Part shown: positions 1-64,000 of the stretch, one piece after another
Layout: the number at the start of each line of letters is the position of its first letter
Position numbering within the stretch: the stretch's first letter is position 1
Assembly: GCA_017417045.1 (NCBI GenBank)
Contig: JAFPZZ010000002.1
Coordinates: 62,001 to 126,000 of the forward strand
Source: Bacillota bacterium
GTDB lineage: Bacteria > Bacillota > Clostridia > Peptostreptococcales > Anaerovoracaceae
Direction of reading: 5' to 3'
DNA length: 64,000 nucleotides
Position numbers and translations under genes: made by a program
Notes under the pieces: generated by a model
Database searches by the model: none
What the model saw: the letters and a program-made list of their open reading frames with translations, nothing else
Told to the model about the DNA's origin: nothing

Positions 1-1
1 C

Positions 2-562
2 AATTACACCAGCCCCTATCTCATAAACGGCTTCGGCTTCCCTGTGGCATATACTACCATCTTCGCGATAGTGACCAGGCACATGCTCAGGAGCTTCGCG
101 GGAAGCGCCGGCGGCAGGTACAGGGACAAGAAGGGCGCCATGTTCAAAGCGCTGAGACCCTGGAGCATAATAAGCTCCGCGGCTCTGCTGGGAATGGCGC
201 TGCTTCCTATGAGGAGCAGCCTGATAATACCGGCCTGCGCTCTCGGGCTCGTGCTCATCTTCGTATATACCATGGCCTCGACCGCTGCCAGCATGACCCT
301 TACGGAATACAACCCGCCCGCCAATCTTCAGGGCATGATGTACTCCATAGTCACGACCGTCGGAAGTCTGGGCACCATAATAGTCTCGAACATCTGCGGC
401 AGGATACTCGACGCGCAGCCCATGGCGGGCTATAAATACTGCTTCCTTCTCGGCATACTCATCGAGCTCATCTTCTTCTTCACGGGGAACATGCTCAGAT
501 TCTGCTCCAAGCTTCCCAACAGCATGGCCAAGAACAGGGCGGACAGGGCTTTCGGAGACTAG
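2..562 (+). CDS. MFS-type transporter, C-terminal part (5' end outside window)
   Basis: An open frame runs in from the left edge and ends at TAG 560-562. About 186 residues are visible. Several hydrophobic segments of about 20 residues are separated by a short basic loop (GGRYRDKKGAMFKAL), as in the C-terminal half of a Major Facilitator Superfamily permease, with the last segment (FLLGILIELIFFFTGNML) close to the C-terminus. The in-frame GTG at 44 is not a credible start, because the coding frame and a membrane segment extend upstream of it. Substrate cannot be judged from this fragment. No clear terminator follows. The family call is moderately sure, the specificity unknown. Confidence 0.6.
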   Translation, partial: NYTSPYLINGFGFPVAYTTIFAIVTRHMLRSFAGSAGGRYRDKKGAMFKALRPWSIISSAALLGMALLPMRSSLIIPACALGLVLIFVYTMASTAASMTLTEYNPPANLQGMMYSIVTTVGSLGTIIVSNICGRILDAQPMAGYKYCFLLGILIELIFFFTGNMLRFCSKLPNSMAKNRADRAFGD

Positions 563-593
563 TCTGCGCTGCGGACAAAAGGATGGCAGGTCT

Positions 594-689
594 CTCCGAT
601 CCTGGGGAGTGCCCGCTCCCAGATCTAAAGGAGTGACCGATCTCGCCGATCCTAAGGAGAGACCGATCCCTCCGATTCGAAGAAATGCC
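594..689. repeat. Degenerate ~25-bp tandem repeat, about four copies
   Basis: Four consecutive units occupy 594-618, 619-643, 644-669 and 670-689. Each carries versions of CCGATC or AGATC, then a purine block (CTGGGGAG, TAAAGGAG, TAAGGAGA), then GACCGATC. Copies have diverged but the 25-26 bp period is visible. The array lies 31 bp after the stop of the transporter fragment and before the selA promoter. The first unit can fold locally (GGGAG with CTCCC), but no T-run follows, so it is not a convincing terminator. The rest of the 563-750 gap shows nothing recognisable. Confidence 0.6.
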
Positions 690-750
690 TAAATGTGGTA
701 TATGAGTCCCGGATATGCTTCAATATCTTGGGGCTCTTTCATATTTCAAA

Positions 751-779
751 TTGACCCCTTATAAAAAGGGTGATAATAT
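751..779 (+). promoter_or_regulatory. selA-trxB promoter
   Basis: TTGACC (751-756), a 17-bp spacer and TAATAT (774-779), preceded by TG one base upstream (extended -10). The predicted start is near 786, leaving a leader of only about 16 nt with AAGGG (790-794) seven bases before the selA ATG. The match to a housekeeping sigma-A promoter is strong. Confidence 0.8.
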
Positions 780-801
780 TAGCCTGAATAAGGGTTTATA
801 G

Positions 802-2013
802 ATGGACGATCTTTTCAACAGGAAAAAAGCAAAGAGAAAGACCATGAGCCTGCGCCGCGTCATAAACGGCAGCGGGATCATACTGCACTCGAATCTGGGA
901 AGGGCCAGGCTCGGGTCGTCGGTATCCGACAGGATAGAGGCGGCGGCCACGGGCTATTCCACACTCGAATACGATCCCGCCAGCGACATGAGGCAGAACC
1001 GCTTCGACCACCTCACCGGGCTCATCACCGCGGTCACAGGCGCAGAGGACGCAATAGTAGTCAACAACAACGCCGCGGGCTGTCTTCTCTCCTTCATGGC
1101 GCTCGCGTCCGGAGGAGAGGTGCTCATATCCAGAGGCGAGCTCATAGACATAGGCAGCGTCTTCAGGATCACGGACAGCTTAGAGCTCGCGGGCTCGGTG
1201 CTTAGGGACGTCGGTTCCACCAACAGGACGGATCCCGAGGATTACGAGAGCGCCGTAAATGAGAGGACCAGGGCCATACTCAAGGTCCACACGAGCAACT
1301 ACCGCATAGTCGGCTCCTCCTCGGACGCTTCGATCGAGGAGCTGAGAGGCGTGGCCAGAAAACACGGCCTTCCGCTGATCTGCGATCTCGGAACGGGACT
1401 TCTGGTCGACCTCTCGTCCTACGGCCTCGACGAGCCCACCGTCGGCAGCGTGATCTCCGCGGGCGCGGACGTCGTCTGCTTCAGCGCCGACAAGCTGCTC
1501 GGTTCCTGCCAGGCCGGGATCATTGCCGGCAAGAAGGAGTACATAGAAAAACTCAAGAGGCACGTCCTCGCGAGGAGCCTCAGGCCCGGAAAGATAACGA
1601 TCGCTGCCCTCGAGGAGAGCTTCAGCATATACGGACGCGGAGGGGAGGCCCTGAGAGAGATCCCGGTCCTCGATACCATCATGAGGCCCTCGATAGAGAT
1701 CAGAAACAAGGCCTGGGCGCTCTGCAAGAGGCTCACCGAAGCGGGACTTAAGGCCGATGCGCTGATAATGCCGGGCTCCTGCAAGCTCGGAGGCGGCATG
1801 GCCCCGCATTTCTCGCTCGATACCTGGGCGGTGGCGCTGCTCTCCGAGGATATATCCGCCGAGGAGATCTCCGCGAGGCTCAGGCGCTGGATAGTGCCCG
1901 TGCTCTCGCACGTCGAAGGGGACTACGTCCTTCTCGATATGAGGACCATAGCGGACGATGAGATAGAGACGACCTTCAGAGCGCTGACGGACGTGCTCGG
2001 AACTGAAAACTAG
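802..2013 (+). CDS. selA: L-seryl-tRNA(Sec) selenium transferase (SelA), N-terminally short
   Basis: PLP-dependent enzyme that converts Ser-tRNA(Sec) to Sec-tRNA(Sec) with selenophosphate. Family motifs are clear: INGSGIILHSNLGRA near the N-terminus, VVNNNAA, SRGELIDIGSVFRI, KVHTSNY, and FSADKLLGSCQAG, in which K231 is the expected PLP lysine. At 403 aa it is about 60 residues shorter than E. coli SelA, and the missing part is the N-terminal tRNA-binding region. An in-frame TAG lies directly before the ATG and the promoter is only 23 bp upstream, so the short form is not a start-site error. selB, selD and tRNA-Sec are not in the window. trxB follows after 12 nt in the same operon. Confidence 0.92.
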   Translation: MDDLFNRKKAKRKTMSLRRVINGSGIILHSNLGRARLGSSVSDRIEAAATGYSTLEYDPASDMRQNRFDHLTGLITAVTGAEDAIVVNNNAAGCLLSFMALASGGEVLISRGELIDIGSVFRITDSLELAGSVLRDVGSTNRTDPEDYESAVNERTRAILKVHTSNYRIVGSSSDASIEELRGVARKHGLPLICDLGTGLLVDLSSYGLDEPTVGSVISAGADVVCFSADKLLGSCQAGIIAGKKEYIEKLKRHVLARSLRPGKITIAALEESFSIYGRGGEALREIPVLDTIMRPSIEIRNKAWALCKRLTEAGLKADALIMPGSCKLGGGMAPHFSLDTWAVALLSEDISAEEISARLRRWIVPVLSHVEGDYVLLDMRTIADDEIETTFRALTDVLGTEN

Positions 2014-2025
2014 CAGGGACAGGAT

Positions 2026-2961
2026 ATGGTAAAGGTCTGCGACGTTGTGATAATAGGCGGCGGTCCGGCGGGCTTCTCCGCGGGTATATACTGCGGAAGG
2101 GCTAAGCTGCGCACGCTGATAATAGAAGGGCTCCAGGAGGGAGGACAGATAGTCCAGACCTCCGAGATAGCCAATTACCCGGGCTCCCCGCTCACGGAGT
2201 CCGGAGTTTCCCTTGCGGCTAAGATGGCGGCCCAGGCCGAGGCCTTTGGCTGCGAGCTCGTAAGGGACACCATAGTCTCGGTCGAGCTTAACGGAAAGAA
2301 CAAGATCCTCACCGGGGAAAAGGGCGGCTACGAGTGCAAGGCCGTCATAATAGCGACGGGCGCTTCTCCCGCCAAGCTCGGCTGCCCGGGCGAAGAGGAC
2401 TTTACCGGCATGGGCGTATCCTACTGTGCCACCTGCGACGGAGCCTTCTTCGAAGGGCTTCCTGTCTACGTCGTGGGAGGGGGAGACGCAGCCGTAGAGG
2501 AGGCGCTGTACCTCACCAGGTTCGCAAGTCACGTCACCGTGATCCACAGGCGCGATCAGCTCAGGGCCGCGAAGTCCATACAGGAGAAGGCCTTCGCCGA
2601 GCCCAAGATCAGCTTCATGTGGAACAGCGTCGTTAAGAGCATAGACGGCGGGTTTTCCGTCGATCACCTGGTCATTGAGAATACTAAGGACGGGACTCTT
2701 ACGGACATCAGGGCCGAAGAAGGGAGCTTTTTCGGGCTCTTCATATTCGTCGGCTTCGTGCCGGCGACCGGACTCTTCGAGGGCAAGCTCGCCATGGAAA
2801 ACGGCTATATTTTGACCGACGAGGAGATGCGCACGGACGTCGATGGCGTGTTCGCTGCCGGAGACTGCAGGAAGAAGAGCCTCAGGCAGGTCATCACCGC
2901 CGCCGCGGACGGAGCTATAGCCGGGGTGAACGCCTCGAAGTATATTGACGAAAATTTCTAG
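2026..2961 (+). CDS. trxB: Thioredoxin reductase (NADPH, FAD)
   Basis: Cytosolic flavoprotein that reduces thioredoxin with NADPH. The N-terminal FAD site GGGPAGFSAGIY is followed by the redox-active C134-A-T-C137 motif in SYCATCDGAFF, the NADPH-binding VVGGGDAAVEEA, HRRDQLRA, and the C-terminal FAD-contacting GVFAAGDCR. The length of 311 aa is normal. It sits 12 nt after selA in the same transcription unit. Both active-site residues are cysteines, so this enzyme is not itself a selenoprotein, although thioredoxin reductase activity is linked to selenite reduction in other bacteria (inference for this neighbourhood). The promoter of the next unit overlaps its last codons. Confidence 0.95.
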   Translation: MVKVCDVVIIGGGPAGFSAGIYCGRAKLRTLIIEGLQEGGQIVQTSEIANYPGSPLTESGVSLAAKMAAQAEAFGCELVRDTIVSVELNGKNKILTGEKGGYECKAVIIATGASPAKLGCPGEEDFTGMGVSYCATCDGAFFEGLPVYVVGGGDAAVEEALYLTRFASHVTVIHRRDQLRAAKSIQEKAFAEPKISFMWNSVVKSIDGGFSVDHLVIENTKDGTLTDIRAEEGSFFGLFIFVGFVPATGLFEGKLAMENGYILTDEEMRTDVDGVFAAGDCRKKSLRQVITAAADGAIAGVNASKYIDENF

Positions 2962-2972
2962 GATGATATAAT
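2945..2972 (+). promoter_or_regulatory. thiT promoter
   Basis: TTGACG (2945-2950), a 16-bp spacer and TATAAT (2967-2972) with an upstream TGA (extended -10). The -35 lies inside the end of trxB. The predicted start near 2979 is just before the TPP riboswitch, so thiT forms its own unit. Confidence 0.75.
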
Positions 2973-2988
2973 ATCCACAGTTAAATAT

Positions 2989-3067
2989 CGGAGCAGGGGT
3001 GCCGGAAGGCTGAGATCATACTCTTATGACCTGATGCGGGTAATGCCGACGTAGGGAAGACGCTTCG
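2989..3067 (+). promoter_or_regulatory. TPP riboswitch (THI element)
   Basis: The conserved TPP aptamer core is present in order: GGGGTGCC, GGCTGAGAT, ACCTGATGCGGGTAATGCC and GTAGGGAA. Closing helix P1 is CGGAGC (2989-2994) with GCTTCG (3062-3067), including one G-U pair. The downstream platform (3068-3109) has no terminator. Instead CCTCT (3078-3082) can pair with AGAGG (3096-3100), the thiT ribosome binding site, and a competing CACG/CGTG pairing (3072-3075 with 3089-3092) would leave that site free. Control of translation start is therefore the likely mode, with thiamine pyrophosphate lowering thiT expression. Confidence 0.93.
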
Positions 3068-3109
3068 TTTTCACGCGCCTCTGTGTTTCGTGCAAAGAGG
3101 TGTTTTATT

Positions 3110-3676
3110 ATGGCAAATTCAAACAAGGGTTCAAACACTAGGATGATCACCGATGGCGGCATCAGCATCGCGGCAGCGATAGCGCTCTCGTTCTTTAAGA
3201 TCCCCATCGGGATCAGCTTCGGAGGTTTCGGAGGCTCCATAGACCTCGTCATGGTCCCGCTGGTATTCTACGCCCTCAAATGGGGGACCAGGAGCGGAGT
3301 GCTCGCAGGCCTCATATTCGGCACCATCAAGTATTTCCTCGGCGGGAGCGCTATAGACCTGGTGTCCATAGTGTTCGACTATTCCGTGGCCTACGCCGCG
3401 GTGGGCTTCGCCGGACTGATGAGCAAGGCGGGCGAGAAGGCAAGGCCCTTCGGCGCCTTCATAGGCTGCCTCGGCAGGTTCATCATCCACTTCATCAGCG
3501 GCTTCACCGTATACGCGATCTGGATGCCCGAGGAGTTCCTGAACATGCATATGAGCTCCCCGTTCATCTATTCGGCGCTCTACAACGGCACCTACATGCT
3601 GCCCAACACCATACTCTGCGTGCTGGTGATAGCCCTGCTCAACAAGCCCCTGTCCGGGCTCTACAAGGCCAAGTAG
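3110..3676 (+). CDS. thiT: Thiamine ECF transporter S component (ThiT)
   Basis: Membrane substrate-binding subunit of an energy-coupling-factor transporter for thiamine. The start is ATG 3110, eight bases after AAAGAGG; an in-frame GTG at 3083 lies inside the riboswitch platform and is rejected. The protein has 188 aa, the usual ThiT size, with about six hydrophobic segments. It matches the ThiT pattern of a TRM(I/L) start, SFFKIP, FGGSIDLVMVPL, YALKWGTRSGVLAGLIFG and a DYSVAYAAVGFAG helix. The upstream TPP riboswitch supports thiamine as substrate. The shared ECF ATPases and T subunit are not in the window and must be encoded elsewhere. Confidence 0.93.
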   Translation: MANSNKGSNTRMITDGGISIAAAIALSFFKIPIGISFGGFGGSIDLVMVPLVFYALKWGTRSGVLAGLIFGTIKYFLGGSAIDLVSIVFDYSVAYAAVGFAGLMSKAGEKARPFGAFIGCLGRFIIHFISGFTVYAIWMPEEFLNMHMSSPFIYSALYNGTYMLPNTILCVLVIALLNKPLSGLYKAK

Positions 3677-3780
3677 CGGAGCGCGGCCCGTTTCAGGGCG
3701 CGCATCCTCCGGGCATCTTCGAGGCTCGGTATCCCAGGGGGCTCCTTAGGGCCCGCCTCTCCGGGCGTCGCAATATTTTA

Positions 3781-3809
3781 TGGAAATAACTGCATCCTTA
3801 TGATATACT
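3781..3809 (+). promoter_or_regulatory. Candidate pyrH promoter overlapping the thiT terminator
   Basis: TGGAAA (3781-3786), a 17-bp spacer and TATACT (3804-3809) with an upstream TGA (extended -10). The -35 matches consensus at four of six positions. Transcription would start near 3816, within the 3' arm of the terminator, so the new RNA would not form that hairpin. Confidence 0.5.
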
Positions 3810-3826
3810 TCATAAGGATGTTTTTT
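3793..3826 (+). terminator. Terminator of thiT, with the pyrH -10 in its loop
   Basis: An 11-bp perfect stem, CATCCTTATGA (3793-3803) with TCATAAGGATG (3810-3820), a six-base loop and TTTTTT (3821-3826) make a textbook intrinsic terminator. The loop TATACT (3804-3809) doubles as a possible -10 box. Confidence 0.85.
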
Positions 3827-3842
3827 ATTCAAGGGAGGATCC

Positions 3843-4547
3843 ATGCAGTCTAAATACAAAAGAGTGCTGCTCAAGATAAGCGGCGAAGCGCTTGCCGGCG
3901 ACAGACATTTCGGCATCAACGACGAGCTCCTCATGTCCGTGGCGGGAGATATCAAGGCTCTCAGGAACATGGGAGTGGAGACCGCGATAGTGGTCGGCGG
4001 CGGAAATTTCTGGAGAGGGAGGACCTCTGAGGGAATGGACAGGGCTTCGGCCGATTACATGGGCATGCTCGCGACCTGCATCAACGCCCTTGCCCTGCAG
4101 GATGCCTGTAGGCGCTCGGGGATCGAGGCGAAGGTCCAGACCGCGCTCGGGATAGAGCACGTTGCCGAAAGCTACAACAAGGACGCCGCGAGAAGATACC
4201 TCGAAGAGGGCAAGGTCGTCATCTTCGGAGGCGGCATAGGCAGTCCGTTCTTCAGCACAGATACGGCTTCGGCGCTAAGGGCGGCCGAGATGGAATGCGA
4301 CGTCATACTGCTCGCCAAGAAGGTGGACGCGGTATACGACAGCGATCCCGAGAAGAATCCGGACGCCAAGCGCTTCAGCAGGCTCACCCATACCCAGGTC
4401 CTCGAGATGGATCTCAAGGTCATGGACGCCACGGCAGCGTCGCTCTGCAGGGACTACGGAATACGCATCCACGTCTTCGGACTCGCTGAGAAGGACGGAA
4501 TACTCCGTGCCTGCAGCGGCGAAGAGATAGGAACGATCATCGAATAG
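3843..4547 (+). CDS. pyrH: UMP kinase
   Basis: Phosphorylates UMP to UDP with ATP in pyrimidine nucleotide synthesis; bacterial type of the amino-acid-kinase fold. Seen: the N-terminal KRVLLKISGEAL, VVGGGNFWRG, DYMGMLATCINALALQ, the nucleotide-site GGGIGSPFFSTDTA, and KKVDAVYDSDP. The length of 234 aa is normal. A strong AAGGGAGG (3831-3838) precedes the ATG. In most Firmicutes pyrH follows rpsB-tsf; here the upstream neighbour is the unrelated thiT unit, so the operon has been re-promoted. frr follows after 26 nt. Confidence 0.96.
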   Translation: MQSKYKRVLLKISGEALAGDRHFGINDELLMSVAGDIKALRNMGVETAIVVGGGNFWRGRTSEGMDRASADYMGMLATCINALALQDACRRSGIEAKVQTALGIEHVAESYNKDAARRYLEEGKVVIFGGGIGSPFFSTDTASALRAAEMECDVILLAKKVDAVYDSDPEKNPDAKRFSRLTHTQVLEMDLKVMDATAASLCRDYGIRIHVFGLAEKDGILRACSGEEIGTIIE

Positions 4548-4573
4548 GCGCAAAAACGCCGGAGGTGGAACAT

Positions 4574-5128
4574 ATGGCAAACGCTAAAGAAGTTTACAAG
4601 GAGAAGATGGAGAAGACCCTCTCCGTCCTCAAGCAGGATCTCAACACCGTACGCGCCGGAAGGGCCAACGCAGCCCTGCTCGACCAGATCTCGGTGGAGT
4701 ATTACGGTGTTCCGACTCCGCTCAAGAATATGTCCAACATCGCCATCCCCGATCCGAGGAGCATAACGATCACCCCGTTCGATCCCAAGACCGTCAAGGA
4801 TATCGAGAAGGCTATACAGATGTCCAACATCGGCATCAATCCCTCGAACGACGGCAGGAGCATCAGGCTCGTCATACCTCCTCTCACAGAGGAGCGCAGA
4901 AAGGAGCTCACCAAGCTCATCAAGAAGATGGGCGAGGAGTCCAAGGTAGCCGTAAGAAACTGCAGGAGAGACGCAAACGAGGAGCTCAAGAAGCAGGAGA
5001 AGAACGGCGAGCTGACCGAGGACGATCTCAAGGAAGATCTTGAGGAGATCCAGAAGATGACCGACGACTGCATGAAGGAGATCGAGACCATCGTCGCGGC
5101 GAAGGACAAGGAGCTCATGGAACTGTAA
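4574..5128 (+). CDS. frr: Ribosome recycling factor
   Basis: Splits post-termination ribosomes together with EF-G. ATG 4574 is chosen because GGAGGTGG (4561-4568) is correctly spaced; an in-frame GTG at 4565 lies within that binding site. The 184-residue protein has the RRF pattern VRAGRANAALLDQISVEYYGVPTPL, then ITPFDPKTVKDIEKAIQ, and a long charged C-terminal helix (RKELTKLIKKMGEE). The stop codon overlaps the next start (TAATG), implying translational coupling to the small gene that follows. Confidence 0.97.
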   Translation: MANAKEVYKEKMEKTLSVLKQDLNTVRAGRANAALLDQISVEYYGVPTPLKNMSNIAIPDPRSITITPFDPKTVKDIEKAIQMSNIGINPSNDGRSIRLVIPPLTEERRKELTKLIKKMGEESKVAVRNCRRDANEELKKQEKNGELTEDDLKEDLEEIQKMTDDCMKEIETIVAAKDKELMEL

Positions 5129-5349
5129 TGACCGCTTTTGAACTCACAGGACTCAGGCTCGAAGAAGCCGCAGAGCTGCTGGAGCGCGACGGTATCAGTT
5201 ACAGCGTGGAAAAGATCGAGCCTTTCTACAGGGCTGAAGCCCAGCCTCTGGGGAAGGGCTCTTTTCGCATTGTCAGAGTCAGAGAGGCCAAAGGCGGCCT
5301 CGCGCTGACAGTATGCCGCGTCCCCGACGGGACCGGAGCGGAGGTATAA
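5128..5349 (+). CDS. Small protein with a PASTA-like motif, unknown role
   Basis: A 73-aa protein overlapping the frr stop by one base and ending 4 nt before uppS, so it is co-translated within the operon. The sequence begins FELTGLRLEEAAELLERDGISYSVEKIEP, resembling the G-x-xxxEA-xxLxxxG-I start of a PASTA domain, and ends with a short beta-rich part (FRIVRVREAKGGLALTVCRVP). No signal peptide or membrane segment is visible. Small proteins at this position between frr and uppS may occur in related Clostridia, but I do not recognise a named family. The operon setting and coding-like composition make it a real gene; its function is unknown. Confidence 0.65.
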   Translation: MTAFELTGLRLEEAAELLERDGISYSVEKIEPFYRAEAQPLGKGSFRIVRVREAKGGLALTVCRVPDGTGAEV

Positions 5350-5353
5350 AAGG

Positions 5354-6160
5354 ATGCCTTCAGAGGATATCAAGCTCGATCCAGGCAGGATCCCCAAGCA
5401 CGTCGCGATCATAATGGACGGCAACGGCAGATGGGCAAAGCAGAGGGGCATGGCGCGCGTGCAGGGTCACAACGCCGGCATGCAGGCCCTGAAGGAGATA
5501 GTCAAGCACTCCGACAGGCTGGGCGTGAAGTATCTCACGGTATACGCCTTCTCCACGGAGAACTGGATAAGGCCTGCCGATGAAGTCTCAAGCATATTCA
5601 AGCTGCTCGTGCTCTATGTAGCTCAGGAGCTTAAAGAACTTAATGATAACAACGTTAGAGTAAATATACTCGGAGACTGGAGCGCTCTTCCGGTCGACGC
5701 CGTAAACTCCATAAAAACGGCACTTAAAACTACCGAAAACAACACGGGGCTGGTGTTTAATATAGCCATAAACTACGGAGGCAGGGCGGAGATAGCCCGC
5801 GCCGCGGAGCTCATAGTGAAGGAAAGGCTCGAAGCGGCCAAGGCTGCGGAGATCGCGGAGGACGGCGTCGCAAATGACTCCCCTGCGGTCGAAGATCGAT
5901 CCAAGACATTCTCAGCGGAGCTTTGCAGCGTCAGCCCTGAGGATATAAGCGCAAAGCTCTTCACCGCGGGCATGCCCGATCCCGATCTGATAATCAGGAC
6001 GGGCGGCGAATGCAGGCTCTCTAATTTTCTGCTGTGGCAGGCGGCGTATGCCGAGCTCGTCGTAATGGACGATTACTGGCCGGATTTCACGCCCGAGGTA
6101 TACGAGAAGGCTATCGCGCGCTTCCAGGCCAGAGACCGCAGATTCGGAGGGGTCAAATGA
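5354..6160 (+). CDS. uppS: Isoprenyl transferase (undecaprenyl diphosphate synthase)
   Basis: Cis-prenyltransferase that extends farnesyl diphosphate with isopentenyl diphosphate to the C55 lipid carrier of the cell wall. Seen: HVAIIMDGNGRWAKQRG with the catalytic Asp, GHNAGM, YAFSTENWIRP, FNIAINYGGRAEI and RTGGECRLSNFLLWQ. The usual motif reads RTSGE-RLSNF, so Gly replaces Ser here. At 268 aa it is about 20-30 residues longer than typical; the surplus is an acidic insertion at about residues 155-195, before the conserved P-D-L-I-I-R-T segment. Its stop overlaps the cdsA start (ATGA). Confidence 0.95.
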   Translation: MPSEDIKLDPGRIPKHVAIIMDGNGRWAKQRGMARVQGHNAGMQALKEIVKHSDRLGVKYLTVYAFSTENWIRPADEVSSIFKLLVLYVAQELKELNDNNVRVNILGDWSALPVDAVNSIKTALKTTENNTGLVFNIAINYGGRAEIARAAELIVKERLEAAKAAEIAEDGVANDSPAVEDRSKTFSAELCSVSPEDISAKLFTAGMPDPDLIIRTGGECRLSNFLLWQAAYAELVVMDDYWPDFTPEVYEKAIARFQARDRRFGGVK

Positions 6161-6975
6161 AAACGAGGATAATATCTGCGATATTCATGGCGCCTCTGCT
6201 GCTGCTCGTATGGCTGGGAGGCTACCCGCTGTTCGCGTTCAGCGCGCTGATATGCTTCATGGGACTCTTTGAGTTCTTCAGAGGCTTCGACGCTATGGAC
6301 GTGCACGTGAACAGGCCGATCGCCTACGGCTGCGCAGCGCTGCTCTATCTGCTCGTTCTCATATGCGCGCTCGGAAAGACGGGCTCCCTCAGCCTGAGCG
6401 ACCTGATCAGCTTCTGGGTGATGATAAGCGTGGTGCTGTGCCTCGCGGACAGCCTCATAGAAAAGGATCACGGCATCCTGGGCTCTATGGCGGCCCTCAC
6501 GGGCCTGCTGTATATAGCCTTCGGCTCGCTGCACCTCTACCTCACTGAGAGGCTTGGCGGGCACAACCCCTTTGTGTGGCTGATAATGCTCTGCGCCTGG
6601 GGAACGGACGTATTCGCATATTTCGGAGGCTTTTTCCTCGGAAAACATAAACTCTGTCCCAATCTGAGCCCCAAGAAGACCGTCGAGGGCGCCGTGTCAG
6701 GCGTGCTCGGCAGCATGCTCTGCTGCGGAATCTTCGCGGCGGCTGTCATTCCCTCCTGGATCATGGAGTGCGTGCTCATCGGACTCATCGCGTCTCCGGT
6801 AGCGCAGTGCGGAGATCTGATAGCCTCGGCCTTCAAGAGAAAGATGGGGATCAAGGACTATGGCAGCCTCATTCCCGGACACGGCGGCATCATGGACCGT
6901 TTCGACTCTGTGATACTGACCGCGCCCTTCATCTACTACTGCTGCGTCTTTTTCGTATACGGCAGCACGCTCTAG
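6157..6975 (+). CDS. cdsA: Phosphatidate cytidylyltransferase (CDP-diacylglycerol synthase)
   Basis: Integral membrane enzyme that makes CDP-diacylglycerol from phosphatidate and CTP, feeding phospholipid synthesis. ATG 6157 overlaps the uppS stop by four bases and has CGGAGGGG just upstream; the frame is open further upstream but only as a shadow of uppS. The 272 residues form about seven or eight hydrophobic segments. The family signature lies near the C-terminus: SAFKRKMGIKDYGSLIPGHG followed by GIMDRFDS. The order uppS-cdsA-dxr is classical in Firmicutes. Confidence 0.95.
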   Translation: MKTRIISAIFMAPLLLLVWLGGYPLFAFSALICFMGLFEFFRGFDAMDVHVNRPIAYGCAALLYLLVLICALGKTGSLSLSDLISFWVMISVVLCLADSLIEKDHGILGSMAALTGLLYIAFGSLHLYLTERLGGHNPFVWLIMLCAWGTDVFAYFGGFFLGKHKLCPNLSPKKTVEGAVSGVLGSMLCCGIFAAAVIPSWIMECVLIGLIASPVAQCGDLIASAFKRKMGIKDYGSLIPGHGGIMDRFDSVILTAPFIYYCCVFFVYGSTL

Positions 6976-7062
6976 GTATACGATGGTACGCTCTGGGCGG
7001 AAAGGGCAGCGCATCCAAGGGCTGCGCAGCCGCCCTGACAGCCAAAGGACAGGGAGAAGACT

Positions 7063-8217
7063 ATGAAAGATATATGCGTACTCGGGTCGACGGGCTCAAT
7101 AGGGACCCAGACCCTAGATATAGCCGCGGCTTATCCTGACAGCCTCAGGGTAGAGGCCATGAGCTGCGGAAGGAACACAGAGCTCTTCAGGGAGCAGCTC
7201 AGACGCTTTAAGCCGCGCCTTGCCGCGGCGGCCCTGGAGGAAGACGCGCTGGAGCTCTCCAGGGAATTCCCGGACATACAATTCTACAGCGGCATAGACG
7301 GCATAAGCCGCATGGCGCGCGAGAGCGAGAGCTCTATCGTGGTCAATTCGCTGCTCGGCATGATAGGCATAAGGCCGACCTATGAGGCCCTGCTCGCGGG
7401 CAAGGACATAGCCTTCGCGAACAAGGAGACCCTCGTCGCCGCCGGTGAGATCATAATGAGCGCGGTGAAGGAGAAGGGCGCAGCCTTCCTTCCCGTGGAC
7501 AGCGAGCATTCGGCCATATTCCAGTGCCTTCAGGGCGCAGCCGGCAATCCCGTGAGAAAGCTCATACTCACGGCTTCCGGAGGCCCGTTCAGGGGATACA
7601 GCCAAGGGCAGCTCGAATCGGTATCTCCGGCTCAGGCTCTTAGACACCCGAACTGGAGCATGGGAGCCAAGATAACGATAGATTCCGCGACAATGATGAA
7701 CAAGGGCCTCGAGATAATAGAGGCCTCCTGGCTCTTCGGGATACCGGCGGAGGATATAGAGGTCGTGGTGCATCCGCAGAGCGCAGTGCATTCGGCCGTT
7801 GAGTTCATGGACGGAGCGGTGATCGCGCAGATCGGAAGCCCGGACATGAAGATACCCATAGCCTACGCGCTCTCATATCCGAAGAGGCTGCCGGAAGCCG
7901 GAAGACCCTTCAGCTTCACGGAGCTTGGGTCTATGACTTTCGAAAAGCCGGATCATGAGACCTTCCGCTGCCTTGCCCTCGCGTACGAGGCCATAGCGCG
8001 CGGAGGCAGCTGCCCCGCGGTGATGAACGCGGCCAACGAGGCCGCCGTAGCGGCCTTCCTCTCGGAAAGGATAGGTTTCACCGACATCCCGCGCATAGTG
8101 GAGAGCTGCATGGACGCCGACCCCTGCGAGGCGGCTGATTCCATAGACGCGATACTTGAAAAGGAGCGCCTCACCCGGGAGAGGGCGGAGCGCATCATAG
8201 AAGAGGCCGGGCGCTGA
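7063..8217 (+). CDS. dxr: 1-deoxy-D-xylulose 5-phosphate reductoisomerase
   Basis: Second step of the MEP isoprenoid pathway: converts DXP to 2-C-methyl-D-erythritol 4-phosphate using NADPH. The N-terminal GSTGSIGTQTLDIA is the nucleotide site; ANKETLVAAG, PVDSEHSAIFQCL and TASGGPFRGY carry substrate and metal ligands; HPNWSMGAKITIDSATMMNKGLE follows; the C-terminal domain contains NAANEAAVAAFL. Length 384 aa, normal. GGGAGAAG precedes the ATG. The 87-nt gap after cdsA holds only GC-rich sequence with no clear signal. Confidence 0.96.
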   Translation: MKDICVLGSTGSIGTQTLDIAAAYPDSLRVEAMSCGRNTELFREQLRRFKPRLAAAALEEDALELSREFPDIQFYSGIDGISRMARESESSIVVNSLLGMIGIRPTYEALLAGKDIAFANKETLVAAGEIIMSAVKEKGAAFLPVDSEHSAIFQCLQGAAGNPVRKLILTASGGPFRGYSQGQLESVSPAQALRHPNWSMGAKITIDSATMMNKGLEIIEASWLFGIPAEDIEVVVHPQSAVHSAVEFMDGAVIAQIGSPDMKIPIAYALSYPKRLPEAGRPFSFTELGSMTFEKPDHETFRCLALAYEAIARGGSCPAVMNAANEAAVAAFLSERIGFTDIPRIVESCMDADPCEAADSIDAILEKERLTRERAERIIEEAGR

Positions 8218-8234
8218 AGGATCTATTCGCGCTT

Positions 8235-9011
8235 ATGCTTATGAAGATACTTACAGTTATTTTTTCAATATTTCTCTTCTGCCTGCTGATACTCTCTCAT
8301 GAGTTCGGCCATTTTGCCGTGGCCAAGCTCATAGGAGTCAGGGTGAACGAGTTCTCTGTCGGCATGGGCCCGCTGCTCTTTGGAAAGAAGAAGGGCGACA
8401 CCCAGTATTCCCTCAGGCTCTTCCCTATAGGAGGCTATTGCATGCTTCAGGGAGAGGATGAGACGGAGGACGGGGAAGAAGGGATCAGCGACGATCCATC
8501 TTCCTTCGCCAACCAGAGCCCCCTCAAGAAGATCGCCGTCCTCGCGGCGGGCTCGTTCATGAACATATTTACGGCGCTCGTAGTCCTGCTCATCATCTAT
8601 CTGGCGCTCGGCTATCCCTTCGGGGTATCCGCAAGGGCGGCCTTCAGGGTCATGGGCATCTTCGCCGCCGCAGTCAAGGACGGTCTCGTCCAGATACTGG
8701 GAGGAGAGGTCGGAAGGGAAGACGTCATGGGCGTCGTCGGCATGGTCGGCTTCATAAGCGAGCAGGCCAGCTACGGCTTTCTGAACGTGGCCTTCCTGCT
8801 CTGCATGATCAGCGTCAATCTCGGGATCATAAACATGCTCCCCATACCTGCGCTGGACGGCGGAAGGATACTCTTCGTCATAATACGCTGGCTCTCCGGA
8901 GGGAGGCTCTCCGCGAAAGCCGAAGCCTACGTGCATACCGCGGGAATGGTGCTGCTTTTAGCGCTGATGGTATTCCTGGCGATAAACGATTCGATAAATC
9001 TTCTCAGATGA
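8235..9011 (+). CDS. rseP: RseP-type site-2 zinc metalloprotease lacking its PDZ domain
   Basis: Intramembrane protease family that cleaves anti-sigma factors and signal-peptide remnants. The zinc motif HEFGH is at residues 22-26 in the first membrane segment, and the second motif, LDGG with D208, is in PIPALDGGRILF. The protein has only 258 aa, whereas RseP/RasP proteins have about 340-450. The loss is internal: after the second hydrophobic segment (FTALVVLLIIYLALGYP, ending near residue 130) the chain passes almost at once into the conserved post-PDZ part (AAFRVMGIFAAAVKDGL, then the GMVGFI region). Nothing with PDZ character lies between. The ATG at 8235 has a weak GAAGGA 14 nt upstream; ATG 8241 is an alternative start. 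Confidence 0.9.
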   Translation: MLMKILTVIFSIFLFCLLILSHEFGHFAVAKLIGVRVNEFSVGMGPLLFGKKKGDTQYSLRLFPIGGYCMLQGEDETEDGEEGISDDPSSFANQSPLKKIAVLAAGSFMNIFTALVVLLIIYLALGYPFGVSARAAFRVMGIFAAAVKDGLVQILGGEVGREDVMGVVGMVGFISEQASYGFLNVAFLLCMISVNLGIINMLPIPALDGGRILFVIIRWLSGGRLSAKAEAYVHTAGMVLLLALMVFLAINDSINLLR

Positions 9012-9033
9012 AGCGGTCTTAAGAGGTGATCGA

Positions 9034-10113
9034 ATGAAAGCAACAAGACAGGTCAACTGCGGAGGCGTGCTCATCGGAGGAGGCGCTCCCGTATCCATAC
9101 AGTCGATGACGAACACCGACACCAGGGATCCCAAGGCGACGCTCGCCCAGATCGACAGGCTTGCGGAGGCGGGCTGCCAGATCATAAGGCTCGCTGTGCC
9201 CGACATGAAGGCCGCGGAAGGCTTCGCCGAGATCAGGAAGCTCTCGCCGCTGCCCATGGTCGCGGATATACATTTCGACTACAGGCTGGCTCTGGCGGCT
9301 ATAGACGCCGGAGCCGACAAGATAAGGATCAATCCCGGGAACATAGGCTCCGAGGAAAGGGTCAGGGCCGTGCTCGAGAGCGCCAAGTCGGCGCGCATAC
9401 CCGTGCGCATAGGCGTCAACGCGGGATCGCTCGAGAAGCCCCTTCTCGAAAAATACGGCCGCGTATGCGCCGAGGCTCTGTGCGAGAGCGCGCAGAACGC
9501 CGTCGAATACGCGAGGAGCTTCGGCTTCGAGGATATAGTCGTATCGCTTAAATCCTCCGACGTGGCGATCAATCACAAAGCTCATAAGCTCTTTAGGGAA
9601 TCGTCCGACCTTCCTATGCATATTGGGCTCACCGAAGCGGGCGCCTCGGAGGCCGCGGAGATGAAATCCGCGGTGGCCATAGGAGCGCTTTTACTTGACG
9701 GGATAGGGGAAACTGTGAGAGTATCTCTGACAGGAGATCCTCTCAGAGAGGTCATACTCGCAAAGAAGATACTCGCCGCCGCGGGCGTTAGGAGGAGCGG
9801 AATAGACCTCGTGTCCTGCCCGACCTGCGGAAGGACGAGGGTCGATCTTCCATCTATAGCGCTTAAGGTCGAAAAGGCACTTGCGCCTCTGTCAGAAAGG
9901 CTCGCTGGCGAAGGACGCTTCATAAGGGTGGCAGTCATGGGCTGTGAGGTCAACGGACCGGGAGAGGCCTCCGGCGCCGATTTCGGAGTCGCCTGCGGGA
10001 CGGGCTGCGGCCTGCTGATACGAAACGGCGAGATAATAAAAAGGGTCGATGAGGAAGAGATCTGCGATCAGCTGATCGCCCTCATCGAGGATGATATATC
10101 AGGTAATAAATGA
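9034..10113 (+). CDS. ispG: 4-hydroxy-3-methylbut-2-en-1-yl diphosphate synthase (flavodoxin type)
   Basis: Fourth enzyme counted back from the end of the MEP pathway's ring-opening branch: an oxygen-sensitive 4Fe-4S enzyme converting MEcPP to HMBPP. The TIM-barrel part begins TRQVNCGGVLIGGGAPVSIQ, followed by NTDTRDP, VADIHFDYRLA and IRINPGNIG. The C-terminal half holds the cluster ligands in SCPTCGRTRVD and VMGCEVNGPGEA. The length of 359 aa fits the compact bacterial form. AAGAGGTGA precedes the ATG. Its TGA overlaps the ATG of the following lipoprotein by four bases, coupling the two. polC or proS, common next neighbours in Firmicutes, are absent. Confidence 0.96.
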   Translation: MKATRQVNCGGVLIGGGAPVSIQSMTNTDTRDPKATLAQIDRLAEAGCQIIRLAVPDMKAAEGFAEIRKLSPLPMVADIHFDYRLALAAIDAGADKIRINPGNIGSEERVRAVLESAKSARIPVRIGVNAGSLEKPLLEKYGRVCAEALCESAQNAVEYARSFGFEDIVVSLKSSDVAINHKAHKLFRESSDLPMHIGLTEAGASEAAEMKSAVAIGALLLDGIGETVRVSLTGDPLREVILAKKILAAAGVRRSGIDLVSCPTCGRTRVDLPSIALKVEKALAPLSERLAGEGRFIRVAVMGCEVNGPGEASGADFGVACGTGCGLLIRNGEIIKRVDEEEICDQLIALIEDDISGNK

Positions 10114-12545
10114 GAAACATTAGAAAACTCATCGCCTGCGCGCTCGTAGCTGTGATAGTCATAGGCGCGCTCGCAGCCTGCGGGGAGATCCCTCAGGCTC
10201 CTGAGAGCACCTCTCAGGAAGATGGTGAAAAAACGGAAGACGATTCGTCGGACTTATATACCTACGACGCACAGCTTCCCATAATAGACGGTTCGATCTC
10301 AGCGGAGGCGCTGGCGGACGCGTTCTATGGCAGTCTGGACAGAGAAGGGGCTGCCGGTCTTCGCGTGTCTTTTTCCGGCACCGAACGGGCGCTTGAAAGG
10401 CTCTCCGAAGGGGAGATAGACGCGGCCCTAATAGCGGCGGACAGTAAGCTCGCGAGCAGCATCGCCTCCGGAGAGATGGGAGACCTTAAGATCTTTGAGC
10501 TCGCCAGGGACGCAGTCGTGTTTGCCGTGTCAAAAAACAACATGGTCGACGGACTCTCCTCTGAGCAGATAAGGGATATATATTCTGGAGAGATAAGCAG
10601 CTGGAAGGACGCCGGCGGCGCGGAGGTCCAGATCAAGGCCTATCAGAGGCCGGCAGGATCCGAGCTCAGGGCCCTCATGGAGGCCGTCGTCATGGACGGC
10701 GAAGAGGCTCTGGACGAGCAGCTTAGGCCGCGCTACAGCGAGGAGGAAGGAGTCTATTACGAGCAGTCGGGCTACGACGCCGCGCCCGCGGCAATGGGCT
10801 ATGCCTTCTGGTTCCAGGCGGCGCCCGGATATGAGAGCAGCAAGCTTCTAAGCGTCGACGAAGTTGCGCCTTCTCCCGAGACCATAGCCTCAGGAGAGTA
10901 TCCCTTCAGTTTCGGCTACTATCTCGTGGTCAAAAGCGACGATCTGGGCTTTGCCGGAGCGGACCTTCTGGCCGCATACATGCAGGGTCCCTTCGTTCAG
11001 GACCTGATCGCGGGCTCAGGCTACGTAAACCTCAAAGGAACTCCGGCCGCGGATGACGCGAAGCCCTCTCCCGATCAGCCGGAGGAAGGAAGCGAGCAGG
11101 CGGAGAATCAGACGCCTTACAGCAACAACTCCTCGAAGAGCTCGCTTCTCAGTTACGCGGCAGCGGCTTCGATAGAGTTCAAGACAGAATATCAGGGAGG
11201 CAAGAAGAGCTCCCCCAACAGATACGTCAGTATAAGCGGACTCGCAGACGCCGAGGTGCAGGAAAAGATCAACGCCAGGATAGAGGAGCTTTCCGACGAA
11301 TATACCGCGGGAACTTCGCTTCCGTCATACCGGGGGCTCGACGCTTCGGTTGAGCAGTTCGAAGAGAGCTTCGAAAAGAGTTCCAGCATAGAGCTCAGCT
11401 TCGCCGCGGGGGACATAGTCTCCTTCAGGGCGGAGAGGACCGCCGAGATAGACGGCCTGACGATACGTGAGATCAGCGGCCTCAGTTTCGACCTGAGGAC
11501 GGGAGAGGAGCTGAGCATAGGCGATCTCTTCGGCTCAGGCTTCGATGTGAGCGCAGCCGTCGACAGCGCGGTCAGGCGTTATATCAGGGAGAATATGCTG
11601 GATTCCGCCGATCCCGCTTCCTCCGAGAACCTCATACGGCCCTTCGGCGGGATAAACGCGGACCAGCCTTTCTATCTTTCCGACGAGGGACTGAACGTAG
11701 TGATAGACGGCAGCAACGAGGAGTTCGATCTGGGCTCTGAGACGGAATTCTCGCCTATAGTCATCACGGTGGGCTACGACCTCCTGGACGGATCCTTCAT
11801 AGGCGCCAGGGACAGCAACCCCTCGATCTACGAGGAGCCCGAGTCCATACCTTACCTCTTCAAAGGAAACAGTTACGGCAGCGTCACCGAGCTCATAGAG
11901 CACTACAACGGCAGCGACGAGCGAATAAGCTTCAGCTCTGTATATACCTATCCGGCAGGCTTCCCGAAGAAGCTCCTGGGCAGGATCAGGGAGGACGTCC
12001 TCGCCGCGCTTCCCAACGCGGCTTACTACGAGGAAGTCCTCGCAAGCGGCATGTCGGAGCTCGATTCTCTGAGCTTCTTCGCCGTAAGCGAATGCAGTCA
12101 AGTTGGAGGATATTACTGCGTAAGGCAGCGCTTGATCACGCAGGACGCCGATACCGGAGAATTCAGCGAGCGGACTGTCCTGAGCCTCTATGATTCCGAG
12201 CTCGAGCCTGCCGAGCTATCAGCTCTCTTCAGCGAAGGCTCGGACTGGGAGAGCGTCGTGCTCAAGGCGCTGAGCTCAGCGTTCAAAAAGGATATCACCG
12301 ACGAGCTGCTCTATACCTACAACGGAGAGAAGGCCGCCGACCTGATGGAAGGCCTCGGCTTCGTCCTGAGTCCCGACGGAATAGATCTCATGACTTCACC
12401 ATTTGAGGTCGCGAAGCGCGGGAAGAAGGGCTCCAGCATGACCCAGCTCAGCTTCAGTATGAAGTACGCTGACTTCGGCGAGGGGAGCATGGCCTTCGCG
12501 CCGGTGGGCGGGCAGGATGTGAGCGAGCAGTCTGGTGAGATCTGA
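10110..12545 (+). CDS. Large lipoprotein: PstS-like binding domain joined to DUF3298/RsiV-like modules
   Basis: An 811-aa predicted lipoprotein. A basic start and hydrophobic stretch lead to the lipobox A-L-A-A-C24. Residues about 50-308 look like a phosphate-type periplasmic binding protein (PstS family): FSGTERALERLSEGEIDAALIA, VFAVSKNNMVDGLSSEQIRDIYSG, SSWKDAGG, YQRPAGSELRALME and a FGYYLVVKSD segment. A low-complexity linker (about 309-340, rich in P, E, Q, N, S) leads to a part with FDLRTGEELSIGDLFGSG, the DUF3298 motif of RsiV/PdaC-type extracytoplasmic domains. Residues about 580-811 look like a second, more diverged copy. No Pst transport genes are nearby. The role is unknown; sensing an anion or cell-wall fragment outside the membrane is a guess. 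Confidence 0.75.
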   Translation: MRNIRKLIACALVAVIVIGALAACGEIPQAPESTSQEDGEKTEDDSSDLYTYDAQLPIIDGSISAEALADAFYGSLDREGAAGLRVSFSGTERALERLSEGEIDAALIAADSKLASSIASGEMGDLKIFELARDAVVFAVSKNNMVDGLSSEQIRDIYSGEISSWKDAGGAEVQIKAYQRPAGSELRALMEAVVMDGEEALDEQLRPRYSEEEGVYYEQSGYDAAPAAMGYAFWFQAAPGYESSKLLSVDEVAPSPETIASGEYPFSFGYYLVVKSDDLGFAGADLLAAYMQGPFVQDLIAGSGYVNLKGTPAADDAKPSPDQPEEGSEQAENQTPYSNNSSKSSLLSYAAAASIEFKTEYQGGKKSSPNRYVSISGLADAEVQEKINARIEELSDEYTAGTSLPSYRGLDASVEQFEESFEKSSSIELSFAAGDIVSFRAERTAEIDGLTIREISGLSFDLRTGEELSIGDLFGSGFDVSAAVDSAVRRYIRENMLDSADPASSENLIRPFGGINADQPFYLSDEGLNVVIDGSNEEFDLGSETEFSPIVITVGYDLLDGSFIGARDSNPSIYEEPESIPYLFKGNSYGSVTELIEHYNGSDERISFSSVYTYPAGFPKKLLGRIREDVLAALPNAAYYEEVLASGMSELDSLSFFAVSECSQVGGYYCVRQRLITQDADTGEFSERTVLSLYDSELEPAELSALFSEGSDWESVVLKALSSAFKKDITDELLYTYNGEKAADLMEGLGFVLSPDGIDLMTSPFEVAKRGKKGSSMTQLSFSMKYADFGEGSMAFAPVGGQDVSEQSGEI

Positions 12546-12637
12546 GCGCGGAAACGATTAGATCTTTCTTTAAGAGATGTTGCCGCAGACGCGTAGTTTT
12601 CATGGTCCGAGCCTTAATTTCTCTCAAAAAGAAAGGC

Positions 12638-12666
12638 TTGCAATCTCATTAATGATTTGCTAATAT
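12638..12666 (+). promoter_or_regulatory. rimP-nusA-infB operon promoter
   Basis: TTGCAA (12638-12643), a 17-bp spacer and TAATAT (12661-12666) with TG one base upstream (extended -10). A TATAAT at 12664 is also present but is less well spaced. The predicted start near 12673 gives a leader of about 47 nt. Confidence 0.7.
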
Positions 12667-12689
12667 AATCAAAGTATACGTTATTTTTT

Positions 12690-12712
12690 AGGAGTGGACA
12701 GGGCGTCCACTC
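12690..12712 (+). promoter_or_regulatory. Leader hairpin hiding the only Shine-Dalgarno-like site of rimP
   Basis: GAGTGGAC (12692-12699) and GTCCACTC (12705-12712) form a perfect 8-bp stem with a five-base loop. The stem contains AGGAG (12690-12694), the only ribosome-binding-like sequence in the leader, which lies 25 nt before the ATG. Nothing like a binding site occupies the TTAATTT directly before the start. A role in controlling rimP translation is inferred. Confidence 0.5.
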
Positions 12713-12719
12713 TTAATTT

Positions 12720-13211
12720 ATGGAGAAGCGGGAATTGGCCAGGAAGAAGATAGGCGACATGATCGCCGAATGGATGGACGGATTCGGCCGGGAGAACGGC
12801 TACGAGCTTTCGAGGAGCGAGTTCGTCAAGGAAGGCGGAAGCTGGTACCTCAGGGTCTTCGTCGACAAGCTCGAAGCGGACGGCTACGGGACTATGGGCA
12901 CCGACGACTGCGAGCTCATAAGCCGCTGGCTGTCGGAAAAGCTCGACCAGGAGGACCCCATAGCGCAGAACTACGTTCTCGAGGTGAGCTCGCCGGGCAT
13001 GGACAGGCCGCTGATCTCCGATAAGGATTTCATAAGGTTCAAGGGAGAGCTCGTGGACGTCAGCCTCTACGAGGCTATGGACGGTTCCAAGCTCATCACG
13101 GGAGAACTCGTGGAAAAGACCCCCGAGGCTCTGACCATAGCTGCGGACGGAAATGAGATAGTCATCCCCGCGGAGAAGGTCGCCCTCGTAAGGCTTGCAG
13201 TGGTATTTTAA
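12720..13211 (+). CDS. rimP: Ribosome maturation factor RimP
   Basis: Assists 30S subunit assembly; first gene of the nusA-infB operon. The 163-aa protein has the RimP two-domain pattern: an N-terminal part with SWYLRVFVDK, the conserved DDCELISRWLSEKLD and YVLEVSSPGMDRPL, and a C-terminal Sm-like part ending VIPAEKVALVRLAVVF. The start at ATG 12720 is supported by family length but lacks an adjacent ribosome binding site (see the leader hairpin). nusA begins 11 nt later. Confidence 0.93.
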   Translation: MEKRELARKKIGDMIAEWMDGFGRENGYELSRSEFVKEGGSWYLRVFVDKLEADGYGTMGTDDCELISRWLSEKLDQEDPIAQNYVLEVSSPGMDRPLISDKDFIRFKGELVDVSLYEAMDGSKLITGELVEKTPEALTIAADGNEIVIPAEKVALVRLAVVF

Positions 13212-13222
13212 GGAGGAATGCA

Positions 13223-14575
13223 ATGAATCTGGAGTTTCTCGAAGCAGTCGACGCGCTGGAGAGAGAGAAGCACATGTCGAAGGACATGCTTCTCGAGGCG
13301 ATCGAATCCGCTTTGGTCTCGGCATATAAAAAGAATTACGGGACTTCGCAGAACGTCAGGGTAGATATAGACAGAACCACCGGAGACATCAACGTCTACA
13401 TGAGGAGGGACATTGTCGAGGAGGTCGAGGATCCGTTCTCCCAGGCCAGCCTTGAGGAGGCTCAGGAGATCGACCCCGCCTACGAGATAGGCGACGTCAT
13501 AGAGTATCAGGTCACGCCGAGGGATTTCGGACGAATAGCCGCCCAGACCGCCAAGCAGGTAGTGGTCCAGAGGATCAGGGAAGCCGAGAGGAACATGATC
13601 TACGAGGACTACGTGGACCGTCAGGGCGAGGTGGTCACCGGCATAGTCCAGAGGATAAGCAACGGTACCGTCTACATGAACATAGGCAGGGCCGAGGGCA
13701 TACTCTCTTCCGGCGAGCAGATCCCCGGAGAGAGATACAGGGTAGGAGAGAGGATCAAGGTCTTCGTCATGGACGTCAAGAAGGCCAACAAGGGACCCCA
13801 GGTCTTCCTCAGCCGCACCCACCCGGGACTCGTAAAGAGGCTCTTCGAGCTCGAGGTCCCCGAGATCCAGGAGGGCACCGTGGAGATCAGGAGCATCTCC
13901 AGAGAGGCCGGATCCAGGAGCAAGATAGCAGTCTGCACCTACGATGAGAACGTCGACCCCGTCGGATCCTGCGTCGGACCCAGAGGCGCCCGCGTACAGG
14001 CCGTGGTAGACGAGCTCGGAGGAGAGAAGATAGATATAATCAACTGGTCCGAGGAGAGCGGAAGGCTCATAGCCGCGTCGCTGTCCCCCGCCAGGGTGGA
14101 GATGGTCGTGATCGACGAGGTCGGCAAGTCCGCCACAGTGGTCGTTCCCGATTACCAGCTCTCCCTCGCCATAGGCAAGGAGGGCCAGAACGTAAGGCTC
14201 GCAGCGAGGCTCTGCGGCTGGAAGATAGACATCAAGAGCCACAGCCAGTACTTCCCCGAGGGAACTCCTGATATAGACACCGACGACCCGATCTTCGAGT
14301 ATGTGGTGCGCGAGGAGCCTGAAGAAGACGAGATTTATGAAGATGCCGGACTTGGCGAGGCCGATGAAGCGCAGGACGCAGAAGCCGAAGCCATGGATGC
14401 TGAAGAGGCTGCCGAGGCAGGAGCGGAGGAGCCGGCTGAGATCAGCGTCTCCGCCGTGAAGAGGATGAAGAAGGCCGAGCTGATAGAGTTCGCGAAGACC
14501 CTCGGCATCGAGCTCGATCCAAAGGCGACGAACGCCGCGATGATAGAAGAGATCGTCGCCGCGATGGAAGGATAG
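13223..14575 (+). CDS. nusA: Transcription termination/antitermination protein NusA with C-terminal extension
   Basis: RNA-polymerase-associated pausing and termination factor. Domains in order: N-terminal RNAP-binding domain (MNLEFLEAVDALEREKHMSK, about 1-125), S1 (about 130-200, GEVVTGIVQRISNGTVYMNIG), KH1 (about 205-280, with VGPRGARVQAVVDELGGEKIDII) and KH2 (about 300-345, AIGKEGQNVRLAARLCGWKIDI). Typical Firmicute NusA proteins end soon after KH2. This one adds about 100 residues: a strongly acidic, Ala/Glu-rich linker and a final SAP- or HeH-like helical unit (KRMKKAELIEFAKTLGIEL). GGAGGAATG precedes the ATG. Confidence 0.95.
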   Translation: MNLEFLEAVDALEREKHMSKDMLLEAIESALVSAYKKNYGTSQNVRVDIDRTTGDINVYMRRDIVEEVEDPFSQASLEEAQEIDPAYEIGDVIEYQVTPRDFGRIAAQTAKQVVVQRIREAERNMIYEDYVDRQGEVVTGIVQRISNGTVYMNIGRAEGILSSGEQIPGERYRVGERIKVFVMDVKKANKGPQVFLSRTHPGLVKRLFELEVPEIQEGTVEIRSISREAGSRSKIAVCTYDENVDPVGSCVGPRGARVQAVVDELGGEKIDIINWSEESGRLIAASLSPARVEMVVIDEVGKSATVVVPDYQLSLAIGKEGQNVRLAARLCGWKIDIKSHSQYFPEGTPDIDTDDPIFEYVVREEPEEDEIYEDAGLGEADEAQDAEAEAMDAEEAAEAGAEEPAEISVSAVKRMKKAELIEFAKTLGIELDPKATNAAMIEEIVAAMEG

Positions 14576-14576
14576 G

Positions 14577-14861
14577 ATGGAAGAAAGATACGTTCCGATG
14601 AGAAGATGCGTCGGATGCATGAGGTCGCTTCCCAAGCCGCAGCTGATAAGGCTCGCGGATACCCCGGACGGAATAGCCGAGGAGCTCTCCGGAAGGGGAG
14701 GCAGGGGAGTGTACCTGTGCGTCAGCGAGGATTGTCTTTCGAAGGCGATCAAAAAGAACGCGTTTTCGAGGAGCTTCAAGAGAAAGATAGAAGACGAGGA
14801 ATATGACCGGCTGCGGGAAGCGCTGAGGCTGCACGCGGAAGGATCTTTGGAGGTGATGTAA
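14577..14861 (+). CDS. rnpM: YlxR family protein (RNase P modulator RnpM)
   Basis: Small RNA-binding protein of the YlxR/DUF448 family, reported in Bacillus subtilis to bind RNase P RNA and modulate its activity. The 94-aa sequence has the signature MRRCVGCMRSLPKPQLIRL with paired cysteines, then SGRGGRGVYLCVSEDCL and KKNAFSRSFK. It starts one base after the nusA stop and ends on the base before infB, with GGAGGTGA of the next gene inside its end. The ribosomal-protein L7Ae-like gene ylxQ, which often sits between ylxR and infB, is missing here. rnpB itself is about 16 kb downstream in the window. Confidence 0.92.
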   Translation: MEERYVPMRRCVGCMRSLPKPQLIRLADTPDGIAEELSGRGGRGVYLCVSEDCLSKAIKKNAFSRSFKRKIEDEEYDRLREALRLHAEGSLEVM

Positions 14862-17800
14862 ATGCCCGGCAACACTAACGATACAGAGACCAGAATAGTA
14901 AAAGCCGCGACAAAAAAAGAGGATCAGAGCAAGGACGCCAACGCGTCCAAGGTCCAGATTAGGCAGGTGGATATAGCCATAATCCAGGCACAGCAGGCCA
15001 GAGCCAAGGCAGCGAAGACGGCTGCCGCGAACAAGAAGAAGCCCGCTGAGACCGCCGCGCCCAGGACTCAGACTCTTCCCGCCGGAGCGAAGCCCGTTCC
15101 CCGCAGCGCGGCGCAGTCCGCGGCAAGGGCTGTCCCCACCGGAGCCAGGCCCATGCCCAAAAATGCGGTGCCCATGAACGCGGTGCCCATGAAGAAGAGC
15201 GACGTCCCGCAGAACACGGAGAGGCCCGCCGCAGCCGCCGAGGCAGCGGAGCAGTCGGCAGCGGCCGCAAGAGCCGCCGCAGCGAACGAAGCCCAGGCAG
15301 CTGAAGAAAAAGCCGCGCAGGCAGCAAAGGCTGCCGAAGCAGCGGAGGCCGAGAAGCAGGCTCCCGCAAAGGCAGCTAAGAAGGAGAACGCTGGGGAGGG
15401 GAAGAGCGCCCCGGCCGCAAGCGAGATACCTGAAAAGCCTGCGAAGAAGGAGCAGCCTGAAAAGGCCGCACAGCCCGCAGAAGCAGACGCCGGAGCCGAA
15501 GGCGTCTCAAAGCCCGAGCAGAAAGCCGGGACAGAGAAGGCTGCCGCCACCGCGCCTTCAGACAAGAAGGCGGACGAACAGCCTGTAAAGGCCGAAGAAG
15601 CCGTTCCCGGATCCGGGAAGCAGGCTCCAGTTAAAGCAGCCTCCAAGGAAGCTCCCAAGGCTCAAAGCCCCGATCAGGCCGCAGCGCCTAAGTCCTCCGA
15701 GAAGGCTAAGGCTGCAGCGCCCGCCGATAAGGCTCAGGCAGCAAAGCCCGCCGATAAGGCGTCGAAGAGCGCCGCTTCCGAGGCAAAGAAGGACGAGTCT
15801 GAGAAGAAACCCGAGGCCAAGATAGATTACGTCCCGAATATCGGGGTCAAGATCATTAGGCGCGCCGCGGATGAGCCCGCGCCGGCTCCCAGAAAGCCCG
15901 TAGAGCCCAAGCGCGTCAACACCGGGAAGAACGACCGCAGGCAGGGCCCCGGCCAGCAGGGAAGGAATCCTGCGGGCCAGCAGGGCGACCGCAGGCAGCG
16001 CTTCGGAAAGAACGATGGAAGCGGACAGGGCGCCCCGAACGCCGGACAGGGCGGTCCCAGGAAGAGGCCATCCGCCGGCGCCGCACAGTTCCAGAGCAGC
16101 GCCCCGGCTCCCGCGCAGGGCGACAGCAGGCGCGGCAAGGGCGGAAACAAGAAGAAGGATGACGACAGGAACCGCAAGATGGGCAGATTCGACGACGTTC
16201 CGGCCGATCTTTCCCGTTCCATCAAGAAAAAGCACAGCAAGTATAAGGAGAGGGTCGAGGACATCCCAACTCAGGAGGATGAGCTCTTCACCGAAGCCGC
16301 CGCGACCGGAAGCGTCGTCATCGACGTTCCCATCACCCTGGCAGGCTTCTGCGAGCAGGTAGAAAGATCCACCTCCCAGGCCATAATGGCCCTCATGAAG
16401 ATGGGCATAATGGCCAATATAAACCAGAACCTCGACGAAGAGACAGCAGTGCTCCTGGGCATGGAGCTCGGCGTCTCCGTAATGGTCAACCACAACGAGG
16501 AGATCGAGGAAGAAGAGGGTATCGACAAGCGCGAGGACAGGGAATCCGAGCTTCAGCCCAGGGCTCCCATCGTCACCGTCATGGGCCACGTAGACCACGG
16601 CAAGACCTCCCTGCTCGACGCCATCAGGTCGACCAACGTCACTGCGGGAGAGGCCGGAGGCATCACCCAGCACATAGGCGCTTCCGAGATAGAGATCAAC
16701 GGACAGCACATAGTATTCCTCGATACCCCGGGCCACGAGGCCTTCACGGCCATGCGAGCCAGAGGCGCGCACGTCACCGATATCGCGGTGCTCGTAGTCG
16801 CGGCCGACGACTCCGTCATGCCCCAGACCATCGAGTCCATAAGCCACGCCAAGGCCGCCGGCGTACCCATCATAGTCGCCATAAACAAGATGGATAAGCC
16901 GGGCGCCAATCCCGAAAAGGTCAAAGCCGACCTGGCAAACAACGGGGTCCTGGTCGAGGATTGGGGCGGCGAGGTCATCTCCGTACCCGTATCCGCCAAG
17001 ACCGGCGACGGAATCAAGCAGCTGCTCGAGATGATACTTCTCCAGGCAGAGGTGCTCGAGCTCAGGGCCAATCCCGACAGGCTCGCCAGCGGCACGGTCA
17101 TCGAGGCCAGGCTGGACAAGACCAGGGGCCCCGTAGCTTCGCTGCTCGTCATGAACGGTACCCTTCAGGCTGGCGCCGCGATAGTCGCTGGAACTGCCGC
17201 CGGCAGAGTCCGCGTGATGAACGATTCGAAGGGCGATCCCATCAGGAAGGCCGGCCCGGCTCACGCCGTCGAGATCACCGGTCTCACCGAGGTCCCCGAG
17301 GCGGGCGACGAGTTCTACATGGTAAAGGACGAGAAGACCGCGAGGGAGATCTCCGAGAGGAGAAAGCTCAAGCTGCGCGAGGAGGTCATGGCGAGATCCT
17401 CCGCGGTATCCCTCGAGAAGCTCTTCAGCCAGCTCGAGGAGGGCGAGGTCAAGGACCTCAACCTCATCGTCAAGGCGGACGTCCAGGGCTCCGTCGGAGC
17501 GCTTGAACAGTCCCTCGAAAAGCTCAAGAACGAGAACGTCAGGGTGCGCATCATACATTCCGGCGTAGGCGCTATAAACGAGTCCGACGTAGTGCTTGCC
17601 AGCACCTCCAACGCCGTCATCATAGGCTTCAACGTACGTCCGTCCTCGGCGGTCAGCGCCATGGCCGAGCAGGAGGGCGTAGAGATCAGGACCTACAGGA
17701 TCATATACGAGATCATCGACGACATCGAAGCCGCTATGAAGGGCATGCTCGATCCCGAGTTCATCGAGGTCGTGCTCGGCAAGGCCGAGGTCAGGGAGAC

Positions 17801-18059
17801 CTTCAAGGTCTCCAACGTAGGCACCATCGCCGGCTGCTACGTGACGGAGGGCAAGATCCAGAGATCTTCCAAGCTCAGGCTCGTGCGCGACGGCATAGTC
17901 ATACACGAGGGCGAGATAGGATCTCTCAGGCGCTTCAAGGACGACGTCCGCGAGGTCGCCAGCGGCTACGAATGCGGTATCTCTATCGAGAAGTTCAACG
18001 ACATCAAGGAAGGCGACGTTATCGAAGCCTACGAGATGCAAGAGGTCAAGAGAGACTGA
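14862..18059 (+). CDS. infB: Translation initiation factor IF-2 with very long low-complexity N-terminus
   Basis: GTPase that places initiator tRNA on the 30S subunit and promotes subunit joining. Residues 1 to about 480 are a disordered Ala/Lys/Pro/Glu-rich region that turns Gly/Arg/Gln-rich near 350-440. The IF2_N-like helical unit ([18 protein letters not shown]) is near 488. The G domain starts near 568 with [14 protein letters not shown], then [15 protein letters not shown] and NKMDKPGAN; domains II-IV follow, with the C-terminal fMet-tRNA-binding part ([18 protein letters not shown]). At 1065 aa it is long for a Firmicute. Simple-sequence drift in the N-terminus between strains should be expected. 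Its TGA overlaps the rbfA start. Confidence 0.97.
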
Positions 18060-18478
18060 TGGCAAAGAACCACAGACCGCAGAGACTTGCGGAAGAGATA
18101 AAAAAGATAGTGGGCGATATGCTCCTGAGAGGGAGACTCAAAGATCCGCGCTTTTCCGGCATGATAGCCGTGAGCGCGGTAGAGGTCTCCGGAGACGGGA
18201 GCTACGCCACGCTGTATATAACCGCCATGTCCTTCGACCCTTCAGCCGCCTTCGGCGAGGAGGAGAAGGATGGCATAATATCCGCGTTCGAGAAGAGTTC
18301 CGGATATATCAGGGGCGAGATAGGCAAAAAGCTCAGGATAAGGTACACGCCGGAGCTGATCTTCAAGTTCGACGAGTCCTTCGAGTACGGCCAGAAGATG
18401 GACAGGTTGCTCGACAGCCTGGACATAAAGCCCGAGGAGCCGCAGCCCGAAGACGAAGAGGAAGACGAGTACAGATAA
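18059..18478 (+). CDS. rbfA: 30S ribosome-binding factor A
   Basis: Cold-shock and 30S-maturation factor acting on the 16S rRNA 5' region. ATG 18059 overlaps the infB TGA by one base; the frame stays open upstream only inside infB. The 139-aa protein begins [22 protein letters not shown] and carries the KH-like core with DPRFSGMIAVSAVEVSGDGSYATLYIT and RYTPELIFKFDESFEYGQKMDRLLDSL. A short acidic tail (EDEEEDEYR) ends the protein. The stop overlaps nrnA (TAATG). Confidence 0.95.
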   Translation: MAKNHRPQRLAEEIKKIVGDMLLRGRLKDPRFSGMIAVSAVEVSGDGSYATLYITAMSFDPSAAFGEEEKDGIISAFEKSSGYIRGEIGKKLRIRYTPELIFKFDESFEYGQKMDRLLDSLDIKPEEPQPEDEEEDEYR

Positions 18479-19476
18479 TGCGCGATTTTTCTCAGATCAG
18501 GGAAAAGCTGTATGCCTGCGAAAAGGCACTTATATTCACCCATACGAACATGGACGGAGACGCCGTAGGATCATCTGCGGCGCTTTGTCTTGCATTGAGA
18601 AAGCTCGGGAAGGAATGCTTCATACTTAAGGAGGACGAGCTTCCGGGCTATCTATCCTTCATGGTACCGGAGGGGCTGTTCGCAGACGAGCCGCCCTTCG
18701 CCCAGGATCTTTCGATAGCCGTGGATATGGGAAACGACGCCAGGCTCGAAAACAGGCGGGAGGCCTTCTACGCTCCGAAAAACAGCGTATGCATAGACCA
18801 TCACGTACCGCCGCAGACGCCTTTCGCGGACGCTAGGGTCGTCGATCCGCGCTGCTGCGCCGCGTCGCTGCTCGTGTTCGAACTATTAAAGGACATGGGG
18901 GCCGAGATAGACAAGGATATGGCTGATCTGCTGTACGGCGGCATCATCTCGGACACCGGCTCCTTCAAATACGACAAATCAGGCCCCGACGCCCACAGGG
19001 CCGCCGCGGAGCTCATAGAGCTGGGCGCAGATTATGAGAAGCTCTCCGTTCTGCTGCTGGACAACCGCAGCCTGGCGGGGATAAGGCTTGAGGACAGGGC
19101 GATGGCAAGGGCGGCCTTCGTCTCGGGCGGAAAGGGCATCATATCCTGCGTCCTTCTGAGCGATCTCGAGGAGCTCTCAGCCCGTCCAGAGGATATGGAG
19201 ACCGTAATAGACAGGCTCAGGTCCGTCGAGAGCGCGGAGCTCGCTGCCGTACTGAAGCAGCGCGGCGAAAGGCTCTGCAAGCTCAGCGCCAGGTCCAAGC
19301 AGAGCTGCCTTGCGAGGGCGCTCTGCGAATGCTTCGGCGGAGGAGGACACGACAAGGCCTCAGGAGCTACTTTGGAGATGGATCCGGAGTCGGCTCTGGC
19401 CGCCGTGTCCGCTAAGGCCGAGGAACTGCTTTCAGGCAGCCTCGCCGCTTCAGCCGGAGAAAGAGGGCTCACATGA
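18478..19476 (+). CDS. nrnA: DHH-family phosphoesterase NrnA (nanoRNase / pAp phosphatase)
   Basis: Degrades very short RNAs and 3'-phosphoadenosine 5'-phosphate. The N-terminal DHH domain shows THTNMDGDAVGSSAAL, VDMGN, the name-giving C-I-D-H-H-V motif, and GGIISDTGSFKYD, all metal-ligand motifs. The C-terminal DHHA1 part ends FGGGGHDKASGATLEM. The length of 332 aa is usual for the family. It is translationally coupled at both ends: start within the rbfA stop, and a 4-bp ATGA overlap with truB. Confidence 0.93.
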   Translation: MRDFSQIREKLYACEKALIFTHTNMDGDAVGSSAALCLALRKLGKECFILKEDELPGYLSFMVPEGLFADEPPFAQDLSIAVDMGNDARLENRREAFYAPKNSVCIDHHVPPQTPFADARVVDPRCCAASLLVFELLKDMGAEIDKDMADLLYGGIISDTGSFKYDKSGPDAHRAAAELIELGADYEKLSVLLLDNRSLAGIRLEDRAMARAAFVSGGKGIISCVLLSDLEELSARPEDMETVIDRLRSVESAELAAVLKQRGERLCKLSARSKQSCLARALCECFGGGGHDKASGATLEMDPESALAAVSAKAEELLSGSLAASAGERGLT

Positions 19477-20432
19477 ACGGGATCCTTCCGCTGCTCAAGC
19501 CCGCGGGCATGACCTCAGCCTCGTGCGTTCTGAATGCAAGGATACTGCTCGGAGAGGACAGGGCGGGGCACAGCGGCACGCTGGATCCCAACGCCGCCGG
19601 AGTGCTCCCGATAGCTATAGGCAGGGCTACCAAGCTCATAGAATACATGGACGCGCCCTCGAAGACCTATCGCTGCGAGTGCGTTTTCGGCATAGAGAGC
19701 GAGACCGGGGACATCTGGCCAAAGACGGCCGAGGGGATAGCTTACGGCGCGGACAGAGAGCCTGACGGCAGCAGAAAAGGCGGCGGGCAGTGGCCCTCCT
19801 TGGAAGAGCTCGTGGAGGCCGTAAAAAGCTTCGAGGGAGAAAGAGAGCAGCTTCCGCCGATGTATTCCTCCGTGAGGGTCGCGGGGAGGCATCTCTACGA
19901 ATATGCCAGGAGCGGCCAGAGCGTGGACGTGAAGCCCAGAAGGGTCACGATAAGCCGCATGGAGCTCGTGAGCTACGACAGGGCGGCCGGGATATTCAGT
20001 TTCGATATAAAATGCAGCCGGGGCACCTACGTCAGATCGGTCTGCATAGAGCTCGGAGAGATGTTCGGCACCTGCGCGAGCATGAGCTGCCTCATAAGGA
20101 CGAGCTGCTGCGGCTTCGATATAAACGAATGCGTCAGCTTCGAACAGCTGGCGGCAGCGGAGGACAGGGCGTCTTTGATACTTCCAGCGGACAGGGCCGT
20201 GATAGGCCTCGGGAAGGCTTTCATAGGATCGTCATTCCACGAGAGGCTCTTCTGCGGCGGAAACGCCGTGAGCCTGAAAAAGGCCAGGGTGAGCCTGGAT
20301 GAGGAACTCTTTGGCGATGTGGTCGCCGTCTACGGCAGGACCCTCGGGCTGCTCGGCGTCGGAAGGACGAGCGAGGAGGACGGCGCGCTGACGCTCAGGC
20401 CTGTGAAGGTCACGTACGATAAAGGAATTTAG
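19473..20432 (+). CDS. truB: tRNA pseudouridine(55) synthase
   Basis: Makes the conserved pseudouridine in the T-loop of tRNAs. The sequence opens GILPLLKPAGMTSASCVLNARILLG, followed by the catalytic-Asp motif GHSGTLDPNAAGVLPI, then ATKLIEYM, KTYRCECVFG and SRGTYVRSVCIELGE. At 319 aa it is a normal length with a C-terminal PUA-like part. It sits in the classical order rbfA-nrnA-truB-ribF-rpsO. ribF begins directly after the stop. Confidence 0.96.
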   Translation: MNGILPLLKPAGMTSASCVLNARILLGEDRAGHSGTLDPNAAGVLPIAIGRATKLIEYMDAPSKTYRCECVFGIESETGDIWPKTAEGIAYGADREPDGSRKGGGQWPSLEELVEAVKSFEGEREQLPPMYSSVRVAGRHLYEYARSGQSVDVKPRRVTISRMELVSYDRAAGIFSFDIKCSRGTYVRSVCIELGEMFGTCASMSCLIRTSCCGFDINECVSFEQLAAAEDRASLILPADRAVIGLGKAFIGSSFHERLFCGGNAVSLKKARVSLDEELFGDVVAVYGRTLGLLGVGRTSEEDGALTLRPVKVTYDKGI

Positions 20433-21365
20433 ATGAGAGTATACAGCTATCTTTCGGATATATACGGCACGGGGCCCTGCTGCGTGGTCCTCGGGACCTT
20501 CGACGGGCTGCATCTCGCCCACAGGAGGCTGCTCGAGCGCTGCCTCGAGGTCTCGAAGGAGCAGGGGCTCACTCCTCTGGTGTTCACCTTCGCGAACAAC
20601 CCCGCCAACGTCATAAGCGGCGAGGACAGGGTCAGATCGGTGTGCACCGTAGAGCAGAAGGCCGAACTCATTGAAGCCATGGGCTTTGAGCACATGGCCT
20701 GCATACCCTTCAGCAAGAGCTTCATGGAGAACGACCCCGAGCACTTCGTGGCTGAGGTGCTGCTCGGCAGTATAGACATGAAACACGCCGTGTGCGGCTA
20801 CGATTACCGCTTCGGCTATCACGCCGAAGGGACTCCCGAAAAGCTCGCTGAGCTCGGCGAGAAATACGGCTTCGGGCTCTCCGTGATCCCCAAGATGGAG
20901 ATAGACGGCAGGGTCGTTTCCAGCACCCTTCTAAGAAGCATGATAGCGCAGGGAGACCTCGCGGGCTTCGAGCGTTATGCCGGAAGGCCCTATGCTATCG
21001 AGGGCTACGTAAGGCACGGAAGAGGAGAGGGGGGCCCGCACGGCTTCCCGACTATGAACCTGGATCCCGGCGCCGAGCTGCAGCTCCCGCCGCGGGGGGT
21101 CTACGCCTCGCTGTGCCATATGGACGGGAAGGAATACAGGGCGGTATCCAACCTGGGCGTCAAGCCCACGGCCGGGTTATTCCCCGAAAACCTAGAGACT
21201 TACGTCTTTGGCTTCAGCGGCGACGCCTACGGAAAGAAGATAAGCGTGGAGCTCATAGAGCTCATAAGGCCTGAGATGAAGTTCTCAGGGCTCGAGGAGC
21301 TGGGCGCGCAGGTGGAGAAGGACAAGGCCGCGGCGCTCAGGGCTCTTGAAGCTAAAAAGCTCTGA
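20433..21365 (+). CDS. ribF: Bifunctional riboflavin kinase / FAD synthetase
   Basis: Converts riboflavin to FMN and then FAD. The N-terminal nucleotidyltransferase shows VLGTFDGLHLAHRRLLERC (family G-x-FDG-x-H-x-GH, with Ala for the usual Gly before the last His), VCGYDYRFG and SSTLLRSMIAQG. The C-terminal riboflavin-kinase barrel has EGYVRHGRGEGGPHGFPTMN and the GVYAS and AVSNLGVKPT strands. Length 310 aa, normal. No terminator with a T-run follows, but rpsO has its own promoter 85 bp downstream. Confidence 0.95.
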   Translation: MRVYSYLSDIYGTGPCCVVLGTFDGLHLAHRRLLERCLEVSKEQGLTPLVFTFANNPANVISGEDRVRSVCTVEQKAELIEAMGFEHMACIPFSKSFMENDPEHFVAEVLLGSIDMKHAVCGYDYRFGYHAEGTPEKLAELGEKYGFGLSVIPKMEIDGRVVSSTLLRSMIAQGDLAGFERYAGRPYAIEGYVRHGRGEGGPHGFPTMNLDPGAELQLPPRGVYASLCHMDGKEYRAVSNLGVKPTAGLFPENLETYVFGFSGDAYGKKISVELIELIRPEMKFSGLEELGAQVEKDKAAALRALEAKKL

Positions 21366-21449
21366 ACCAGGCCGGCCGTGCGCCCGTCATGCCGGAGAGC
21401 AAAAGACGCGAATACCTGGCTTATACCGCATAAAATAATAAAATTCCGC

Positions 21450-21478
21450 TTTACTCATACGGCGGAACGTGCTAAAAT
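21450..21478 (+). promoter_or_regulatory. rpsO-pnp promoter with an overlapping inverted repeat
   Basis: TTTACT (21450-21455), a 17-bp spacer and TAAAAT (21473-21478) with TG one base upstream (extended -10). The inverted repeat TTCCGC (21444-21449) and GCGGAA (21462-21467) brackets the -35 and could be an operator or a coincidence. The leader to the rpsO ATG is about 83 nt and could hold S15 autoregulation, which I cannot demonstrate. Confidence 0.65.
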
Positions 21479-21567
21479 TTCTTGGTTAATCGTATTACCT
21501 CTCTCTGCGCCTGCCGACACTCCGACGGCCCGCCCGGAAGAGGCTTATGAAGAAAAGGAGAAAAAAC

Positions 21568-21834
21568 ATGCTTACTACCGAAAAGAAACAGGAGATCATC
21601 AAGGAATTTGAGACTCATGAGGGCGATACCGGTTCCCCCGAGGTACAGGTAGCCATCCTCACCTACAGGATCAACGATCTCAACGAGCACCTCAAGCTCA
21701 ACAAGAAGGACTTCCACTCCAGAAGAGGTCTGCTTAAGATGGTAGGTAAGAGAAGAAATCTTCTCGCTTACCTCAGAGATAAGGACATTGAACGCTACAG
21801 AACGCTCATCGCCCGTCTGAACCTGAGAAAGTAG
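21568..21834 (+). CDS. rpsO: 30S ribosomal protein S15
   Basis: Primary 16S rRNA-binding protein of the small-subunit platform. The start ATG 21568 gives the standard 88 aa and has AAAGGAG (21554-21560) at good spacing. The in-frame ATG at 21547 would add seven basic residues not seen in S15 and is less likely. Conserved sequence: [48 protein letters not shown] and [15 protein letters not shown]. Codon choice is more selective than in neighbouring genes, as expected for a ribosomal protein. Confidence 0.98.
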
Positions 21835-21845
21835 TTATTATTATC

Positions 21846-21869
21846 GCGGCGGGGCCGAGGCCCCGCCGC
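21846..21869 (+). other. GC-rich hairpin between rpsO and pnp
   Basis: GCGGCGGGGC (21846-21855) pairs perfectly with GCCCCGCCGC (21860-21869) around a CGAG loop. There is no T-run after it, so it is more likely an mRNA 3'-end stabiliser or processing site than a full terminator. It could partly attenuate transcription into pnp. Confidence 0.6.
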
Positions 21870-21883
21870 ATGTTTGCATTAGG

Positions 21884-21938
21884 CCGGGCTTGAGGACCGG
21901 GGACATCTGCCTTAAAATGTCTCGGGTCGTCAAGCCGG
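21884..21938 (+). promoter_or_regulatory. Long pnp leader stem-loop (possible RNase III / PNPase control site)
   Basis: Arm 21884-21906 pairs with arm 21917-21938 through about 18-19 of 23 positions around a 10-nt loop (CTGCCTTAAA). It sits 25 nt before the pnp ATG. In E. coli a comparable double-stranded pnp leader is cut by RNase III and then used by PNPase to limit its own synthesis. The same logic here is inferred from position and shape only. Confidence 0.6.
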
Positions 21939-21962
21939 ACCTGAAGATCGAAAGGAAAACAA

Positions 21963-24098
21963 ATGAGATTCACCGATTACAAGACTTACAGGATGGCTGT
22001 AGGCGGCAGGCTTCTCGAAGTGGAAGTCGGCAAGGTTGCCGAGCAGGCCAACGGCCAGGCTGTCGTCCGCTACGGCGACACCGTCGTTTCCTGCACCGCG
22101 TGCATGTCCAAGGAGCCCAGGGAGGGCATCGATTTCTTCCCGCTCTCCTGCGACTACGAGGAAAAGATGTATTCCGTCGGAAAGTTCCCCGGCGGCTTTA
22201 TCAAGAGAGAGGGCAGGGCCTCCGAGCAGGCGACCCTCTTCTCAAGGCTCATGGACAGACCTCTCCGTCCGCTCTTCCCGAAGGGCTTCTACAATGACGT
22301 CGAAGTGACCGCTACGGTCATGAGCGTCGATCTCGACTGTCCTCCGGAATTCTGCGCTATGGTAGGTTCCTCCATAGCTCTCGCGACCTCTGATATCCCC
22401 TGGGACGGCCCCACAGGCTCCGTCATAGTCGGCAGGGTCGACGGACAGTTCATCATCAACCCCACGCTCGAGCAGCGCAAGACCACCGATATCAGCATGT
22501 ACGTCGCCGGCACCGGCGAAGCCATCATGATGGTCGAAGCGGGAGCTCAGATCGTTCCCGAGGACACCATCCTCGAGGCCATACTTTTCGGACACGAGGA
22601 GATCAAGAAGATCGTAAGCTTCATCAACGGCATAGTTGAAGAGGTCGGCAAGCCCAAGATGCAGATCGAGCTCTGGAAGCCCGCCGAAGAGATCGACGCG
22701 GCCGTCCGCGAATACGCCGTCGCCAAGATGCACGACGCCATCCTCACCAAGGATAAGCTCGAGCGCCTCGACAATATGGACGCCGTCGAGAAGGAGACCA
22801 AGGAGCACTTCGCGGATATATATCCCGAAGGTGCCAAGGACATAGACCAGGTGCTCTACAACATCACCAAGGAGCAGGTCAGGGGAATGATACTCGACGA
22901 GGGCATCAGACCCGACAACAGGGCACTGAGTGAGATCAGGCCCGTATGGACCGAGACCGGAGTCCTTCCGCGCACTCACGGAAGCGGACTCTTCAAGAGA
23001 GGACAGACTCAGGTGCTCTCTATCGCGACCCTCGCGCCCGTGGCCGAAGCCCAGGTGCTCGAAGGCCTCAACGAAGCTACCGAGAAGAGATACATCCATC
23101 AGTACAATTTCCCCGGCTACTGCACCGGCGAAGCCAAGCCCATGAGGGGCCCGGGCAGGAGAGAGATAGGACACGGCGCTCTCGCGGAGAGAGCTCTGCT
23201 GCCCGTTCTGCCGAGCGTTGAGGAGTTCCCGTACGCCATCAGGGTCGTATCCGAGGTCCTTTCCTCCAACGGTTCCTCCTCCATGGCTTCCACCTGCGGA
23301 TCCACGCTCGCGCTCATGGACGCAGGCGTTCCCATCAAGGCTCCCGTCAGCGGCATAGCGATGGGCCTCATCGAGAGGGTCGAAGAGGACGGTACCTCCA
23401 AGATGGCCATACTATCCGACATCCAGGGCATGGAAGACTTCCTCGGAGATATGGACTTCAAGGTCACCGGCACCTCCGAAGGCGTGACCGCCATCCAGAT
23501 GGACATCAAAGTCCACGGACTCTCCAGGGAGATACTCCAGCAGGCCCTTAAACAGGCCAAGGAAGGCCGCATGTGGACCATGCAGCAGATGCTCGAAGAG
23601 ATACCCGAGCCCAGGAAGGAGCTCTCCAAGTACGCTCCCAGGATCATCTCTATGCAGGTGCCCGTCGACAAGATCAGGATAGTCATCGGCTCCGGCGGAA
23701 AGACCATCAACGGCATCATCGACAAGACCGGCGCGGACGTCGATATCGATGACAGCGGCATGGTATACATCAGCAGCCCGGATCTCGCTTCCGCGGAAGC
23801 CGCGAAGAAGGAGATCGAGCTCCTCGTCAAGGAGGTCGAGGTCGGAGAGGTATACGAGGGCAAGGTCGTAAGGCTCATGAACTTCGGCGCCTTCGTGGAA
23901 GTGCTCCCCGGCAAGGACGGACTGCTCCACATCTCCAGGATCAGCAAGGAGAGGGTCGAAAAGGTCGAGGACGTTCTCGGCATCGGCGACAGGGTCACCG
24001 TCAAGTGCTACGAGATCGACGATCAGGGCAGGGTCAACCTCACCCGCAAGGGTCTCGAGAACATCCCCATCGTCAAGGCTTCCGAGATCGAAGAATAG
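21963..24098 (+). CDS. pnp: Polyribonucleotide nucleotidyltransferase (PNPase)
   Basis: Phosphorolytic 3'-to-5' exoribonuclease. Two RNase PH-like domains flank a helical linker; the second contains RTHGSGLFKRGQTQVLSIATL, FPGYCTGEAKPMRGPGRREIGHGALAERAL, and the catalytic region with SDIQGMEDFLGDMDFKVTGT. The KH domain (about residues 560-620) has VIGSGGKTINGIIDKTGADVDI, and the S1 domain (about 625-695) has VGEVYEGKVVRLMNFGAFVEVLPG. The length of 711 aa is normal. AAAGGA lies just before the ATG. Co-transcription with rpsO is the usual arrangement. Confidence 0.98.
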   Translation: MRFTDYKTYRMAVGGRLLEVEVGKVAEQANGQAVVRYGDTVVSCTACMSKEPREGIDFFPLSCDYEEKMYSVGKFPGGFIKREGRASEQATLFSRLMDRPLRPLFPKGFYNDVEVTATVMSVDLDCPPEFCAMVGSSIALATSDIPWDGPTGSVIVGRVDGQFIINPTLEQRKTTDISMYVAGTGEAIMMVEAGAQIVPEDTILEAILFGHEEIKKIVSFINGIVEEVGKPKMQIELWKPAEEIDAAVREYAVAKMHDAILTKDKLERLDNMDAVEKETKEHFADIYPEGAKDIDQVLYNITKEQVRGMILDEGIRPDNRALSEIRPVWTETGVLPRTHGSGLFKRGQTQVLSIATLAPVAEAQVLEGLNEATEKRYIHQYNFPGYCTGEAKPMRGPGRREIGHGALAERALLPVLPSVEEFPYAIRVVSEVLSSNGSSSMASTCGSTLALMDAGVPIKAPVSGIAMGLIERVEEDGTSKMAILSDIQGMEDFLGDMDFKVTGTSEGVTAIQMDIKVHGLSREILQQALKQAKEGRMWTMQQMLEEIPEPRKELSKYAPRIISMQVPVDKIRIVIGSGGKTINGIIDKTGADVDIDDSGMVYISSPDLASAEAAKKEIELLVKEVEVGEVYEGKVVRLMNFGAFVEVLPGKDGLLHISRISKERVEKVEDVLGIGDRVTVKCYEIDDQGRVNLTRKGLENIPIVKASEIEE

Positions 24099-24108
24099 TT
24101 CATACAGC

Positions 24109-24158
24109 GGGCTCCGGACGCGGCGAAAAGCCGCATCCGGGCCCCATTTGGCTTTTTT
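24109..24158 (+). terminator. Terminator after pnp
   Basis: A roughly 14-bp stem with one bulge and one mismatch (24109-24124 with 24130-24144), loop GAAAA, is followed after eight bases by TTTTTT (24153-24158). The distance to the T-run is longer than usual, so termination may be partial. Confidence 0.65.
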
Positions 24159-24167
24159 GGGGGAAAT

Positions 24168-24626
24168 ATGGACAGGATAGCGAGATTTGAAAGGGTCAGC
24201 GGCTGGGAGAACGTGGAGCTCCCGAAGAGGGCGACCGCCGGTTCCGCGGGCTACGATATAAAGACTCCGGTGGATATCAGGCTCGCCCCCGGCGAGAGCG
24301 CGGTCGTGGAGACCGGTCTGCGCTGCCGCATGGAGGAGGGATGGGTGCTGGTCATAGCGCCGCGATCCGGGCTAGGTTTTCGGTACCGCCTGCAGCTTGA
24401 CAACACCATAGGGGTGATCGACCAGGATTATTACTATGCCGACAACGAGGGGCATATCAAGATAAAGATCACGAACGATTCCAGGGAGGGGAAGCTGCTC
24501 GAGCTTCCTGCGGGCAAGGCCTTCGCGCAGGGGATATTCCTTCCCTTCGGCGTCACGGAGGATGACGCCGCCGAGGGCGAGAGGCGCGGGGGCATGGGAT
24601 CCACCGACAGCAAAGGGCTTGTATAG
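24168..24626 (+). CDS. dut: dUTP diphosphatase
   Basis: Hydrolyses dUTP to dUMP, keeping uracil out of DNA and supplying thymidylate synthesis. All five trimeric-dUTPase motifs are recognisable: AGSAGYDI (1), PRSGLGFR (2), NTIGVIDQDYY (3, with the catalytic Asp), KAFAQGIFLPF (4) and RRGGMGSTDSKG (5, a variant of RG-x-GGFGSTG). 152 aa, with GGGGGAAA before the ATG. The next genes are dgt and dnaG, so dNTP-pool control and replication are grouped. The last codons, including the stop, form part of a tandem repeat that continues downstream. Confidence 0.95.
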   Translation: MDRIARFERVSGWENVELPKRATAGSAGYDIKTPVDIRLAPGESAVVETGLRCRMEEGWVLVIAPRSGLGFRYRLQLDNTIGVIDQDYYYADNEGHIKIKITNDSREGKLLELPAGKAFAQGIFLPFGVTEDDAAEGERRGGMGSTDSKGLV

Positions 24627-24741
24627 GGTTCTGGGCTTAAAAGCAAAGGTCCTGTATAGGGTTCTGGGCTTAAAAGCAAAGGTCCTGTATAGGGCCCCGG
24701 GGTCAAGGGCAGGGTCTTGTATAGGCCCCGGAGTCAAGGAC
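24618..24741. repeat. 33-bp tandem repeat starting at the dut stop codon, ~3.8 copies
   Basis: Units at 24618-24650, 24651-24683, 24684-24715 and 24716-24741. Units 1 and 2 differ at one base; units 3 and 4 have diverged and become GC-richer. Each unit starts with C-(T/C)-TGTATAGG, which in unit 1 is the final Leu-Val-stop of dut, and the preceding AGCAAAGG is repeated as well. The array therefore looks like serial duplication of the gene's 3' end. It stays open in the dgt frame (33 = 11 codons), but no start or binding site supports translation. Confidence 0.85.
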
Positions 24742-24789
24742 TATTTCGCCGCCTTTCGGCAGTACTGTTTCATCATCGCGGAGGCATAT

Positions 24790-25803
24790 ATGACTCTCAG
24801 AGAAGAGCTTGAAAAAAGAGAATACGAGCTACTCGCTCCCTGGGCCTGCAGGGCGGCTGAGAGCCTCGGCAGGGCTGAGCCCGAGGAAAAGTGCGGCATA
24901 CGCACCGACTTTCAGCGGGACAGGGACAGGATAATCCATTCCAAGGCCTTCAGGAGGCTTATGCACAAGACCCAGGTCTTCATGGCCGCAGAGGGCGACC
25001 ACTACAGGACCAGGCTTACGCACACACTGGAGGTCTCGCAGATCTCGAGGACCATAGGACGCGCCCTGGATCTGAACGAGGACCTCATAGAGGCCATAGC
25101 CATGGGTCACGACCTCGGGCATACCCCCTTCGGCCACGCGGGGGAGAAGTATCTCGACATGATACATCCCGGCGGATTCTCTCACAACGTCCAGAGCCTC
25201 AGGGTCGTAGACGTGCTGGAGAACAGCCATGCAGGAAGGGCTCTCAATCTGACCGCAGAGGTCCGCGACGGCATAATCAATCATTCTGGTCCTGATATCC
25301 CGTTCACCCTTGAGGGCAAGGTCGTAAGGCTCTCCGACAGGATAGCCTATATAAACCACGACATAGACGACGCCGTAAGGGCCGGAATAATAAAGGTCTC
25401 GGATCTTCCCAAAGGGCCCTCGGAGTTCTTCGGGAGCAGCCACGGAGTGCGCATAGACGCCCTTGTCAAGGACGTCATAAAGAGCAGCGCGGGCAGCGCC
25501 GAGATCAGGCAGTCCGACAGGGCGGCGGAGCTCATGGAAGAGCTCAGGAACTTCATGTTCAGGGAGGTCTACGACAGTCCCCTGGTCAAGCAGCCCTCCG
25601 AGATGTTCAAGATCAGGCACCTCATAGAGTCCTTCTACTCCTACTATCTCGAAAGGCCGGAGCTACTCCCCAGCGAGTACGGGCGCATAGTCGAAAGGGA
25701 CGGCGCTAACGAGGCCGTGAAGGACTACATCGCGGGTATGACAGACCGCTACGCCGTAAGCCACTACGAGGAGCTCTTCGTTCCCCAGTCGTGGAAGATC
25801 TAG
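24790..25803 (+). CDS. dgt: dGTPase-like HD dNTP triphosphohydrolase
   Basis: Removes triphosphate from dNTPs. The start ATG 24790 follows GGAGGC; the frame is open through the upstream repeat but a start there would give an unlikely repetitive leader. The 337-aa product is the usual size of the Gram-positive dGTPase-like proteins. Metal-site motifs: RDRIIHSKAFRRLMHKTQVF, RTRLTHTLEVSQISRTIGRAL and GHDLGHTPFGHAGE. The C-terminal part contains LSDRIAYINHDIDDA. Substrate preference among dNTPs cannot be told from sequence. Confidence 0.92.
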   Translation: MTLREELEKREYELLAPWACRAAESLGRAEPEEKCGIRTDFQRDRDRIIHSKAFRRLMHKTQVFMAAEGDHYRTRLTHTLEVSQISRTIGRALDLNEDLIEAIAMGHDLGHTPFGHAGEKYLDMIHPGGFSHNVQSLRVVDVLENSHAGRALNLTAEVRDGIINHSGPDIPFTLEGKVVRLSDRIAYINHDIDDAVRAGIIKVSDLPKGPSEFFGSSHGVRIDALVKDVIKSSAGSAEIRQSDRAAELMEELRNFMFREVYDSPLVKQPSEMFKIRHLIESFYSYYLERPELLPSEYGRIVERDGANEAVKDYIAGMTDRYAVSHYEELFVPQSWKI

Positions 25804-25824
25804 CTAAATAAAGAGAATAAATAA

Positions 25825-25843
25825 AAAAAGGAAAATCCTTTTT
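25825..25843. terminator. Weak A/T-rich hairpin after dgt
   Basis: AAAAAGGA (25825-25832) and TCCTTTTT (25836-25843) form an 8-bp stem with T residues in the 3' arm. The stem is weak and mostly A-T, so it may end part of the dgt transcripts. The rest of 25844-25950 has no clear promoter or RNA. Confidence 0.4.
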
Positions 25844-25959
25844 CGCGCGGTATATAAAAAGTGTTCGTTCGTTTTTTCGAAGTCCTCAGAAGGGGCTTTT
25901 CGGGGCATATAGCAGATGCTTTCAGGAAAGGCGCCTAAGCTGCCGGACCGGAGGAGTGG

Positions 25960-27714
25960 ATGGCGCAGAATTCGTACAGCGCTGCAGTTGAAGAGCTCAA
26001 GAGCAGGTGTAATATCCTCGACGTGGTGTCTCCCGTGGTCCCTCTCAAAAGGGCCGGGAGCAATTACAAGGGCTGCTGCCCGTTCCACAAGGAGAAGACG
26101 CCTTCTTTCGTCGTGTCTGAAAGCAGGCAGACCTTCCACTGCTTCGGCTGCGGAGCGCACGGAGACATCGTGGGCTTCACCATGCGCTACTATAATCTCA
26201 GCTTTCCCGAGGCGGTCGAAAAGCTGGCCGAACAGTACGGAGTCCAGATAGAGAGCGACTTCGCAGACAGGGGAAAGAAGCGCGAGCCTTATTACGACGC
26301 TAACGTCAAGGCCGCGAGGCTCTTCTTCAAGGCCATAGCCAAGGGCAGGAACGAGGGCTATGGCTACGCCGAGAGGCGCGGGCTGAGCCCTGAGACGATC
26401 AAGACCTTCGGCATAGGCTACGCCGACAAGGAGTGGAACAGCCTCACAGCAGAGCTCAGAAAAGAAGGAGTCTCGGCGGATATGATGGTCGAGCTCGGAC
26501 TGGCCTCGCAAAAGGGGGACAGGATATATGATAAATTCCGCAGCCGGCTGATGTTCCCTATAATCAACACCCAGGGAAAGATTATAGGCTTCGGCGGACG
26601 GATAATAGGAGAAGGGGAGCCCAAATATCTGAATTCCCCCGAATCCCTCGTTTTTTTAAAGAAGAACAATCTCTACGGTCTCAACGTGACCCGCAGCGAG
26701 ATACAAAAAGAGGGCTTCGCCATACTGGTCGAGGGCTATATGGACGTAGTCGGGCTTTACCAGGGAGGCGTGAAGAACGTCACCGCGTCGCTTGGCACCG
26801 CTCTCACCGAGCAGCAGGCAAGGCTGCTCAGCAGGTATACCAAGAAGGTAGTGCTCTGCTACGACGCGGACGCCGCCGGAGTGAAGGCGGCTCTCAGGGG
26901 AATAGACGTGCTCAGGGCCGCGGGAATGGACGTCAGCGTCCTTCACGTCGACGACGGCAAGGATCCGGATGAATACATCAAAAAGCACGGCAGGGACGAC
27001 TTCATAAAGCTGATAAACGAGAAAGCTCTCCCCGACGTCGATTACAAGATAAAGCTCATAGCGAGAAAATACGACGTGCGCGACGTAGCGCAGAGCGTCA
27101 AGTTCTTCAGAGCCTGCGTAGGCGTGCTCAAGACCCTCCCGCCCGTGGAAGCGGAGATCTACATAAAAAAGATCGCCGCGGAGCACGGGATATCCGAAGG
27201 AGCCTTAAGAAGCGAGGTGACGGGAGAGGGAGGAGCGCAGCAGGAACGCCCTGCAGCCGAAAGTATCAAGGCCGCTGCGCCGGCGGCGGAGATCTCCGAG
27301 AGCGACCTCAAGCTCGAAAAGACCCTGATCAGATTGATAATGCTCAACTCCTCGTATTACGAGCGCAGCAAGGACATACAGGAGGCCTTCGTGAGCGACG
27401 AGGCGGTCGGACTTAAGAATGCCTTCGAATCCCAGTACTCCGAGGGCGAGCAGTTCGATTTAGACAGGCTGAAGGACGCGCTCGACGACGAAGAGCTCGA
27501 ATACCTGGCGTCGGCGATGAAGCAGATCCAGCTCGCCGGCGACGATGAGAAGGCCTTCGAGGACTGCGTATACAGGATAGAGGAAAAGCGCAGGAAGGCC
27601 CGCATAGAGGAGATCAAGGACATACTCAGCATGGCTTTCGGCTCGGCCGGCAGCGACGAGATAAACGCATTGACGCTTGAGCTCAGCGAGCTCAGTCAAA
27701 ATAAAAAGAGGTAG
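25960..27714 (+). CDS. dnaG: DNA primase
   Basis: Makes RNA primers at the replication fork. The N-terminal CHC2 zinc ribbon is visible as CCPFHKEKTPSF and FHCFGCGAHGDIVGF (ligands within residues about 43-68). The RNAP-like basal region includes FGGRIIGEGEPKYLNSPES, and the Toprim catalytic core has ILVEGYMDVVGLYQGG, ASLGTAL and the acidic CYDADAAGVKAALR. The C-terminal helicase-binding part is present but weakly conserved. 584 aa. GGAGGAGTGG precedes the ATG. rpoD follows after six bases, the remnant of the classical macromolecular-synthesis operon without rpsU. Confidence 0.97.
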   Translation: MAQNSYSAAVEELKSRCNILDVVSPVVPLKRAGSNYKGCCPFHKEKTPSFVVSESRQTFHCFGCGAHGDIVGFTMRYYNLSFPEAVEKLAEQYGVQIESDFADRGKKREPYYDANVKAARLFFKAIAKGRNEGYGYAERRGLSPETIKTFGIGYADKEWNSLTAELRKEGVSADMMVELGLASQKGDRIYDKFRSRLMFPIINTQGKIIGFGGRIIGEGEPKYLNSPESLVFLKKNNLYGLNVTRSEIQKEGFAILVEGYMDVVGLYQGGVKNVTASLGTALTEQQARLLSRYTKKVVLCYDADAAGVKAALRGIDVLRAAGMDVSVLHVDDGKDPDEYIKKHGRDDFIKLINEKALPDVDYKIKLIARKYDVRDVAQSVKFFRACVGVLKTLPPVEAEIYIKKIAAEHGISEGALRSEVTGEGGAQQERPAAESIKAAAPAAEISESDLKLEKTLIRLIMLNSSYYERSKDIQEAFVSDEAVGLKNAFESQYSEGEQFDLDRLKDALDDEELEYLASAMKQIQLAGDDEKAFEDCVYRIEEKRRKARIEEIKDILSMAFGSAGSDEINALTLELSELSQNKKR

Positions 27715-27720
27715 GTAAAT

Positions 27721-28872
27721 ATGGATCTCGATAACGAAAAGATCGCTAACCTGAACGACAAAAAGCAGGAGCAGATCGCGAAGATGATCGAAAAGGCCAA
27801 GAAAGACGGCGAGATCAAGATGGAGGACGTCAGCCTTATCCTTCAGGAGATAGGCGCAGATTCATCGAAAGAGGACGCCTTCTTTGAGGAGCTCGAGAAC
27901 AGCGGCGTTAGCATCATCACGGACAACATCGACGACGCCCTCGACATCATCGACCTGGACGCCGAAGGCGTGGAGGGAGAAGATCTCGAAGATCTCGCGG
28001 CTGAGGCTGAGGGGGACACCTTCGAGGATCTCAACAAGACCCTTACAGTCGACGACCCCGTCAGGATGTATCTCAAGGAGATAGGCCAGGTCCCGCTGCT
28101 CACAGCCGAGGAGGAGCTCGAGCTCGCCAAGCGCATGGAGGAAGGAGACGAGGAGGCCAAGGAGATGCTCTGCAAGGCTAACCTCAGGCTCGTCGTCAGC
28201 ATAGCCAAGAGATACGTCGGACGCGGCATGCTCTTCCTGGACCTTATCCAGGAGGGCAACCTGGGACTCATGAAGGCCGTTGATAAGTTCGACTACACCA
28301 AGGGCTTCAAATTCAGCACCTACGCGACATGGTGGATACGCCAGGCCATAACCAGGTCCATCGCCGACCAGGGAAGGACCATCAGGATACCCGTCCACAT
28401 GGTCGAGACCATAAACAAGCAGATCAGGGTCACCAGGCAGCTGGTCCAGGAGCTCGGGAGAGATCCGACTCCGGAGGAGATAGCCAAGCAGATGGAGATC
28501 AGCCCCGAGAAGGTGCGCGAGATATCCAAGATCGCCCAGGAGCCCGTATCTTTGGAGACTCCTATAGGCGAGGAGGAGGACTCCCATCTCGGAGACTTCA
28601 TACCCGACGACGACATCCCGTCTCCCGCGGACGCCGCAGCGTTCTCCATGCTCAGAGAACAGCTCAACGAGGTGCTCGCGACTCTCACGGACAGGGAGCA
28701 GGAGGTGCTCAGACTGCGCTTCGGGCTCGACGACGGCCGCCAGAGGACGCTCGAAGAGGTCGGACAGGTGTTCAACGTCACCCGAGAGAGGATAAGGCAG
28801 ATCGAGGCCAAGGCCCTCAGAAAGCTCAGGCATCCAAGCAGGAGCAGAAAGCTGAAGGATTATCTTGAGTAG
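27721..28872 (+). CDS. rpoD: Primary RNA polymerase sigma factor (SigA/RpoD)
   Basis: Housekeeping sigma factor. A short region 1.1 (residues about 10-60, [19 protein letters not shown]) is followed by an acidic spacer, region 1.2 ([18 protein letters not shown]), region 2 ([54 protein letters not shown]), region 3 and region 4 ([25 protein letters not shown]). 383 aa, normal for Firmicutes. The promoters found in this window match its expected -35/-10 preference, many with an extended -10. Confidence 0.98.
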
Positions 28873-29758
28873 TGAAGCTGAACGCTCAGACGAAAGACCA
28901 TACGCCTCCGGCGGAGATTTTTTCGCGTCCGGCGGTAACCCAAGCGCGTCCGGCGGAGAAGGCAGGCGTCCGAGGCGCAGGGACCCCGGTGAGAGGCTGC
29001 GCCTTATAGCCTCGCTGGCCCTGGAGCACAGGGACTTTCTGGAGCACGGAAGGCCCTCGGGCATTAGGGCGGCGGACATAGGCACAGACCACGGCTACGC
29101 GGCGCTGCTCATGCTCGAACACGAGTCTGTCGGCCGCGTCATACTGACGGATATCAACGAAGGCCCTCTCGCCAGGGCGAGAAAGCACCTCGAGGATTCA
29201 AAGGCGGATCCCTCGAGATGGGAGCTCAGGCTCGGAAACGGGCTGGAGCCGCTCGAGAGGGGCGAGGCTGACAGCGTCGTAATAGCGGGCATGGGAGGCG
29301 ATCTCATGTGCGATATACTTGCTAAGGACATCAGCCTCAGCAGAAGCTTCAAACGCTACGTCTTTCAGCCGAGAAGGGCCGCGGATACCTTGAGACACTT
29401 TCTGGTTGACAATAATATTTATATCGTAGACGAACGTGTTTGTCTTGAAAACGGGCATCTGTGCCAGATCATAGCCGCGGAATGCAAGCGTCCCGAGGTA
29501 TTTGAAAGCTTTGAAAGCGATATAGACTACGAGATCCCTCCTATGCTCCTTGAGAAAGCTGAACCCGAGATGGCGAGGTTCTTCCTCGAGGACTGGAGAA
29601 GGCGCCTTGAAGAAAGACGCGACAATATACTCAAAAGCAGCGATCCGGCCCGCGACAGAGCTAGGCTCGGGGAGACTCTCAGGCGCATCGAACGCGTCGA
29701 GGAACTGCTCGCCCGCTGCGGCGCCGGCGAACAGGAGAAAGGCCCTCGGTATGGATAA
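28865..29758 (+). CDS. trmK: tRNA (adenine(22)-N1)-methyltransferase TrmK, with repeat-containing N-terminus
   Basis: SAM-dependent methyltransferase for m1A22 of tRNA. Motifs: [19 protein letters not shown] (SAM site), [41 protein letters not shown], and [17 protein letters not shown]. The start is TTG 28865, overlapping rpoD by eight bases, with GAAGGA five bases before it; no ATG or GTG is available before the core. The N-terminal 35-40 residues are extra and contain three 7-residue repeats ([21 protein letters not shown]) encoded by a 21-bp tandem repeat at 28904-28966. Gene order rpoD-trmK-nif3 matches Bacillus (sigA-yqfN-yqfO). Confidence 0.9.
28904..28966. repeat. 21-bp in-frame tandem repeat in trmK
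   Basis: Three units start at 28904, 28925 and 28946 with the shared core GC(C/G)TCCGGCGG. The period of 21 bp keeps the frame and encodes x-A-S-G-G-x-x. The spacer bases between cores have diverged. Confidence 0.7.
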
Positions 29759-30557
29759 GCATCTTTTTTATGAAAGACTCGACGAGCTGGCCCCGCTTGA
29801 GCTTCAGGATGAATGGGACAACAGCGGAGTCCAGATAGACTGCGGGAATGATGAAGTGAAAATGGTGCTCGCGGCGCTCGAGATCAGCTTCGACGTGATA
29901 GACGAGGCTGTATCCAAGGGCGCTGATATGATACTCACGCACCATCCGCTCTTTTTCGAACCGCTGAAGAGCATAGATTCGAACGAGCTTTCCGGGGCCT
30001 ACTCGCAGAGGCTGATCAGAGCCGGGATATCCGTTTTCAGCATGCACACGAACTTCGACAACGCTCCTTACGGCATGAACGATATGATACTCGAGGAGCT
30101 CGGAGCCGAGGTCGAGGGCTGCGCCCTGGATGAGCGCGGAGAAGAGATCCCCTGCCTCAAGATGGCTGTATTTCCCGAAGCTGTCAGCGTAGAGGGCATC
30201 TCCTCGCGCCTGCACGAGATACTGGAATATCAGTCGCCCATAAGCATCACCGGCGACACCTCCGCTATGGCGGACAGGATAGCCCTCTGCACGGGCGCGG
30301 GCGGATGCTTTTGGAAGGACGCGCTGAGGAACGGCGCGCAGCTCTTCATAACGGGAGAGATAAAGCATCACGAGGCAGGCCCGGCAAGGGAATGCGGCCT
30401 TAACGTCATAGCCGCCGGCCACTGGGGGACGGAATGGCTCTTCAGCGACTTTATGAAGCTCTGGGCCGAGCAGCGCTGTCCGGAGATAGAGCTCATCCCG
30501 AGCGAGCTGAGATGCGATCCGGTCGACGCGACCAGGATCTTCGTCGAGAAGGAATAA
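29751..30557 (+). CDS. Nif3-like dinuclear metal-centre protein (YqfO family)
   Basis: Member of the conserved Nif3/DUF34 family, which binds two metal ions; a role as GTP cyclohydrolase I type 2 has been suggested but is not settled. ATG 29751 overlaps the trmK stop by eight bases; the frame upstream is only shadow. The 268-aa sequence has DEWDNSGVQID, ADMILTHHPLFF (metal ligands), SMHTNFDNAPYGMND, and the C-terminal ITGEIKHHEAGPARE and GHWGTEW. The longer form with an inserted PII-like domain, found in many Firmicutes, is not present. Genome context after trmK fits the family. Confidence 0.92.
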   Translation: MDKHLFYERLDELAPLELQDEWDNSGVQIDCGNDEVKMVLAALEISFDVIDEAVSKGADMILTHHPLFFEPLKSIDSNELSGAYSQRLIRAGISVFSMHTNFDNAPYGMNDMILEELGAEVEGCALDERGEEIPCLKMAVFPEAVSVEGISSRLHEILEYQSPISITGDTSAMADRIALCTGAGGCFWKDALRNGAQLFITGEIKHHEAGPARECGLNVIAAGHWGTEWLFSDFMKLWAEQRCPEIELIPSELRCDPVDATRIFVEKE

Positions 30558-30597
30558 GAACGATATCAGGAAAATAAAATATTTTAAGCATATGAAA

Positions 30598-30975
30598 GCA
30601 TGAGTAGTCCAGACGGTCGCGGGCAGGTCCCATAAAGGCCTGCGTGAGGAAAGTCCGGGCTCCGCAGGGCAGGGATGCCGGCTAACGGCCGGTGGGAGTG
30701 ATCCTAAGGAAAGTGCAACAGAAAAGAACCGCCGCGCGAGTGGTAAGGGTGAAAAGGCAGGGTAAGAGCCTGCCGGGAGTCTGGTAACAGGCTTCGTCAG
30801 TGTAAACCCCATCCGGAGCAAGACCAAGCAGGGAGGCAACCGGACTTCGTCCGAAGTGCCTGAAAGGCGGCTGCCCGCCGCTTCCCGGAAGGTAGGTCGC
30901 TTGAGGCTGCCGGCAACGGCAGTCCTAGAAAGATGATCGTCTAATACAGAACCCGGCTTACAGAACTGCTCATGC
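30598..30975 (+). ncRNA. rnpB: RNase P RNA, bacterial class A-like
   Basis: Catalytic RNA that matures the 5' ends of tRNAs. Universally conserved blocks appear in the right order: GAGGAAAGTCCGGGCTCC near the 5' end, AGTGCAACAGAAAAGAACC, GGTAAGGGTGAAAAGGC, and the 3' ACAGAACCCGGCTTAC that completes P4. Helix P1 is given by GCATGAGTAGT (30598-30608) and ACTGCTCATGC (30965-30975), which fixes the ends. The total of 378 nt and the layout between the blocks fit the ancestral A type better than the Bacillus B type. No clear promoter or T-run terminator was found, so it may be read partly from the rpoD operon. Confidence 0.96.
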
Positions 30976-30988
30976 ATCGTTAATATCG

Positions 30989-31140
30989 GGAAGATACGTT
31001 TTTTAACTCGACGCAGCTCCGCGCTTCACGCTGAGCCTCTTCGTCCGTTGCCTGCAGTCTTCCAAAGTCAGGCTGCAGCCATCGTCCTCGAGTCTCGACT
31101 ACGCTCCGGAAAAGCGTCTCGTTAATAAAACGTATCTTCC
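30989..31140. repeat. Large imperfect palindrome downstream of rnpB
   Basis: The ends are inverted copies: 30989-31007 (GGAAGATACGTTTT then TTAAC) and 31121-31140, identical when reverse-complemented apart from one missing base. Inner segments also pair in part, for example GACGC-type blocks near both ends, and CTGCAG copies flank a central loop (near 31050-31075). The whole 152 bp could form one long hairpin in RNA or a cruciform in DNA. No coding gene fits. It may be a small non-autonomous mobile element, a bidirectional terminator, or an RNA. A T-run in the left arm could help end rnpB transcripts. Confidence 0.65.
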
Positions 31141-31160
31141 AATCAAAAGAGGTGTTGGCC

Positions 31161-31910
31161 ATGAAGATCATAAGCTGGAACGTCAACGGCATACGCGCCT
31201 GCATAGGCAAGGGCCTGCTCGATTACCTGCGCGAGGCGGACGCTGATATAGTCTGCCTGCAGGAGACCAAGGCCCTTCAGGAGCAGGTGGGCCTCGAGCT
31301 TCCCGGGTATATACAGTACTGGAATAGCGCCGAAAAGAAGGGCTATTCGGGAACGGCGATCTTCTGCAAGCAGGAGCCCCTCTCCGTGAATTACGATATA
31401 AACGCCGAGGGACACGACAGGGAAGGCAGGGCCATAACCCTTGAATTCCCGGAATTCTATATGGTCACGAACTATACTCCCAACTCGCAGGACGGGCTCG
31501 CAAGGCTCGGTTACAGGCTCGCGTGGGAGGCCGCAAACAGGGAATATCTTAAAGCCCTCGACGTCAAAAAGCCTGTCATAATGTGCGGCGATCTCAACGT
31601 CGCGCACAACGAGATAGACCTGAAGAACCCCGACACCAACCATCACAACGCCGGATTCTCCGACGAGGAGAGGGAGGCCTTCGGAAAGCTCCTTGCCTGC
31701 GGTTTCGTGGATTCCTACAGGTACAAATATCCGGACAAGGTCGAATACAGCTGGTGGTCTTACCGCATGAGGGCCCGCGAGCGCAACGTCGGGTGGAGGA
31801 TAGACTACTTCGTCGTCTCCGACAGGATCAAGGACAGCATAAAGGACGTAGTCATAAGAGGCGATATCATGGGCAGCGACCACTGCCCGGTCGAGCTCTA
31901 TATTTTCTAG
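31161..31910 (+). CDS. xth: Exodeoxyribonuclease III / AP endonuclease
   Basis: Base-excision repair enzyme that cuts at abasic sites and has 3'-5' exonuclease activity. ATG 31161 follows AAAAGAGGTG at normal spacing; the upstream in-frame GTG lies in that site. The 249-aa protein has all family motifs: MKIISWNVNGIRA, VCLQETKA (metal Glu), NYTPNSQDG, CGDLNVAHNEIDLKNP (Asp and Asn), SWWSYR, GWRIDYFVVS and MGSDHCPVEL (catalytic His). It stands alone between the rnpB palindrome and the MATE unit. Confidence 0.96.
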   Translation: MKIISWNVNGIRACIGKGLLDYLREADADIVCLQETKALQEQVGLELPGYIQYWNSAEKKGYSGTAIFCKQEPLSVNYDINAEGHDREGRAITLEFPEFYMVTNYTPNSQDGLARLGYRLAWEAANREYLKALDVKKPVIMCGDLNVAHNEIDLKNPDTNHHNAGFSDEEREAFGKLLACGFVDSYRYKYPDKVEYSWWSYRMRARERNVGWRIDYFVVSDRIKDSIKDVVIRGDIMGSDHCPVELYIF

Positions 31911-32049
31911 AAGATGAAACATGCCCTGAGCCGAACCCCGCGCGAAGGGCATTTATCGCATACGCTGGGTTTTATTGTGTTGGGCCTTACTTTGCGCAGG
32001 GCATGATTCTGCGCGGCGCCGCATATACGCCAAAAGGCCGGAGGTGTCT

Positions 32050-33417
32050 ATGGCTTCAGGATCCAAAAAGAGGCAGATAGATTTCACGCAGGGCGCCATA
32101 GTCCCCGCCGTGATAGCTTTCGTCATCCCTCTTATCCTGAGCGAGGCGATGCAGAACCTCTACCATACGGTCGATTCCCTCGTCGTGGGAAGGCTCCTCG
32201 GACAGGGCCCGCTCGCGGCCGTGACCATATGCTCCCAGATCTCCAACATGCTGATAGGCTTCTTCACTGGCATGTCCATAGGCAGCTCGGTCATAGTATC
32301 CAGGGCCTTCGGGGACAAGCTCGGAGGAGAGCTCCCGAGGACTTCCAGAGTCGTATACAACTTCAGCGCTATACTGGGTGTGATCCTTTCCGGGGCGGGC
32401 TTTTTGCTGGCTCCGGCTCTTCTTAGGATGGTCAATACTCCCGAGGAGATATATTCGGGCGCGCTCTCGTATCTCAAGGTCTACATGATCAGCCTCGTCT
32501 TCATCATCCTCTACAATATCGCCTCGGGCATACTCAGGGCGATAGGGGATTCGCGCTCTCCCTTCTACGTGCTGGTATTCACGAGCATACTCCACATAGG
32601 CATGGATTTCCTCTTCGTAGGGGCCCTGGGCATGGGCATCATGGGCGTGGCTACAGCGACCTTCATCGCTCAGGGCATATCCGCCGTCATGACCTGGATG
32701 CAGCTCAGAAAGTCTATAGACGACTTCGGCTTCAGATACGCTGAGATAGCGCAGAACCGGGGCCTGATAGGCCAGTTTATGTCCATAGGGCTTCCGTCGG
32801 GCTTCCAGAGCTCTCTCATATCCTTCTCCAACATGTTCGTGCAGAGATATATCAACGGCTTCGGCACGGCCGTGATCTCCGGCGCGGGCATAGAGCTGCG
32901 CGTAGACAAATTCATGAATTATCCCGGCAAGAGCTTCGGCAGCGCCGTGACTACGATAATCAGCCAGAACGACGGGGCCGGCACGCCGGACCGCGCCAAG
33001 AAGGCCTGCAATATCTGCGTAAGGATGGCTCTCGGAATGAGCGTAGTGCTCTGCGCCATCTTCGTCATATTCGCCGAGCCTATAATAGGCTTCTTTACAG
33101 AAGAGCCCGACGTGCTCGCGATAGGCGTAAGGATGCTCCGCATACTGGGCCCGTTCTACACGGTGCTCGTCATCAGGGAACACTACGTAGGCATACTGAG
33201 AGGCCACGGCGACACAAGGACCCCGATGATACTCAACGTCATAGGCATGATAGTCTTCAGGCAGATATTCCTCGCGGTGGGCCTGCACCTGTACAATGAT
33301 CCCGTCATCATCTACTGGTGCTATCCAACGGCGTGGATAGTGACCGCTGCCCTGAGCTGGGGCTACTATGCCCTCAAAAAAGACCAGTTTTTCGTGAAGA
33401 GAGGAGAGCGCGCATGA
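32050..33417 (+). CDS. MATE family efflux transporter
   Basis: Cation-coupled multidrug/toxin extrusion permease of the cytoplasmic membrane. ATG 32050 follows CCGGAGGTG (32038-32046); the frame is open upstream to 31975 but without support. The 455-aa protein has about twelve hydrophobic segments and the MATE pattern: an N-terminal FVIPLILSEAMQNLYHTVDSLVVGRLLG and a second-half start QFMSIGLPSGFQSSLISFSN, with EL..DKFMNYPGKSFGSAV in between the halves. The substrate is unknown. In the 139-nt gap before it there are only two small hairpins (ATGCCCT/AGGGCAT near 31921-31952; GCGCAG/CTGCGC near 31995-32015). Its stop overlaps the next start (ATGA). Confidence 0.9.
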   Translation: MASGSKKRQIDFTQGAIVPAVIAFVIPLILSEAMQNLYHTVDSLVVGRLLGQGPLAAVTICSQISNMLIGFFTGMSIGSSVIVSRAFGDKLGGELPRTSRVVYNFSAILGVILSGAGFLLAPALLRMVNTPEEIYSGALSYLKVYMISLVFIILYNIASGILRAIGDSRSPFYVLVFTSILHIGMDFLFVGALGMGIMGVATATFIAQGISAVMTWMQLRKSIDDFGFRYAEIAQNRGLIGQFMSIGLPSGFQSSLISFSNMFVQRYINGFGTAVISGAGIELRVDKFMNYPGKSFGSAVTTIISQNDGAGTPDRAKKACNICVRMALGMSVVLCAIFVIFAEPIIGFFTEEPDVLAIGVRMLRILGPFYTVLVIREHYVGILRGHGDTRTPMILNVIGMIVFRQIFLAVGLHLYNDPVIIYWCYPTAWIVTAALSWGYYALKKDQFFVKRGERA

Positions 33418-34109
33418 GCCTGTCCTGGGAGCAGGAAAAAAAGATATGGCTCAGGAAGCAGAGCACGGTCAAGGCTATTTGCCTGGATGAAGTATACAAG
33501 CAGGAGGCGTCGGCCGTGATCAGCTCGCTCGTGATAGACAGCGAAGCCTTCAGGGACGCCAGCTCGATCTTTATTTATGTAAGCACGGAAAGGGAGCCCG
33601 ACACCTACGGCCTGATAGAAGAGGCCCTGGAAAGAGGCAAGGCCGTCTACGTCCCTAAATGCCTGAAAAAGCGGATAATGCTTCCCGTAAGGATAAGCTC
33701 TTTGGACGATCTTGAGCCCGGCGTCCTCGGCATAATGGAACCGAAGAAGGAGCTCTGGGAGAGGGCCCTCGAAGAGGGCTTGGCGCAGGGATACGGCAGC
33801 TGTGCGCAGAAGCCCGGCGGCCAAGTGCAGGATCCAGAGAAGGCAGGCTCAGGGATTTCCGCAGATGAAAAAGCGGCCCTTTCGGCCGCCGCTATAGACC
33901 TCGCCGTCGTGCCCTGCGTCTGCGCTGCCAAAGACGGCAGGAGGCTCGGACACGGTGCCGGGTATTACGATATCTTTTTCTCAGCGAATGAGATGCCCAA
34001 GATGTGCCTCTGCTTCGAGGAGCTCATTTCGAACGCCATCCCCTCGGAGGAGCACGACGTCCTCATGGATCATATCGTGACAGAGGAGGGCATAAATTCG
34101 CGCCCTTGA
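33414..34109 (+). CDS. 5-formyltetrahydrofolate cyclo-ligase
   Basis: Returns 5-formyl-THF to 5,10-methenyl-THF with ATP, recycling a folate storage form. ATG 33414 overlaps the MATE stop by four bases and has GAGGAG upstream. The 231-aa protein has the ligase pattern: an N-terminal basic helix (WLRKQSTVKA), IFIYVSTEREPDTYGLIEEAL, KAVYVPKC, and the nucleotide-binding GRRLGHGAGYYD (usually RLG-x-GGGYYDR). About 40 extra residues (near 130-165) sit before the conserved DLAVVP segment. It forms a two-gene unit with the MATE pump; no functional tie between them is evident. Confidence 0.9.
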   Translation: MSLSWEQEKKIWLRKQSTVKAICLDEVYKQEASAVISSLVIDSEAFRDASSIFIYVSTEREPDTYGLIEEALERGKAVYVPKCLKKRIMLPVRISSLDDLEPGVLGIMEPKKELWERALEEGLAQGYGSCAQKPGGQVQDPEKAGSGISADEKAALSAAAIDLAVVPCVCAAKDGRRLGHGAGYYDIFFSANEMPKMCLCFEELISNAIPSEEHDVLMDHIVTEEGINSRP

Positions 34110-34157
34110 CGTCTTCGGAAACAGAACAGACTGGGGCACGTCTTCAAATATAAAGCA

Positions 34158-34222
34158 TCCCCGGGCAAGAGACAGAACAGCCCGAGCCCGCTCATCATAG
34201 ATAGAACAGCCCAAGACCTCCA
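34158..34222. repeat. Short direct repeats across the 3' end of the MatC-like gene
   Basis: On the minus strand the gene's final codons GGGCTGTTCT-A-TCT (in 34201-34215) recur 30 bp downstream as GGGCTGTTCT-G-TCT, after the TGA stop at 34195-34197; a third, weaker TCTGTTCTGTTTC lies near 34117-34130. The copies begin inside the gene and continue past the stop, as in the array after dut. Confidence 0.55.
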
Positions 34223-35427
34223 AGAACCGACGCGATAACTACGGAAGAGAAGCCGATGATTATCATCTGCGTGAACATCTTCTGCTTGTCGGTCTTTTCG
34301 TTTGCCGAAGAAAGACACATGGCTCCGAGCGTCGAAAGGGGACTCGCGGTCACGACGTGTGCGCCGACGACTATACCGGCCAGCAGTCCGCTCATGGAGA
34401 CGTCTGAGCCCAGGGCCCGGGAAAGCTCACCTATGGTCGGTATCAGGGTCGGCATCACGACGCCCGAGGCGCTGGAGACGGAAGACATCATGCCCGCTAT
34501 GACGCATATCAGAGGTGCGGCCGTCTTTGAAGTCATCGCCTTCGATAGGAGAGCCGTCATGGCGCTTATCCCTCCGCTGAGATTGACGACGTTTATCAGT
34601 ATCCCCATGCCGGATATCAGAAGTATAGTCGGCCACGCTATGCCCTTGATCGCTTCTTTCTGATCCACGGTCCTTAGCAGCAGGAGGACCAGCCCGCCGA
34701 GGAAGGCCGTCGACCCGGTGTCGAAGCCGAATATAGCTATCAGAAGTATCGTCAGCAGGATCACCGCGAGGGTGATCTTTTGATCTCTGTCGTATGTTAT
34801 CTTTCGGCCGCCCGTTCCGGCCGAGGGCACGTCCTTCAGCTTTATGCCCCCGAACAGGACGAAGAACAGAAGAAAGAGTATGGACGAGATCAGCATGCAG
34901 CTGAGGAATACCGGCGTATAGTTTTCTACGCCCTGTTCTTTTCCCAGCGTCTGCGCGATTATCCCCGACGAAGAGATGCCCGACAGGCCCCCGCTGATAG
35001 AGCCGCTGCATACCGATATAGCCATAAGCAGGTCGGGTATATTCTGGACCTTTGCGGTAGCCATGGCTATGGGCGCCACAAGGGCGGTGATAACGACGGG
35101 TCCGGGGCCCATCGCGGCCAGAAGAGTGCACAGCAGGAAGAACATGAAGGGGATGCGTATGGTCTTTCCGTTCGCGAGTCTGATGATGGTGCGGGCTATG
35201 TTGGTCAGCGTTCCGTTATCGCGCGCGATGCCGAACAGAAAGGTCATGCCCATGAGAGCGAAGACCGTTGAGACAGGAAAGCCCGTTATTATCTGCTTTA
35301 CGCTGAGTCTCACGCAGAATCTTCCGAAGAGATAGGCGAAGGAGATGCCGACGATGCCGGCATTTATTCCGGTAAAATACGAGACAGCTATGGTTATTAC
35401 CAAAACCAGTATAGATATGTAAGCCAA
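34195..35427 (-). CDS. MatC/SLC13-type dicarboxylate or anion permease
   Basis: A 410-aa polytopic membrane protein with about ten to twelve hydrophobic segments. The start (YISILVLVITIAVSYFTGINAGIVGISFAYLFGR) resembles the MatC N-terminal domain of Rhizobium malonate/dicarboxylate carriers, and conserved ion-transporter loops occur, such as AAMGPGPVVITALVAPIA and MMSSVSSASGVVMPTLIPT followed by VVGAHVVTASPLSTLGA. The start is TTG 35425-35427 with AAGGAAG just before it on that strand. It lies 89 nt downstream of the unknown minus-strand gene and is probably co-transcribed; the gap holds a GCGCCT/AGGCGC hairpin without a T-run. The substrate is not known; a C4- or C3-dicarboxylate is plausible. 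Confidence 0.8.
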   Translation of the reverse strand: MAYISILVLVITIAVSYFTGINAGIVGISFAYLFGRFCVRLSVKQIITGFPVSTVFALMGMTFLFGIARDNGTLTNIARTIIRLANGKTIRIPFMFFLLCTLLAAMGPGPVVITALVAPIAMATAKVQNIPDLLMAISVCSGSISGGLSGISSSGIIAQTLGKEQGVENYTPVFLSCMLISSILFLLFFVLFGGIKLKDVPSAGTGGRKITYDRDQKITLAVILLTILLIAIFGFDTGSTAFLGGLVLLLLRTVDQKEAIKGIAWPTILLISGMGILINVVNLSGGISAMTALLSKAMTSKTAAPLICVIAGMMSSVSSASGVVMPTLIPTIGELSRALGSDVSMSGLLAGIVVGAHVVTASPLSTLGAMCLSSANEKTDKQKMFTQMIIIGFSSVVIASVLGGLGLFYL

Positions 35428-35516
35428 GGAACTTCCTTCTTTGCGCCGTATATGCGTTTGATGGCGCGGCGCCTATATTAAGGCGCGACGGGGTATGACT
35501 CGGTACAGCGCCGTTT

Positions 35517-36185
35517 TCAGCAGCCGTACATATGCTTTACTATAAGCCGCTGAGCGGTCTCGTCTCCGAAGAGCTTCTTGACCTGGTCGACGGCGGGGCC
35601 GCCGTTCTTGAACAGGGTCTCCGCGAAGCCGCGTACCTTCTCCGCCTTGGCTTCTGCGCCGCAGTCCGCAAGCAGCTCGAGCTGGCGCATATACTCGTCG
35701 AAGTAGGCTCTTCCGGCCTCGGTGAAGCGCTGGGAATAGCCCTTGCCCGTCTTGCCGTAGGAGAAGGGGAGCTTGATGTCGTCGTACCAGTGCGGACCGC
35801 TCTCGTACTCGGGTATATCGGCGTCCTTTGCCTTTATGGCGGCGTAGGCGGCTCCGAGCTCCTCGGGCAGGGGAGAGAGGCAGCAGTCGTAGAACTCCGC
35901 CATGAAGGTCTCCTTGCCCATGGCCTTTACCCAGTCGAGGTTCAGAAGAGGCGCGTCCTTTGTGAACGCCGAGAGCACGACGGTCTCCATCTTCATGAGC
36001 CCCATCATGGCGTTCATCGTCATTATGCAGAGGCGGCCGAGCCCTTCCACTTCGTAGCAGCTCGTGGAAAAGCGCATTCCGCTCTTTGAGAGCTCTGCGT
36101 CGGCTCCTATATCAAGTTTATTGATCCTGTATCCTTCTCCCAGCTTTTTAAGGACGTAGCTGCCCATTCGGTCGTATCCTGACAT
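35517..36185 (-). CDS. Unknown protein, weak resemblance to bilin/chlorophyll-catabolite reductases
   Basis: A 222-aa soluble protein. The start ATG at 36185 follows AAAGGAG (minus strand); a longer open frame extends into the tRNA and terminator and is rejected. I do not recognise a named family. The stretch RLCIMTMNAMMGLMKMETVV, then DAPLLNLDWV and FMAEFYDC, recalls the core of ferredoxin-dependent bilin reductases (a methionine-rich strand, then P-x-hh-x-hD, then an acidic strand), but the match is by eye only. A W-Y-D-D-I motif and a C-terminal LFGDETAQRLIVKHMYGC are other fixed points. It lies between tRNA-Leu's terminator and the MatC-like permease, with only about 30 nt and no visible promoter of its own. 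Confidence 0.7.
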   Translation of the reverse strand: MSGYDRMGSYVLKKLGEGYRINKLDIGADAELSKSGMRFSTSCYEVEGLGRLCIMTMNAMMGLMKMETVVLSAFTKDAPLLNLDWVKAMGKETFMAEFYDCCLSPLPEELGAAYAAIKAKDADIPEYESGPHWYDDIKLPFSYGKTGKGYSQRFTEAGRAYFDEYMRQLELLADCGAEAKAEKVRGFAETLFKNGGPAVDQVKKLFGDETAQRLIVKHMYGC

Positions 36186-36215
36186 CGTCACAATGCTCCT
36201 TTCAGTCTTCGCGCT

Positions 36216-36254
36216 AAAAACAGGGACGCCCTCGCTCAAAGGCTCTGGCGTCCC
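36216..36254 (-). terminator. Terminator of tRNA-Leu
   Basis: On the minus strand GGGACGCC (36254-36247) and GGCGTCCC (36230-36223) form an 8-bp stem, followed by TGTTTTT. It lies eight bases after the tRNA CCA and before the ribosome binding site of the next gene. Confidence 0.8.
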
Positions 36255-36261
36255 GTCTGTG

Positions 36262-36348
36262 TGGTGCCGGAAGCGGGGGTCGAACCCGCACGGTATCGCT
36301 ACCACCGGATTTTGAGTCCGGCACGTCTGCCTATTCCATCATTCCGGC
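36262..36348 (-). tRNA. tRNA-Leu (anticodon CAA), CCA encoded
   Basis: Reads UUG codons. On the minus strand acceptor arms GCCGGAA and TTCCGGC pair, with discriminator A and an encoded CCA (36264-36262). The anticodon stem CCGGA/TCCGG encloses the loop CTCAAAA, giving CAA. The T-arm CGGGG-GTTCGA-type loop is present, and a long variable arm (TGGTAGCGATACCG) marks it as class II. Length 87 nt with CCA. Confidence 0.95.
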
Positions 36349-36423
36349 GCGTATGGCGCTACGGGCGTCTCCCGGACGGGCATGCTTTTTAAAGCTTCCC
36401 GTGGCGAGCACCCTTACCAAAAA

Positions 36424-36452
36424 ATACTATCATCAGCGGGATCTCAAATCAA
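36424..36452 (-). promoter_or_regulatory. tRNA-Leu promoter
   Basis: On the minus strand TTGATT (36452-36447), a 17-bp spacer and TAGTAT (36429-36424) preceded by TGA (extended -10). The predicted start is near 36417, about 70 nt before the mature tRNA 5' end. Confidence 0.65.
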
Positions 36453-36495
36453 GGGTGAAACTTCCCGCAATTCACAGAGGCCGCGCATTTTTGGG

Positions 36496-36536
36496 TTGAT
36501 TTTGGGCGCTTCTAATGTATAATATTTTCGTATAAT
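36496..36536 (+). promoter_or_regulatory. yajC promoter with duplicated -10 box
   Basis: TTGATT (36496-36501), a 16-bp spacer and TATAAT (36518-36523). The 9-mer TATAATATT recurs 13 bp later (36531-36539), just before the GGAGGA binding site. The first copy has the correct spacing; the second may be chance or an alternative start. Confidence 0.7.
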
Positions 36537-36551
36537 ATTGGAGGAACTATA

Positions 36552-37010
36552 ATGACGATTCAATCCATCATCACGCTGGCCGTTACTTTCGGACTCATGT
36601 GGCTCTTCTTCATCCGCCCCGAGCAGAAGAAGGAGAAGGAAAAGGACGATATGAGAAACAACGTCAAGGTCGGAGATCAGATCACGACCATTGGCGGCAT
36701 CGTCGGTAGGATAACGAAAGTAAACGAAGATACGATCATTATACAGACGGGCGCAGACCGCGTCAGGATCGAGGTCAAGAGATGGGCGATAGGCTCTATC
36801 GGAGCCGACGAGCCCGTGACCGCAAGCGATTCGGCCAAGAAGGAAGCGAGGAGGAGAAAGAAGGAGGCGGAAGCTGAGGCTGAGGCCGCCGGCAAGCCCT
36901 CTTCAAGGCAGATCAGAAAGCTCGGCTCCCAGAAGGAGACCGAGGAGATCGCTCCGCAGGCAGCTCCGGAGGAGCCGTCCGAGACTGAGACTTCCCAGGA
37001 AGAAAAGTGA
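36552..37010 (+). CDS. yajC: Preprotein translocase subunit YajC
   Basis: Single-span membrane protein that associates with SecDF. The 152-aa sequence begins with a hydrophobic helix (IITLAVTFGLMWLFFIRP), then the family-typical EQKKEKEKDDMRNNVKVGDQI, TTIGGIVGRITKV and IEVKRWAIGSI. The C-terminal 50 residues are charged and low in complexity (Ala/Glu/Lys, then Glu/Thr/Ser), longer than in many YajC proteins. GGAGGA lies six bases before the ATG. It is followed by a terminator before secDF, so the two may be only partly co-transcribed. Confidence 0.93.
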   Translation: MTIQSIITLAVTFGLMWLFFIRPEQKKEKEKDDMRNNVKVGDQITTIGGIVGRITKVNEDTIIIQTGADRVRIEVKRWAIGSIGADEPVTASDSAKKEARRRKKEAEAEAEAAGKPSSRQIRKLGSQKETEEIAPQAAPEEPSETETSQEEK

Positions 37011-37024
37011 TCAGATCCTAAAGG

Positions 37025-37060
37025 GGCATGTGCACGCACGCACATGCCTTATTTTTATTT
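37025..37060 (+). terminator. Terminator between yajC and secDF
   Basis: GGCATGTGC (37025-37033) and GCACATGCC (37040-37048) form a 9-bp perfect stem with a six-base loop, followed by TTATTTTTATTT. No convincing secDF promoter was found in 37061-37134, so read-through may supply secDF. Confidence 0.8.
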
Positions 37061-37134
37061 ATCGGACGAATGAAGATATGCCCGCGAAACGCCGTTTTTT
37101 ACACAGGCGCGGCGCAATGGGCGAAGTATAACGC

Positions 37135-39342
37135 ATGAAAAAGACACTTTCGATACTCATAGTCGCAGTCACGCTCATAGGCTGGATCTTCAGCGCCACG
37201 TCCTTGGGCGGATTCAGCATAGCGGACAGGCTGAACCTCGGCCTCGATATGATAGGCGGGGTCTCCGTCGTGCTCGAAGCCGATACGGACGCCTCGGGAT
37301 CCGAGCTCAAGGCCGTTATGGATCAGGTCCAGGCCGTGATGGAGAACCGCATCAACGAGATGGGTCTCTCAGAGCCCGTGATAGCTATAGAGAATGAGAA
37401 CAGGATAAGGATAGAACTTCCCGGCGCTCAGAACGCCAAGGAAGCCATAGAGAGCATAGGCAGGACGGCGAAGCTCAGCTTCCTCACGGCTGACGGCAAG
37501 GTCATACTCGACGGCGAGCACGTGAAGAACGCCGCCGCGGGAGTCTATCAGGGCTATGACAGCAGCCTCATAGGCACCTACACCGTCAATCTGGAGTTCG
37601 ATTCCGCCGGGACCGACGCCTTCACAAAGGCTACGGAGGACATCGTCGCCGGGCGCATCACGAGCAAGACTTCTCTTAATTCACGGCAGATAGCGATACT
37701 TCTGGACGACGAGGTCATCTCAGCGCCTTACGTGAACACTGTAATAAACAGCGCAAACTGCCAGATCACGGGAAGCTTCACCGCCGAGGAGGCGACGAAC
37801 CTGGCCGCCCTCATCAGGGGAGGCGCGCTGCCCGTCGGGCTGACCGAGGTGCAGACCGAGATAGTAGGCCCCAGCCTGGGCATTAACGCCGCCAAAAACT
37901 GTGTCGTAGCGGGAGTCATAGGCACGCTCCTCATATTCGCCCTTATGATCTTCAGATACAGGATCATGGGCGTAGTGGCCGACGTCGCCCTGGCGTTGTA
38001 TATACTCATCGTGCTGTGGATCTACGCGCTGTTCCATGCCGTGCTGACCCTGCCGGGTATAGCCGGTCTCATCCTTTCAGTGGGAATGGCGGTGGACAGC
38101 AACGTCATCATATTCTCCAGGGTCATGGAGGATATACAGCAGGGCAAGAGCGTGCGCGTGGCCGTTCATTCCGGCTTCAAGCGCGCCATGACCACCATCA
38201 TCGATTCGCAGCTGACCACAGTCATAGCCGCGCTCATACTCTACGAGTTCGGCACGGGAGCAGTTAGAGGCTTCGCGCTTACGCTGCTCATAGGTATAGT
38301 CGTCAGCATGCTCACGGCCGTCATAATATCGCAGCAGCTGCTCAAGTCGGTCTGCGAGATACCTACGCTCGCGACGCCAAAGAACTTCGCCGTTAAGAAG
38401 GTCGTACCGGTGCTCACCGACGAGCAGAGCCGTGAGAACGTAAAGAATTACGGCTTCGACTTCCTCTCCAGGAGGAAGGTGTTCGCGCTTGCCGCGCTGG
38501 CTGTCATAGTGCTCGGAATAGGCCTCGGACTGGTGAGGGGCTTCAATCTGGGCATAGATTTCACCGGAGGTTCGATGCTGCAGCTCGATCTGGGAAAAAA
38601 GGTCGAGATGGCGGAGATCAAGGACTGCCTTTCCGCGGAGGGGCTCAGGGCCGACGTGCAGCTCGCAGGAGAAGACGGACAGAAGATAATAATCAAGACT
38701 ACACAGGTCATAGACAGCTCCTTCAGGAGCAGGCTCTGCGGCGCGCTTAACGAGCGCTTCTCGCTCGGCATGGATGAGAACGCCATGGTCGAGCAGGCCG
38801 GCCTTATAGGGCCGAGCATAGGAAGCCAGCTCAGGAGATCTGCCGTAAAGGCCTGCCTCATAGCCGCGGCCGCCATGCTTGTATACATAGCCGTACGCTT
38901 CGAGATACGCTTCGGCGTAGCCGCGCTGCTTGCGCTGTGCCACGATATAGCGATGCTGTTCGCGCTCTACGGCATAACGCACATCCAGATGAACAGTCCG
39001 TTTATAGCGGGACTTCTGATAGTCCTCGGCTATTCGATCAACGACACGATAGTCATATTCGACAGGGTCAGAGAGAACCTCAAGGCCTTGAAAAACACCA
39101 GGCTGGAGACCGTGATCAACCTCAGCGTCAACCAGAGCGTGGAGCGCTCGCTGATGACCTCGGTCACCACCGCTATAGCGATCATCCCCCTGATAGTTCT
39201 CGGAGGGGAGACCATAAGGGCCTTCGCCCTGCCGCTGATAGGAGGGGTCTTCTTCGGGACCTTCTCCTCGCTCTGCATAGCCCCCGGGCTCTACTATGAC
39301 ATAGCCAGACTGACCAAGAAGAACAGATACAGAGGCGCCTGA
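37135..39342 (+). CDS. secDF: Fused protein translocase SecDF
   Basis: Proton-driven accessory of the Sec translocon that pulls secreted proteins across the membrane. SecD and SecF are one chain of 735 aa. The SecD half has an N-terminal membrane segment, LNLGLDMIGGVSVVLEAD (D1-type motif), the periplasmic P1 region, and a membrane block with AGLILSVGMAVDSNVIIFSR. The SecF half restarts near residue 440 with NLGIDFTGGSMLQLD and has GYSINDTIVIFDRVREN. The ribosome binding site before ATG 37135 is weak (GAAG). The stop overlaps the relA start by one base. Confidence 0.96.
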   Translation: MKKTLSILIVAVTLIGWIFSATSLGGFSIADRLNLGLDMIGGVSVVLEADTDASGSELKAVMDQVQAVMENRINEMGLSEPVIAIENENRIRIELPGAQNAKEAIESIGRTAKLSFLTADGKVILDGEHVKNAAAGVYQGYDSSLIGTYTVNLEFDSAGTDAFTKATEDIVAGRITSKTSLNSRQIAILLDDEVISAPYVNTVINSANCQITGSFTAEEATNLAALIRGGALPVGLTEVQTEIVGPSLGINAAKNCVVAGVIGTLLIFALMIFRYRIMGVVADVALALYILIVLWIYALFHAVLTLPGIAGLILSVGMAVDSNVIIFSRVMEDIQQGKSVRVAVHSGFKRAMTTIIDSQLTTVIAALILYEFGTGAVRGFALTLLIGIVVSMLTAVIISQQLLKSVCEIPTLATPKNFAVKKVVPVLTDEQSRENVKNYGFDFLSRRKVFALAALAVIVLGIGLGLVRGFNLGIDFTGGSMLQLDLGKKVEMAEIKDCLSAEGLRADVQLAGEDGQKIIIKTTQVIDSSFRSRLCGALNERFSLGMDENAMVEQAGLIGPSIGSQLRRSAVKACLIAAAAMLVYIAVRFEIRFGVAALLALCHDIAMLFALYGITHIQMNSPFIAGLLIVLGYSINDTIVIFDRVRENLKALKNTRLETVINLSVNQSVERSLMTSVTTAIAIIPLIVLGGETIRAFALPLIGGVFFGTFSSLCIAPGLYYDIARLTKKNRYRGA

Positions 39343-41519
39343 TGGATCCGTACATTCAGCAGCTGATGGAGTACAACGCGTCCTACGACGCGGAGCTCCT
39401 CGAAAAGGCCTATAAAAAGGCCGAAGAAATGCATGAGGGACAAAAGAGACGCTCCGGAGAGCCGTATATCATACATCCGAAGGCGGTGGCGGTCATACTC
39501 GCCGACATCGGGATGGACGATCATACGCTCGCCGCGGGTCTTCTTCACGACGTCGTGGAGGACACCAGCTATTCGCTCGACGATCTTCGCGCGGATTTCG
39601 GCGAAGATATCGCAGTCATGGTGGACGGCGTCACCAAGCTGACCAACCTCGTCTACGACAGCAACAAGAGCAAGGAAGAGCGCCAGGCGGAGAACATACG
39701 CAAGATGTTCCTCGCCATGTCCAAGGACATACGCATACTCGTCATAAAGCTGGCCGACAGGCTCCACAACCTCAGGACCATACAGTACATGCCGGACAAC
39801 AAGCGCCGGGAGAAGTGCCAGGAATCCCTGGAGATATACGCCCCTCTGGCGGCGAGGCTTGGCATCTACGCCTTCAAGTTCGAGATGGAGGACATAGCCT
39901 TCATGAACCTCGAGCCCGAGGCGTATAAGCACATAGACGAGGTAATGACCGAGCGCCGCAGCCGCAACAGGAACGAGATCGAGGAAATCATAAAGGATAT
40001 AAGCGCTCTTTTGGACGACCTCGGCATCAAATACGACGTTTACGGGCGCAACAAGCACTACTACAGCATATACAAGAAGATGGTCGTCCAGCACAGGGAC
40101 ATGGATGAGATATTCGACCTCACCGCCGTGAGGATAATAGTCGACAGCGTCAAGGACTGCTACGCGGCGCTTGGAGCCGTCCACACCAAGTGGACCCCTA
40201 TACCGGGACGCTTCAAGGACTATATAGCTATGCCCAAGCCCAACCAGTATCAGTCCCTGCACACCACCGTCATAGGAAAGAACGGCAGCCCCTTCGAGAT
40301 ACAGATCAGGACTCAGGAGATGCACCGCGTCGCAGAATACGGTATCGCGGCGCACTGGAAATACAAGGAGGGCATCGCCGCCGAGGACGACGAGGCCAAG
40401 CTCGCCTGGCTCAGGCAGACGCTCGAATGGCAGCAAGAGGCCAGCGACTCGACCGAGTTCGTGAACACGCTCAAGATGGAGCTCTTCTCGAGCCAGGTGT
40501 TCGTGTTCACGCCCAAGGGAGACATAGTGGAGCTGCCCGCGGGCTCGACCCCGCTCGACTTCGCTTTCAAGATCCATACCGGAGTAGGCATAAAGACCGT
40601 CGGAGCCAAGATAAACGGCAAGATGGTCCCCATAGACTACGTGCTGCACAACGGCGAGATAGTCGATATAGTCACCTCCAACAGCTCCAAGGGGCCCAGC
40701 CCCGACTGGCTCAAGATAGTCAAGACCAATTCGGCCAAGAACAAGATACGCCAGTTCCTCAAAAAAGAGAGCCGGCCGGAGAACGCCGAAAAGGGCAAGG
40801 ATCTGCTCGAAAAGGCCATTAAGAGGAAGGGGCTCGATCAGCAGGTCGCGATGAAGAACCAGTTCCTCCAAAGGGCCGCGAGAGAGATGGATTACGCCGG
40901 CATAGACGACCTGTACAACGCGGTCAGCTACGGCGGAAGGGAGCTCAGCAAGGCCGTCGCGCTGCTCGAGAGCTACTACCACGAAGAGATAAGCGCCCAG
41001 TTCAAGAAGCAGGAGCAGGAGCAGGAAAAGCTGCTCAATCAGCCGCGCAAGGCCAAAGAGGGCACCGGAGGCGTCACCGTAAAGGGCGTGGACAACCTCT
41101 TCGTGCGCTTCGCCAGGTGCTGCAGCCCCATACCGGGGGACGAGATAATAGGCTTCACGACCAAGGGAAGGGGCATTTCCATACACAGGAAGGACTGCAT
41201 AAACATCCTGTCCCTGCCCGAGTCGGAAAAGGGCAGGCTCATAGACGTGGAATGGGAGGACGGCGATTCGACACTCTACTTCGACGCCTCGATACATATC
41301 ATGGCCGAGGACAGGAAGGGGCTCATGGTCGATATCTCCAGAGTCTGCGAGGACATGGACATAAATATCACGGGCGTCAATCTCTCCACGGAGAAGAAGG
41401 ATTCCCTGGCCCATATGGATATGACCCTCTCGCTGAACAACACCAAGGACATCATCAAGCTCATGAGCCGCTTCAGGCAGGTCAAGGGCGTGGTGGACGT
41501 TTACAGGAACAACGCCTGA
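39342..41519 (+). CDS. relA: Bifunctional (p)ppGpp synthetase/hydrolase (RelA/SpoT)
   Basis: Makes and degrades the stringent-response alarmone. The HD hydrolase part is intact (YIIHPKAVAVILAD, AAGLLHDVVEDT, KLADRLHNLRT; about residues 30-160). The synthetase part has YGRNKHYYSIYKKMV, FDLTAVRIIV and PNQYQSLHTTVIG (about 225-340). A TGS domain (FVFTPKGDIVELPAGSTPLDFAF, about 385-445) and a C-terminal ACT domain (about 655-725) follow. At 725 aa it is a full-length long RSH protein with both activities expected. It overlaps secDF by one base; a dtd gene often found after relA is absent. Confidence 0.97.
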   Translation: MDPYIQQLMEYNASYDAELLEKAYKKAEEMHEGQKRRSGEPYIIHPKAVAVILADIGMDDHTLAAGLLHDVVEDTSYSLDDLRADFGEDIAVMVDGVTKLTNLVYDSNKSKEERQAENIRKMFLAMSKDIRILVIKLADRLHNLRTIQYMPDNKRREKCQESLEIYAPLAARLGIYAFKFEMEDIAFMNLEPEAYKHIDEVMTERRSRNRNEIEEIIKDISALLDDLGIKYDVYGRNKHYYSIYKKMVVQHRDMDEIFDLTAVRIIVDSVKDCYAALGAVHTKWTPIPGRFKDYIAMPKPNQYQSLHTTVIGKNGSPFEIQIRTQEMHRVAEYGIAAHWKYKEGIAAEDDEAKLAWLRQTLEWQQEASDSTEFVNTLKMELFSSQVFVFTPKGDIVELPAGSTPLDFAFKIHTGVGIKTVGAKINGKMVPIDYVLHNGEIVDIVTSNSSKGPSPDWLKIVKTNSAKNKIRQFLKKESRPENAEKGKDLLEKAIKRKGLDQQVAMKNQFLQRAAREMDYAGIDDLYNAVSYGGRELSKAVALLESYYHEEISAQFKKQEQEQEKLLNQPRKAKEGTGGVTVKGVDNLFVRFARCCSPIPGDEIIGFTTKGRGISIHRKDCINILSLPESEKGRLIDVEWEDGDSTLYFDASIHIMAEDRKGLMVDISRVCEDMDINITGVNLSTEKKDSLAHMDMTLSLNNTKDIIKLMSRFRQVKGVVDVYRNNA

Positions 41520-41532
41520 AAAGGAGGCCGCT

Positions 41533-42135
41533 TTGGAATTTAAAAGATACGTCAACGGCGAGATCTTCACAAATACATACCTGGTCTGGGACGAGGAGAG
41601 CCGTAAGGCCATGATCATAGACCCGGCCTCGGAAAACCCGAAGATCGCGGAGCAGATCGCTGCAGAGAAGCTCAGCCTCGCATACATAGTCCTCACGCAC
41701 GGACACTCCGACCACACGGGAGGCATAGCCTATTTCAGGGCTCTGTATCCGGACGCGAAGCTCGTCGCATCCAGGGCCGAGCGGAAGCTCCTCTACGAGA
41801 GGAAGGGCGCTTCAAGAGGAGGGATCAAAGCTGACATCGAGCTCTCTGACGGGGACAGCCTTGACCTCGGAAGCTCGCACATGGAGTTCATCATGACGCC
41901 GGGACATACCCCGGGCGGCATGTGCGTTTATTTCCCCGCTCAGGACACGCTCTTCAGCGGAGATACGCTCTTTTTCGCTTCCATAGGCAGGACAGACCTT
42001 TGGGGCGGCGACGACGATCAGATGGCGTCGTCACTTAAAAGGCTCATGGAGCTTCCGGACTGCACCTCGGTATGGCCCGGCCACGACAGAGAGACGAGCA
42101 TAGGATTTGAGAGGAACTATAACCCCTTTGTATAG
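41533..42135 (+). CDS. MBL-fold metallohydrolase, glyoxalase-II-like
   Basis: Small zinc/iron-binding beta-lactamase-fold hydrolase. The start is TTG 41533, five bases after AAAGGAGG. The 200-aa sequence has VLTHGHSDHTGG (H-x-H-x-DH), a metal His in MTPGHTPGGMC, the bridging Asp in FSGDTLFFASIGRTDLWGG, and the final WPGHD. This protein regularly occurs beside relA and hemZ in Clostridia; its substrate is unknown, with hydroxyacylglutathione-like thioesters as the closest analogue. The reading frame overlaps the probable hemZ start. Confidence 0.88.
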   Translation: MEFKRYVNGEIFTNTYLVWDEESRKAMIIDPASENPKIAEQIAAEKLSLAYIVLTHGHSDHTGGIAYFRALYPDAKLVASRAERKLLYERKGASRGGIKADIELSDGDSLDLGSSHMEFIMTPGHTPGGMCVYFPAQDTLFSGDTLFFASIGRTDLWGGDDDQMASSLKRLMELPDCTSVWPGHDRETSIGFERNYNPFV

Positions 42136-43507
42136 GATAGTCTGCAAAACGGAAAAAGACGCGGCGGCTCTTGCGGAGCTCGCCGGGATGTTCGCTCCTC
42201 CGGCTGAGTTCGAGATCGTGAGCGTTAGCGGCAGAGAAGAGAAGGACATAGCCTCTATTTCTGATACGGCCGACGCCGTGCTCCTTTCTGACGACAAGGA
42301 AGAGAACAAGGCTGCGCTCTACGAGCTGCTCAGCAGAGAGACGGGGAAGACCCTCCCCTGGGGCATACTCACGGGGGTCAGGCCCCTGAAACTCTACAGG
42401 CAGCTCTGCGCTGGCAGCGAAGAGGAAGGCATAAAGACCCTGAGGAGCAGATATCTCGTCTCAGAGGCGAGATCTGAGCTTCTGAGGACCATCGCCGGGG
42501 TCCAGGATAAGATGCGCTTTTCAAAAGACCCAGGAGCGGTAGGCATCTACGTCGGCATACCTTTCTGTCCGACCCGCTGCAGCTACTGCTCGTTTGCCTC
42601 CAACCCCTACGACGAGAAGGGATCCAAGGAATATTTGGAGGCGCTCCTCTATGAAATATCGAGGATAAGCGGTATAATAAAAAATAAGGCTTTTTTCGCC
42701 GAATCGATATATATAGGCGGAGGGACGCCGACCAGCCTTGCCGAGGACGACTTCGAACTGCTCATGAGGAGCGTCGGCGAAGCCTTCCTGGGTCCGCGGA
42801 CCGTGGAGTTCTCGGTCGAAGCCGGAAGGCCCGACACCATCACGAGGGCGAAGCTGGACTCTATAAAAAGGCACGGCGCGGACCGCATAAGCGTCAATCC
42901 GCAGTCCATGAAGCAGCGAACGCTGGAGCTCATAGGGCGCTCGCACAGGGTTGAGGACATATACGCCGCCTACGACATGGCGAGGACGGCCGGCATAGGC
43001 TGCATAAACATGGACCTGATAGCGGGGCTGCCCGAGGAGGACGCCGCCGACTTCTCCCGCACTCTGGATGAGATAGTAAGGCTTGAGCCGGAGAACATAA
43101 CCGTACATACCCTCGCGGTCAAGCGGGCCTCCAGGCTCAACGAGAAGGATCCCTCCTACGGCTACAGGCAGGCGGGGATAGTCAGCGAGATGCTTCAAAG
43201 CTGCGGCGAGAGGATGGCCTCTGAAGGTTATCTGCCGTATTACGTCTACAGGCAGAAGCATATGGCGGCGAATCTGGAGAACACAGGCTACAGCAGGCCT
43301 GGCTTCGAGAGCGTATACAACGTCCGCATCATGGAGGAGGATCAGAGCATCATAGCCTTCGGGGCGGGCGCCATAAGCAAATTCGTCGATCCTGACCAGA
43401 GCGACAAGAGGAAAAAGATAGTCCGCGCGGCCAACGTGACGAACTACAGGATATACATAGACCGAATAGAAGAGATGGTCGAAAGGAAGGAGGCTCAGCT
43501 CAGATGA
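42107..43507 (+). CDS. hemZ: HemZ-type radical SAM coproporphyrinogen dehydrogenase
   Basis: Oxygen-independent radical-SAM enzyme of the HemN/HemZ family; HemZ proteins are annotated as coproporphyrinogen III dehydrogenases, though the true substrate in non-haem-making anaerobes is uncertain. The 4Fe-4S motif is C-P-T-R-C-S-Y-C within GIYVGIPFCPTRCSYCSF, followed by IYIGGGTPTSL, the Glu-rich EFSVEAGRPDTIT and SVNPQSM. The HemZ-specific N-terminal domain (PWGILTGVRPLKLYRQL) is present. The start is uncertain: TTG 42107 (AGGA only one base away) or TTG 42128 (GAGGA 12 bases away); both overlap the MBL gene. The stop overlaps hisS by four bases. No other haem genes are in the window. Confidence 0.88.
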   Translation: MRGTITPLYRIVCKTEKDAAALAELAGMFAPPAEFEIVSVSGREEKDIASISDTADAVLLSDDKEENKAALYELLSRETGKTLPWGILTGVRPLKLYRQLCAGSEEEGIKTLRSRYLVSEARSELLRTIAGVQDKMRFSKDPGAVGIYVGIPFCPTRCSYCSFASNPYDEKGSKEYLEALLYEISRISGIIKNKAFFAESIYIGGGTPTSLAEDDFELLMRSVGEAFLGPRTVEFSVEAGRPDTITRAKLDSIKRHGADRISVNPQSMKQRTLELIGRSHRVEDIYAAYDMARTAGIGCINMDLIAGLPEEDAADFSRTLDEIVRLEPENITVHTLAVKRASRLNEKDPSYGYRQAGIVSEMLQSCGERMASEGYLPYYVYRQKHMAANLENTGYSRPGFESVYNVRIMEEDQSIIAFGAGAISKFVDPDQSDKRKKIVRAANVTNYRIYIDRIEEMVERKEAQLR

Positions 43508-44757
43508 GCATAAGCATACCAAAGGGAACGAAGGACATACTGCCGGCCGACAGCTACAAATGGCAGTGGGTCGAGGAGAGGTTCAGACAGACCTGCTCAC
43601 GCTACGGCTACAGCGAGTTCCGCACGCCCGTCTTCGAACACACCGAGCTTTTCCAGCGCGGCATAGGCAGCACGACCGACGTCGTGCAGAAGGAGATGTA
43701 CACCTTCGAGATAGCCGAAAGGAGCCTTACGCTCAAGCCCGAGGGCACTGCAGGCGTCGTCAGGTCCTTCATAGAGAACAAGCTCTACGCGGGCCAGCTC
43801 CCCGCCAAGTATTACTACATCACTCCCTGCTACAGATACGAGAAGATGCAAAAAGGCAGGCAGAGGGAGTTCCACCAGTTCGGCATCGAGCTCTTCGGAT
43901 CGTCCAGCATGCTCGCCGATACAGAGGTCATCGCACTCGCCTATGATTTTCTGAAGGGCTGCGGGGTCGACGGCTTCGTGCTCCATATAAACAGCATAGG
44001 CTGTCCAGAGTGCAGGCAGGAATACCGCAAGGCGCTGCAGGACTTCATCAGGCCCAATCTGGACAAGCTCTGCGAGACCAGCAGGAGCCGCTTCGATACC
44101 AATCCCATGCGCATACTCGACAGCAAGGATCCAGACGACCAGAAATACCTGGTCGGAGCGCCACGCATACTCGATTACCTCTGCGATGACTGCAGGAAGG
44201 ATTTCGATGAGCTCCAGAAGGGGCTGGACGCTCTCGGCATACCCTATGAGATCGACCCGGGCATCGTGAGGGGGCTCGACTATTACACCAAGACGGCCTT
44301 CGAGTTCGTCTCGGACAAGCTCGGAGCCCAGTCCACGATATGCGGAGGAGGAAGATACGATCACCTGGTCGAGGAGATAGGAGGTCCGTCCGTTCCGGGA
44401 GTAGGCTTCGGTCTCGGCATAGAGCGCCTTCTGCTCGTGCTCGAGGCCTGCGGAGCCGAGATCCCTGAGCCTGCGCAGTGCGACGTCTTCATAGCCGCCA
44501 TGGGGTCCGAGGCGCAGATGCACTCCCTGGCTCTCGCGGCAAGGCTAAGAAGCGCCGGAGTGAAGGTCTTAAGCGACGCTGCGGGAAGAGGCCTTAAGGC
44601 TCAGCTGAAGTACGCCGACAGGAGCGGAGCCTCTTGGTGCTTCGTCATAGGAGGCGACGAGCTGGAGAAGGGGACCGTCCAGCTGAGAGACATGAAAGGC
44701 TCCGTCCAGAGCGAGATGCCCGAGGAAGAGGCTCTCCGCGTCGTTACCGGAGGCTGA
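43504..44757 (+). CDS. hisS: Histidyl-tRNA synthetase
   Basis: Class II synthetase charging tRNA-His. Seen: IPKGTKDILPADSYKW at the N-terminus, YGYSEFRTPVFEHTELFQRGIG (motif 1), LTLKPEGTAGVVRSFIE and CYRYEKMQKGRQREFHQFGIE (motif 2), the histidine-specific GLDYYTKTAFEF, and GVGFGLGIERLLL (motif 3), then the anticodon-binding domain. 417 aa, normal. ATGA overlap with hemZ. No T-box leader precedes it. Confidence 0.97.
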   Translation: MSISIPKGTKDILPADSYKWQWVEERFRQTCSRYGYSEFRTPVFEHTELFQRGIGSTTDVVQKEMYTFEIAERSLTLKPEGTAGVVRSFIENKLYAGQLPAKYYYITPCYRYEKMQKGRQREFHQFGIELFGSSSMLADTEVIALAYDFLKGCGVDGFVLHINSIGCPECRQEYRKALQDFIRPNLDKLCETSRSRFDTNPMRILDSKDPDDQKYLVGAPRILDYLCDDCRKDFDELQKGLDALGIPYEIDPGIVRGLDYYTKTAFEFVSDKLGAQSTICGGGRYDHLVEEIGGPSVPGVGFGLGIERLLLVLEACGAEIPEPAQCDVFIAAMGSEAQMHSLALAARLRSAGVKVLSDAAGRGLKAQLKYADRSGASWCFVIGGDELEKGTVQLRDMKGSVQSEMPEEEALRVVTGG

Positions 44758-44771
44758 GGATCTGAGCCAAT

Positions 44772-44838
44772 AGGGCGCCGCTAAAATGAGCAACACAAGG
44801 GCTCCTCACAAATGAGCGGCTTAAGGGCGCCGCTAAAA
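44772..44838. repeat. 15-bp direct repeat between hisS and aspS
   Basis: AGGGCGCCGCTAAAA occurs at 44772-44786 and again at 44824-44838, 52 bp apart; AATGAGC is also present twice between the copies. The 138-bp gap between the two synthetase genes shows no terminator or T-box and seems to be a local duplication. Confidence 0.6.
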
Positions 44839-44895
44839 AAACGTATCAGGCCGGCCGCGCGCCGGAAGAGCTATATAAATACACAGGTAAGAAAA

Positions 44896-46677
44896 ATGGA
44901 CAAACTGCTTAAAAGAACTATCTACTGCGGAGAGCTCAGAAGCTCCGACATAGGAAAGACCGTGACGGTCGACGGATGGGTAGCCAAATCCAGGAGCCTC
45001 GGCGCGGGGCTCATATTCGCCGACATCAGGGACAGATCAGGAATAGTACAGGTAGTCTTCGGCGACGGCACCCCGGAGGAGGTCGTGGCCAAGGCCGCTT
45101 CCCTCAGGACCGAGTATTCCGTCGGCGTCACCGGCGTTGTCAGGGAGAGAGAATCCAAGAACGACAAGATCCCGACGGGAGACATCGAGATAGTCGCCTC
45201 CGAGCTCAGCGTTTATTCGGAGTCCGAGACTCCTCCCATCTATATCAGGGACGACGACAACGTGTCCGGAGAGCTCAGGCTCAAGTACAGATACCTGGAC
45301 CTTAGAAAGCCCATGATGCAGAACATGCTCGCCGTTAGGAGCAAGCTCTACAACGTCGTGCGCAATTTCTATTATGAGAACGGCTTCATCGAGGTCGAGA
45401 CCCCGGTGCTCGCCAAACCGACCCCCGAAGGGGCCAGGGACTACCTCGTGCCCAGCAGGGTCAACCCCGGAAAGTTCTACGCTCTGCCGCAGAGCCCGCA
45501 GCAGTTCAAGCAGCTGCTGATGATAGCCGGCACCGACAGGTATATACAGATCGCGAAGTGCTACGGGGACGAGGACCTCAGAGCCGACAGGCAGCCCGAG
45601 TTCACGCAGATCGACCTCGAGATGTCCTACGTGGACCAGGACGATATACTTGAGGTCCAGGAGAGGTTTCTTCAGCGCGTATTCAAGGAGATGCGCGGCA
45701 TAGACATACAGATCCCCCTGAAGAGGCTCAAGTGGGACGAGGCCATGAACCGCTACGGCAGCGACAAGCCCGACCTCAGGTTCGGCTTCGAGCTTCACGA
45801 CCTCGCCGAGGCCGTGAAGGGCTGCAGCTTCCCCGTCTTCAGCGACGCTCTCGCCGCAGGCGGCAGGGTCATGGGAATTAACATAAATGGATATTCTGAC
45901 AAGTTCTCCCGCAAGGACGTCGACAAGTTCGCCGAAGGCGCAAAGACCTACGGCGCCAAGGGCCTCGTATGGCTGAGGGTGGAGGCGGACGGCATAAGGT
46001 CTTCTGTCTCCAAGTTCTTCAGCAACGAAGAGCTCAGGAAGATAGCGGACGTCTTCGAGGCCAAGGAGAACGACCTCATACTCATAGTCGCCAGCGAAAA
46101 GAAAGAGGTGGTATGGAGCTCACTCGGCTTCCTGAGAAGGGATATAGCCGGGAAGCTCGGTCTGCTTGATCCGAACCGCTTCGAGCTGCTCTGGGTCGTC
46201 GACTTTCCGATGTTCGAGTGGTCCGACGAGGAGGGCAGATACATGGCAATGCACCATCCCTTCACCTCGCCCAAGAAGGAAGATATCAAGTACATGGAGT
46301 CCGGCGAGCTCGACAAGGTCTACGCGGACGCCTACGATATCGTCATCAACGGCTACGAGGCCGGCGGCGGCAGCATAAGGATACACGACAGCGCGCTTCA
46401 GAAGAGGGTCTTCGAGGTCCTAAGGCTCAGCGAAGAGGATATAAGGAACCGCTTCGGCTTCTTCATCGACGCGTTCAAATACGGCGCTCCTCCCCACGGA
46501 GGAATAGCCTTCGGACTGGATAGGCTCTGCATGCTGATACTCGGCACCGACGACATCAGGCAGGTCATAGCCTTCCCGAAGAACCAGAACGCCCAGTGCG
46601 TGATGTCCGATGCCCCGACCACGGTGAACACGGCGGACCTCGACCTTCTCTCTATACAGATCAAGAAGGAAGAGTAG
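44896..46677 (+). CDS. aspS: Aspartyl-tRNA synthetase
   Basis: Class IIb synthetase charging tRNA-Asp. ATG 44896 gives the usual start (MDKLLKRTIYCGELR); the frame is open from 44812 through the direct-repeat gap but that adds a non-homologous basic leader. Features: the OB-fold anticodon domain (VDGWVAKSRSLGAGLIFADIRDRSG), FIEVETPVLAKPTPEGARDYLVPSR (motif 1 region), PQSPQQFKQLLMIAGTDRYIQIAKCYGDEDLRADRQPEFTQ-type motif 2, the bacterial GAD insertion, and GIAFGLDRLCMLI (motif 3). 593 aa, normal. The ribosome binding site is weak (GGTAAGAAAA). nadD starts directly at the next base. Confidence 0.96.
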   Translation: MDKLLKRTIYCGELRSSDIGKTVTVDGWVAKSRSLGAGLIFADIRDRSGIVQVVFGDGTPEEVVAKAASLRTEYSVGVTGVVRERESKNDKIPTGDIEIVASELSVYSESETPPIYIRDDDNVSGELRLKYRYLDLRKPMMQNMLAVRSKLYNVVRNFYYENGFIEVETPVLAKPTPEGARDYLVPSRVNPGKFYALPQSPQQFKQLLMIAGTDRYIQIAKCYGDEDLRADRQPEFTQIDLEMSYVDQDDILEVQERFLQRVFKEMRGIDIQIPLKRLKWDEAMNRYGSDKPDLRFGFELHDLAEAVKGCSFPVFSDALAAGGRVMGININGYSDKFSRKDVDKFAEGAKTYGAKGLVWLRVEADGIRSSVSKFFSNEELRKIADVFEAKENDLILIVASEKKEVVWSSLGFLRRDIAGKLGLLDPNRFELLWVVDFPMFEWSDEEGRYMAMHHPFTSPKKEDIKYMESGELDKVYADAYDIVINGYEAGGGSIRIHDSALQKRVFEVLRLSEEDIRNRFGFFIDAFKYGAPPHGGIAFGLDRLCMLILGTDDIRQVIAFPKNQNAQCVMSDAPTTVNTADLDLLSIQIKKEE

Positions 46678-47799
46678 ATGGAGCGGGTCGGGATATTCGG
46701 CGGAAGCTTTGACCCCGTGCACAGCGGGCATCTGCTCCTCGCGGAGCAGCTCAAGGAAGCCGCGTCGCTTGACAGGGTGATATTCATACCGGCCAGGACC
46801 TCTCCCTTCAAGCTCGAGACCAAGCCGACCTCTGGGGAGGACAGGCTTGAGATGATAAGGCTGGCCATAGCGCCGGACCCGGATCTCAGCGTCTCGGACA
46901 TGGAGCTTCAGAGGGAGGGACCCTCGTATACGGCCGACACCCTGGAGGAGCTCAAAAAGCGGCTCGACGGCGCGCTAATTTACTTCATCCTCGGAAGCGA
47001 CGCCTTCATGGGGCTGGACCGCTGGTACAAGGCGGAGGAGCTGATCATGGGAGCGGGCTTTCTCGTAGGGATGAGAAAGGGAGACGACCCGGCGCCGGTC
47101 AGGGCGAAGCTCGCGGAGCTGAAGGAGCGCTTCGAAGGCTGCGATATAGAGCTCTTCGACATACCGGAGCTGGAGCTGTCCTCGAGCGATATACGCTTCA
47201 GGCACCAGGGCGGCAGGAGCATAGTCTTCATGGTCCCGGAGCCCGTCAGGGGATATATCGAGGAGAAAGGGCTTTATACCGGACTTCTCGCGCAGCTCGA
47301 GGCCTTTGCAGTATCCAGGCAGAGCGATCACAGGCTCGCCCACACCAGGGGAGTCGTCGCCTGCGCCGAGAGATACGCCCTGAGGTTCGGAGCCGATCCC
47401 TTCAAGGCCAAGGCCGCAGCCTGGTTCCACGACAACTACAAGGAGGAGGGAGCCCTTCAGCACGGGCCAAAGGCAGCGGAGGAGCTCGGCAGGCTCTTTG
47501 GGATCTCCGACGAGGACACCCTGAACGCCATTAGATACCACACCACGGGCAGGCCCGGTATGAGCCTCCTTGAGATCGTGGTCAAGATGGCGGATCTGCT
47601 GGAGCCCGGAAGGAGCTACCCCGGGGCCGAAAGGCTCAGAGCCTACGCCGACGAATGCGATGATCCCGAGGAGATAATGCTGACCCTCATGCGCGAGGCT
47701 AACGAGTCCCTTATAAGGGCTGGCAAGACTCCAGCTAAGATCTCGACCGATGCCATAAGCTATTTCGAAAACAAACTCGGTTCAAAAGAGGAGAGATAA
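46678..47799 (+). CDS. nadD: Fused NadD nicotinate-nucleotide adenylyltransferase and YqeK HD hydrolase
   Basis: Two enzymes in one 373-aa chain. Residues 1 to about 195 are NadD, which makes deamido-NAD: GIFGGSFDPVHSGHLLLAEQ (H-x-G-H nucleotidyltransferase motif), FIPARTSPFK, YTADTLEEL, FILGSDAF and LSSSDIR. Residues from about 200 match YqeK, the HD-fold symmetric diadenosine-tetraphosphate hydrolase: HRLAHTRGVVACAERY, AAWFHDNYKEE, LQHGPKAAEELG, IRYHTTGRPGMSLLEIVVKMADLLEPGR. In most Firmicutes nadD and yqeK are separate adjacent genes; here no stop separates them. rsfS overlaps the stop by one base, completing the usual nadD-yqeK-rsfS order. Confidence 0.94.
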   Translation: MERVGIFGGSFDPVHSGHLLLAEQLKEAASLDRVIFIPARTSPFKLETKPTSGEDRLEMIRLAIAPDPDLSVSDMELQREGPSYTADTLEELKKRLDGALIYFILGSDAFMGLDRWYKAEELIMGAGFLVGMRKGDDPAPVRAKLAELKERFEGCDIELFDIPELELSSSDIRFRHQGGRSIVFMVPEPVRGYIEEKGLYTGLLAQLEAFAVSRQSDHRLAHTRGVVACAERYALRFGADPFKAKAAAWFHDNYKEEGALQHGPKAAEELGRLFGISDEDTLNAIRYHTTGRPGMSLLEIVVKMADLLEPGRSYPGAERLRAYADECDDPEEIMLTLMREANESLIRAGKTPAKISTDAISYFENKLGSKEER

Positions 47800-48152
47800 T
47801 GGAAATAAAGGAAAAGGCGATATACGCGGCAGACTTCCTCGACAGCAGGAAGGCCGCGGACATAACCATCATAGACATAGCGGAGAAGTCCGGCTTCGCC
47901 GATTATTTCGTCATCGCGACGGCCGGCAGCCTTCGCCAGCTCGAGGCGCTGAGCGGCGATCTCGAGGACAAGATGGTTGAGCAGTCCTGGCTCGCGCACC
48001 ACGTCGAGGGCAAGGGCGATACCGGCTGGATACTGCTCGATTTCGGCGATATCATCGTAAATCTCTTTACAGAGGAGCAGAGGAACCACTATAATCTTGA
48101 AAAACTCTGGAGCGACTGCATCACGATAGATTACGAGCCCAGCAAGGATTAG
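47799..48152 (+). CDS. rsfS: Ribosomal silencing factor RsfS
   Basis: Binds L14 of the 50S subunit and blocks joining with 30S during starvation. The 117-aa protein has the family core [35 protein letters not shown], then [36 protein letters not shown]. The ATG overlaps the nadD-yqeK stop (TAATG). leuS follows ten bases after the end, with AGGAGAAGG between them. Confidence 0.95.
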
Positions 48153-48162
48153 GAGAAGGAAA

Positions 48163-50634
48163 ATGAAAGAACGTTATGACGCCCAGGCGATCGAAGTCAA
48201 ATGGCAGAAGAGATGGGCTGAGGCCGACATATTCAGGGTCACAGAGGATCCCGAAAAGAAGAAGTACTACCTGCTCGAGATGTTCCCGTATCCCAGCGGA
48301 AACCTTCACATGGGACACGTCAGGAACTATTCCATAGGCGATGTGGTCGCGAGGACTCTTAAGATGCAGGGCTACAACGTGCTCCATCCCATGGGCTACG
48401 ACAGCTTCGGCCTTCCGGCTGAGAACGCGGCCATAAAGCACGACACGCACCCCGCGGTGTGGACTTCGTCTAACATAGACAACATGAACATGCAGCTCAA
48501 GAGGCTCGGCTTCTCCTACGACTGGGAAAGGGAGGTCCAGACCTACAGGCCTGATTACTACCGCTGGATGCAGTGGCTCTTCATAGAGTTCTGGAAGAGG
48601 GGACTCGCCTACAAGAAGGAGAACCCCGTCAACTGGTGCCCGTCCTGCCAGACCGTGCTCGCGAACGAGCAGGTCGTGGACGGAAAGTGCGAGCGCTGCG
48701 GCACCGAGGTCACCAAGAAGAACCTCTCCCAGTGGTATCTCAAGATAACCGATTACGCCGACAGGCTTCTCGACGACCTGGACGAGCTCCCCGGCTGGCC
48801 AGAAAAGGTCAAGACCATGCAGAGGAACTGGATCGGACGCTCCGAGGGTACCGAAGTCGAATTCAAGATCAAGGGCTCGGACAAGACCGTGACCGTCTTC
48901 ACTACCAGGGCGGACACGCTTTTCGGCACGAGCTTCATGGTGCTCTCTCCCGAGCTCCCGCTCGCGGAGGAGCTCATAGCGAGCGGCGGCTTCGAGAAGG
49001 AGTGCCGCGAATACCAGGAGCAGGTGAGGCGCATGAGCGACATCGAGCGCACCTCCCTCTCCAAGGAAAAGACCGGCCAGTTCACAGGCTGGTACGCCGT
49101 TAATCCGCTGACAGAAAAGGAGATCCCCATCTACATAGCAGACTACGTGCTGCTCGGCTACGGCACGGGCGCCGTAATGGGCGTTCCCGCCCACGACCAG
49201 AGGGACTTCGAGTTCGCGACCAAGTTCGGTCTCGACATCATCCCCGTAGTCGACCCGGGCAGGGACGACGTAGACGTGAACGATCTCAAGGCTGCCTTCG
49301 AGGCCGAGGGCCGCATGATAAACTCCGGCAAGTACGATGGCATGGAGAACGAGGCCGCTATCGCAGCTATCAGGGAAGACCTCGAAAAGAGGGGCATTGC
49401 CAAGAAGACCGTCAACTACAAGCTCAGAGACTGGCTCATCTCCAGGCAGCGCTACTGGGGCTGCCCCATCCCCATGGTCTACTGCGAGGAGCACGGCTGG
49501 CAGCCCGTCCCCGAGGATCAACTTCCCGTACTGCTCCCGACGGACGTAGAGTTCACGGGCAAGGGAGAGTCTCCTATCGCCACCTCGAAGAGCTTCCAGA
49601 ACGGAGTCTGCCCGATCTGTGGAAAGCCGGCTAAGAGGGAAGTCGACACCATGGACACCTTCCTCGATTCGTCCTGGTACTTCCTGCGCTACTGCGACCC
49701 CAAGAACGAGTCCGAAGCCTTCAGCAAGGAGAAGGTCGATTACTGGATGAACGTCGATCAGTACATCGGCGGCATAGAGCACGCCATACTGCACCTGCTC
49801 TATTCCAGATTCTTCACCAAGGTCCTCTACGACATGGGCCTGGTGAGCTGCGAGGAGCCCTTCAAGAACCTGCTCACCCAGGGCATGGTGCTAAAGGACG
49901 GCAGCAAGATGAGCAAATCTCTGGGGAACGTCGTCGCCCCGGACGAGATAGTTGAAAAATACGGAGCGGATACCGCGAGGCTCTTTATACTCTTCGCGGC
50001 GCCGCCCGAAAAGGAACTCGAATGGTCCGACACCGGAGTGGACGGAAGCTTCCGCTTCCTCTCCAGGGTCTACAGGCTCGTTTACGAGCTTGCGCCACAG
50101 GTCGCGTCCGTTCCGAGGACCTATACGTTAGAGACAAAAGAAGACAAGCAGCTGGCGTTCGCGCTTAACTCCGCAATAAAGAGGGTGAGCGCCGACGTCA
50201 CGGGAAGGTTCAACTTCAACACCGCGATCTCCGCGGTGATGGAGCTCGTCAATACCATGTACTCCTATAAGGAGCTCGACGATATCAACCTCGGACTGCT
50301 GGCGGACGCGTGCGACAAGCTCGTGCTCATGCTCTGTCCCTTCGTTCCTCACATCTGCGAGGAGCTCTGGGAAGGGCTCGGCCGCGAGGGCTTCGCCTCA
50401 GAGCAGCCCTGGCCCGAATGCGACGAGAGCGCTCTCGTAAAGGACATGGTCCTCGCCGTGGTGCAGGTCAACGGAAAGCTCAGGGCGAGGATAGACGTTC
50501 CGAGCGGGCTCTCCAAGGAGGACTTCGAGGCATACGTGCTCGCCTCGGATGAGGTCAAGGCCCTGACCGAGGGCAAAAACGTGGTCAAGGTGATAAGCGT
50601 TCCCGGAAAGCTGCTGAACATAGTTATCAAATAG
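48163..50634 (+). CDS. leuS: Leucyl-tRNA synthetase
   Basis: Class I synthetase charging tRNA-Leu, including the tRNA-Leu(CAA) found in this window. HIGH motif as [16 protein letters not shown]; zinc-type pair CPSCQ and CERCG near residues 162-185; CP1 editing domain with [19 protein letters not shown] and [22 protein letters not shown]; and the KMSKS loop as [11 protein letters not shown]-terminal anticodon helices follow. 823 aa, normal for bacteria. No T-box leader. GGAG precedes the ATG; RNase J follows after 18 nt. Confidence 0.97.
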
Positions 50635-50652
50635 CTTTGATGAAAGGATAAG

Positions 50653-52338
50653 ATGTCACAGCAGAGAACAAGAACAAGGACCAACAAGAAGAAACTTAAG
50701 ATAATTCCCCTTGGAGGACTCCACGAGATAGGCAAGAACCTGACCGTGGTCGAATACGGCGAGGACATACTGCTTATTGACTGCGGCATGGCCTTCCCCG
50801 AGAACGACATGTTCGGGGTCGACGTGGTCATACCGGACTTCACCTACCTCAGGGAGAACTCCCACAAGATCAAGGGGCTCATAATCACCCACGCGCACGA
50901 GGACCACATAGGGGCCGTTCCCTTCCTCGTGCGGCATTTCAACGTCCCGATATACGGGACCAAGCTCGCGCTCGGCTTCATAAAGCTCAAGCTAAAAGAG
51001 CACAAGCTCGAAGCCAGGCTCAACGAGATACAGCCCGGAGAGCTTATCCGCATAGGCTGCTTCAAGATAGAGGCCATCCATACGACCCACTCGGTCGCGG
51101 ACTCTCTGGCCTACGCTATCACGACCCCGGTTGGAGTCATATTCCACACCGGCGACTTCAAGATAGATCTGACTCCGATAGACGGCGCGACCATAGATTT
51201 CTCGAGGGTCTCCCAGATAGGAGACGACGGCGTGCTCCTGCTCATGTCTGACAGCACGAACTCGATGAGGAAGGGATATTCCGTATCGGAGCGCAGCGTC
51301 GCGGTATCGCTCGAGAACATCTTCCAAAAGAACGATAAGCGCATCATAATAGCGACCTTCTCCTCGAACGTCCACAGGGTTCAGAGCATAATAAACATAG
51401 CCGCGAAGAACGGCAGGAAGGTCGCGTTCTCTGGCAGGAGCATGGAGAACATGGTCAAGCTGGCCACGGAGCTCGGCTATATGACCATCCCGGCCGGCTG
51501 CCAGATAGATATCTCGCAGGTCAGGAAGTACAAGGACAAGGAGCTGTGCATACTCACGACGGGAAGCCAGGGAGAGCCCATGAGCGCTCTTTCAAGGATG
51601 GCCTTCGGCGAGCACAAACAGATCTCGATCAAGCCGGGCGACTGCGTCATACTCTCCTCGAGTCCGATACCGGGCAACGAGCTGACGATAGACAGGGTGC
51701 TCAACTCCCTGCTCGAAAAGGGCGCCGAGGTGATATACAGCGAGATAGCCGATGTACACGCTTCGGGCCATGCCTGCCAGGAAGAGCTGAAGATCATCCA
51801 GACCATGCTCAAGCCCAAGTTCTTCATGCCGGTGCACGGAGAGTTCAAGCACCTCATGGCGCACGCGGAGCTCGCGAGGCAGCTCGGGATGCCGGATTCC
51901 CACATACTGATCGCGGAGAACGGCTCCGTGGTGGAGCTCACGAAGGACAAGGCCAGGGTGCTGCCCGAGACCGTTACGGTCGGCGAGATAATGGTCGACG
52001 GACTCGGCGTCGGCGACGTGGGCGCCGTCGTCCTCAACGAGAGAAGGGGACTCGCGGAAGCGGGCGTCATAACCGTCACCGTGGTCTACGACTCGGCTAC
52101 CAACGAGCTCATAGCTGGGCCCGAGATGCACACCAGAGGCTTCACCTACATGAAGGAATACGGCGAATTCTTAAGCGGCTCAAAAGAAGCCGCGAGAAAG
52201 GCCCTTGAAAAGGCGGGCAGGGACGGCGTCACCAGCATCCCCGAGCTCAGGGCCATATGCAAGAACGCCGTCAGAAAATACGTCAGCGACACGCTCCAGC
52301 GCTATCCCGTAGTGCTGCCAATCGTCATGAAGATATAA
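50653..52338 (+). CDS. rnj: Ribonuclease J
   Basis: Dual endonuclease and 5'-to-3' exoribonuclease of the metallo-beta-lactamase / beta-CASP family, central to Firmicute mRNA decay. Seen: KIIPLGGLHEIGKNLTVVEY, VVIPDFTYL, the metal motif THAHEDHIGAVP, FHTGDFKID, the beta-CASP region with SGRSMENM, TTGSQGEP and SSPIPGNE, and PVHGEFKHL. 561 aa, normal; a short basic N-terminus (RTRTRTNKKK) precedes the core. Only one RNase J gene is in the window. It is followed by ylbF, whose relatives act with RNase Y in B. subtilis mRNA processing. Confidence 0.95.
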   Translation: MSQQRTRTRTNKKKLKIIPLGGLHEIGKNLTVVEYGEDILLIDCGMAFPENDMFGVDVVIPDFTYLRENSHKIKGLIITHAHEDHIGAVPFLVRHFNVPIYGTKLALGFIKLKLKEHKLEARLNEIQPGELIRIGCFKIEAIHTTHSVADSLAYAITTPVGVIFHTGDFKIDLTPIDGATIDFSRVSQIGDDGVLLLMSDSTNSMRKGYSVSERSVAVSLENIFQKNDKRIIIATFSSNVHRVQSIINIAAKNGRKVAFSGRSMENMVKLATELGYMTIPAGCQIDISQVRKYKDKELCILTTGSQGEPMSALSRMAFGEHKQISIKPGDCVILSSSPIPGNELTIDRVLNSLLEKGAEVIYSEIADVHASGHACQEELKIIQTMLKPKFFMPVHGEFKHLMAHAELARQLGMPDSHILIAENGSVVELTKDKARVLPETVTVGEIMVDGLGVGDVGAVVLNERRGLAEAGVITVTVVYDSATNELIAGPEMHTRGFTYMKEYGEFLSGSKEAARKALEKAGRDGVTSIPELRAICKNAVRKYVSDTLQRYPVVLPIVMKI

Positions 52339-52355
52339 AAAGGAGCTGATAGAAA

Positions 52356-52682
52356 ATGCAGAACGTATACGATATAGCTCACGAGCTGGCTAGATCCCTC
52401 AAGGAGACCGACCAGTTCAAGAATTACGAGGCGGCCCGCAAAAAGCTCGAAGGAAACGACGCTCTCTCCAAGATGATCGCGGACCTTCAGGAGAAGAGCA
52501 TGCAGATGCAGGCACGCATGATGTCCGGCGACAAGCCATCCGACGAGGAGATGCAGCAGTATCAGTCGCTTTACGCGATAGTGCTGCAGGATCCGCTCGC
52601 GTCCGAATATCTTCAGACCGAGATGGCCTTCTCCCAGATAATATCGGATATTTACGGCATCATCGCGGAAGTCGCGAAATAG
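52356..52682 (+). CDS. YlbF/YmcA family protein
   Basis: A 108-aa all-helical protein matching the YlbF/YmcA (Com_YlbF) family: YDIAHELARSLKETDQFKNYEAARKKLEGND, LIADLQEKSMQMQ-type and a C-terminal ASEYLQTEMAFSQIISDIYGII helix. In B. subtilis YlbF, YmcA and YaaT form a complex that aids RNase Y. The position after RNase J fits an RNA-decay role (inference). AAAGGAG precedes the ATG. Confidence 0.88.
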   Translation: MQNVYDIAHELARSLKETDQFKNYEAARKKLEGNDALSKMIADLQEKSMQMQARMMSGDKPSDEEMQQYQSLYAIVLQDPLASEYLQTEMAFSQIISDIYGIIAEVAK

Positions 52683-52720
52683 CAGGCGCAGCCGCGGAGG
52701 CCGCGACCAAGCAGGCGCAG
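52681..52720. repeat. Direct repeat starting at the ylbF stop codon
   Basis: AGCAGGCGCAG occurs at 52681-52691, whose first two bases belong to the ylbF stop (TAG 52680-52682), and again at 52710-52720, a 29-bp period. The following CxCGGAG is also shared. The remainder of the 111-bp gap before the aminopeptidase is GC-rich without other signals. Confidence 0.55.
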
Positions 52721-52793
52721 ACACGGAGCGTAAGCCCCGTGACCGCGCGGCCCGCAGGATCAACAGCGAACGGAACGAAGAAGAAAGAAGATC

Positions 52794-53861
52794 ATGAATA
52801 AATACGCGGAAAGGATAAACAGGCTCAGAGCCAAGTTCGAGGACAGCGGCATCGAGGCCCTGTACATAAACAGCGTCGCCAACGTCTCGTATTTCACGGG
52901 GAAGAAGGGCAACGACTGCAGCCTCTATATCACGGCTGACGAGGCCTGGATCATAACGGACTTCCGCTACGAGGAGCTCGCCCAGTCCATGAGCGAATGG
53001 CTGAGCTTCTACGAGACGGGAGCCGGAAGAAATACACTGAGCTTCATTGAATCGAGGGAAGAGAGAAAGATAGGCATAGAGCGCAGCTACCTCCCGCTCG
53101 ACCTCTGGCTGAGGTTCACGGCGATAGAAGGCAAGGAGTTCATCCCCGTGCACGGACTCGTCGAAAAGCTCAGGGACGTCAAGGACGCGGAGGAGCTCGA
53201 GCTCATAGCCAGGGCGGCTAAGATAGGCTGCGAGACCTTCGACTACATACTGGGCTTCATAAAGCCCGGCATGACGGAGAAGGAGCTCGCCACCGAGATA
53301 GAATACCAGATGAAGAAGCGCGGGGCGGAAGGGCTCTCCTTCGACACCATAGCCATAAGCGGCGCCAAGACTTCCATGCCGCACGGGGTGCCCTCGGACA
53401 AGAAGATCGAGACCGGTGACTTCGTGACCATGGACTACGGCTGCCTCTACGGCGGATACTGCTCCGATATGACCAGGACGGTCGCCGTCGGACAGCCCAC
53501 GCAGGAGATGAAGGACGTCTACAACATAGTGCTCAAGGCCCAGCTGAACGCCTGCGAGAAGATACACGCCGGTCTCACCGGCATAGAGTGCGACGCCCTC
53601 GCGAGAGACGTCATCGCGGAAGCCGGCTACGGCGACAGGTTCGGCCACAGCCTCGGACACGGGGTAGGGCTCTTTATCCACGAGGGTCCGAGCTTCAACC
53701 AGAGATATGACGCGCCCATACCTGCCGATTCCGTCGTCTCGATAGAGCCCGGCATATATCTCCCGGGAAAATTCGGAGTCAGGATAGAAGACTTGGCAAT
53801 CATAAAAGAGTCTGGTATAATCAACCTCGTCGATTCAAAGAAGGAATTGATCATATTGTAA
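52794..53861 (+). CDS. Xaa-Pro aminopeptidase (M24 family)
   Basis: Removes N-terminal residues that precede proline. The creatinase-like N-terminal domain (residues about 5-130; VANVSYFTGKKGNDCSLYI) is followed by the pita-bread metallopeptidase with the five metal ligands visible: MDYGCLYGGYCSDMTRT (two Asp), HSLGHGVGLFIHEGP (His), SIEPGIYLPG (Glu) and VRIEDL (Glu). The 355 aa match the short YqhT/PepP type usually found just before efp, as here. Weak purine-rich binding site (AGAAAGAAG). Confidence 0.93.
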   Translation: MNKYAERINRLRAKFEDSGIEALYINSVANVSYFTGKKGNDCSLYITADEAWIITDFRYEELAQSMSEWLSFYETGAGRNTLSFIESREERKIGIERSYLPLDLWLRFTAIEGKEFIPVHGLVEKLRDVKDAEELELIARAAKIGCETFDYILGFIKPGMTEKELATEIEYQMKKRGAEGLSFDTIAISGAKTSMPHGVPSDKKIETGDFVTMDYGCLYGGYCSDMTRTVAVGQPTQEMKDVYNIVLKAQLNACEKIHAGLTGIECDALARDVIAEAGYGDRFGHSLGHGVGLFIHEGPSFNQRYDAPIPADSVVSIEPGIYLPGKFGVRIEDLAIIKESGIINLVDSKKELIIL

Positions 53862-53874
53862 TTTGGAGGAATAA

Positions 53875-54432
53875 ATGGTATACGCAGGAGATTTCAGAAA
53901 AGGCGTTACTTTCGTAATGGACGGCGAGCCCTACATCGTGCTTGACTTCCAGCACGTTAAGCCGGGCAAGGGCGCGGCCTTCGTACGCACCAAATACAGG
54001 AACATCCTCACCGGAGCCACCAGGGAGGAAGCTTTCAACCCGAACGATAAGTTCGACAATGCCGAGATCATCACCAGGATGATGCAGTATCTCTACAACG
54101 ACGGCGAGTTCTACTACTTCATGGATCAGGACACCTACGATCAGGTACCCCTGAGCTACGATCAGGTCGAGGACGCCATCAAGTACATCAAAGAGAACGA
54201 TATGGTGACCATCAGGTTCTACGATGGCAAGGCGTTCTCGGTAGAAGCTCCCAACAACGTCGTGCTCAAGGTCATCGAGACCGAACCGGGCGTAAAGGGC
54301 AACACCGCCACCAACGTAACCAAGGCCGCTACCGTAGAGACCGGCGCAGTGGTGCAGGTCCCCATCTTCATCGAAGAGGGAGAGCTCATCCAGATCGACA
54401 CCAGGACGGGAGAATATCTCGGCAGAGGCTAA
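53875..54432 (+). CDS. efp: Elongation factor P
   Basis: tRNA-shaped factor that rescues ribosomes stalled at polyproline stretches. 185 aa in three beta-barrel domains. The domain-I loop [17 protein letters not shown] contains the lysine position modified in many bacteria, here within P-G-K-G. Also [11 protein letters not shown] and the C-terminal signature [11 protein letters not shown]. Strong TTGGAGGAAT precedes the ATG. No modification enzymes (epmA, epmB, ymfI) are nearby. Confidence 0.97.
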
Positions 54433-54438
54433 AACATA

Positions 54439-55530
54439 ATGACGTCAAATAAAAAACGCGGATCAGGGCTAAAGATATTAGCCCTGATTGCGATGCTGGC
54501 TCTAGCTGCCGGCATTTTTGTGCTAAACAGGATAAACTACTATAAGAACTTTGACGAAGCTTTCGATCCCTCTGACGGCAGCGTCGTGAGCTTCACGGTC
54601 GAGAGAGGCAGCGGCTACAACACAATAGGCCGCGATCTCGAAGCCGCCGGCCTGATAAAAGACGCTAAGACCTTCGCCTACAAGACGAGGCTCCTCGGGC
54701 TCGGGCCGAAGTACCAGGCAGGGGACTTCCTCCTTTCTCCCTCTATGACTATGGGAGAGATCATGGAGGAACTGCAGGACGCAAAGAAGGAGACCGTGAG
54801 GTTCACCATTCCCGAGGGCATGTGCATCACCGAGGTGGCTGAGAAGCTCGCCTCAGAGGGCGTCATCTCCTCGGCCGGGGAATTCTACGAGGCGCTGGAT
54901 AGTTTCGACGCCTCAGGCTACTGGTTCATGGACGGCGTCAAGTCCGAATATCCCGATCCCAGCGGCTCCGTGAGCGCCAAGGCCAATCGCTTCGAGGGCT
55001 TCCTGTTCCCCGAGACCTACGACGTGTACGCCGACGCCTCGGCGTCGGACGTCATAAAGAGGATGCTCGATCAGTTCGGCAAGGAGTTCGGGACGGAGCT
55101 TCAGGACAAGCTGAAGGCCTCTGGAAAGGACATCAAGGAGATCGTCACGATGGCCAGCCTCATAGAGAGGGAGACCAGAGACGACTCCGAGAGGCCGCTC
55201 ATAGCCAGCGTAATAGTAAACAGGCTCAAAGCCGGCATGCCGCTTCAGATAGACGCCACGCAGCAGTACATACTGGGCGACCCCAAGGCGCTCCTCAGCA
55301 CGGAGGACACGCTTATAGCGTCGCCCTACAACAGCTACACCAACAAGGGGCTTCCCCCCGGGCCTATCGCCAGCCCCGGCATAGCCTCGATAAAGGCGGC
55401 GCTCGAGCCCGCCGACAGCGATTATCTGTTCTACGTTCTGAAGAGCTACGGAGGGGATTCCCACAACTTCTCCGCGAGCTATGAGGAGTTTTTAAAGAAC
55501 AAGGCGGATTACCAGAAGACCATCAAATAA
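54439..55530 (+). CDS. mltG: Endolytic transglycosylase MltG
   Basis: Membrane-anchored lytic transglycosylase that cuts nascent glycan strands and sets their length. A basic N-terminus and one hydrophobic anchor (ILALIAMLALAAGIFVLN, about residues 10-28) precede the YceG-like fold: FTVERGSGYNTIGRDLEAAGLI, FTIPEGMCITEVAEKL, FEGFLFPETYD, IVTMASLIERET with the catalytic Glu, VIVNRLKAGMPLQIDATQQYILG and GLPPGPIASPGIASIKAAL. 363 aa, normal. It follows efp by six bases and ends at a terminator. Confidence 0.95.
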   Translation: MTSNKKRGSGLKILALIAMLALAAGIFVLNRINYYKNFDEAFDPSDGSVVSFTVERGSGYNTIGRDLEAAGLIKDAKTFAYKTRLLGLGPKYQAGDFLLSPSMTMGEIMEELQDAKKETVRFTIPEGMCITEVAEKLASEGVISSAGEFYEALDSFDASGYWFMDGVKSEYPDPSGSVSAKANRFEGFLFPETYDVYADASASDVIKRMLDQFGKEFGTELQDKLKASGKDIKEIVTMASLIERETRDDSERPLIASVIVNRLKAGMPLQIDATQQYILGDPKALLSTEDTLIASPYNSYTNKGLPPGPIASPGIASIKAALEPADSDYLFYVLKSYGGDSHNFSASYEEFLKNKADYQKTIK

Positions 55531-55538
55531 GGAAGCGG

Positions 55539-55575
55539 GGCGGACTGTTCGTCATTGAACAGCCCGCCTTTCTTT
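55539..55575 (+). terminator. Terminator after mltG, overlapping the next promoter
   Basis: Arms 55539-55550 (GGCGGACTGTTC) and 55557-55568 (GAACAGCCCGCC) pair with a single A-C mismatch around a six-base loop, followed by TTTCTTT. The -35 of the next promoter begins in the loop and continues into the 3' arm. Confidence 0.8.
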
Positions 55576-55583
55576 AGTATAAT
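55555..55583 (+). promoter_or_regulatory. Promoter of the Asp23-nusB-xseA-dxs operon
   Basis: TTGAAC (55555-55560), a 17-bp spacer and a perfect TATAAT (55578-55583). The predicted start at about 55587-55590 is only 4-7 bases before ATG 55594, with no Shine-Dalgarno sequence between. Confidence 0.8.
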
Positions 55584-55593
55584 ACTAGTATCT

Positions 55594-55941
55594 ATGCCCA
55601 GAAAAAAACCGAGCATCTCAAACGAAGATATAGCTATCTGCGCCATGTACGCGGCGCTAGGGACAGAAGGCGTCGCCGGCATGGCGGACGCCGAAATTTC
55701 GTATGACCTGAGCCAGCTTCTCGCCGGCAGCGGGCACAAGGGGATCAGGCTTTTCCAGGGCAAGGAAGGGATCAAAATAGACGTATTTCTAAACGTGCGC
55801 TACGGCTACAAGATCCCGCAGATAGCCTGGGATATCCAGGAGAACGTTAAGCACAAGGTCGAGGAGCTGAGCGGCTACGCCATAGAGGCCGTGAACATCC
55901 ACATAGAGGGAGTCAGCTTCGCGGATTCGGAGCAGGAATGA
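55594..55941 (+). CDS. Asp23/Gls24 family protein, apparently leaderless
   Basis: A 115-aa protein of the Asp23 (DUF322) family of envelope-linked proteins, which usually stands before nusB in Firmicutes. Seen: the N-terminal ISNEDIAICAMYAALGTEGVAGMA, a variable middle, then GIKIDVFLNVRYGYKIPQIAWDIQENVKHKVEELSGYAIEAVNIHIEGV. The start ATG 55594 is required to include the conserved N-terminal strand. An in-frame TTG at 55555 is inside the promoter and is rejected. No ribosome binding site precedes the ATG. The stop overlaps nusB. Confidence 0.88.
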   Translation: MPRKKPSISNEDIAICAMYAALGTEGVAGMADAEISYDLSQLLAGSGHKGIRLFQGKEGIKIDVFLNVRYGYKIPQIAWDIQENVKHKVEELSGYAIEAVNIHIEGVSFADSEQE

Positions 55942-56342
55942 TGAAAAGGACCGAAGCAAGGGAATATCTCATGCAGCTCATTTTTGAGATGCAGGCGCAA
56001 AAAGATCTGAGCGAATACGCCATACGCAGCTTTGCCGACGACACTGTCGGCGAGGATCCCGAAAGGGAGTACTTCGACAGGGCCTGCGCCGCTTATACGG
56101 AGCACAAGGAGGAGATCGACGCCATGATAGAGGGCGCGCTCAAGGGCTGGAAGCTCAGGCGCCTTCCTAGGGTGGATCTGGCCATCCTCAGGCTCGCGGT
56201 AGCCGAGATGAAGTACCTGGACGAGGCTGATGTGCCCGACGCGGCCGCCATAAACGAAGCCATAGAGCTCGCCAAAAAGTACGGGGATGAGGACTCTGCC
56301 AGATTCATAAACGGAGTGCTCGGGACGATCTCGAGGTCGTGA
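55938..56342 (+). CDS. nusB: Transcription antitermination factor NusB
   Basis: Helical RNA-binding protein that with NusE/S10 binds boxA in rRNA operons. The 134-aa sequence has REYLMQLIFEMQAQ, WKLRRLPRVDLAILRLAVAEMKYL, AINEAIELAKKYGDEDSARFINGVLGTI, all typical. Either of two adjacent ATGs (55938 or 55941) may be used; both overlap the Asp23 stop. The TGA overlaps the next start. Confidence 0.95.
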   Translation: MMKRTEAREYLMQLIFEMQAQKDLSEYAIRSFADDTVGEDPEREYFDRACAAYTEHKEEIDAMIEGALKGWKLRRLPRVDLAILRLAVAEMKYLDEADVPDAAAINEAIELAKKYGDEDSARFINGVLGTISRS

Positions 56343-57259
56343 TGCTCTCTCTTGGCATCGATACCAGCAATTACACCAGCTCTGCGGCTCTTGCAGACGA
56401 AGAGGGCAATATCATCGCGGACAACAGGCGTCTGCTTCAGACGAAGCCCGGAGAGAAAGGCCTTCGCCAGTCGGACGCCCTGTTTCAGCATTGGAACGAG
56501 CTGCCCGGACTGCTCTCCCCGCTGCTCAAAGAGCACGGAAGGGATATTGGCTCGGTGACGGTCTCGTCCAGGCCCAGGCCGCAGGAGGGCTCCTATATGC
56601 CCGTATTCCTCGCGGGACTATCAGCCGGGAGGATGATATCGGACAGCCTTGGTGTTCCTCTTTTTGAGTCGACTCATCAGGAGGGGCACCTCGCCGCCGC
56701 GGCCTTCGGGAATCCAGTGGACTTCTCGAAAAAGCTCCTCTTCGCACACCTCTCCGGAGGAACGCTGGAGGTACTGAAGCTGGAGGAGGGGCGCTTTACT
56801 ATAGCCGCTTCTACCGCGGACATATCCTACGGACAGCTACTGGACAGGGCGGCTGTATTTATGGGGCTGCCGTTCCCGGGAGGACGCTATATAGACGAGA
56901 TGGCTCTCTCCGCCGACGTCTCCGGCAAAAAGAATCCCTTCGCCAGGATATACAAGGGCGGTCTTAAGCTCAATCTCTCGGGACTTGAGAATCAGTTCAA
57001 AGACAATTACGAGAAATACGAAAAGGAGGAGCTCTCGGCCTTTCTGATGGAGAGGATATCCGAAAGCTTCATTCAGGTGATGGACGATATAGCGGCCGCA
57101 GAGGGCGCGGATCAGATACTGGTCTGCGGAGGGGTCGCCTCGAGCTCTTATCTTCGCAGGCGCTGCGAGGGCAGGGGCTATATGTTCGGAAGGGCGGAGC
57201 TCTGCTCCGACAACGCGGTCGGGCTCGCCCTCATAGGGGGTAAGGCGCCTTGGCACTGA
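56342..57259 (+). CDS. Divergent TsaD/Kae1-like (Gcp) paralogue of unknown role
   Basis: A 305-aa protein of the ASKHA fold related to TsaD, the tRNA threonylcarbamoyladenosine enzyme. It starts LGIDTSNYTSSAALADEEG, has a metal-type H112-Q-E-G-H116 motif (TsaD: H-M-E-G-H) and a C-terminal ILVCGGVASSSYLRRR loop and SDNAVGLALIGG. Much of the rest differs from true TsaD, and the length is shorter than the usual 340. A gene of this type between nusB and xseA is a recurrent Clostridial arrangement. A true TsaD is probably encoded elsewhere. ATG 56342 overlaps the nusB stop; it ends ten bases inside xseA. Confidence 0.8.
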   Translation: MLSLGIDTSNYTSSAALADEEGNIIADNRRLLQTKPGEKGLRQSDALFQHWNELPGLLSPLLKEHGRDIGSVTVSSRPRPQEGSYMPVFLAGLSAGRMISDSLGVPLFESTHQEGHLAAAAFGNPVDFSKKLLFAHLSGGTLEVLKLEEGRFTIAASTADISYGQLLDRAAVFMGLPFPGGRYIDEMALSADVSGKKNPFARIYKGGLKLNLSGLENQFKDNYEKYEKEELSAFLMERISESFIQVMDDIAAAEGADQILVCGGVASSSYLRRRCEGRGYMFGRAELCSDNAVGLALIGGKAPWH

Positions 57260-58389
57260 GATCCATAAGCGTTTCGCAGCTGAGCGCGTACATAAAGAGG
57301 CTGATGGCCTCGGACCCAATACTGAGCGGGGTCATCGTGAGGGGAGAGATATCCAAGCTCGTCAGGCACAGCTCCGGACATCTCTATTTCACGCTGAAGG
57401 ACGAGGGCAGCAGGCTGAGCTGCTTCCTTCCTTCGGACAGGGCGGCCTCTCTGCGCTACGAGCTCTCAGACGGCATGGAGATCCTGGCGATAGGGAGCGT
57501 CTCGCTCTACGAGCGCGGAGGCTATTATTCGCTGAACGTCAGGGACGTCGAGGTCGAGGGCGAGGGCGCTCTGAGCAGGGCCTTCGAGAACCTCAAAAGA
57601 AAGCTGGAAGCAGAGGGACTCTTCGATCCTTCACGCAAGAAGAAGCTTCCCGCTTCTCCGAAGAGGATAGCGGTCGTCACGTCTCCGACGGGGGCCGCCG
57701 TGAGGGATATAATAAGCACTTTGAGGCGCAGGGATCCTCTGGCAGACGTGATAGTTTATCCCTGCCTGGTTCAGGGCGAGGGAGCGGCGGCTTCGATAGC
57801 GGCCGCGATAGAAGATATAAACCGCGGGGGAGTCTTCAGCGGCGTCGATCTGATGATAGTGGGCCGAGGAGGCGGCAGCGCCGAGGACCTCTGGGCCTTC
57901 AACGAGGAGATCGTAGCGAGGGCCATATACGCTTCGCAGATCCCGGTGATATCGGCCGTCGGCCACGAGAACGACTATCTGATATCGGATATGGCAGCGG
58001 ACGTCAGGGCCGCGACGCCTACTGCGGCGGCCGAGCTCGCGTCGCCCGACATAGCTCAGCTTCGCTACCGCATGGAGCTGTCGTCCCCCGGGAGGATGTT
58101 CCTCTTCCTGGACGACAGTCTGGCTTCCGCCCAGAGAAGGGCGGAAAGAGCGTTCGAGTCGGCCGGGCTTTACGCAGTGAGCCGCATCGAATCGGACGCG
58201 AGGAGGCTCGAGGCTCTCAAGGCGCAGCTCGACTCCGCGCATCCCCTGAAGGCGCTCGAGGCCGGCTTCGTCTACGCTACAGACGCGGCCGGAAGGATGA
58301 TAAGGTCGGCGGCTGAAGCGCTGCCTGGACAGGAACTGACCCTGCACTTCGCTGACGGCGAGGCCGAGGTCACGGTGAAAGGAGCATGA
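57250..58389 (+). CDS. xseA: Exodeoxyribonuclease VII large subunit
   Basis: Catalytic subunit of the single-strand exonuclease. The start is TTG 57250, with GGGGGTAAGG just upstream; it overlaps the previous gene by ten bases. The N-terminal OB domain shows ISVSQLSAYIKRL, VRGEISKLVRHSSGHLYFTLKD; the catalytic domain shows ASPKRIAVVTSPTGAAVRDI, RGGGSAEDLWAFNEE, SAVGHENDYLISD and DVRAATPTAAAE. The C-terminal coiled-coil part is shorter than in E. coli: 379 aa against about 450. xseB follows after one base. Confidence 0.95.
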   Translation: MALRSISVSQLSAYIKRLMASDPILSGVIVRGEISKLVRHSSGHLYFTLKDEGSRLSCFLPSDRAASLRYELSDGMEILAIGSVSLYERGGYYSLNVRDVEVEGEGALSRAFENLKRKLEAEGLFDPSRKKKLPASPKRIAVVTSPTGAAVRDIISTLRRRDPLADVIVYPCLVQGEGAAASIAAAIEDINRGGVFSGVDLMIVGRGGGSAEDLWAFNEEIVARAIYASQIPVISAVGHENDYLISDMAADVRAATPTAAAELASPDIAQLRYRMELSSPGRMFLFLDDSLASAQRRAERAFESAGLYAVSRIESDARRLEALKAQLDSAHPLKALEAGFVYATDAAGRMIRSAAEALPGQELTLHFADGEAEVTVKGA

Positions 58390-58390
58390 C

Positions 58391-58612
58391 ATGGCTGAAG
58401 AGAAGATGAGCTTTGAGGAGGCCGTAAAAAGGCTCGAAGAGGGCAGCGAGGCCCTGAGGTCGGGCAGGCTCAGCCTCGAGGAGAGCCTGAAGACCTATGA
58501 GGACTGCGTCAGATACTACGGTATCTGCAAGGATATGATAGAAAACGCAAGGCAGAAGATCGAGATCTACAGGCCGGACAGCGGCGAGGTGGAGGATTTT
58601 GATGAAGCTTAA
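58391..58612 (+). CDS. xseB: Exodeoxyribonuclease VII small subunit
   Basis: Short helical partner of XseA. The 73 aa match the family: MSFEEAVKRLEEGSEALRSGRLSLEESLKTYEDCVRYYGICKDMIENARQKIE. It is tightly packed between xseA and ispA; GGAGGA for ispA lies in its last codons and the two genes overlap by 11 bases. Confidence 0.95.
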   Translation: MAEEKMSFEEAVKRLEEGSEALRSGRLSLEESLKTYEDCVRYYGICKDMIENARQKIEIYRPDSGEVEDFDEA

Positions 58613-59504
58613 CAACAGCGAGTACAACAGGCTCAAAAAGCTCGTGGACGAGCACATCCTGGACTTCATACCCAATATCGATCCGAAGAGCAAGACGCTC
58701 TATGATTCGATGAAATACAGCCTTACGGCGGGAGGAAAGAGGCTCAGGCCGGTGCTCCTGCTCGCGGCGGTGGAGCTCTGCCGCGGCAATGCCGCGGAAT
58801 ACCTCTCGTTCGCCTGCGCGGCGGAGTATATACAGACCTATTCGCTGATACACGATGATCTTCCCGCGATGGACGACGACGATTACCGCAGGGGCAAGCT
58901 CACCAACCACAAGGTATACGGCGAGGGCATAGCCGTGCTCGCCGGAGATGGCCTGCTCTCGGCGGCTTACGAGGTCATGATAAAGAACATGCTCATGTAT
59001 CTCGACGAGCCCGAGGCGCTTAACCGCAGGGTAAGGGCCACCTACGCGCTTACAAAGGGTACGGGCTGCCGCGGCATGATATCCGGTCAGGTGGCGGATC
59101 TCGAATCCGAGAACAAGGAGTGCTCGGCCGAGATGCTCGACTTCATACACGACAATAAGACGGCTGCCTTTATCACCTCGTGCGCGATGGCCGGAGGCTA
59201 CCTCGGCGGGGCTGAGGCTTCTATGATGGAAGATCTCAGGATATACGGAAACAACCTGGGGCTCGCCTTCCAGGTCGTCGACGACATACTCGACGTCATA
59301 GGCGACGCGGAGGAGATGGGAAAGAGCACCGGCAAGGACGCCGAGCTCGGAAAGAACACATATATATCGGTCTACGGGCTCGAAAGATCCAAGGAAAGAG
59401 CCCATGAGCTGATAGGCAAGGCCCGCGAGGTCATGGAGAAATACTACGACGAGGCCGAGGTCTTCAATTACGTCCTCGATCTGCTCGAATCGCAGATAGT
59501 CTGA
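58602..59504 (+). CDS. ispA: Farnesyl diphosphate synthase / polyprenyl synthetase
   Basis: Condenses IPP with DMAPP and GPP to farnesyl diphosphate, the primer for uppS. ATG 58602 follows GGAGGA. Motifs: TAGGKRLRPVLLL, the first aspartate-rich region SLIHDDLPAMDDDDYRRG, HNDNKTAAFI-type KT motif, and the second aspartate-rich FQVVDDILDV. The 300 aa and two extra residues in the first Asp motif fit bacterial (type II) farnesyl synthases. dxs follows after four bases, giving precursor supply and use in one operon. Confidence 0.95.
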   Translation: MKLNNSEYNRLKKLVDEHILDFIPNIDPKSKTLYDSMKYSLTAGGKRLRPVLLLAAVELCRGNAAEYLSFACAAEYIQTYSLIHDDLPAMDDDDYRRGKLTNHKVYGEGIAVLAGDGLLSAAYEVMIKNMLMYLDEPEALNRRVRATYALTKGTGCRGMISGQVADLESENKECSAEMLDFIHDNKTAAFITSCAMAGGYLGGAEASMMEDLRIYGNNLGLAFQVVDDILDVIGDAEEMGKSTGKDAELGKNTYISVYGLERSKERAHELIGKAREVMEKYYDEAEVFNYVLDLLESQIV

Positions 59505-59508
59505 TCAC

Positions 59509-61320
59509 ATGAAAGCAGATCACAGAGATATCGATACAGAAAAACTGAAAAAGATGAACGGCGCGGAGCTCGAAGAGCTGTGCGCAGAGATACGCGGAGA
59601 GCTCGTAGCTTCCGTCGCGAAGAACGGCGGACATCTCGCCTCCAATCTCGGAACGGTCGAGCTCACGGTCGCCCTCCACAGGGTGTTCGATACCCCGCGC
59701 GACAAGATAGTCTGGGACGTGGGCCATCAGGCCTACGTCCACAAGATGCTGACCGGCAGGTGGGACGATATGGACAGCCTGAGGCAGCACGGCGGTCTGA
59801 GCGGCTTCCCGAAGAGGGCCGAATCCGCGCACGACATGTATGACAGCGGCCACAGCGGGACTTCGGTCTCGGCCGCGCTCGGATACGCCGCCGCGAGAGA
59901 CCTTCGGGGCGAGGACTACAGCTGCGTTGCCGTGATAGGAGACGGAGCTCTGACCGGAGGAGTGGCCTACGAGGCGCTGAACAGCGCGGGATCCATGAAG
60001 ACCCCGCTGATAGTCGTCCTCAACGACAACACCATGTCCATAGGACGAAACGTCGGCGGCATGTCGAGATATCTTCAGAGGATGAGGATGTCGAGATCCT
60101 ACCAGAGGTTCAAGCGCGGAATCAAGAACGCAGCGGACTCGAATCCCGGCCTTCTCAGAAAGCTCAGAGGCTTCAGGGACAGGATAAAGCACATCATGCT
60201 GCCGGGCCTGCTCTTTGAGGAGCTCGGCTTCAAATACTTCGGGCCTATAGACGGTCACGATATAGAGACGATGTGCGAGTTCTTCGCGGACGCGAGGGAT
60301 CTCGGGCGTCCGGTCATAATACACGTGGTCACCCAGAAGGGCAGGGGCTTCGCTCCCGCGGAGCAGAATCCGGAAAAATATCACGGGGTGAGCTCCTTCG
60401 ACGTCGAAAAGGCCGACGCCTCCTTCGACAGGGATCCGAGGGCCTGGTCCGACCGCTTCGGGGCGGCCCTGCTTGCTGAGGCGAGAAAAGACGAGCGCGT
60501 AGTCGCCGTGCACGCCGCCATGGCCGAGGGCACCGGCGTATGCATCATGAGGGACGAGCTTCCCGGAAGGGTGTTCGACGCCGGCATAGCGGAGCAGCAC
60601 GCGGTCAGCTTTGCCGCGGGGCTCGCCTTAAACGGTATGAAGCCCGTGGTCGCGATATATTCCACGTTCCTTCAGAGGGCCTACGACCAGGTCCTCACGG
60701 AGGTCTGCCTTATGGACCTTCCCGTGGTCTTCGCTGTCGACAGGGCCGGCATCACAGGCAGAGACGGTGAGACCCACCAGGGCTTATACGATATATCCTA
60801 TCTTTCCTCCATGCCAAACATGACGATCTTCTCACCCGCGGATGCCGCAGAGCTTGAGGAGATGCTAACAAAGGCTCTCTCGCTCGGAAAGCCCTGCGCG
60901 ATAAGGTATCCCAGGGGCAAGGCTCCCGACAGGCTCGAACCGGTCAGGATGGATGGGGCGGAGACCGTGATAATCTGCGACGGAGGATCGCTTCCCTACG
61001 CCAACGCGGCGGCGAAGCTGCTTGCGGCCAGGGGCATCCCGGCCGATACCTTCAGCCTGGGGACTCTCAAGCCTCTCGATGAGAAGGGCATAAGGGAGCT
61101 GCTAGGCCGCTACAGATACGCAGCGGTCATGGAGGACGGCACTTCCGAGGGCGGAATAGGAGGCCGCATAGCGGCTATGGCCCCTTCGGGCTGCCTGACT
61201 ATAGCCTGGCCGGACCGCTTCATAGAGCACGGCGGTCCCGACGAACTTAGAAAGAAATACGCTCTCGACGCTGAGGGCGTCGCCGAAAGGGTGGCAAGAT
61301 ACGTTGAAGCAAAGGCTTGA
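59509..61320 (+). CDS. dxs: 1-deoxy-D-xylulose 5-phosphate synthase
   Basis: Thiamine-diphosphate enzyme making DXP from pyruvate and glyceraldehyde 3-phosphate, the entry to the MEP pathway. Seen: GGHLASNLGTVELTVALH, VWDVGHQAYVHKMLTGR, the ThDP-binding IGDGALTGGVAYEALN, GHDIETM, and FDAGIAEQHAVSFAAGLA with the catalytic Glu, then the transketolase C-terminal domain. 603 aa, slightly shorter than usual. The cofactor links it loosely to the thiamine-uptake unit at the other end of the window. tlyA overlaps its end by 17 bases. Confidence 0.96.
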   Translation: MKADHRDIDTEKLKKMNGAELEELCAEIRGELVASVAKNGGHLASNLGTVELTVALHRVFDTPRDKIVWDVGHQAYVHKMLTGRWDDMDSLRQHGGLSGFPKRAESAHDMYDSGHSGTSVSAALGYAAARDLRGEDYSCVAVIGDGALTGGVAYEALNSAGSMKTPLIVVLNDNTMSIGRNVGGMSRYLQRMRMSRSYQRFKRGIKNAADSNPGLLRKLRGFRDRIKHIMLPGLLFEELGFKYFGPIDGHDIETMCEFFADARDLGRPVIIHVVTQKGRGFAPAEQNPEKYHGVSSFDVEKADASFDRDPRAWSDRFGAALLAEARKDERVVAVHAAMAEGTGVCIMRDELPGRVFDAGIAEQHAVSFAAGLALNGMKPVVAIYSTFLQRAYDQVLTEVCLMDLPVVFAVDRAGITGRDGETHQGLYDISYLSSMPNMTIFSPADAAELEEMLTKALSLGKPCAIRYPRGKAPDRLEPVRMDGAETVIICDGGSLPYANAAAKLLAARGIPADTFSLGTLKPLDEKGIRELLGRYRYAAVMEDGTSEGGIGGRIAAMAPSGCLTIAWPDRFIEHGGPDELRKKYALDAEGVAERVARYVEAKA

Positions 61321-62197
61321 CGTCTTTCTGACGGAAAGAGGAGATTTCCCCTCAAGACAAAAGGCCCAGGCGGCCGTGATGGCCGGCCTGGTGTATATAG
61401 ACGGACAGCTCTGCGACAAGGCCGGGACCCAGGTCGGGCCAGGCGCCGAGGTCGAGGTCAGGGGCAGCGACTGCCCCTACGTGAGCAGAGGAGGCTTCAA
61501 GCTCGAAAAGGCCCTCGATGCCTTCGGCATAGACGTGAGCGGAGCCGTGTGCCTGGATATAGGGGCGTCAACGGGAGGTTTTACCGACTGCATGCTCCAA
61601 AGAGGAGCCCTGAGGGTCTACGCCGTAGACGTCGGGACCAACCAGCTGGACTGGAAGCTCAGAAGCGATCCGAGGGTGGTCTGCATGGAGAAGACCAACT
61701 TCAGGTACTCAGTGCCCGCTGACTTTCCCGAAGCGATGGACTTCGCCTGCACCGACGTGTCCTTCATATCGCTCAGCCACATACTTCCGCCGGCATTTTC
61801 TCTGCTTAAGGACGGCGGGCTCATGGTCTGCCTAATCAAGCCTCAGTTCGAGGCAGGAAGGGAGCAGGTGGGCAAGAACGGCATAATCAGGGACCCGAAG
61901 GTGCACGAGGAAGTGATCATGAAGGTCGCGGGATACGCGACAGGCGCCGGGTTTACGATAAAAGATTTAAGTTATTCTCCTGTAAAGGGAGGAAAGGGAA
62001 ATATAGAATTTCTGATCTGCGTGGAGCGTCCCGCTTCGGGGCAGGCGTGCAGAGAAGAGAGCTCTGCGGCCGGAGCGTGCCGTGAGCCGGGCCTTGCCAA
62101 GGCGGCGGAGAGCATGCCGTGCGAGGGATTCTCGGAATTAGCGAGGGATACGGTCGCTGCCGCGCATGCGGAGCTGGATGGAAAGGCGGAGGCCTGA
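61304..62197 (+). CDS. tlyA: TlyA-family rRNA 2'-O-methyltransferase / RNA-binding protein
   Basis: Methylates cytidines of 16S and 23S rRNA in characterised members. The start TTG 61304 overlaps dxs by 17 bases. An N-terminal S4 RNA-binding domain (KQRLDVFLTERGDFPSRQKAQAAVMAGLVYIDG, about 1-65) precedes the FtsJ-like methyltransferase: SRGGFKLEKALDAFGID, CLDIGASTGGFTDCMLQRGA (SAM site), YAVDVGTNQLDWKLRSD, CTDVSFISL, LIKPQFEAGRE. About 50 Ala/Glu-rich residues are added at the C-terminus compared with typical members. The usual downstream genes argR and recN are missing; mutS follows at once. Confidence 0.93.
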   Translation: MKQRLDVFLTERGDFPSRQKAQAAVMAGLVYIDGQLCDKAGTQVGPGAEVEVRGSDCPYVSRGGFKLEKALDAFGIDVSGAVCLDIGASTGGFTDCMLQRGALRVYAVDVGTNQLDWKLRSDPRVVCMEKTNFRYSVPADFPEAMDFACTDVSFISLSHILPPAFSLLKDGGLMVCLIKPQFEAGREQVGKNGIIRDPKVHEEVIMKVAGYATGAGFTIKDLSYSPVKGGKGNIEFLICVERPASGQACREESSAAGACREPGLAKAAESMPCEGFSELARDTVAAAHAELDGKAEA

Positions 62198-64000
62198 TGG
62201 CTTATACCCCGATGATACTTCAATATCTGGAGGTCAAGAAACAGTATGAGGACTGCATACTGTTCTTCCGCCTGGGCGACTTCTACGAGATGTTCTTCGA
62301 AGACGCCATCACCGCTTCAAAGGATATGGACGTTGTGCTGACCTCCAAGGCCTGCGGGGACGGGGAAAAGGCTCCGATGTGCGGAGTCCCTTATCACTCC
62401 GTAGACGTTTATCTTTCCAGGCTGCTCGAAAAGGGGCACAAGGTCGCTATAGCGGAGCAGATGGAGGATCCCGCCGAGGCCAAGGGCATAGTCGCCAGGG
62501 AGGTCATAAGGGTAGTCACCCCGGGGACCGTCATAAGCCAGGATATGCTAGACGAGAAGAAGAACAACTTCCTCGCCTGCGTGTATACGGCGGACGAGGC
62601 GGCTGGCCTGGCCTGGTGCGACGTCTCCACGGGCGAGTTCTCGGCCACGCAGCTCTCGGGGCCTTCTCTCGCCGATCAGCTGCTCGGACAGCTCGCGAGG
62701 ATAAGCCCTAAAGAGATAATAACGAACGCGGACAGGAGCGCGGCTCCGGGGCTTTGGGAGCTCGCGGACGGCAGCGAGGAGATCTTTATATCTGTCCCGC
62801 GCGAGGCGCTCTTCTCCGACAGATCCTGCAGCGAGCGCATCTGCGCCCACTTCGGGACGGTATCTCCAAGATCCATGGGGCTCTCGCAGGAGGACGACCC
62901 CATGCTCTTCTACAGCGTGGGAGCTCTTCTCGGATATCTGATAGATACGCAGAAGCAGGAAGCCGTCCATCTCGGCGAGCTCAGCATAAGGGACGGAAGA
63001 TCGGTCATGAGCCTTGACAGGGCAACGATCAGGAACCTCGAGATAACGGAGACCATATACGACAGAAAGGTCCAGGGCTCGCTGCTCGGTATACTGGACC
63101 GCTGCGGAACCGCCATGGGCAGCCGCAGGATGAAACAGTGGCTGAGAGAACCGCTGAACCAGCTCGAAGCGATCAAAAGAAGGCTGGACAGCGTCGAGGC
63201 CCTGGCGGACGACGTGCTTCTGAGAAACGACCTCAGGAGCGCCCTTAGGTCCATATACGACCTTGAGCGCCTCAGCGGAAGGCTCGCGCTGGGCAGCGCG
63301 AATGCCCGCGATCTCATAGCGCTTAAGCAGAGCCTTGAGTGCATACCCGAGGTCAAAGCGGCGCTTCAGAGCAGCGGAGATCCTTTGCTCCTGGAGCTCG
63401 ACGGGGATATAGACCCCCTCGAAGAGCTGAGGGCTGAGATAGACGCCGCCATAAACGACGATCCGCCATTCACCGTAAGAGAAGGCGGCATGATAAAGCC
63501 CGGCTACAGCGGCGAGCTGGACGGGCTCATCGATTCAATAAAGAACGCCAAGGACTGGATAGCCTCTCTGGAGGGAAAGGAGCGCGAGCGCACCGGCATA
63601 AAGAACCTCAGGGTGGGCTTCAACAAGGTCTTCGGTTATTACATAGAGGTCTCCAACTCCAACAAGGACAACGTCCCGGACGATTACGTCAGAAAGCAGA
63701 CGCTGGTCGGGGGAGAGCGCTTCATAACCTCGGAGATGAAGGAGATGGAGGGCATAGTCCTCAACGCCCAGCTCAAGATAAACGATCTCGAGTACAGGCT
63801 CTTCACGGCCCTGAGGCTGAAGGCCATGGATCTCATCCCTTCGCTCAAGAAGAGCTCCTCAGCCATAGCCGAGTGCGACGTTCTCGCGAGCTTCGCGGAG
63901 AGCTCCGTTAAGCTGGGATACGTCAAGCCCGAGGTCAACGGAGGCGACGAGATAATCATACGCAAGGGAAGGCATCCCGTGATCGAGACCTCGATAAAGG
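62197..64000 (+). CDS. mutS: DNA mismatch repair protein MutS (3' end outside window)
   Basis: Recognises mismatches and starts repair. ATG 62197 overlaps the tlyA TGA by one base; the frame is open to the right edge, giving 601 residues of about 870. The mismatch-contact motif appears as FFRLGDFYEMFFEDA near residue 25, followed by CGVPYHSVDVYLSRLLEKGHKVAIAEQMEDP (domain I), the connector, and the lever/clamp domain with FNKVFGYYIEVSNSNKDNVPDDYVRKQTL and ERFITSEMKEME. The ATPase domain lies beyond the window. MutL probably follows. Confidence 0.97.
   Translation, partial: MAYTPMILQYLEVKKQYEDCILFFRLGDFYEMFFEDAITASKDMDVVLTSKACGDGEKAPMCGVPYHSVDVYLSRLLEKGHKVAIAEQMEDPAEAKGIVAREVIRVVTPGTVISQDMLDEKKNNFLACVYTADEAAGLAWCDVSTGEFSATQLSGPSLADQLLGQLARISPKEIITNADRSAAPGLWELADGSEEIFISVPREALFSDRSCSERICAHFGTVSPRSMGLSQEDDPMLFYSVGALLGYLIDTQKQEAVHLGELSIRDGRSVMSLDRATIRNLEITETIYDRKVQGSLLGILDRCGTAMGSRRMKQWLREPLNQLEAIKRRLDSVEALADDVLLRNDLRSALRSIYDLERLSGRLALGSANARDLIALKQSLECIPEVKAALQSSGDPLLLELDGDIDPLEELRAEIDAAINDDPPFTVREGGMIKPGYSGELDGLIDSIKNAKDWIASLEGKERERTGIKNLRVGFNKVFGYYIEVSNSNKDNVPDDYVRKQTLVGGERFITSEMKEMEGIVLNAQLKINDLEYRLFTALRLKAMDLIPSLKKSSSAIAECDVLASFAESSVKLGYVKPEVNGGDEIIIRKGRHPVIETSIK

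Follow-up and report, generated by a model that had tools for sequence, protein, structure and literature searches.

A PDZ-less RseP-type site-2 protease in its ancestral operon and the repeated loss of the PDZ domain in Bacillota

The standard account of how RseP spares uncut substrates is that its PDZ region acts as a size-exclusion filter, an account that rests on mutants of the E. coli enzyme.

The closest described relatives of the protein analysed here are RseP, RasP and Eep (TIGR00054, Group I of the site-2 proteases, S2Ps), with which it shares the HExxH motif, the extended LDG motif, the MRE β-loop, four transmembrane (TM) segments, the H1 helix and the uppS-cdsA-dxr-rseP-ispG operon, and from which it differs in lacking a PDZ domain in the interval from TM2 to H1, where it is ~87 residues shorter. 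In Group I enzymes the H1 helix follows the PDZ domain and is in contact with the substrate (Miyake et al., PMC7728848). The PDZ domain is regarded as a size filter, and its disruption in E. coli leads RseP to cut RseA without site-1 cleavage (PMC10202637; PMC7728848). The PDZ-disrupted mutants for which this is reported (Kanehara 2003, Bohn 2004 and Inaba 2008, as cited in PMC10202637) resemble the present protein in having an RseP core with the PDZ function removed, but they are laboratory-made and derive from an enzyme with two PDZ domains, whereas here the loss of a single PDZ domain is natural, repeated and long-lived. For the single PDZ domain of Bacillus RasP a filter role is suggested only (PMC7728848). 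SpoIVFB and MjS2P (S2P Group III) also have the S2P catalytic core without a PDZ domain, and Group III enzymes carry a CBS domain (PMC10202637). Both PDZ-free S2Ps from other groups and PDZ mutants made in the laboratory have been described before; for RseP orthologues, a natural and recurrent loss of the PDZ domain was not found in the literature searched, which covers few subscription journals and gives weak evidence of novelty.

Sequence and predicted structure of the 258-residue RseP

The window, which is the whole stretch of 64,000 nucleotides analysed, carries the following features at the rseP locus.

7063-8217, + strand: dxr, upstream operon neighbor (DXP reductoisomerase Pfam domains; synteny)
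8235-9011, + strand: rseP, PDZ-less site-2 protease of 258 amino acids (TIGR00054 201.6 bits; PF02163 188.8 bits; no match to a PDZ family)
8298-8312, + strand: HEFGH codons, residues 22-26, encoding zinc ligands and the catalytic Glu (sequence; HE.GH invariant in PDZ-less and PDZ-bearing rows)
8343-8447, + strand: MRE β-loop, residues 37-71, two long strands with a GMGP motif (AlphaFold2 secondary structure; G43-P46 invariant)
8520-8606, + strand: TM2, residues 96-124 (AlphaFold2 helix)
8607-8618, + strand: four-residue turn, residues 125-128, where relatives hold the PDZ domain (~87-residue alignment gap; AlphaFold2)
8619-8699, + strand: post-PDZ amphipathic helix, residues 129-155, putative counterpart of RseP H1 (AlphaFold2; alignment to PDZ-bearing sisters; hydrophobic moment 0.51)
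8853-8864, + strand: LDGG codons, residues 207-210, part of the extended motif N200-P203-P205-D208, with D208 as third zinc ligand (sequence; invariance)
9034-10113, + strand: ispG, downstream operon neighbor (GcpE 452 bits; synteny)

The TIGR00054 score lies well above the cut-off of 147.55 bits, and in the genome search the matches at this gene extend over model positions 1-120 and 309-420 only. Peptidase_M50 is the sole family found in the Pfam search of the protein (188.8 bits), which detects neither a PDZ family nor a CBS domain. Solved RseP structures match the query in two segments, one on either side of the PDZ domain, as for A. aeolicus RseP with residues 5-114 and 299-429. The reading frame is open and the four membrane segments are retained. 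Residues H22, E23, H26, N200, P203 and D208 are invariant over 66 rows, and N195, N200, P203, P205, D208 and G209 are invariant in the alignment. The size of the gap is defined by a 96-row alignment in which the interval N110-G157 has 48 residues in the query, 130-169 residues (median 135) in the PDZ-bearing relatives (n = 73) and 40-70 residues in the PDZ-less rows (n = 23), with no overlap between the two classes. The 48 residues of the query set against the median of 135 give ~87 missing residues, in line with the 80-100 proposed in the first-pass annotation, which had also placed the ORF, its coordinates and the intact motifs (HEFGH at 22-26, LDGG with D208) exactly and had correctly described an unshifted gene in its normal operon place.

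The AlphaFold2 model, built on 66 alignment rows (pLDDT 90.3, pTM 0.86), proceeds from a first helix through the two-stranded MRE β-loop (37-71, with strands 37-53 and 56-71) to TM2 (96-124), a four-residue turn, the helix 129-155 and the remaining helices, and the protein stops at the last TM helix. No PDZ fold is present in residues 125-200 of the model, the region in which the first-pass annotation held that such a fold would contradict its reading. The best structural match is RasP-EcsA; B. subtilis RasP (9a6w, an integrative model) superposes over 256 of the 258 residues at 1.6 Å with a Z score of 32.2, A. aeolicus RseP over 246 residues at 1.6 Å and E. coli RseP over 250 residues at 2.4 Å. 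The helix 129-155 is amphipathic, aligns with the helix directly after the PDZ domain in relatives and is taken as the counterpart of H1 in Group I enzymes, so the excision would have taken the PDZ domain and left H1 in place.

Judged by its TIGR00054 score, the core tree and the operon, the window protein is assigned as an RseP orthologue. Because the PDZ domain that defines Group I is missing, it is classed as a PDZ-less RseP variant rather than a standard member of Group I. It does not belong to Group III, being of other ancestry and without the CBS domain of that group; only ~160 residues of the model superpose onto SpoIVFB and MjS2P, at 3.6-3.9 Å. Among other PDZ-less rseP genes, those of L114 (genome G003) and L113 (G025) encode proteins in which the loop joining the MRE strands to TM2 is extended by long insertions, either acidic or rich in Ser/Ala.

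Distribution and independent losses of the PDZ domain

The survey covers about 1,300 Bacillota genomes, with counts based on a single versus a split model match among the matches listed and the gap itself measured in the 96 rows. All six genomes of the query's own genus (g1; G000-G005) are PDZ-less, the other five proteins being 46-76% identical to the query. The own family comprises 350 genomes, 326 with a match, and 12 of these are PDZ-less among the matches listed: the six of the genus, G025, three of the 12 genomes of genus g107, one of the 17 of g5 (G093) and G375. In eleven other families of the order (~180 genomes) no PDZ-less RseP was seen among the matches listed. The class sample adds all seven members of family f64, one genome of f77 (G703) and two of f67 (G694 and G714). 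Family f64, which in the tree includes Acetobacterium bakii, corresponds to the Eubacteriaceae (Acetobacterium and relatives), and one uninterrupted PDZ-less match is found in 36 of 40 genomes, complete ones included, with fragmentary or weak matches only in the remaining four. The loss is fixed throughout the Eubacteriaceae. In the other classes (~376 genomes) three PDZ-less M50 proteins occur among the matches listed (L265, L266 and L267 in G1049, G1034 and G1181); they are standalone proteins and are not counted as losses because they lie outside the rseP operon, and G1034 has a full-length match elsewhere.

The rseP gene of the window lies within the ancestral uppS-cdsA-dxr-rseP-ispG operon, and every lineage counted has its PDZ-less rseP within uppS-cdsA-(dxr)-rseP-ispG, complete or as far as the contig or the lineage preserves it. 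The dN/dS values are 0.04-0.19, with dS near saturation in several pairs, and rseP is under purifying selection. Each of 21 PDZ-less genomes searched has one RseP gene above the cut-off. The first-pass annotation advised looking for a second, full-length RseP in the source genome; none is found, the window gene being its only RseP and the other M50 protein being an HEFAH protein unlike RseP.

A decaying gene, an assembly error or an internal deletion limited to one assembly, the last of which the first-pass annotation regarded as fatal to its reading, is extremely improbable. The assembly of the source genome is fragmented (58 contigs), but the same PDZ-less form is present in the six genus genomes, in the 36 of 40 Eubacteriaceae genomes and in further lineages, and this recurrence together with the purifying selection and the invariant catalytic residues refutes decay or artefact. 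A possible case of decay is seen elsewhere in family f67, where an RseP-like match (L204; G837:C14:35936-36625) contains TAA in frame at two places, has a truncated start and may be a decaying PDZ-less gene.

The tree, calculated from 252 core columns with the PDZ columns left out, requires eight state changes, of which at least seven are forced by branches with SH-aLRT of at least 95. There are accordingly at least seven, and at best estimate eight, independent losses of the PDZ domain; the survey of relatives suggested in the first-pass annotation extends from a genus-wide deletion to recurrence beyond what a single window could reveal. The PDZ-less RseP of the source genome is nested among the PDZ-bearing RseP proteins of the family, and some losses are nested inside PDZ-bearing genera, with the PDZ-bearing G346, itself a member of g107, as the sister of the PDZ-less trio in that genus (support 99). 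In AU tests, which used 36 rows and a simpler model than the 96-row tree, a single clade for the PDZ-less forms of the family, as expected from a single origin or horizontal spread, is rejected (p-AU 0.0003), and g1 with G025 as one clade is rejected more weakly (p-AU 0.035). The PDZ domain is probably the ancestral state since it is present in nearly all relatives. At least seven removals of the domain, the remainder of the protein being conserved, amount to a "no gate" experiment repeated in nature. One loss spans an entire family, which includes cultured acetogens whose genomes are complete, and the role of the PDZ domain and its replacement can be tested with natural PDZ-less and PDZ-bearing sisters of one genus (G347 versus G346).

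Sigma factors, site-1 proteases and control without the filter

If the PDZ domain is a size filter as in E. coli, the enzymes described here would be expected to have an open gate, in which case control would lie in site-1 cleavage, in substrate design or in a partner. The explanation preferred, with somewhat better than even confidence, is that of an open-gate S2P that would owe its selectivity to site-1 cleavage and to the retained core. The PDZ domain would have been excised between TM2 and the amphipathic helix H1 with the catalytic residues kept, and the enzyme would cut membrane segments that have only a short extracytoplasmic part left, the proposed substrates being signal-peptide remnants and site-1-cleaved anti-sigma factors. 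Selectivity would be shifted to the site-1 step (PrsW, signal peptidase) and would also arise from the recessed active site, with its MRE β-loop and H1 helix, and from properties of the substrates. The proteolytic activity, the relaxed gate and the substrates are in each case presumed, and the gating results would apply by analogy, coming as they do from E. coli RseP with its two PDZ domains.

The source genome contains two ECF sigma genes on contigs C35 and C40 (L234:687-1989 and L235:617-2013). In both cases the sigma gene overlaps a second gene, whose product (265 and 324 amino acids, respectively) is a membrane protein with an M23 peptidase ectodomain at its C terminus and a single membrane span as read from the sequence. 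The first-pass annotation had proposed a search for anti-sigma factors; no known anti-sigma domain is detected in these two proteins, and they are taken as candidate anti-sigma factors, possibly of a kind with a cell-wall sensor. Two PrsW homologues (~118 and 55 bits) are candidate site-1 proteases. Because two pairs of ECF sigma factor and M23 membrane protein and two PrsW homologues are retained, regulated intramembrane proteolysis has probably been kept despite the absence of the PDZ filter.

These genes bear on the proposal that anti-sigma proteolysis was given up, that RseP now clears signal peptides and small membrane proteins, and that a useless filter was lost, which is considered improbable. 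Clearance of signal peptides is among the tasks of S2Ps (PMC10202637; likewise the C. difficile RsiV paper), and zf-HC2 anti-sigma factors occur less often in PDZ-less genomes, in 5 of 21 compared with 15 of 28, and in 1 of 6 in genus g1 compared with 4 of 4 in neighboring PDZ-bearing genera, all counts that ignore kinship. Against this reduced role, ECF sigma factors occur in all PDZ-less genomes tested, PrsW homologues in five of the six members of the genus, and both sigma/M23 membrane protein pairs in the source genome itself. Of the three outcomes that had been offered in the first-pass annotation, namely an unregulated enzyme, another gate or action mainly on signal-peptide remnants, all are possible, and the retained sigma pairs and PrsW homologues argue against a scavenger only.

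An ungated S2P may be harmful where anti-sigma factors with bulky ectodomains remain, hence the idea of another gate, in which a partner protein has assumed the blocking role of the PDZ domain and the enzyme stays tightly regulated. This is judged unlikely. It has a precedent in BofA and SpoIVFA, which block the PDZ-free SpoIVFB (PMC10202637), and ECF sigma factors with bulky one-pass membrane partners are retained; however, the operon is ordinary and no neighbor travels with the PDZ-less state. The two-part lipoprotein downstream, conceived in the first-pass annotation as a partner, fails as a general one, since it adjoins ispG in four of the six genus genomes and is found at no other PDZ-less locus examined. 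It is an 811-residue protein (10110-12545, + strand) composed of a phosphate-binding-like domain (PBP_like_2) and a PdaC/DUF3298 region resembling the RsiV ectodomain. EcsAB was considered as an alternative gate; the literature assigns Ecs, a transporter, to aerobic and facultative Firmicutes (PMC2996298). A PDZ domain supplied in trans was also sought with the PDZ part of the RseP model in the 21 PDZ-less genomes, where no free RseP-type PDZ stood out. The matches are almost only to separate ORFs of ~370-590 amino acids, with a few weak ones in shorter frames, and there is no obvious free replacement because these ORFs have the size expected for HtrA/Ctp-type proteases.

A further proposal concerns the cause of the losses, which would have been selected by bacteriocins of the EntK1/LsbB type or other PDZ-docking agents while the essential core was kept. 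The PDZ domain of RseP decides EntK1 sensitivity (PMC9672952), and the losses are recurrent, clean and lineage-specific, but fixation across the Eubacteriaceae needs no bacteriocin pressure, and this escape is regarded as quite improbable. The losses are also relevant to RseP in its roles as a receptor for bacteriocins and a target for drugs. A broader suggestion, tentative and on the doubtful side, is that PDZ gating is dispensable in nature, with many Clostridia running sigma/anti-sigma signaling through a filterless S2P whose specificity is provided by site-1 cleavage or a gate in trans, and with the loss repeatedly selected, for example as escape from PDZ-docking bacteriocins.

Three loci in PDZ-less genomes (L224, L225 and L228 in G002, G003 and G093) are clusters that combine an ECF sigma gene with genes for unassigned membrane proteins and for a PrsW homologue, a gene order like that of a self-contained sigma/site-1 protease cassette.
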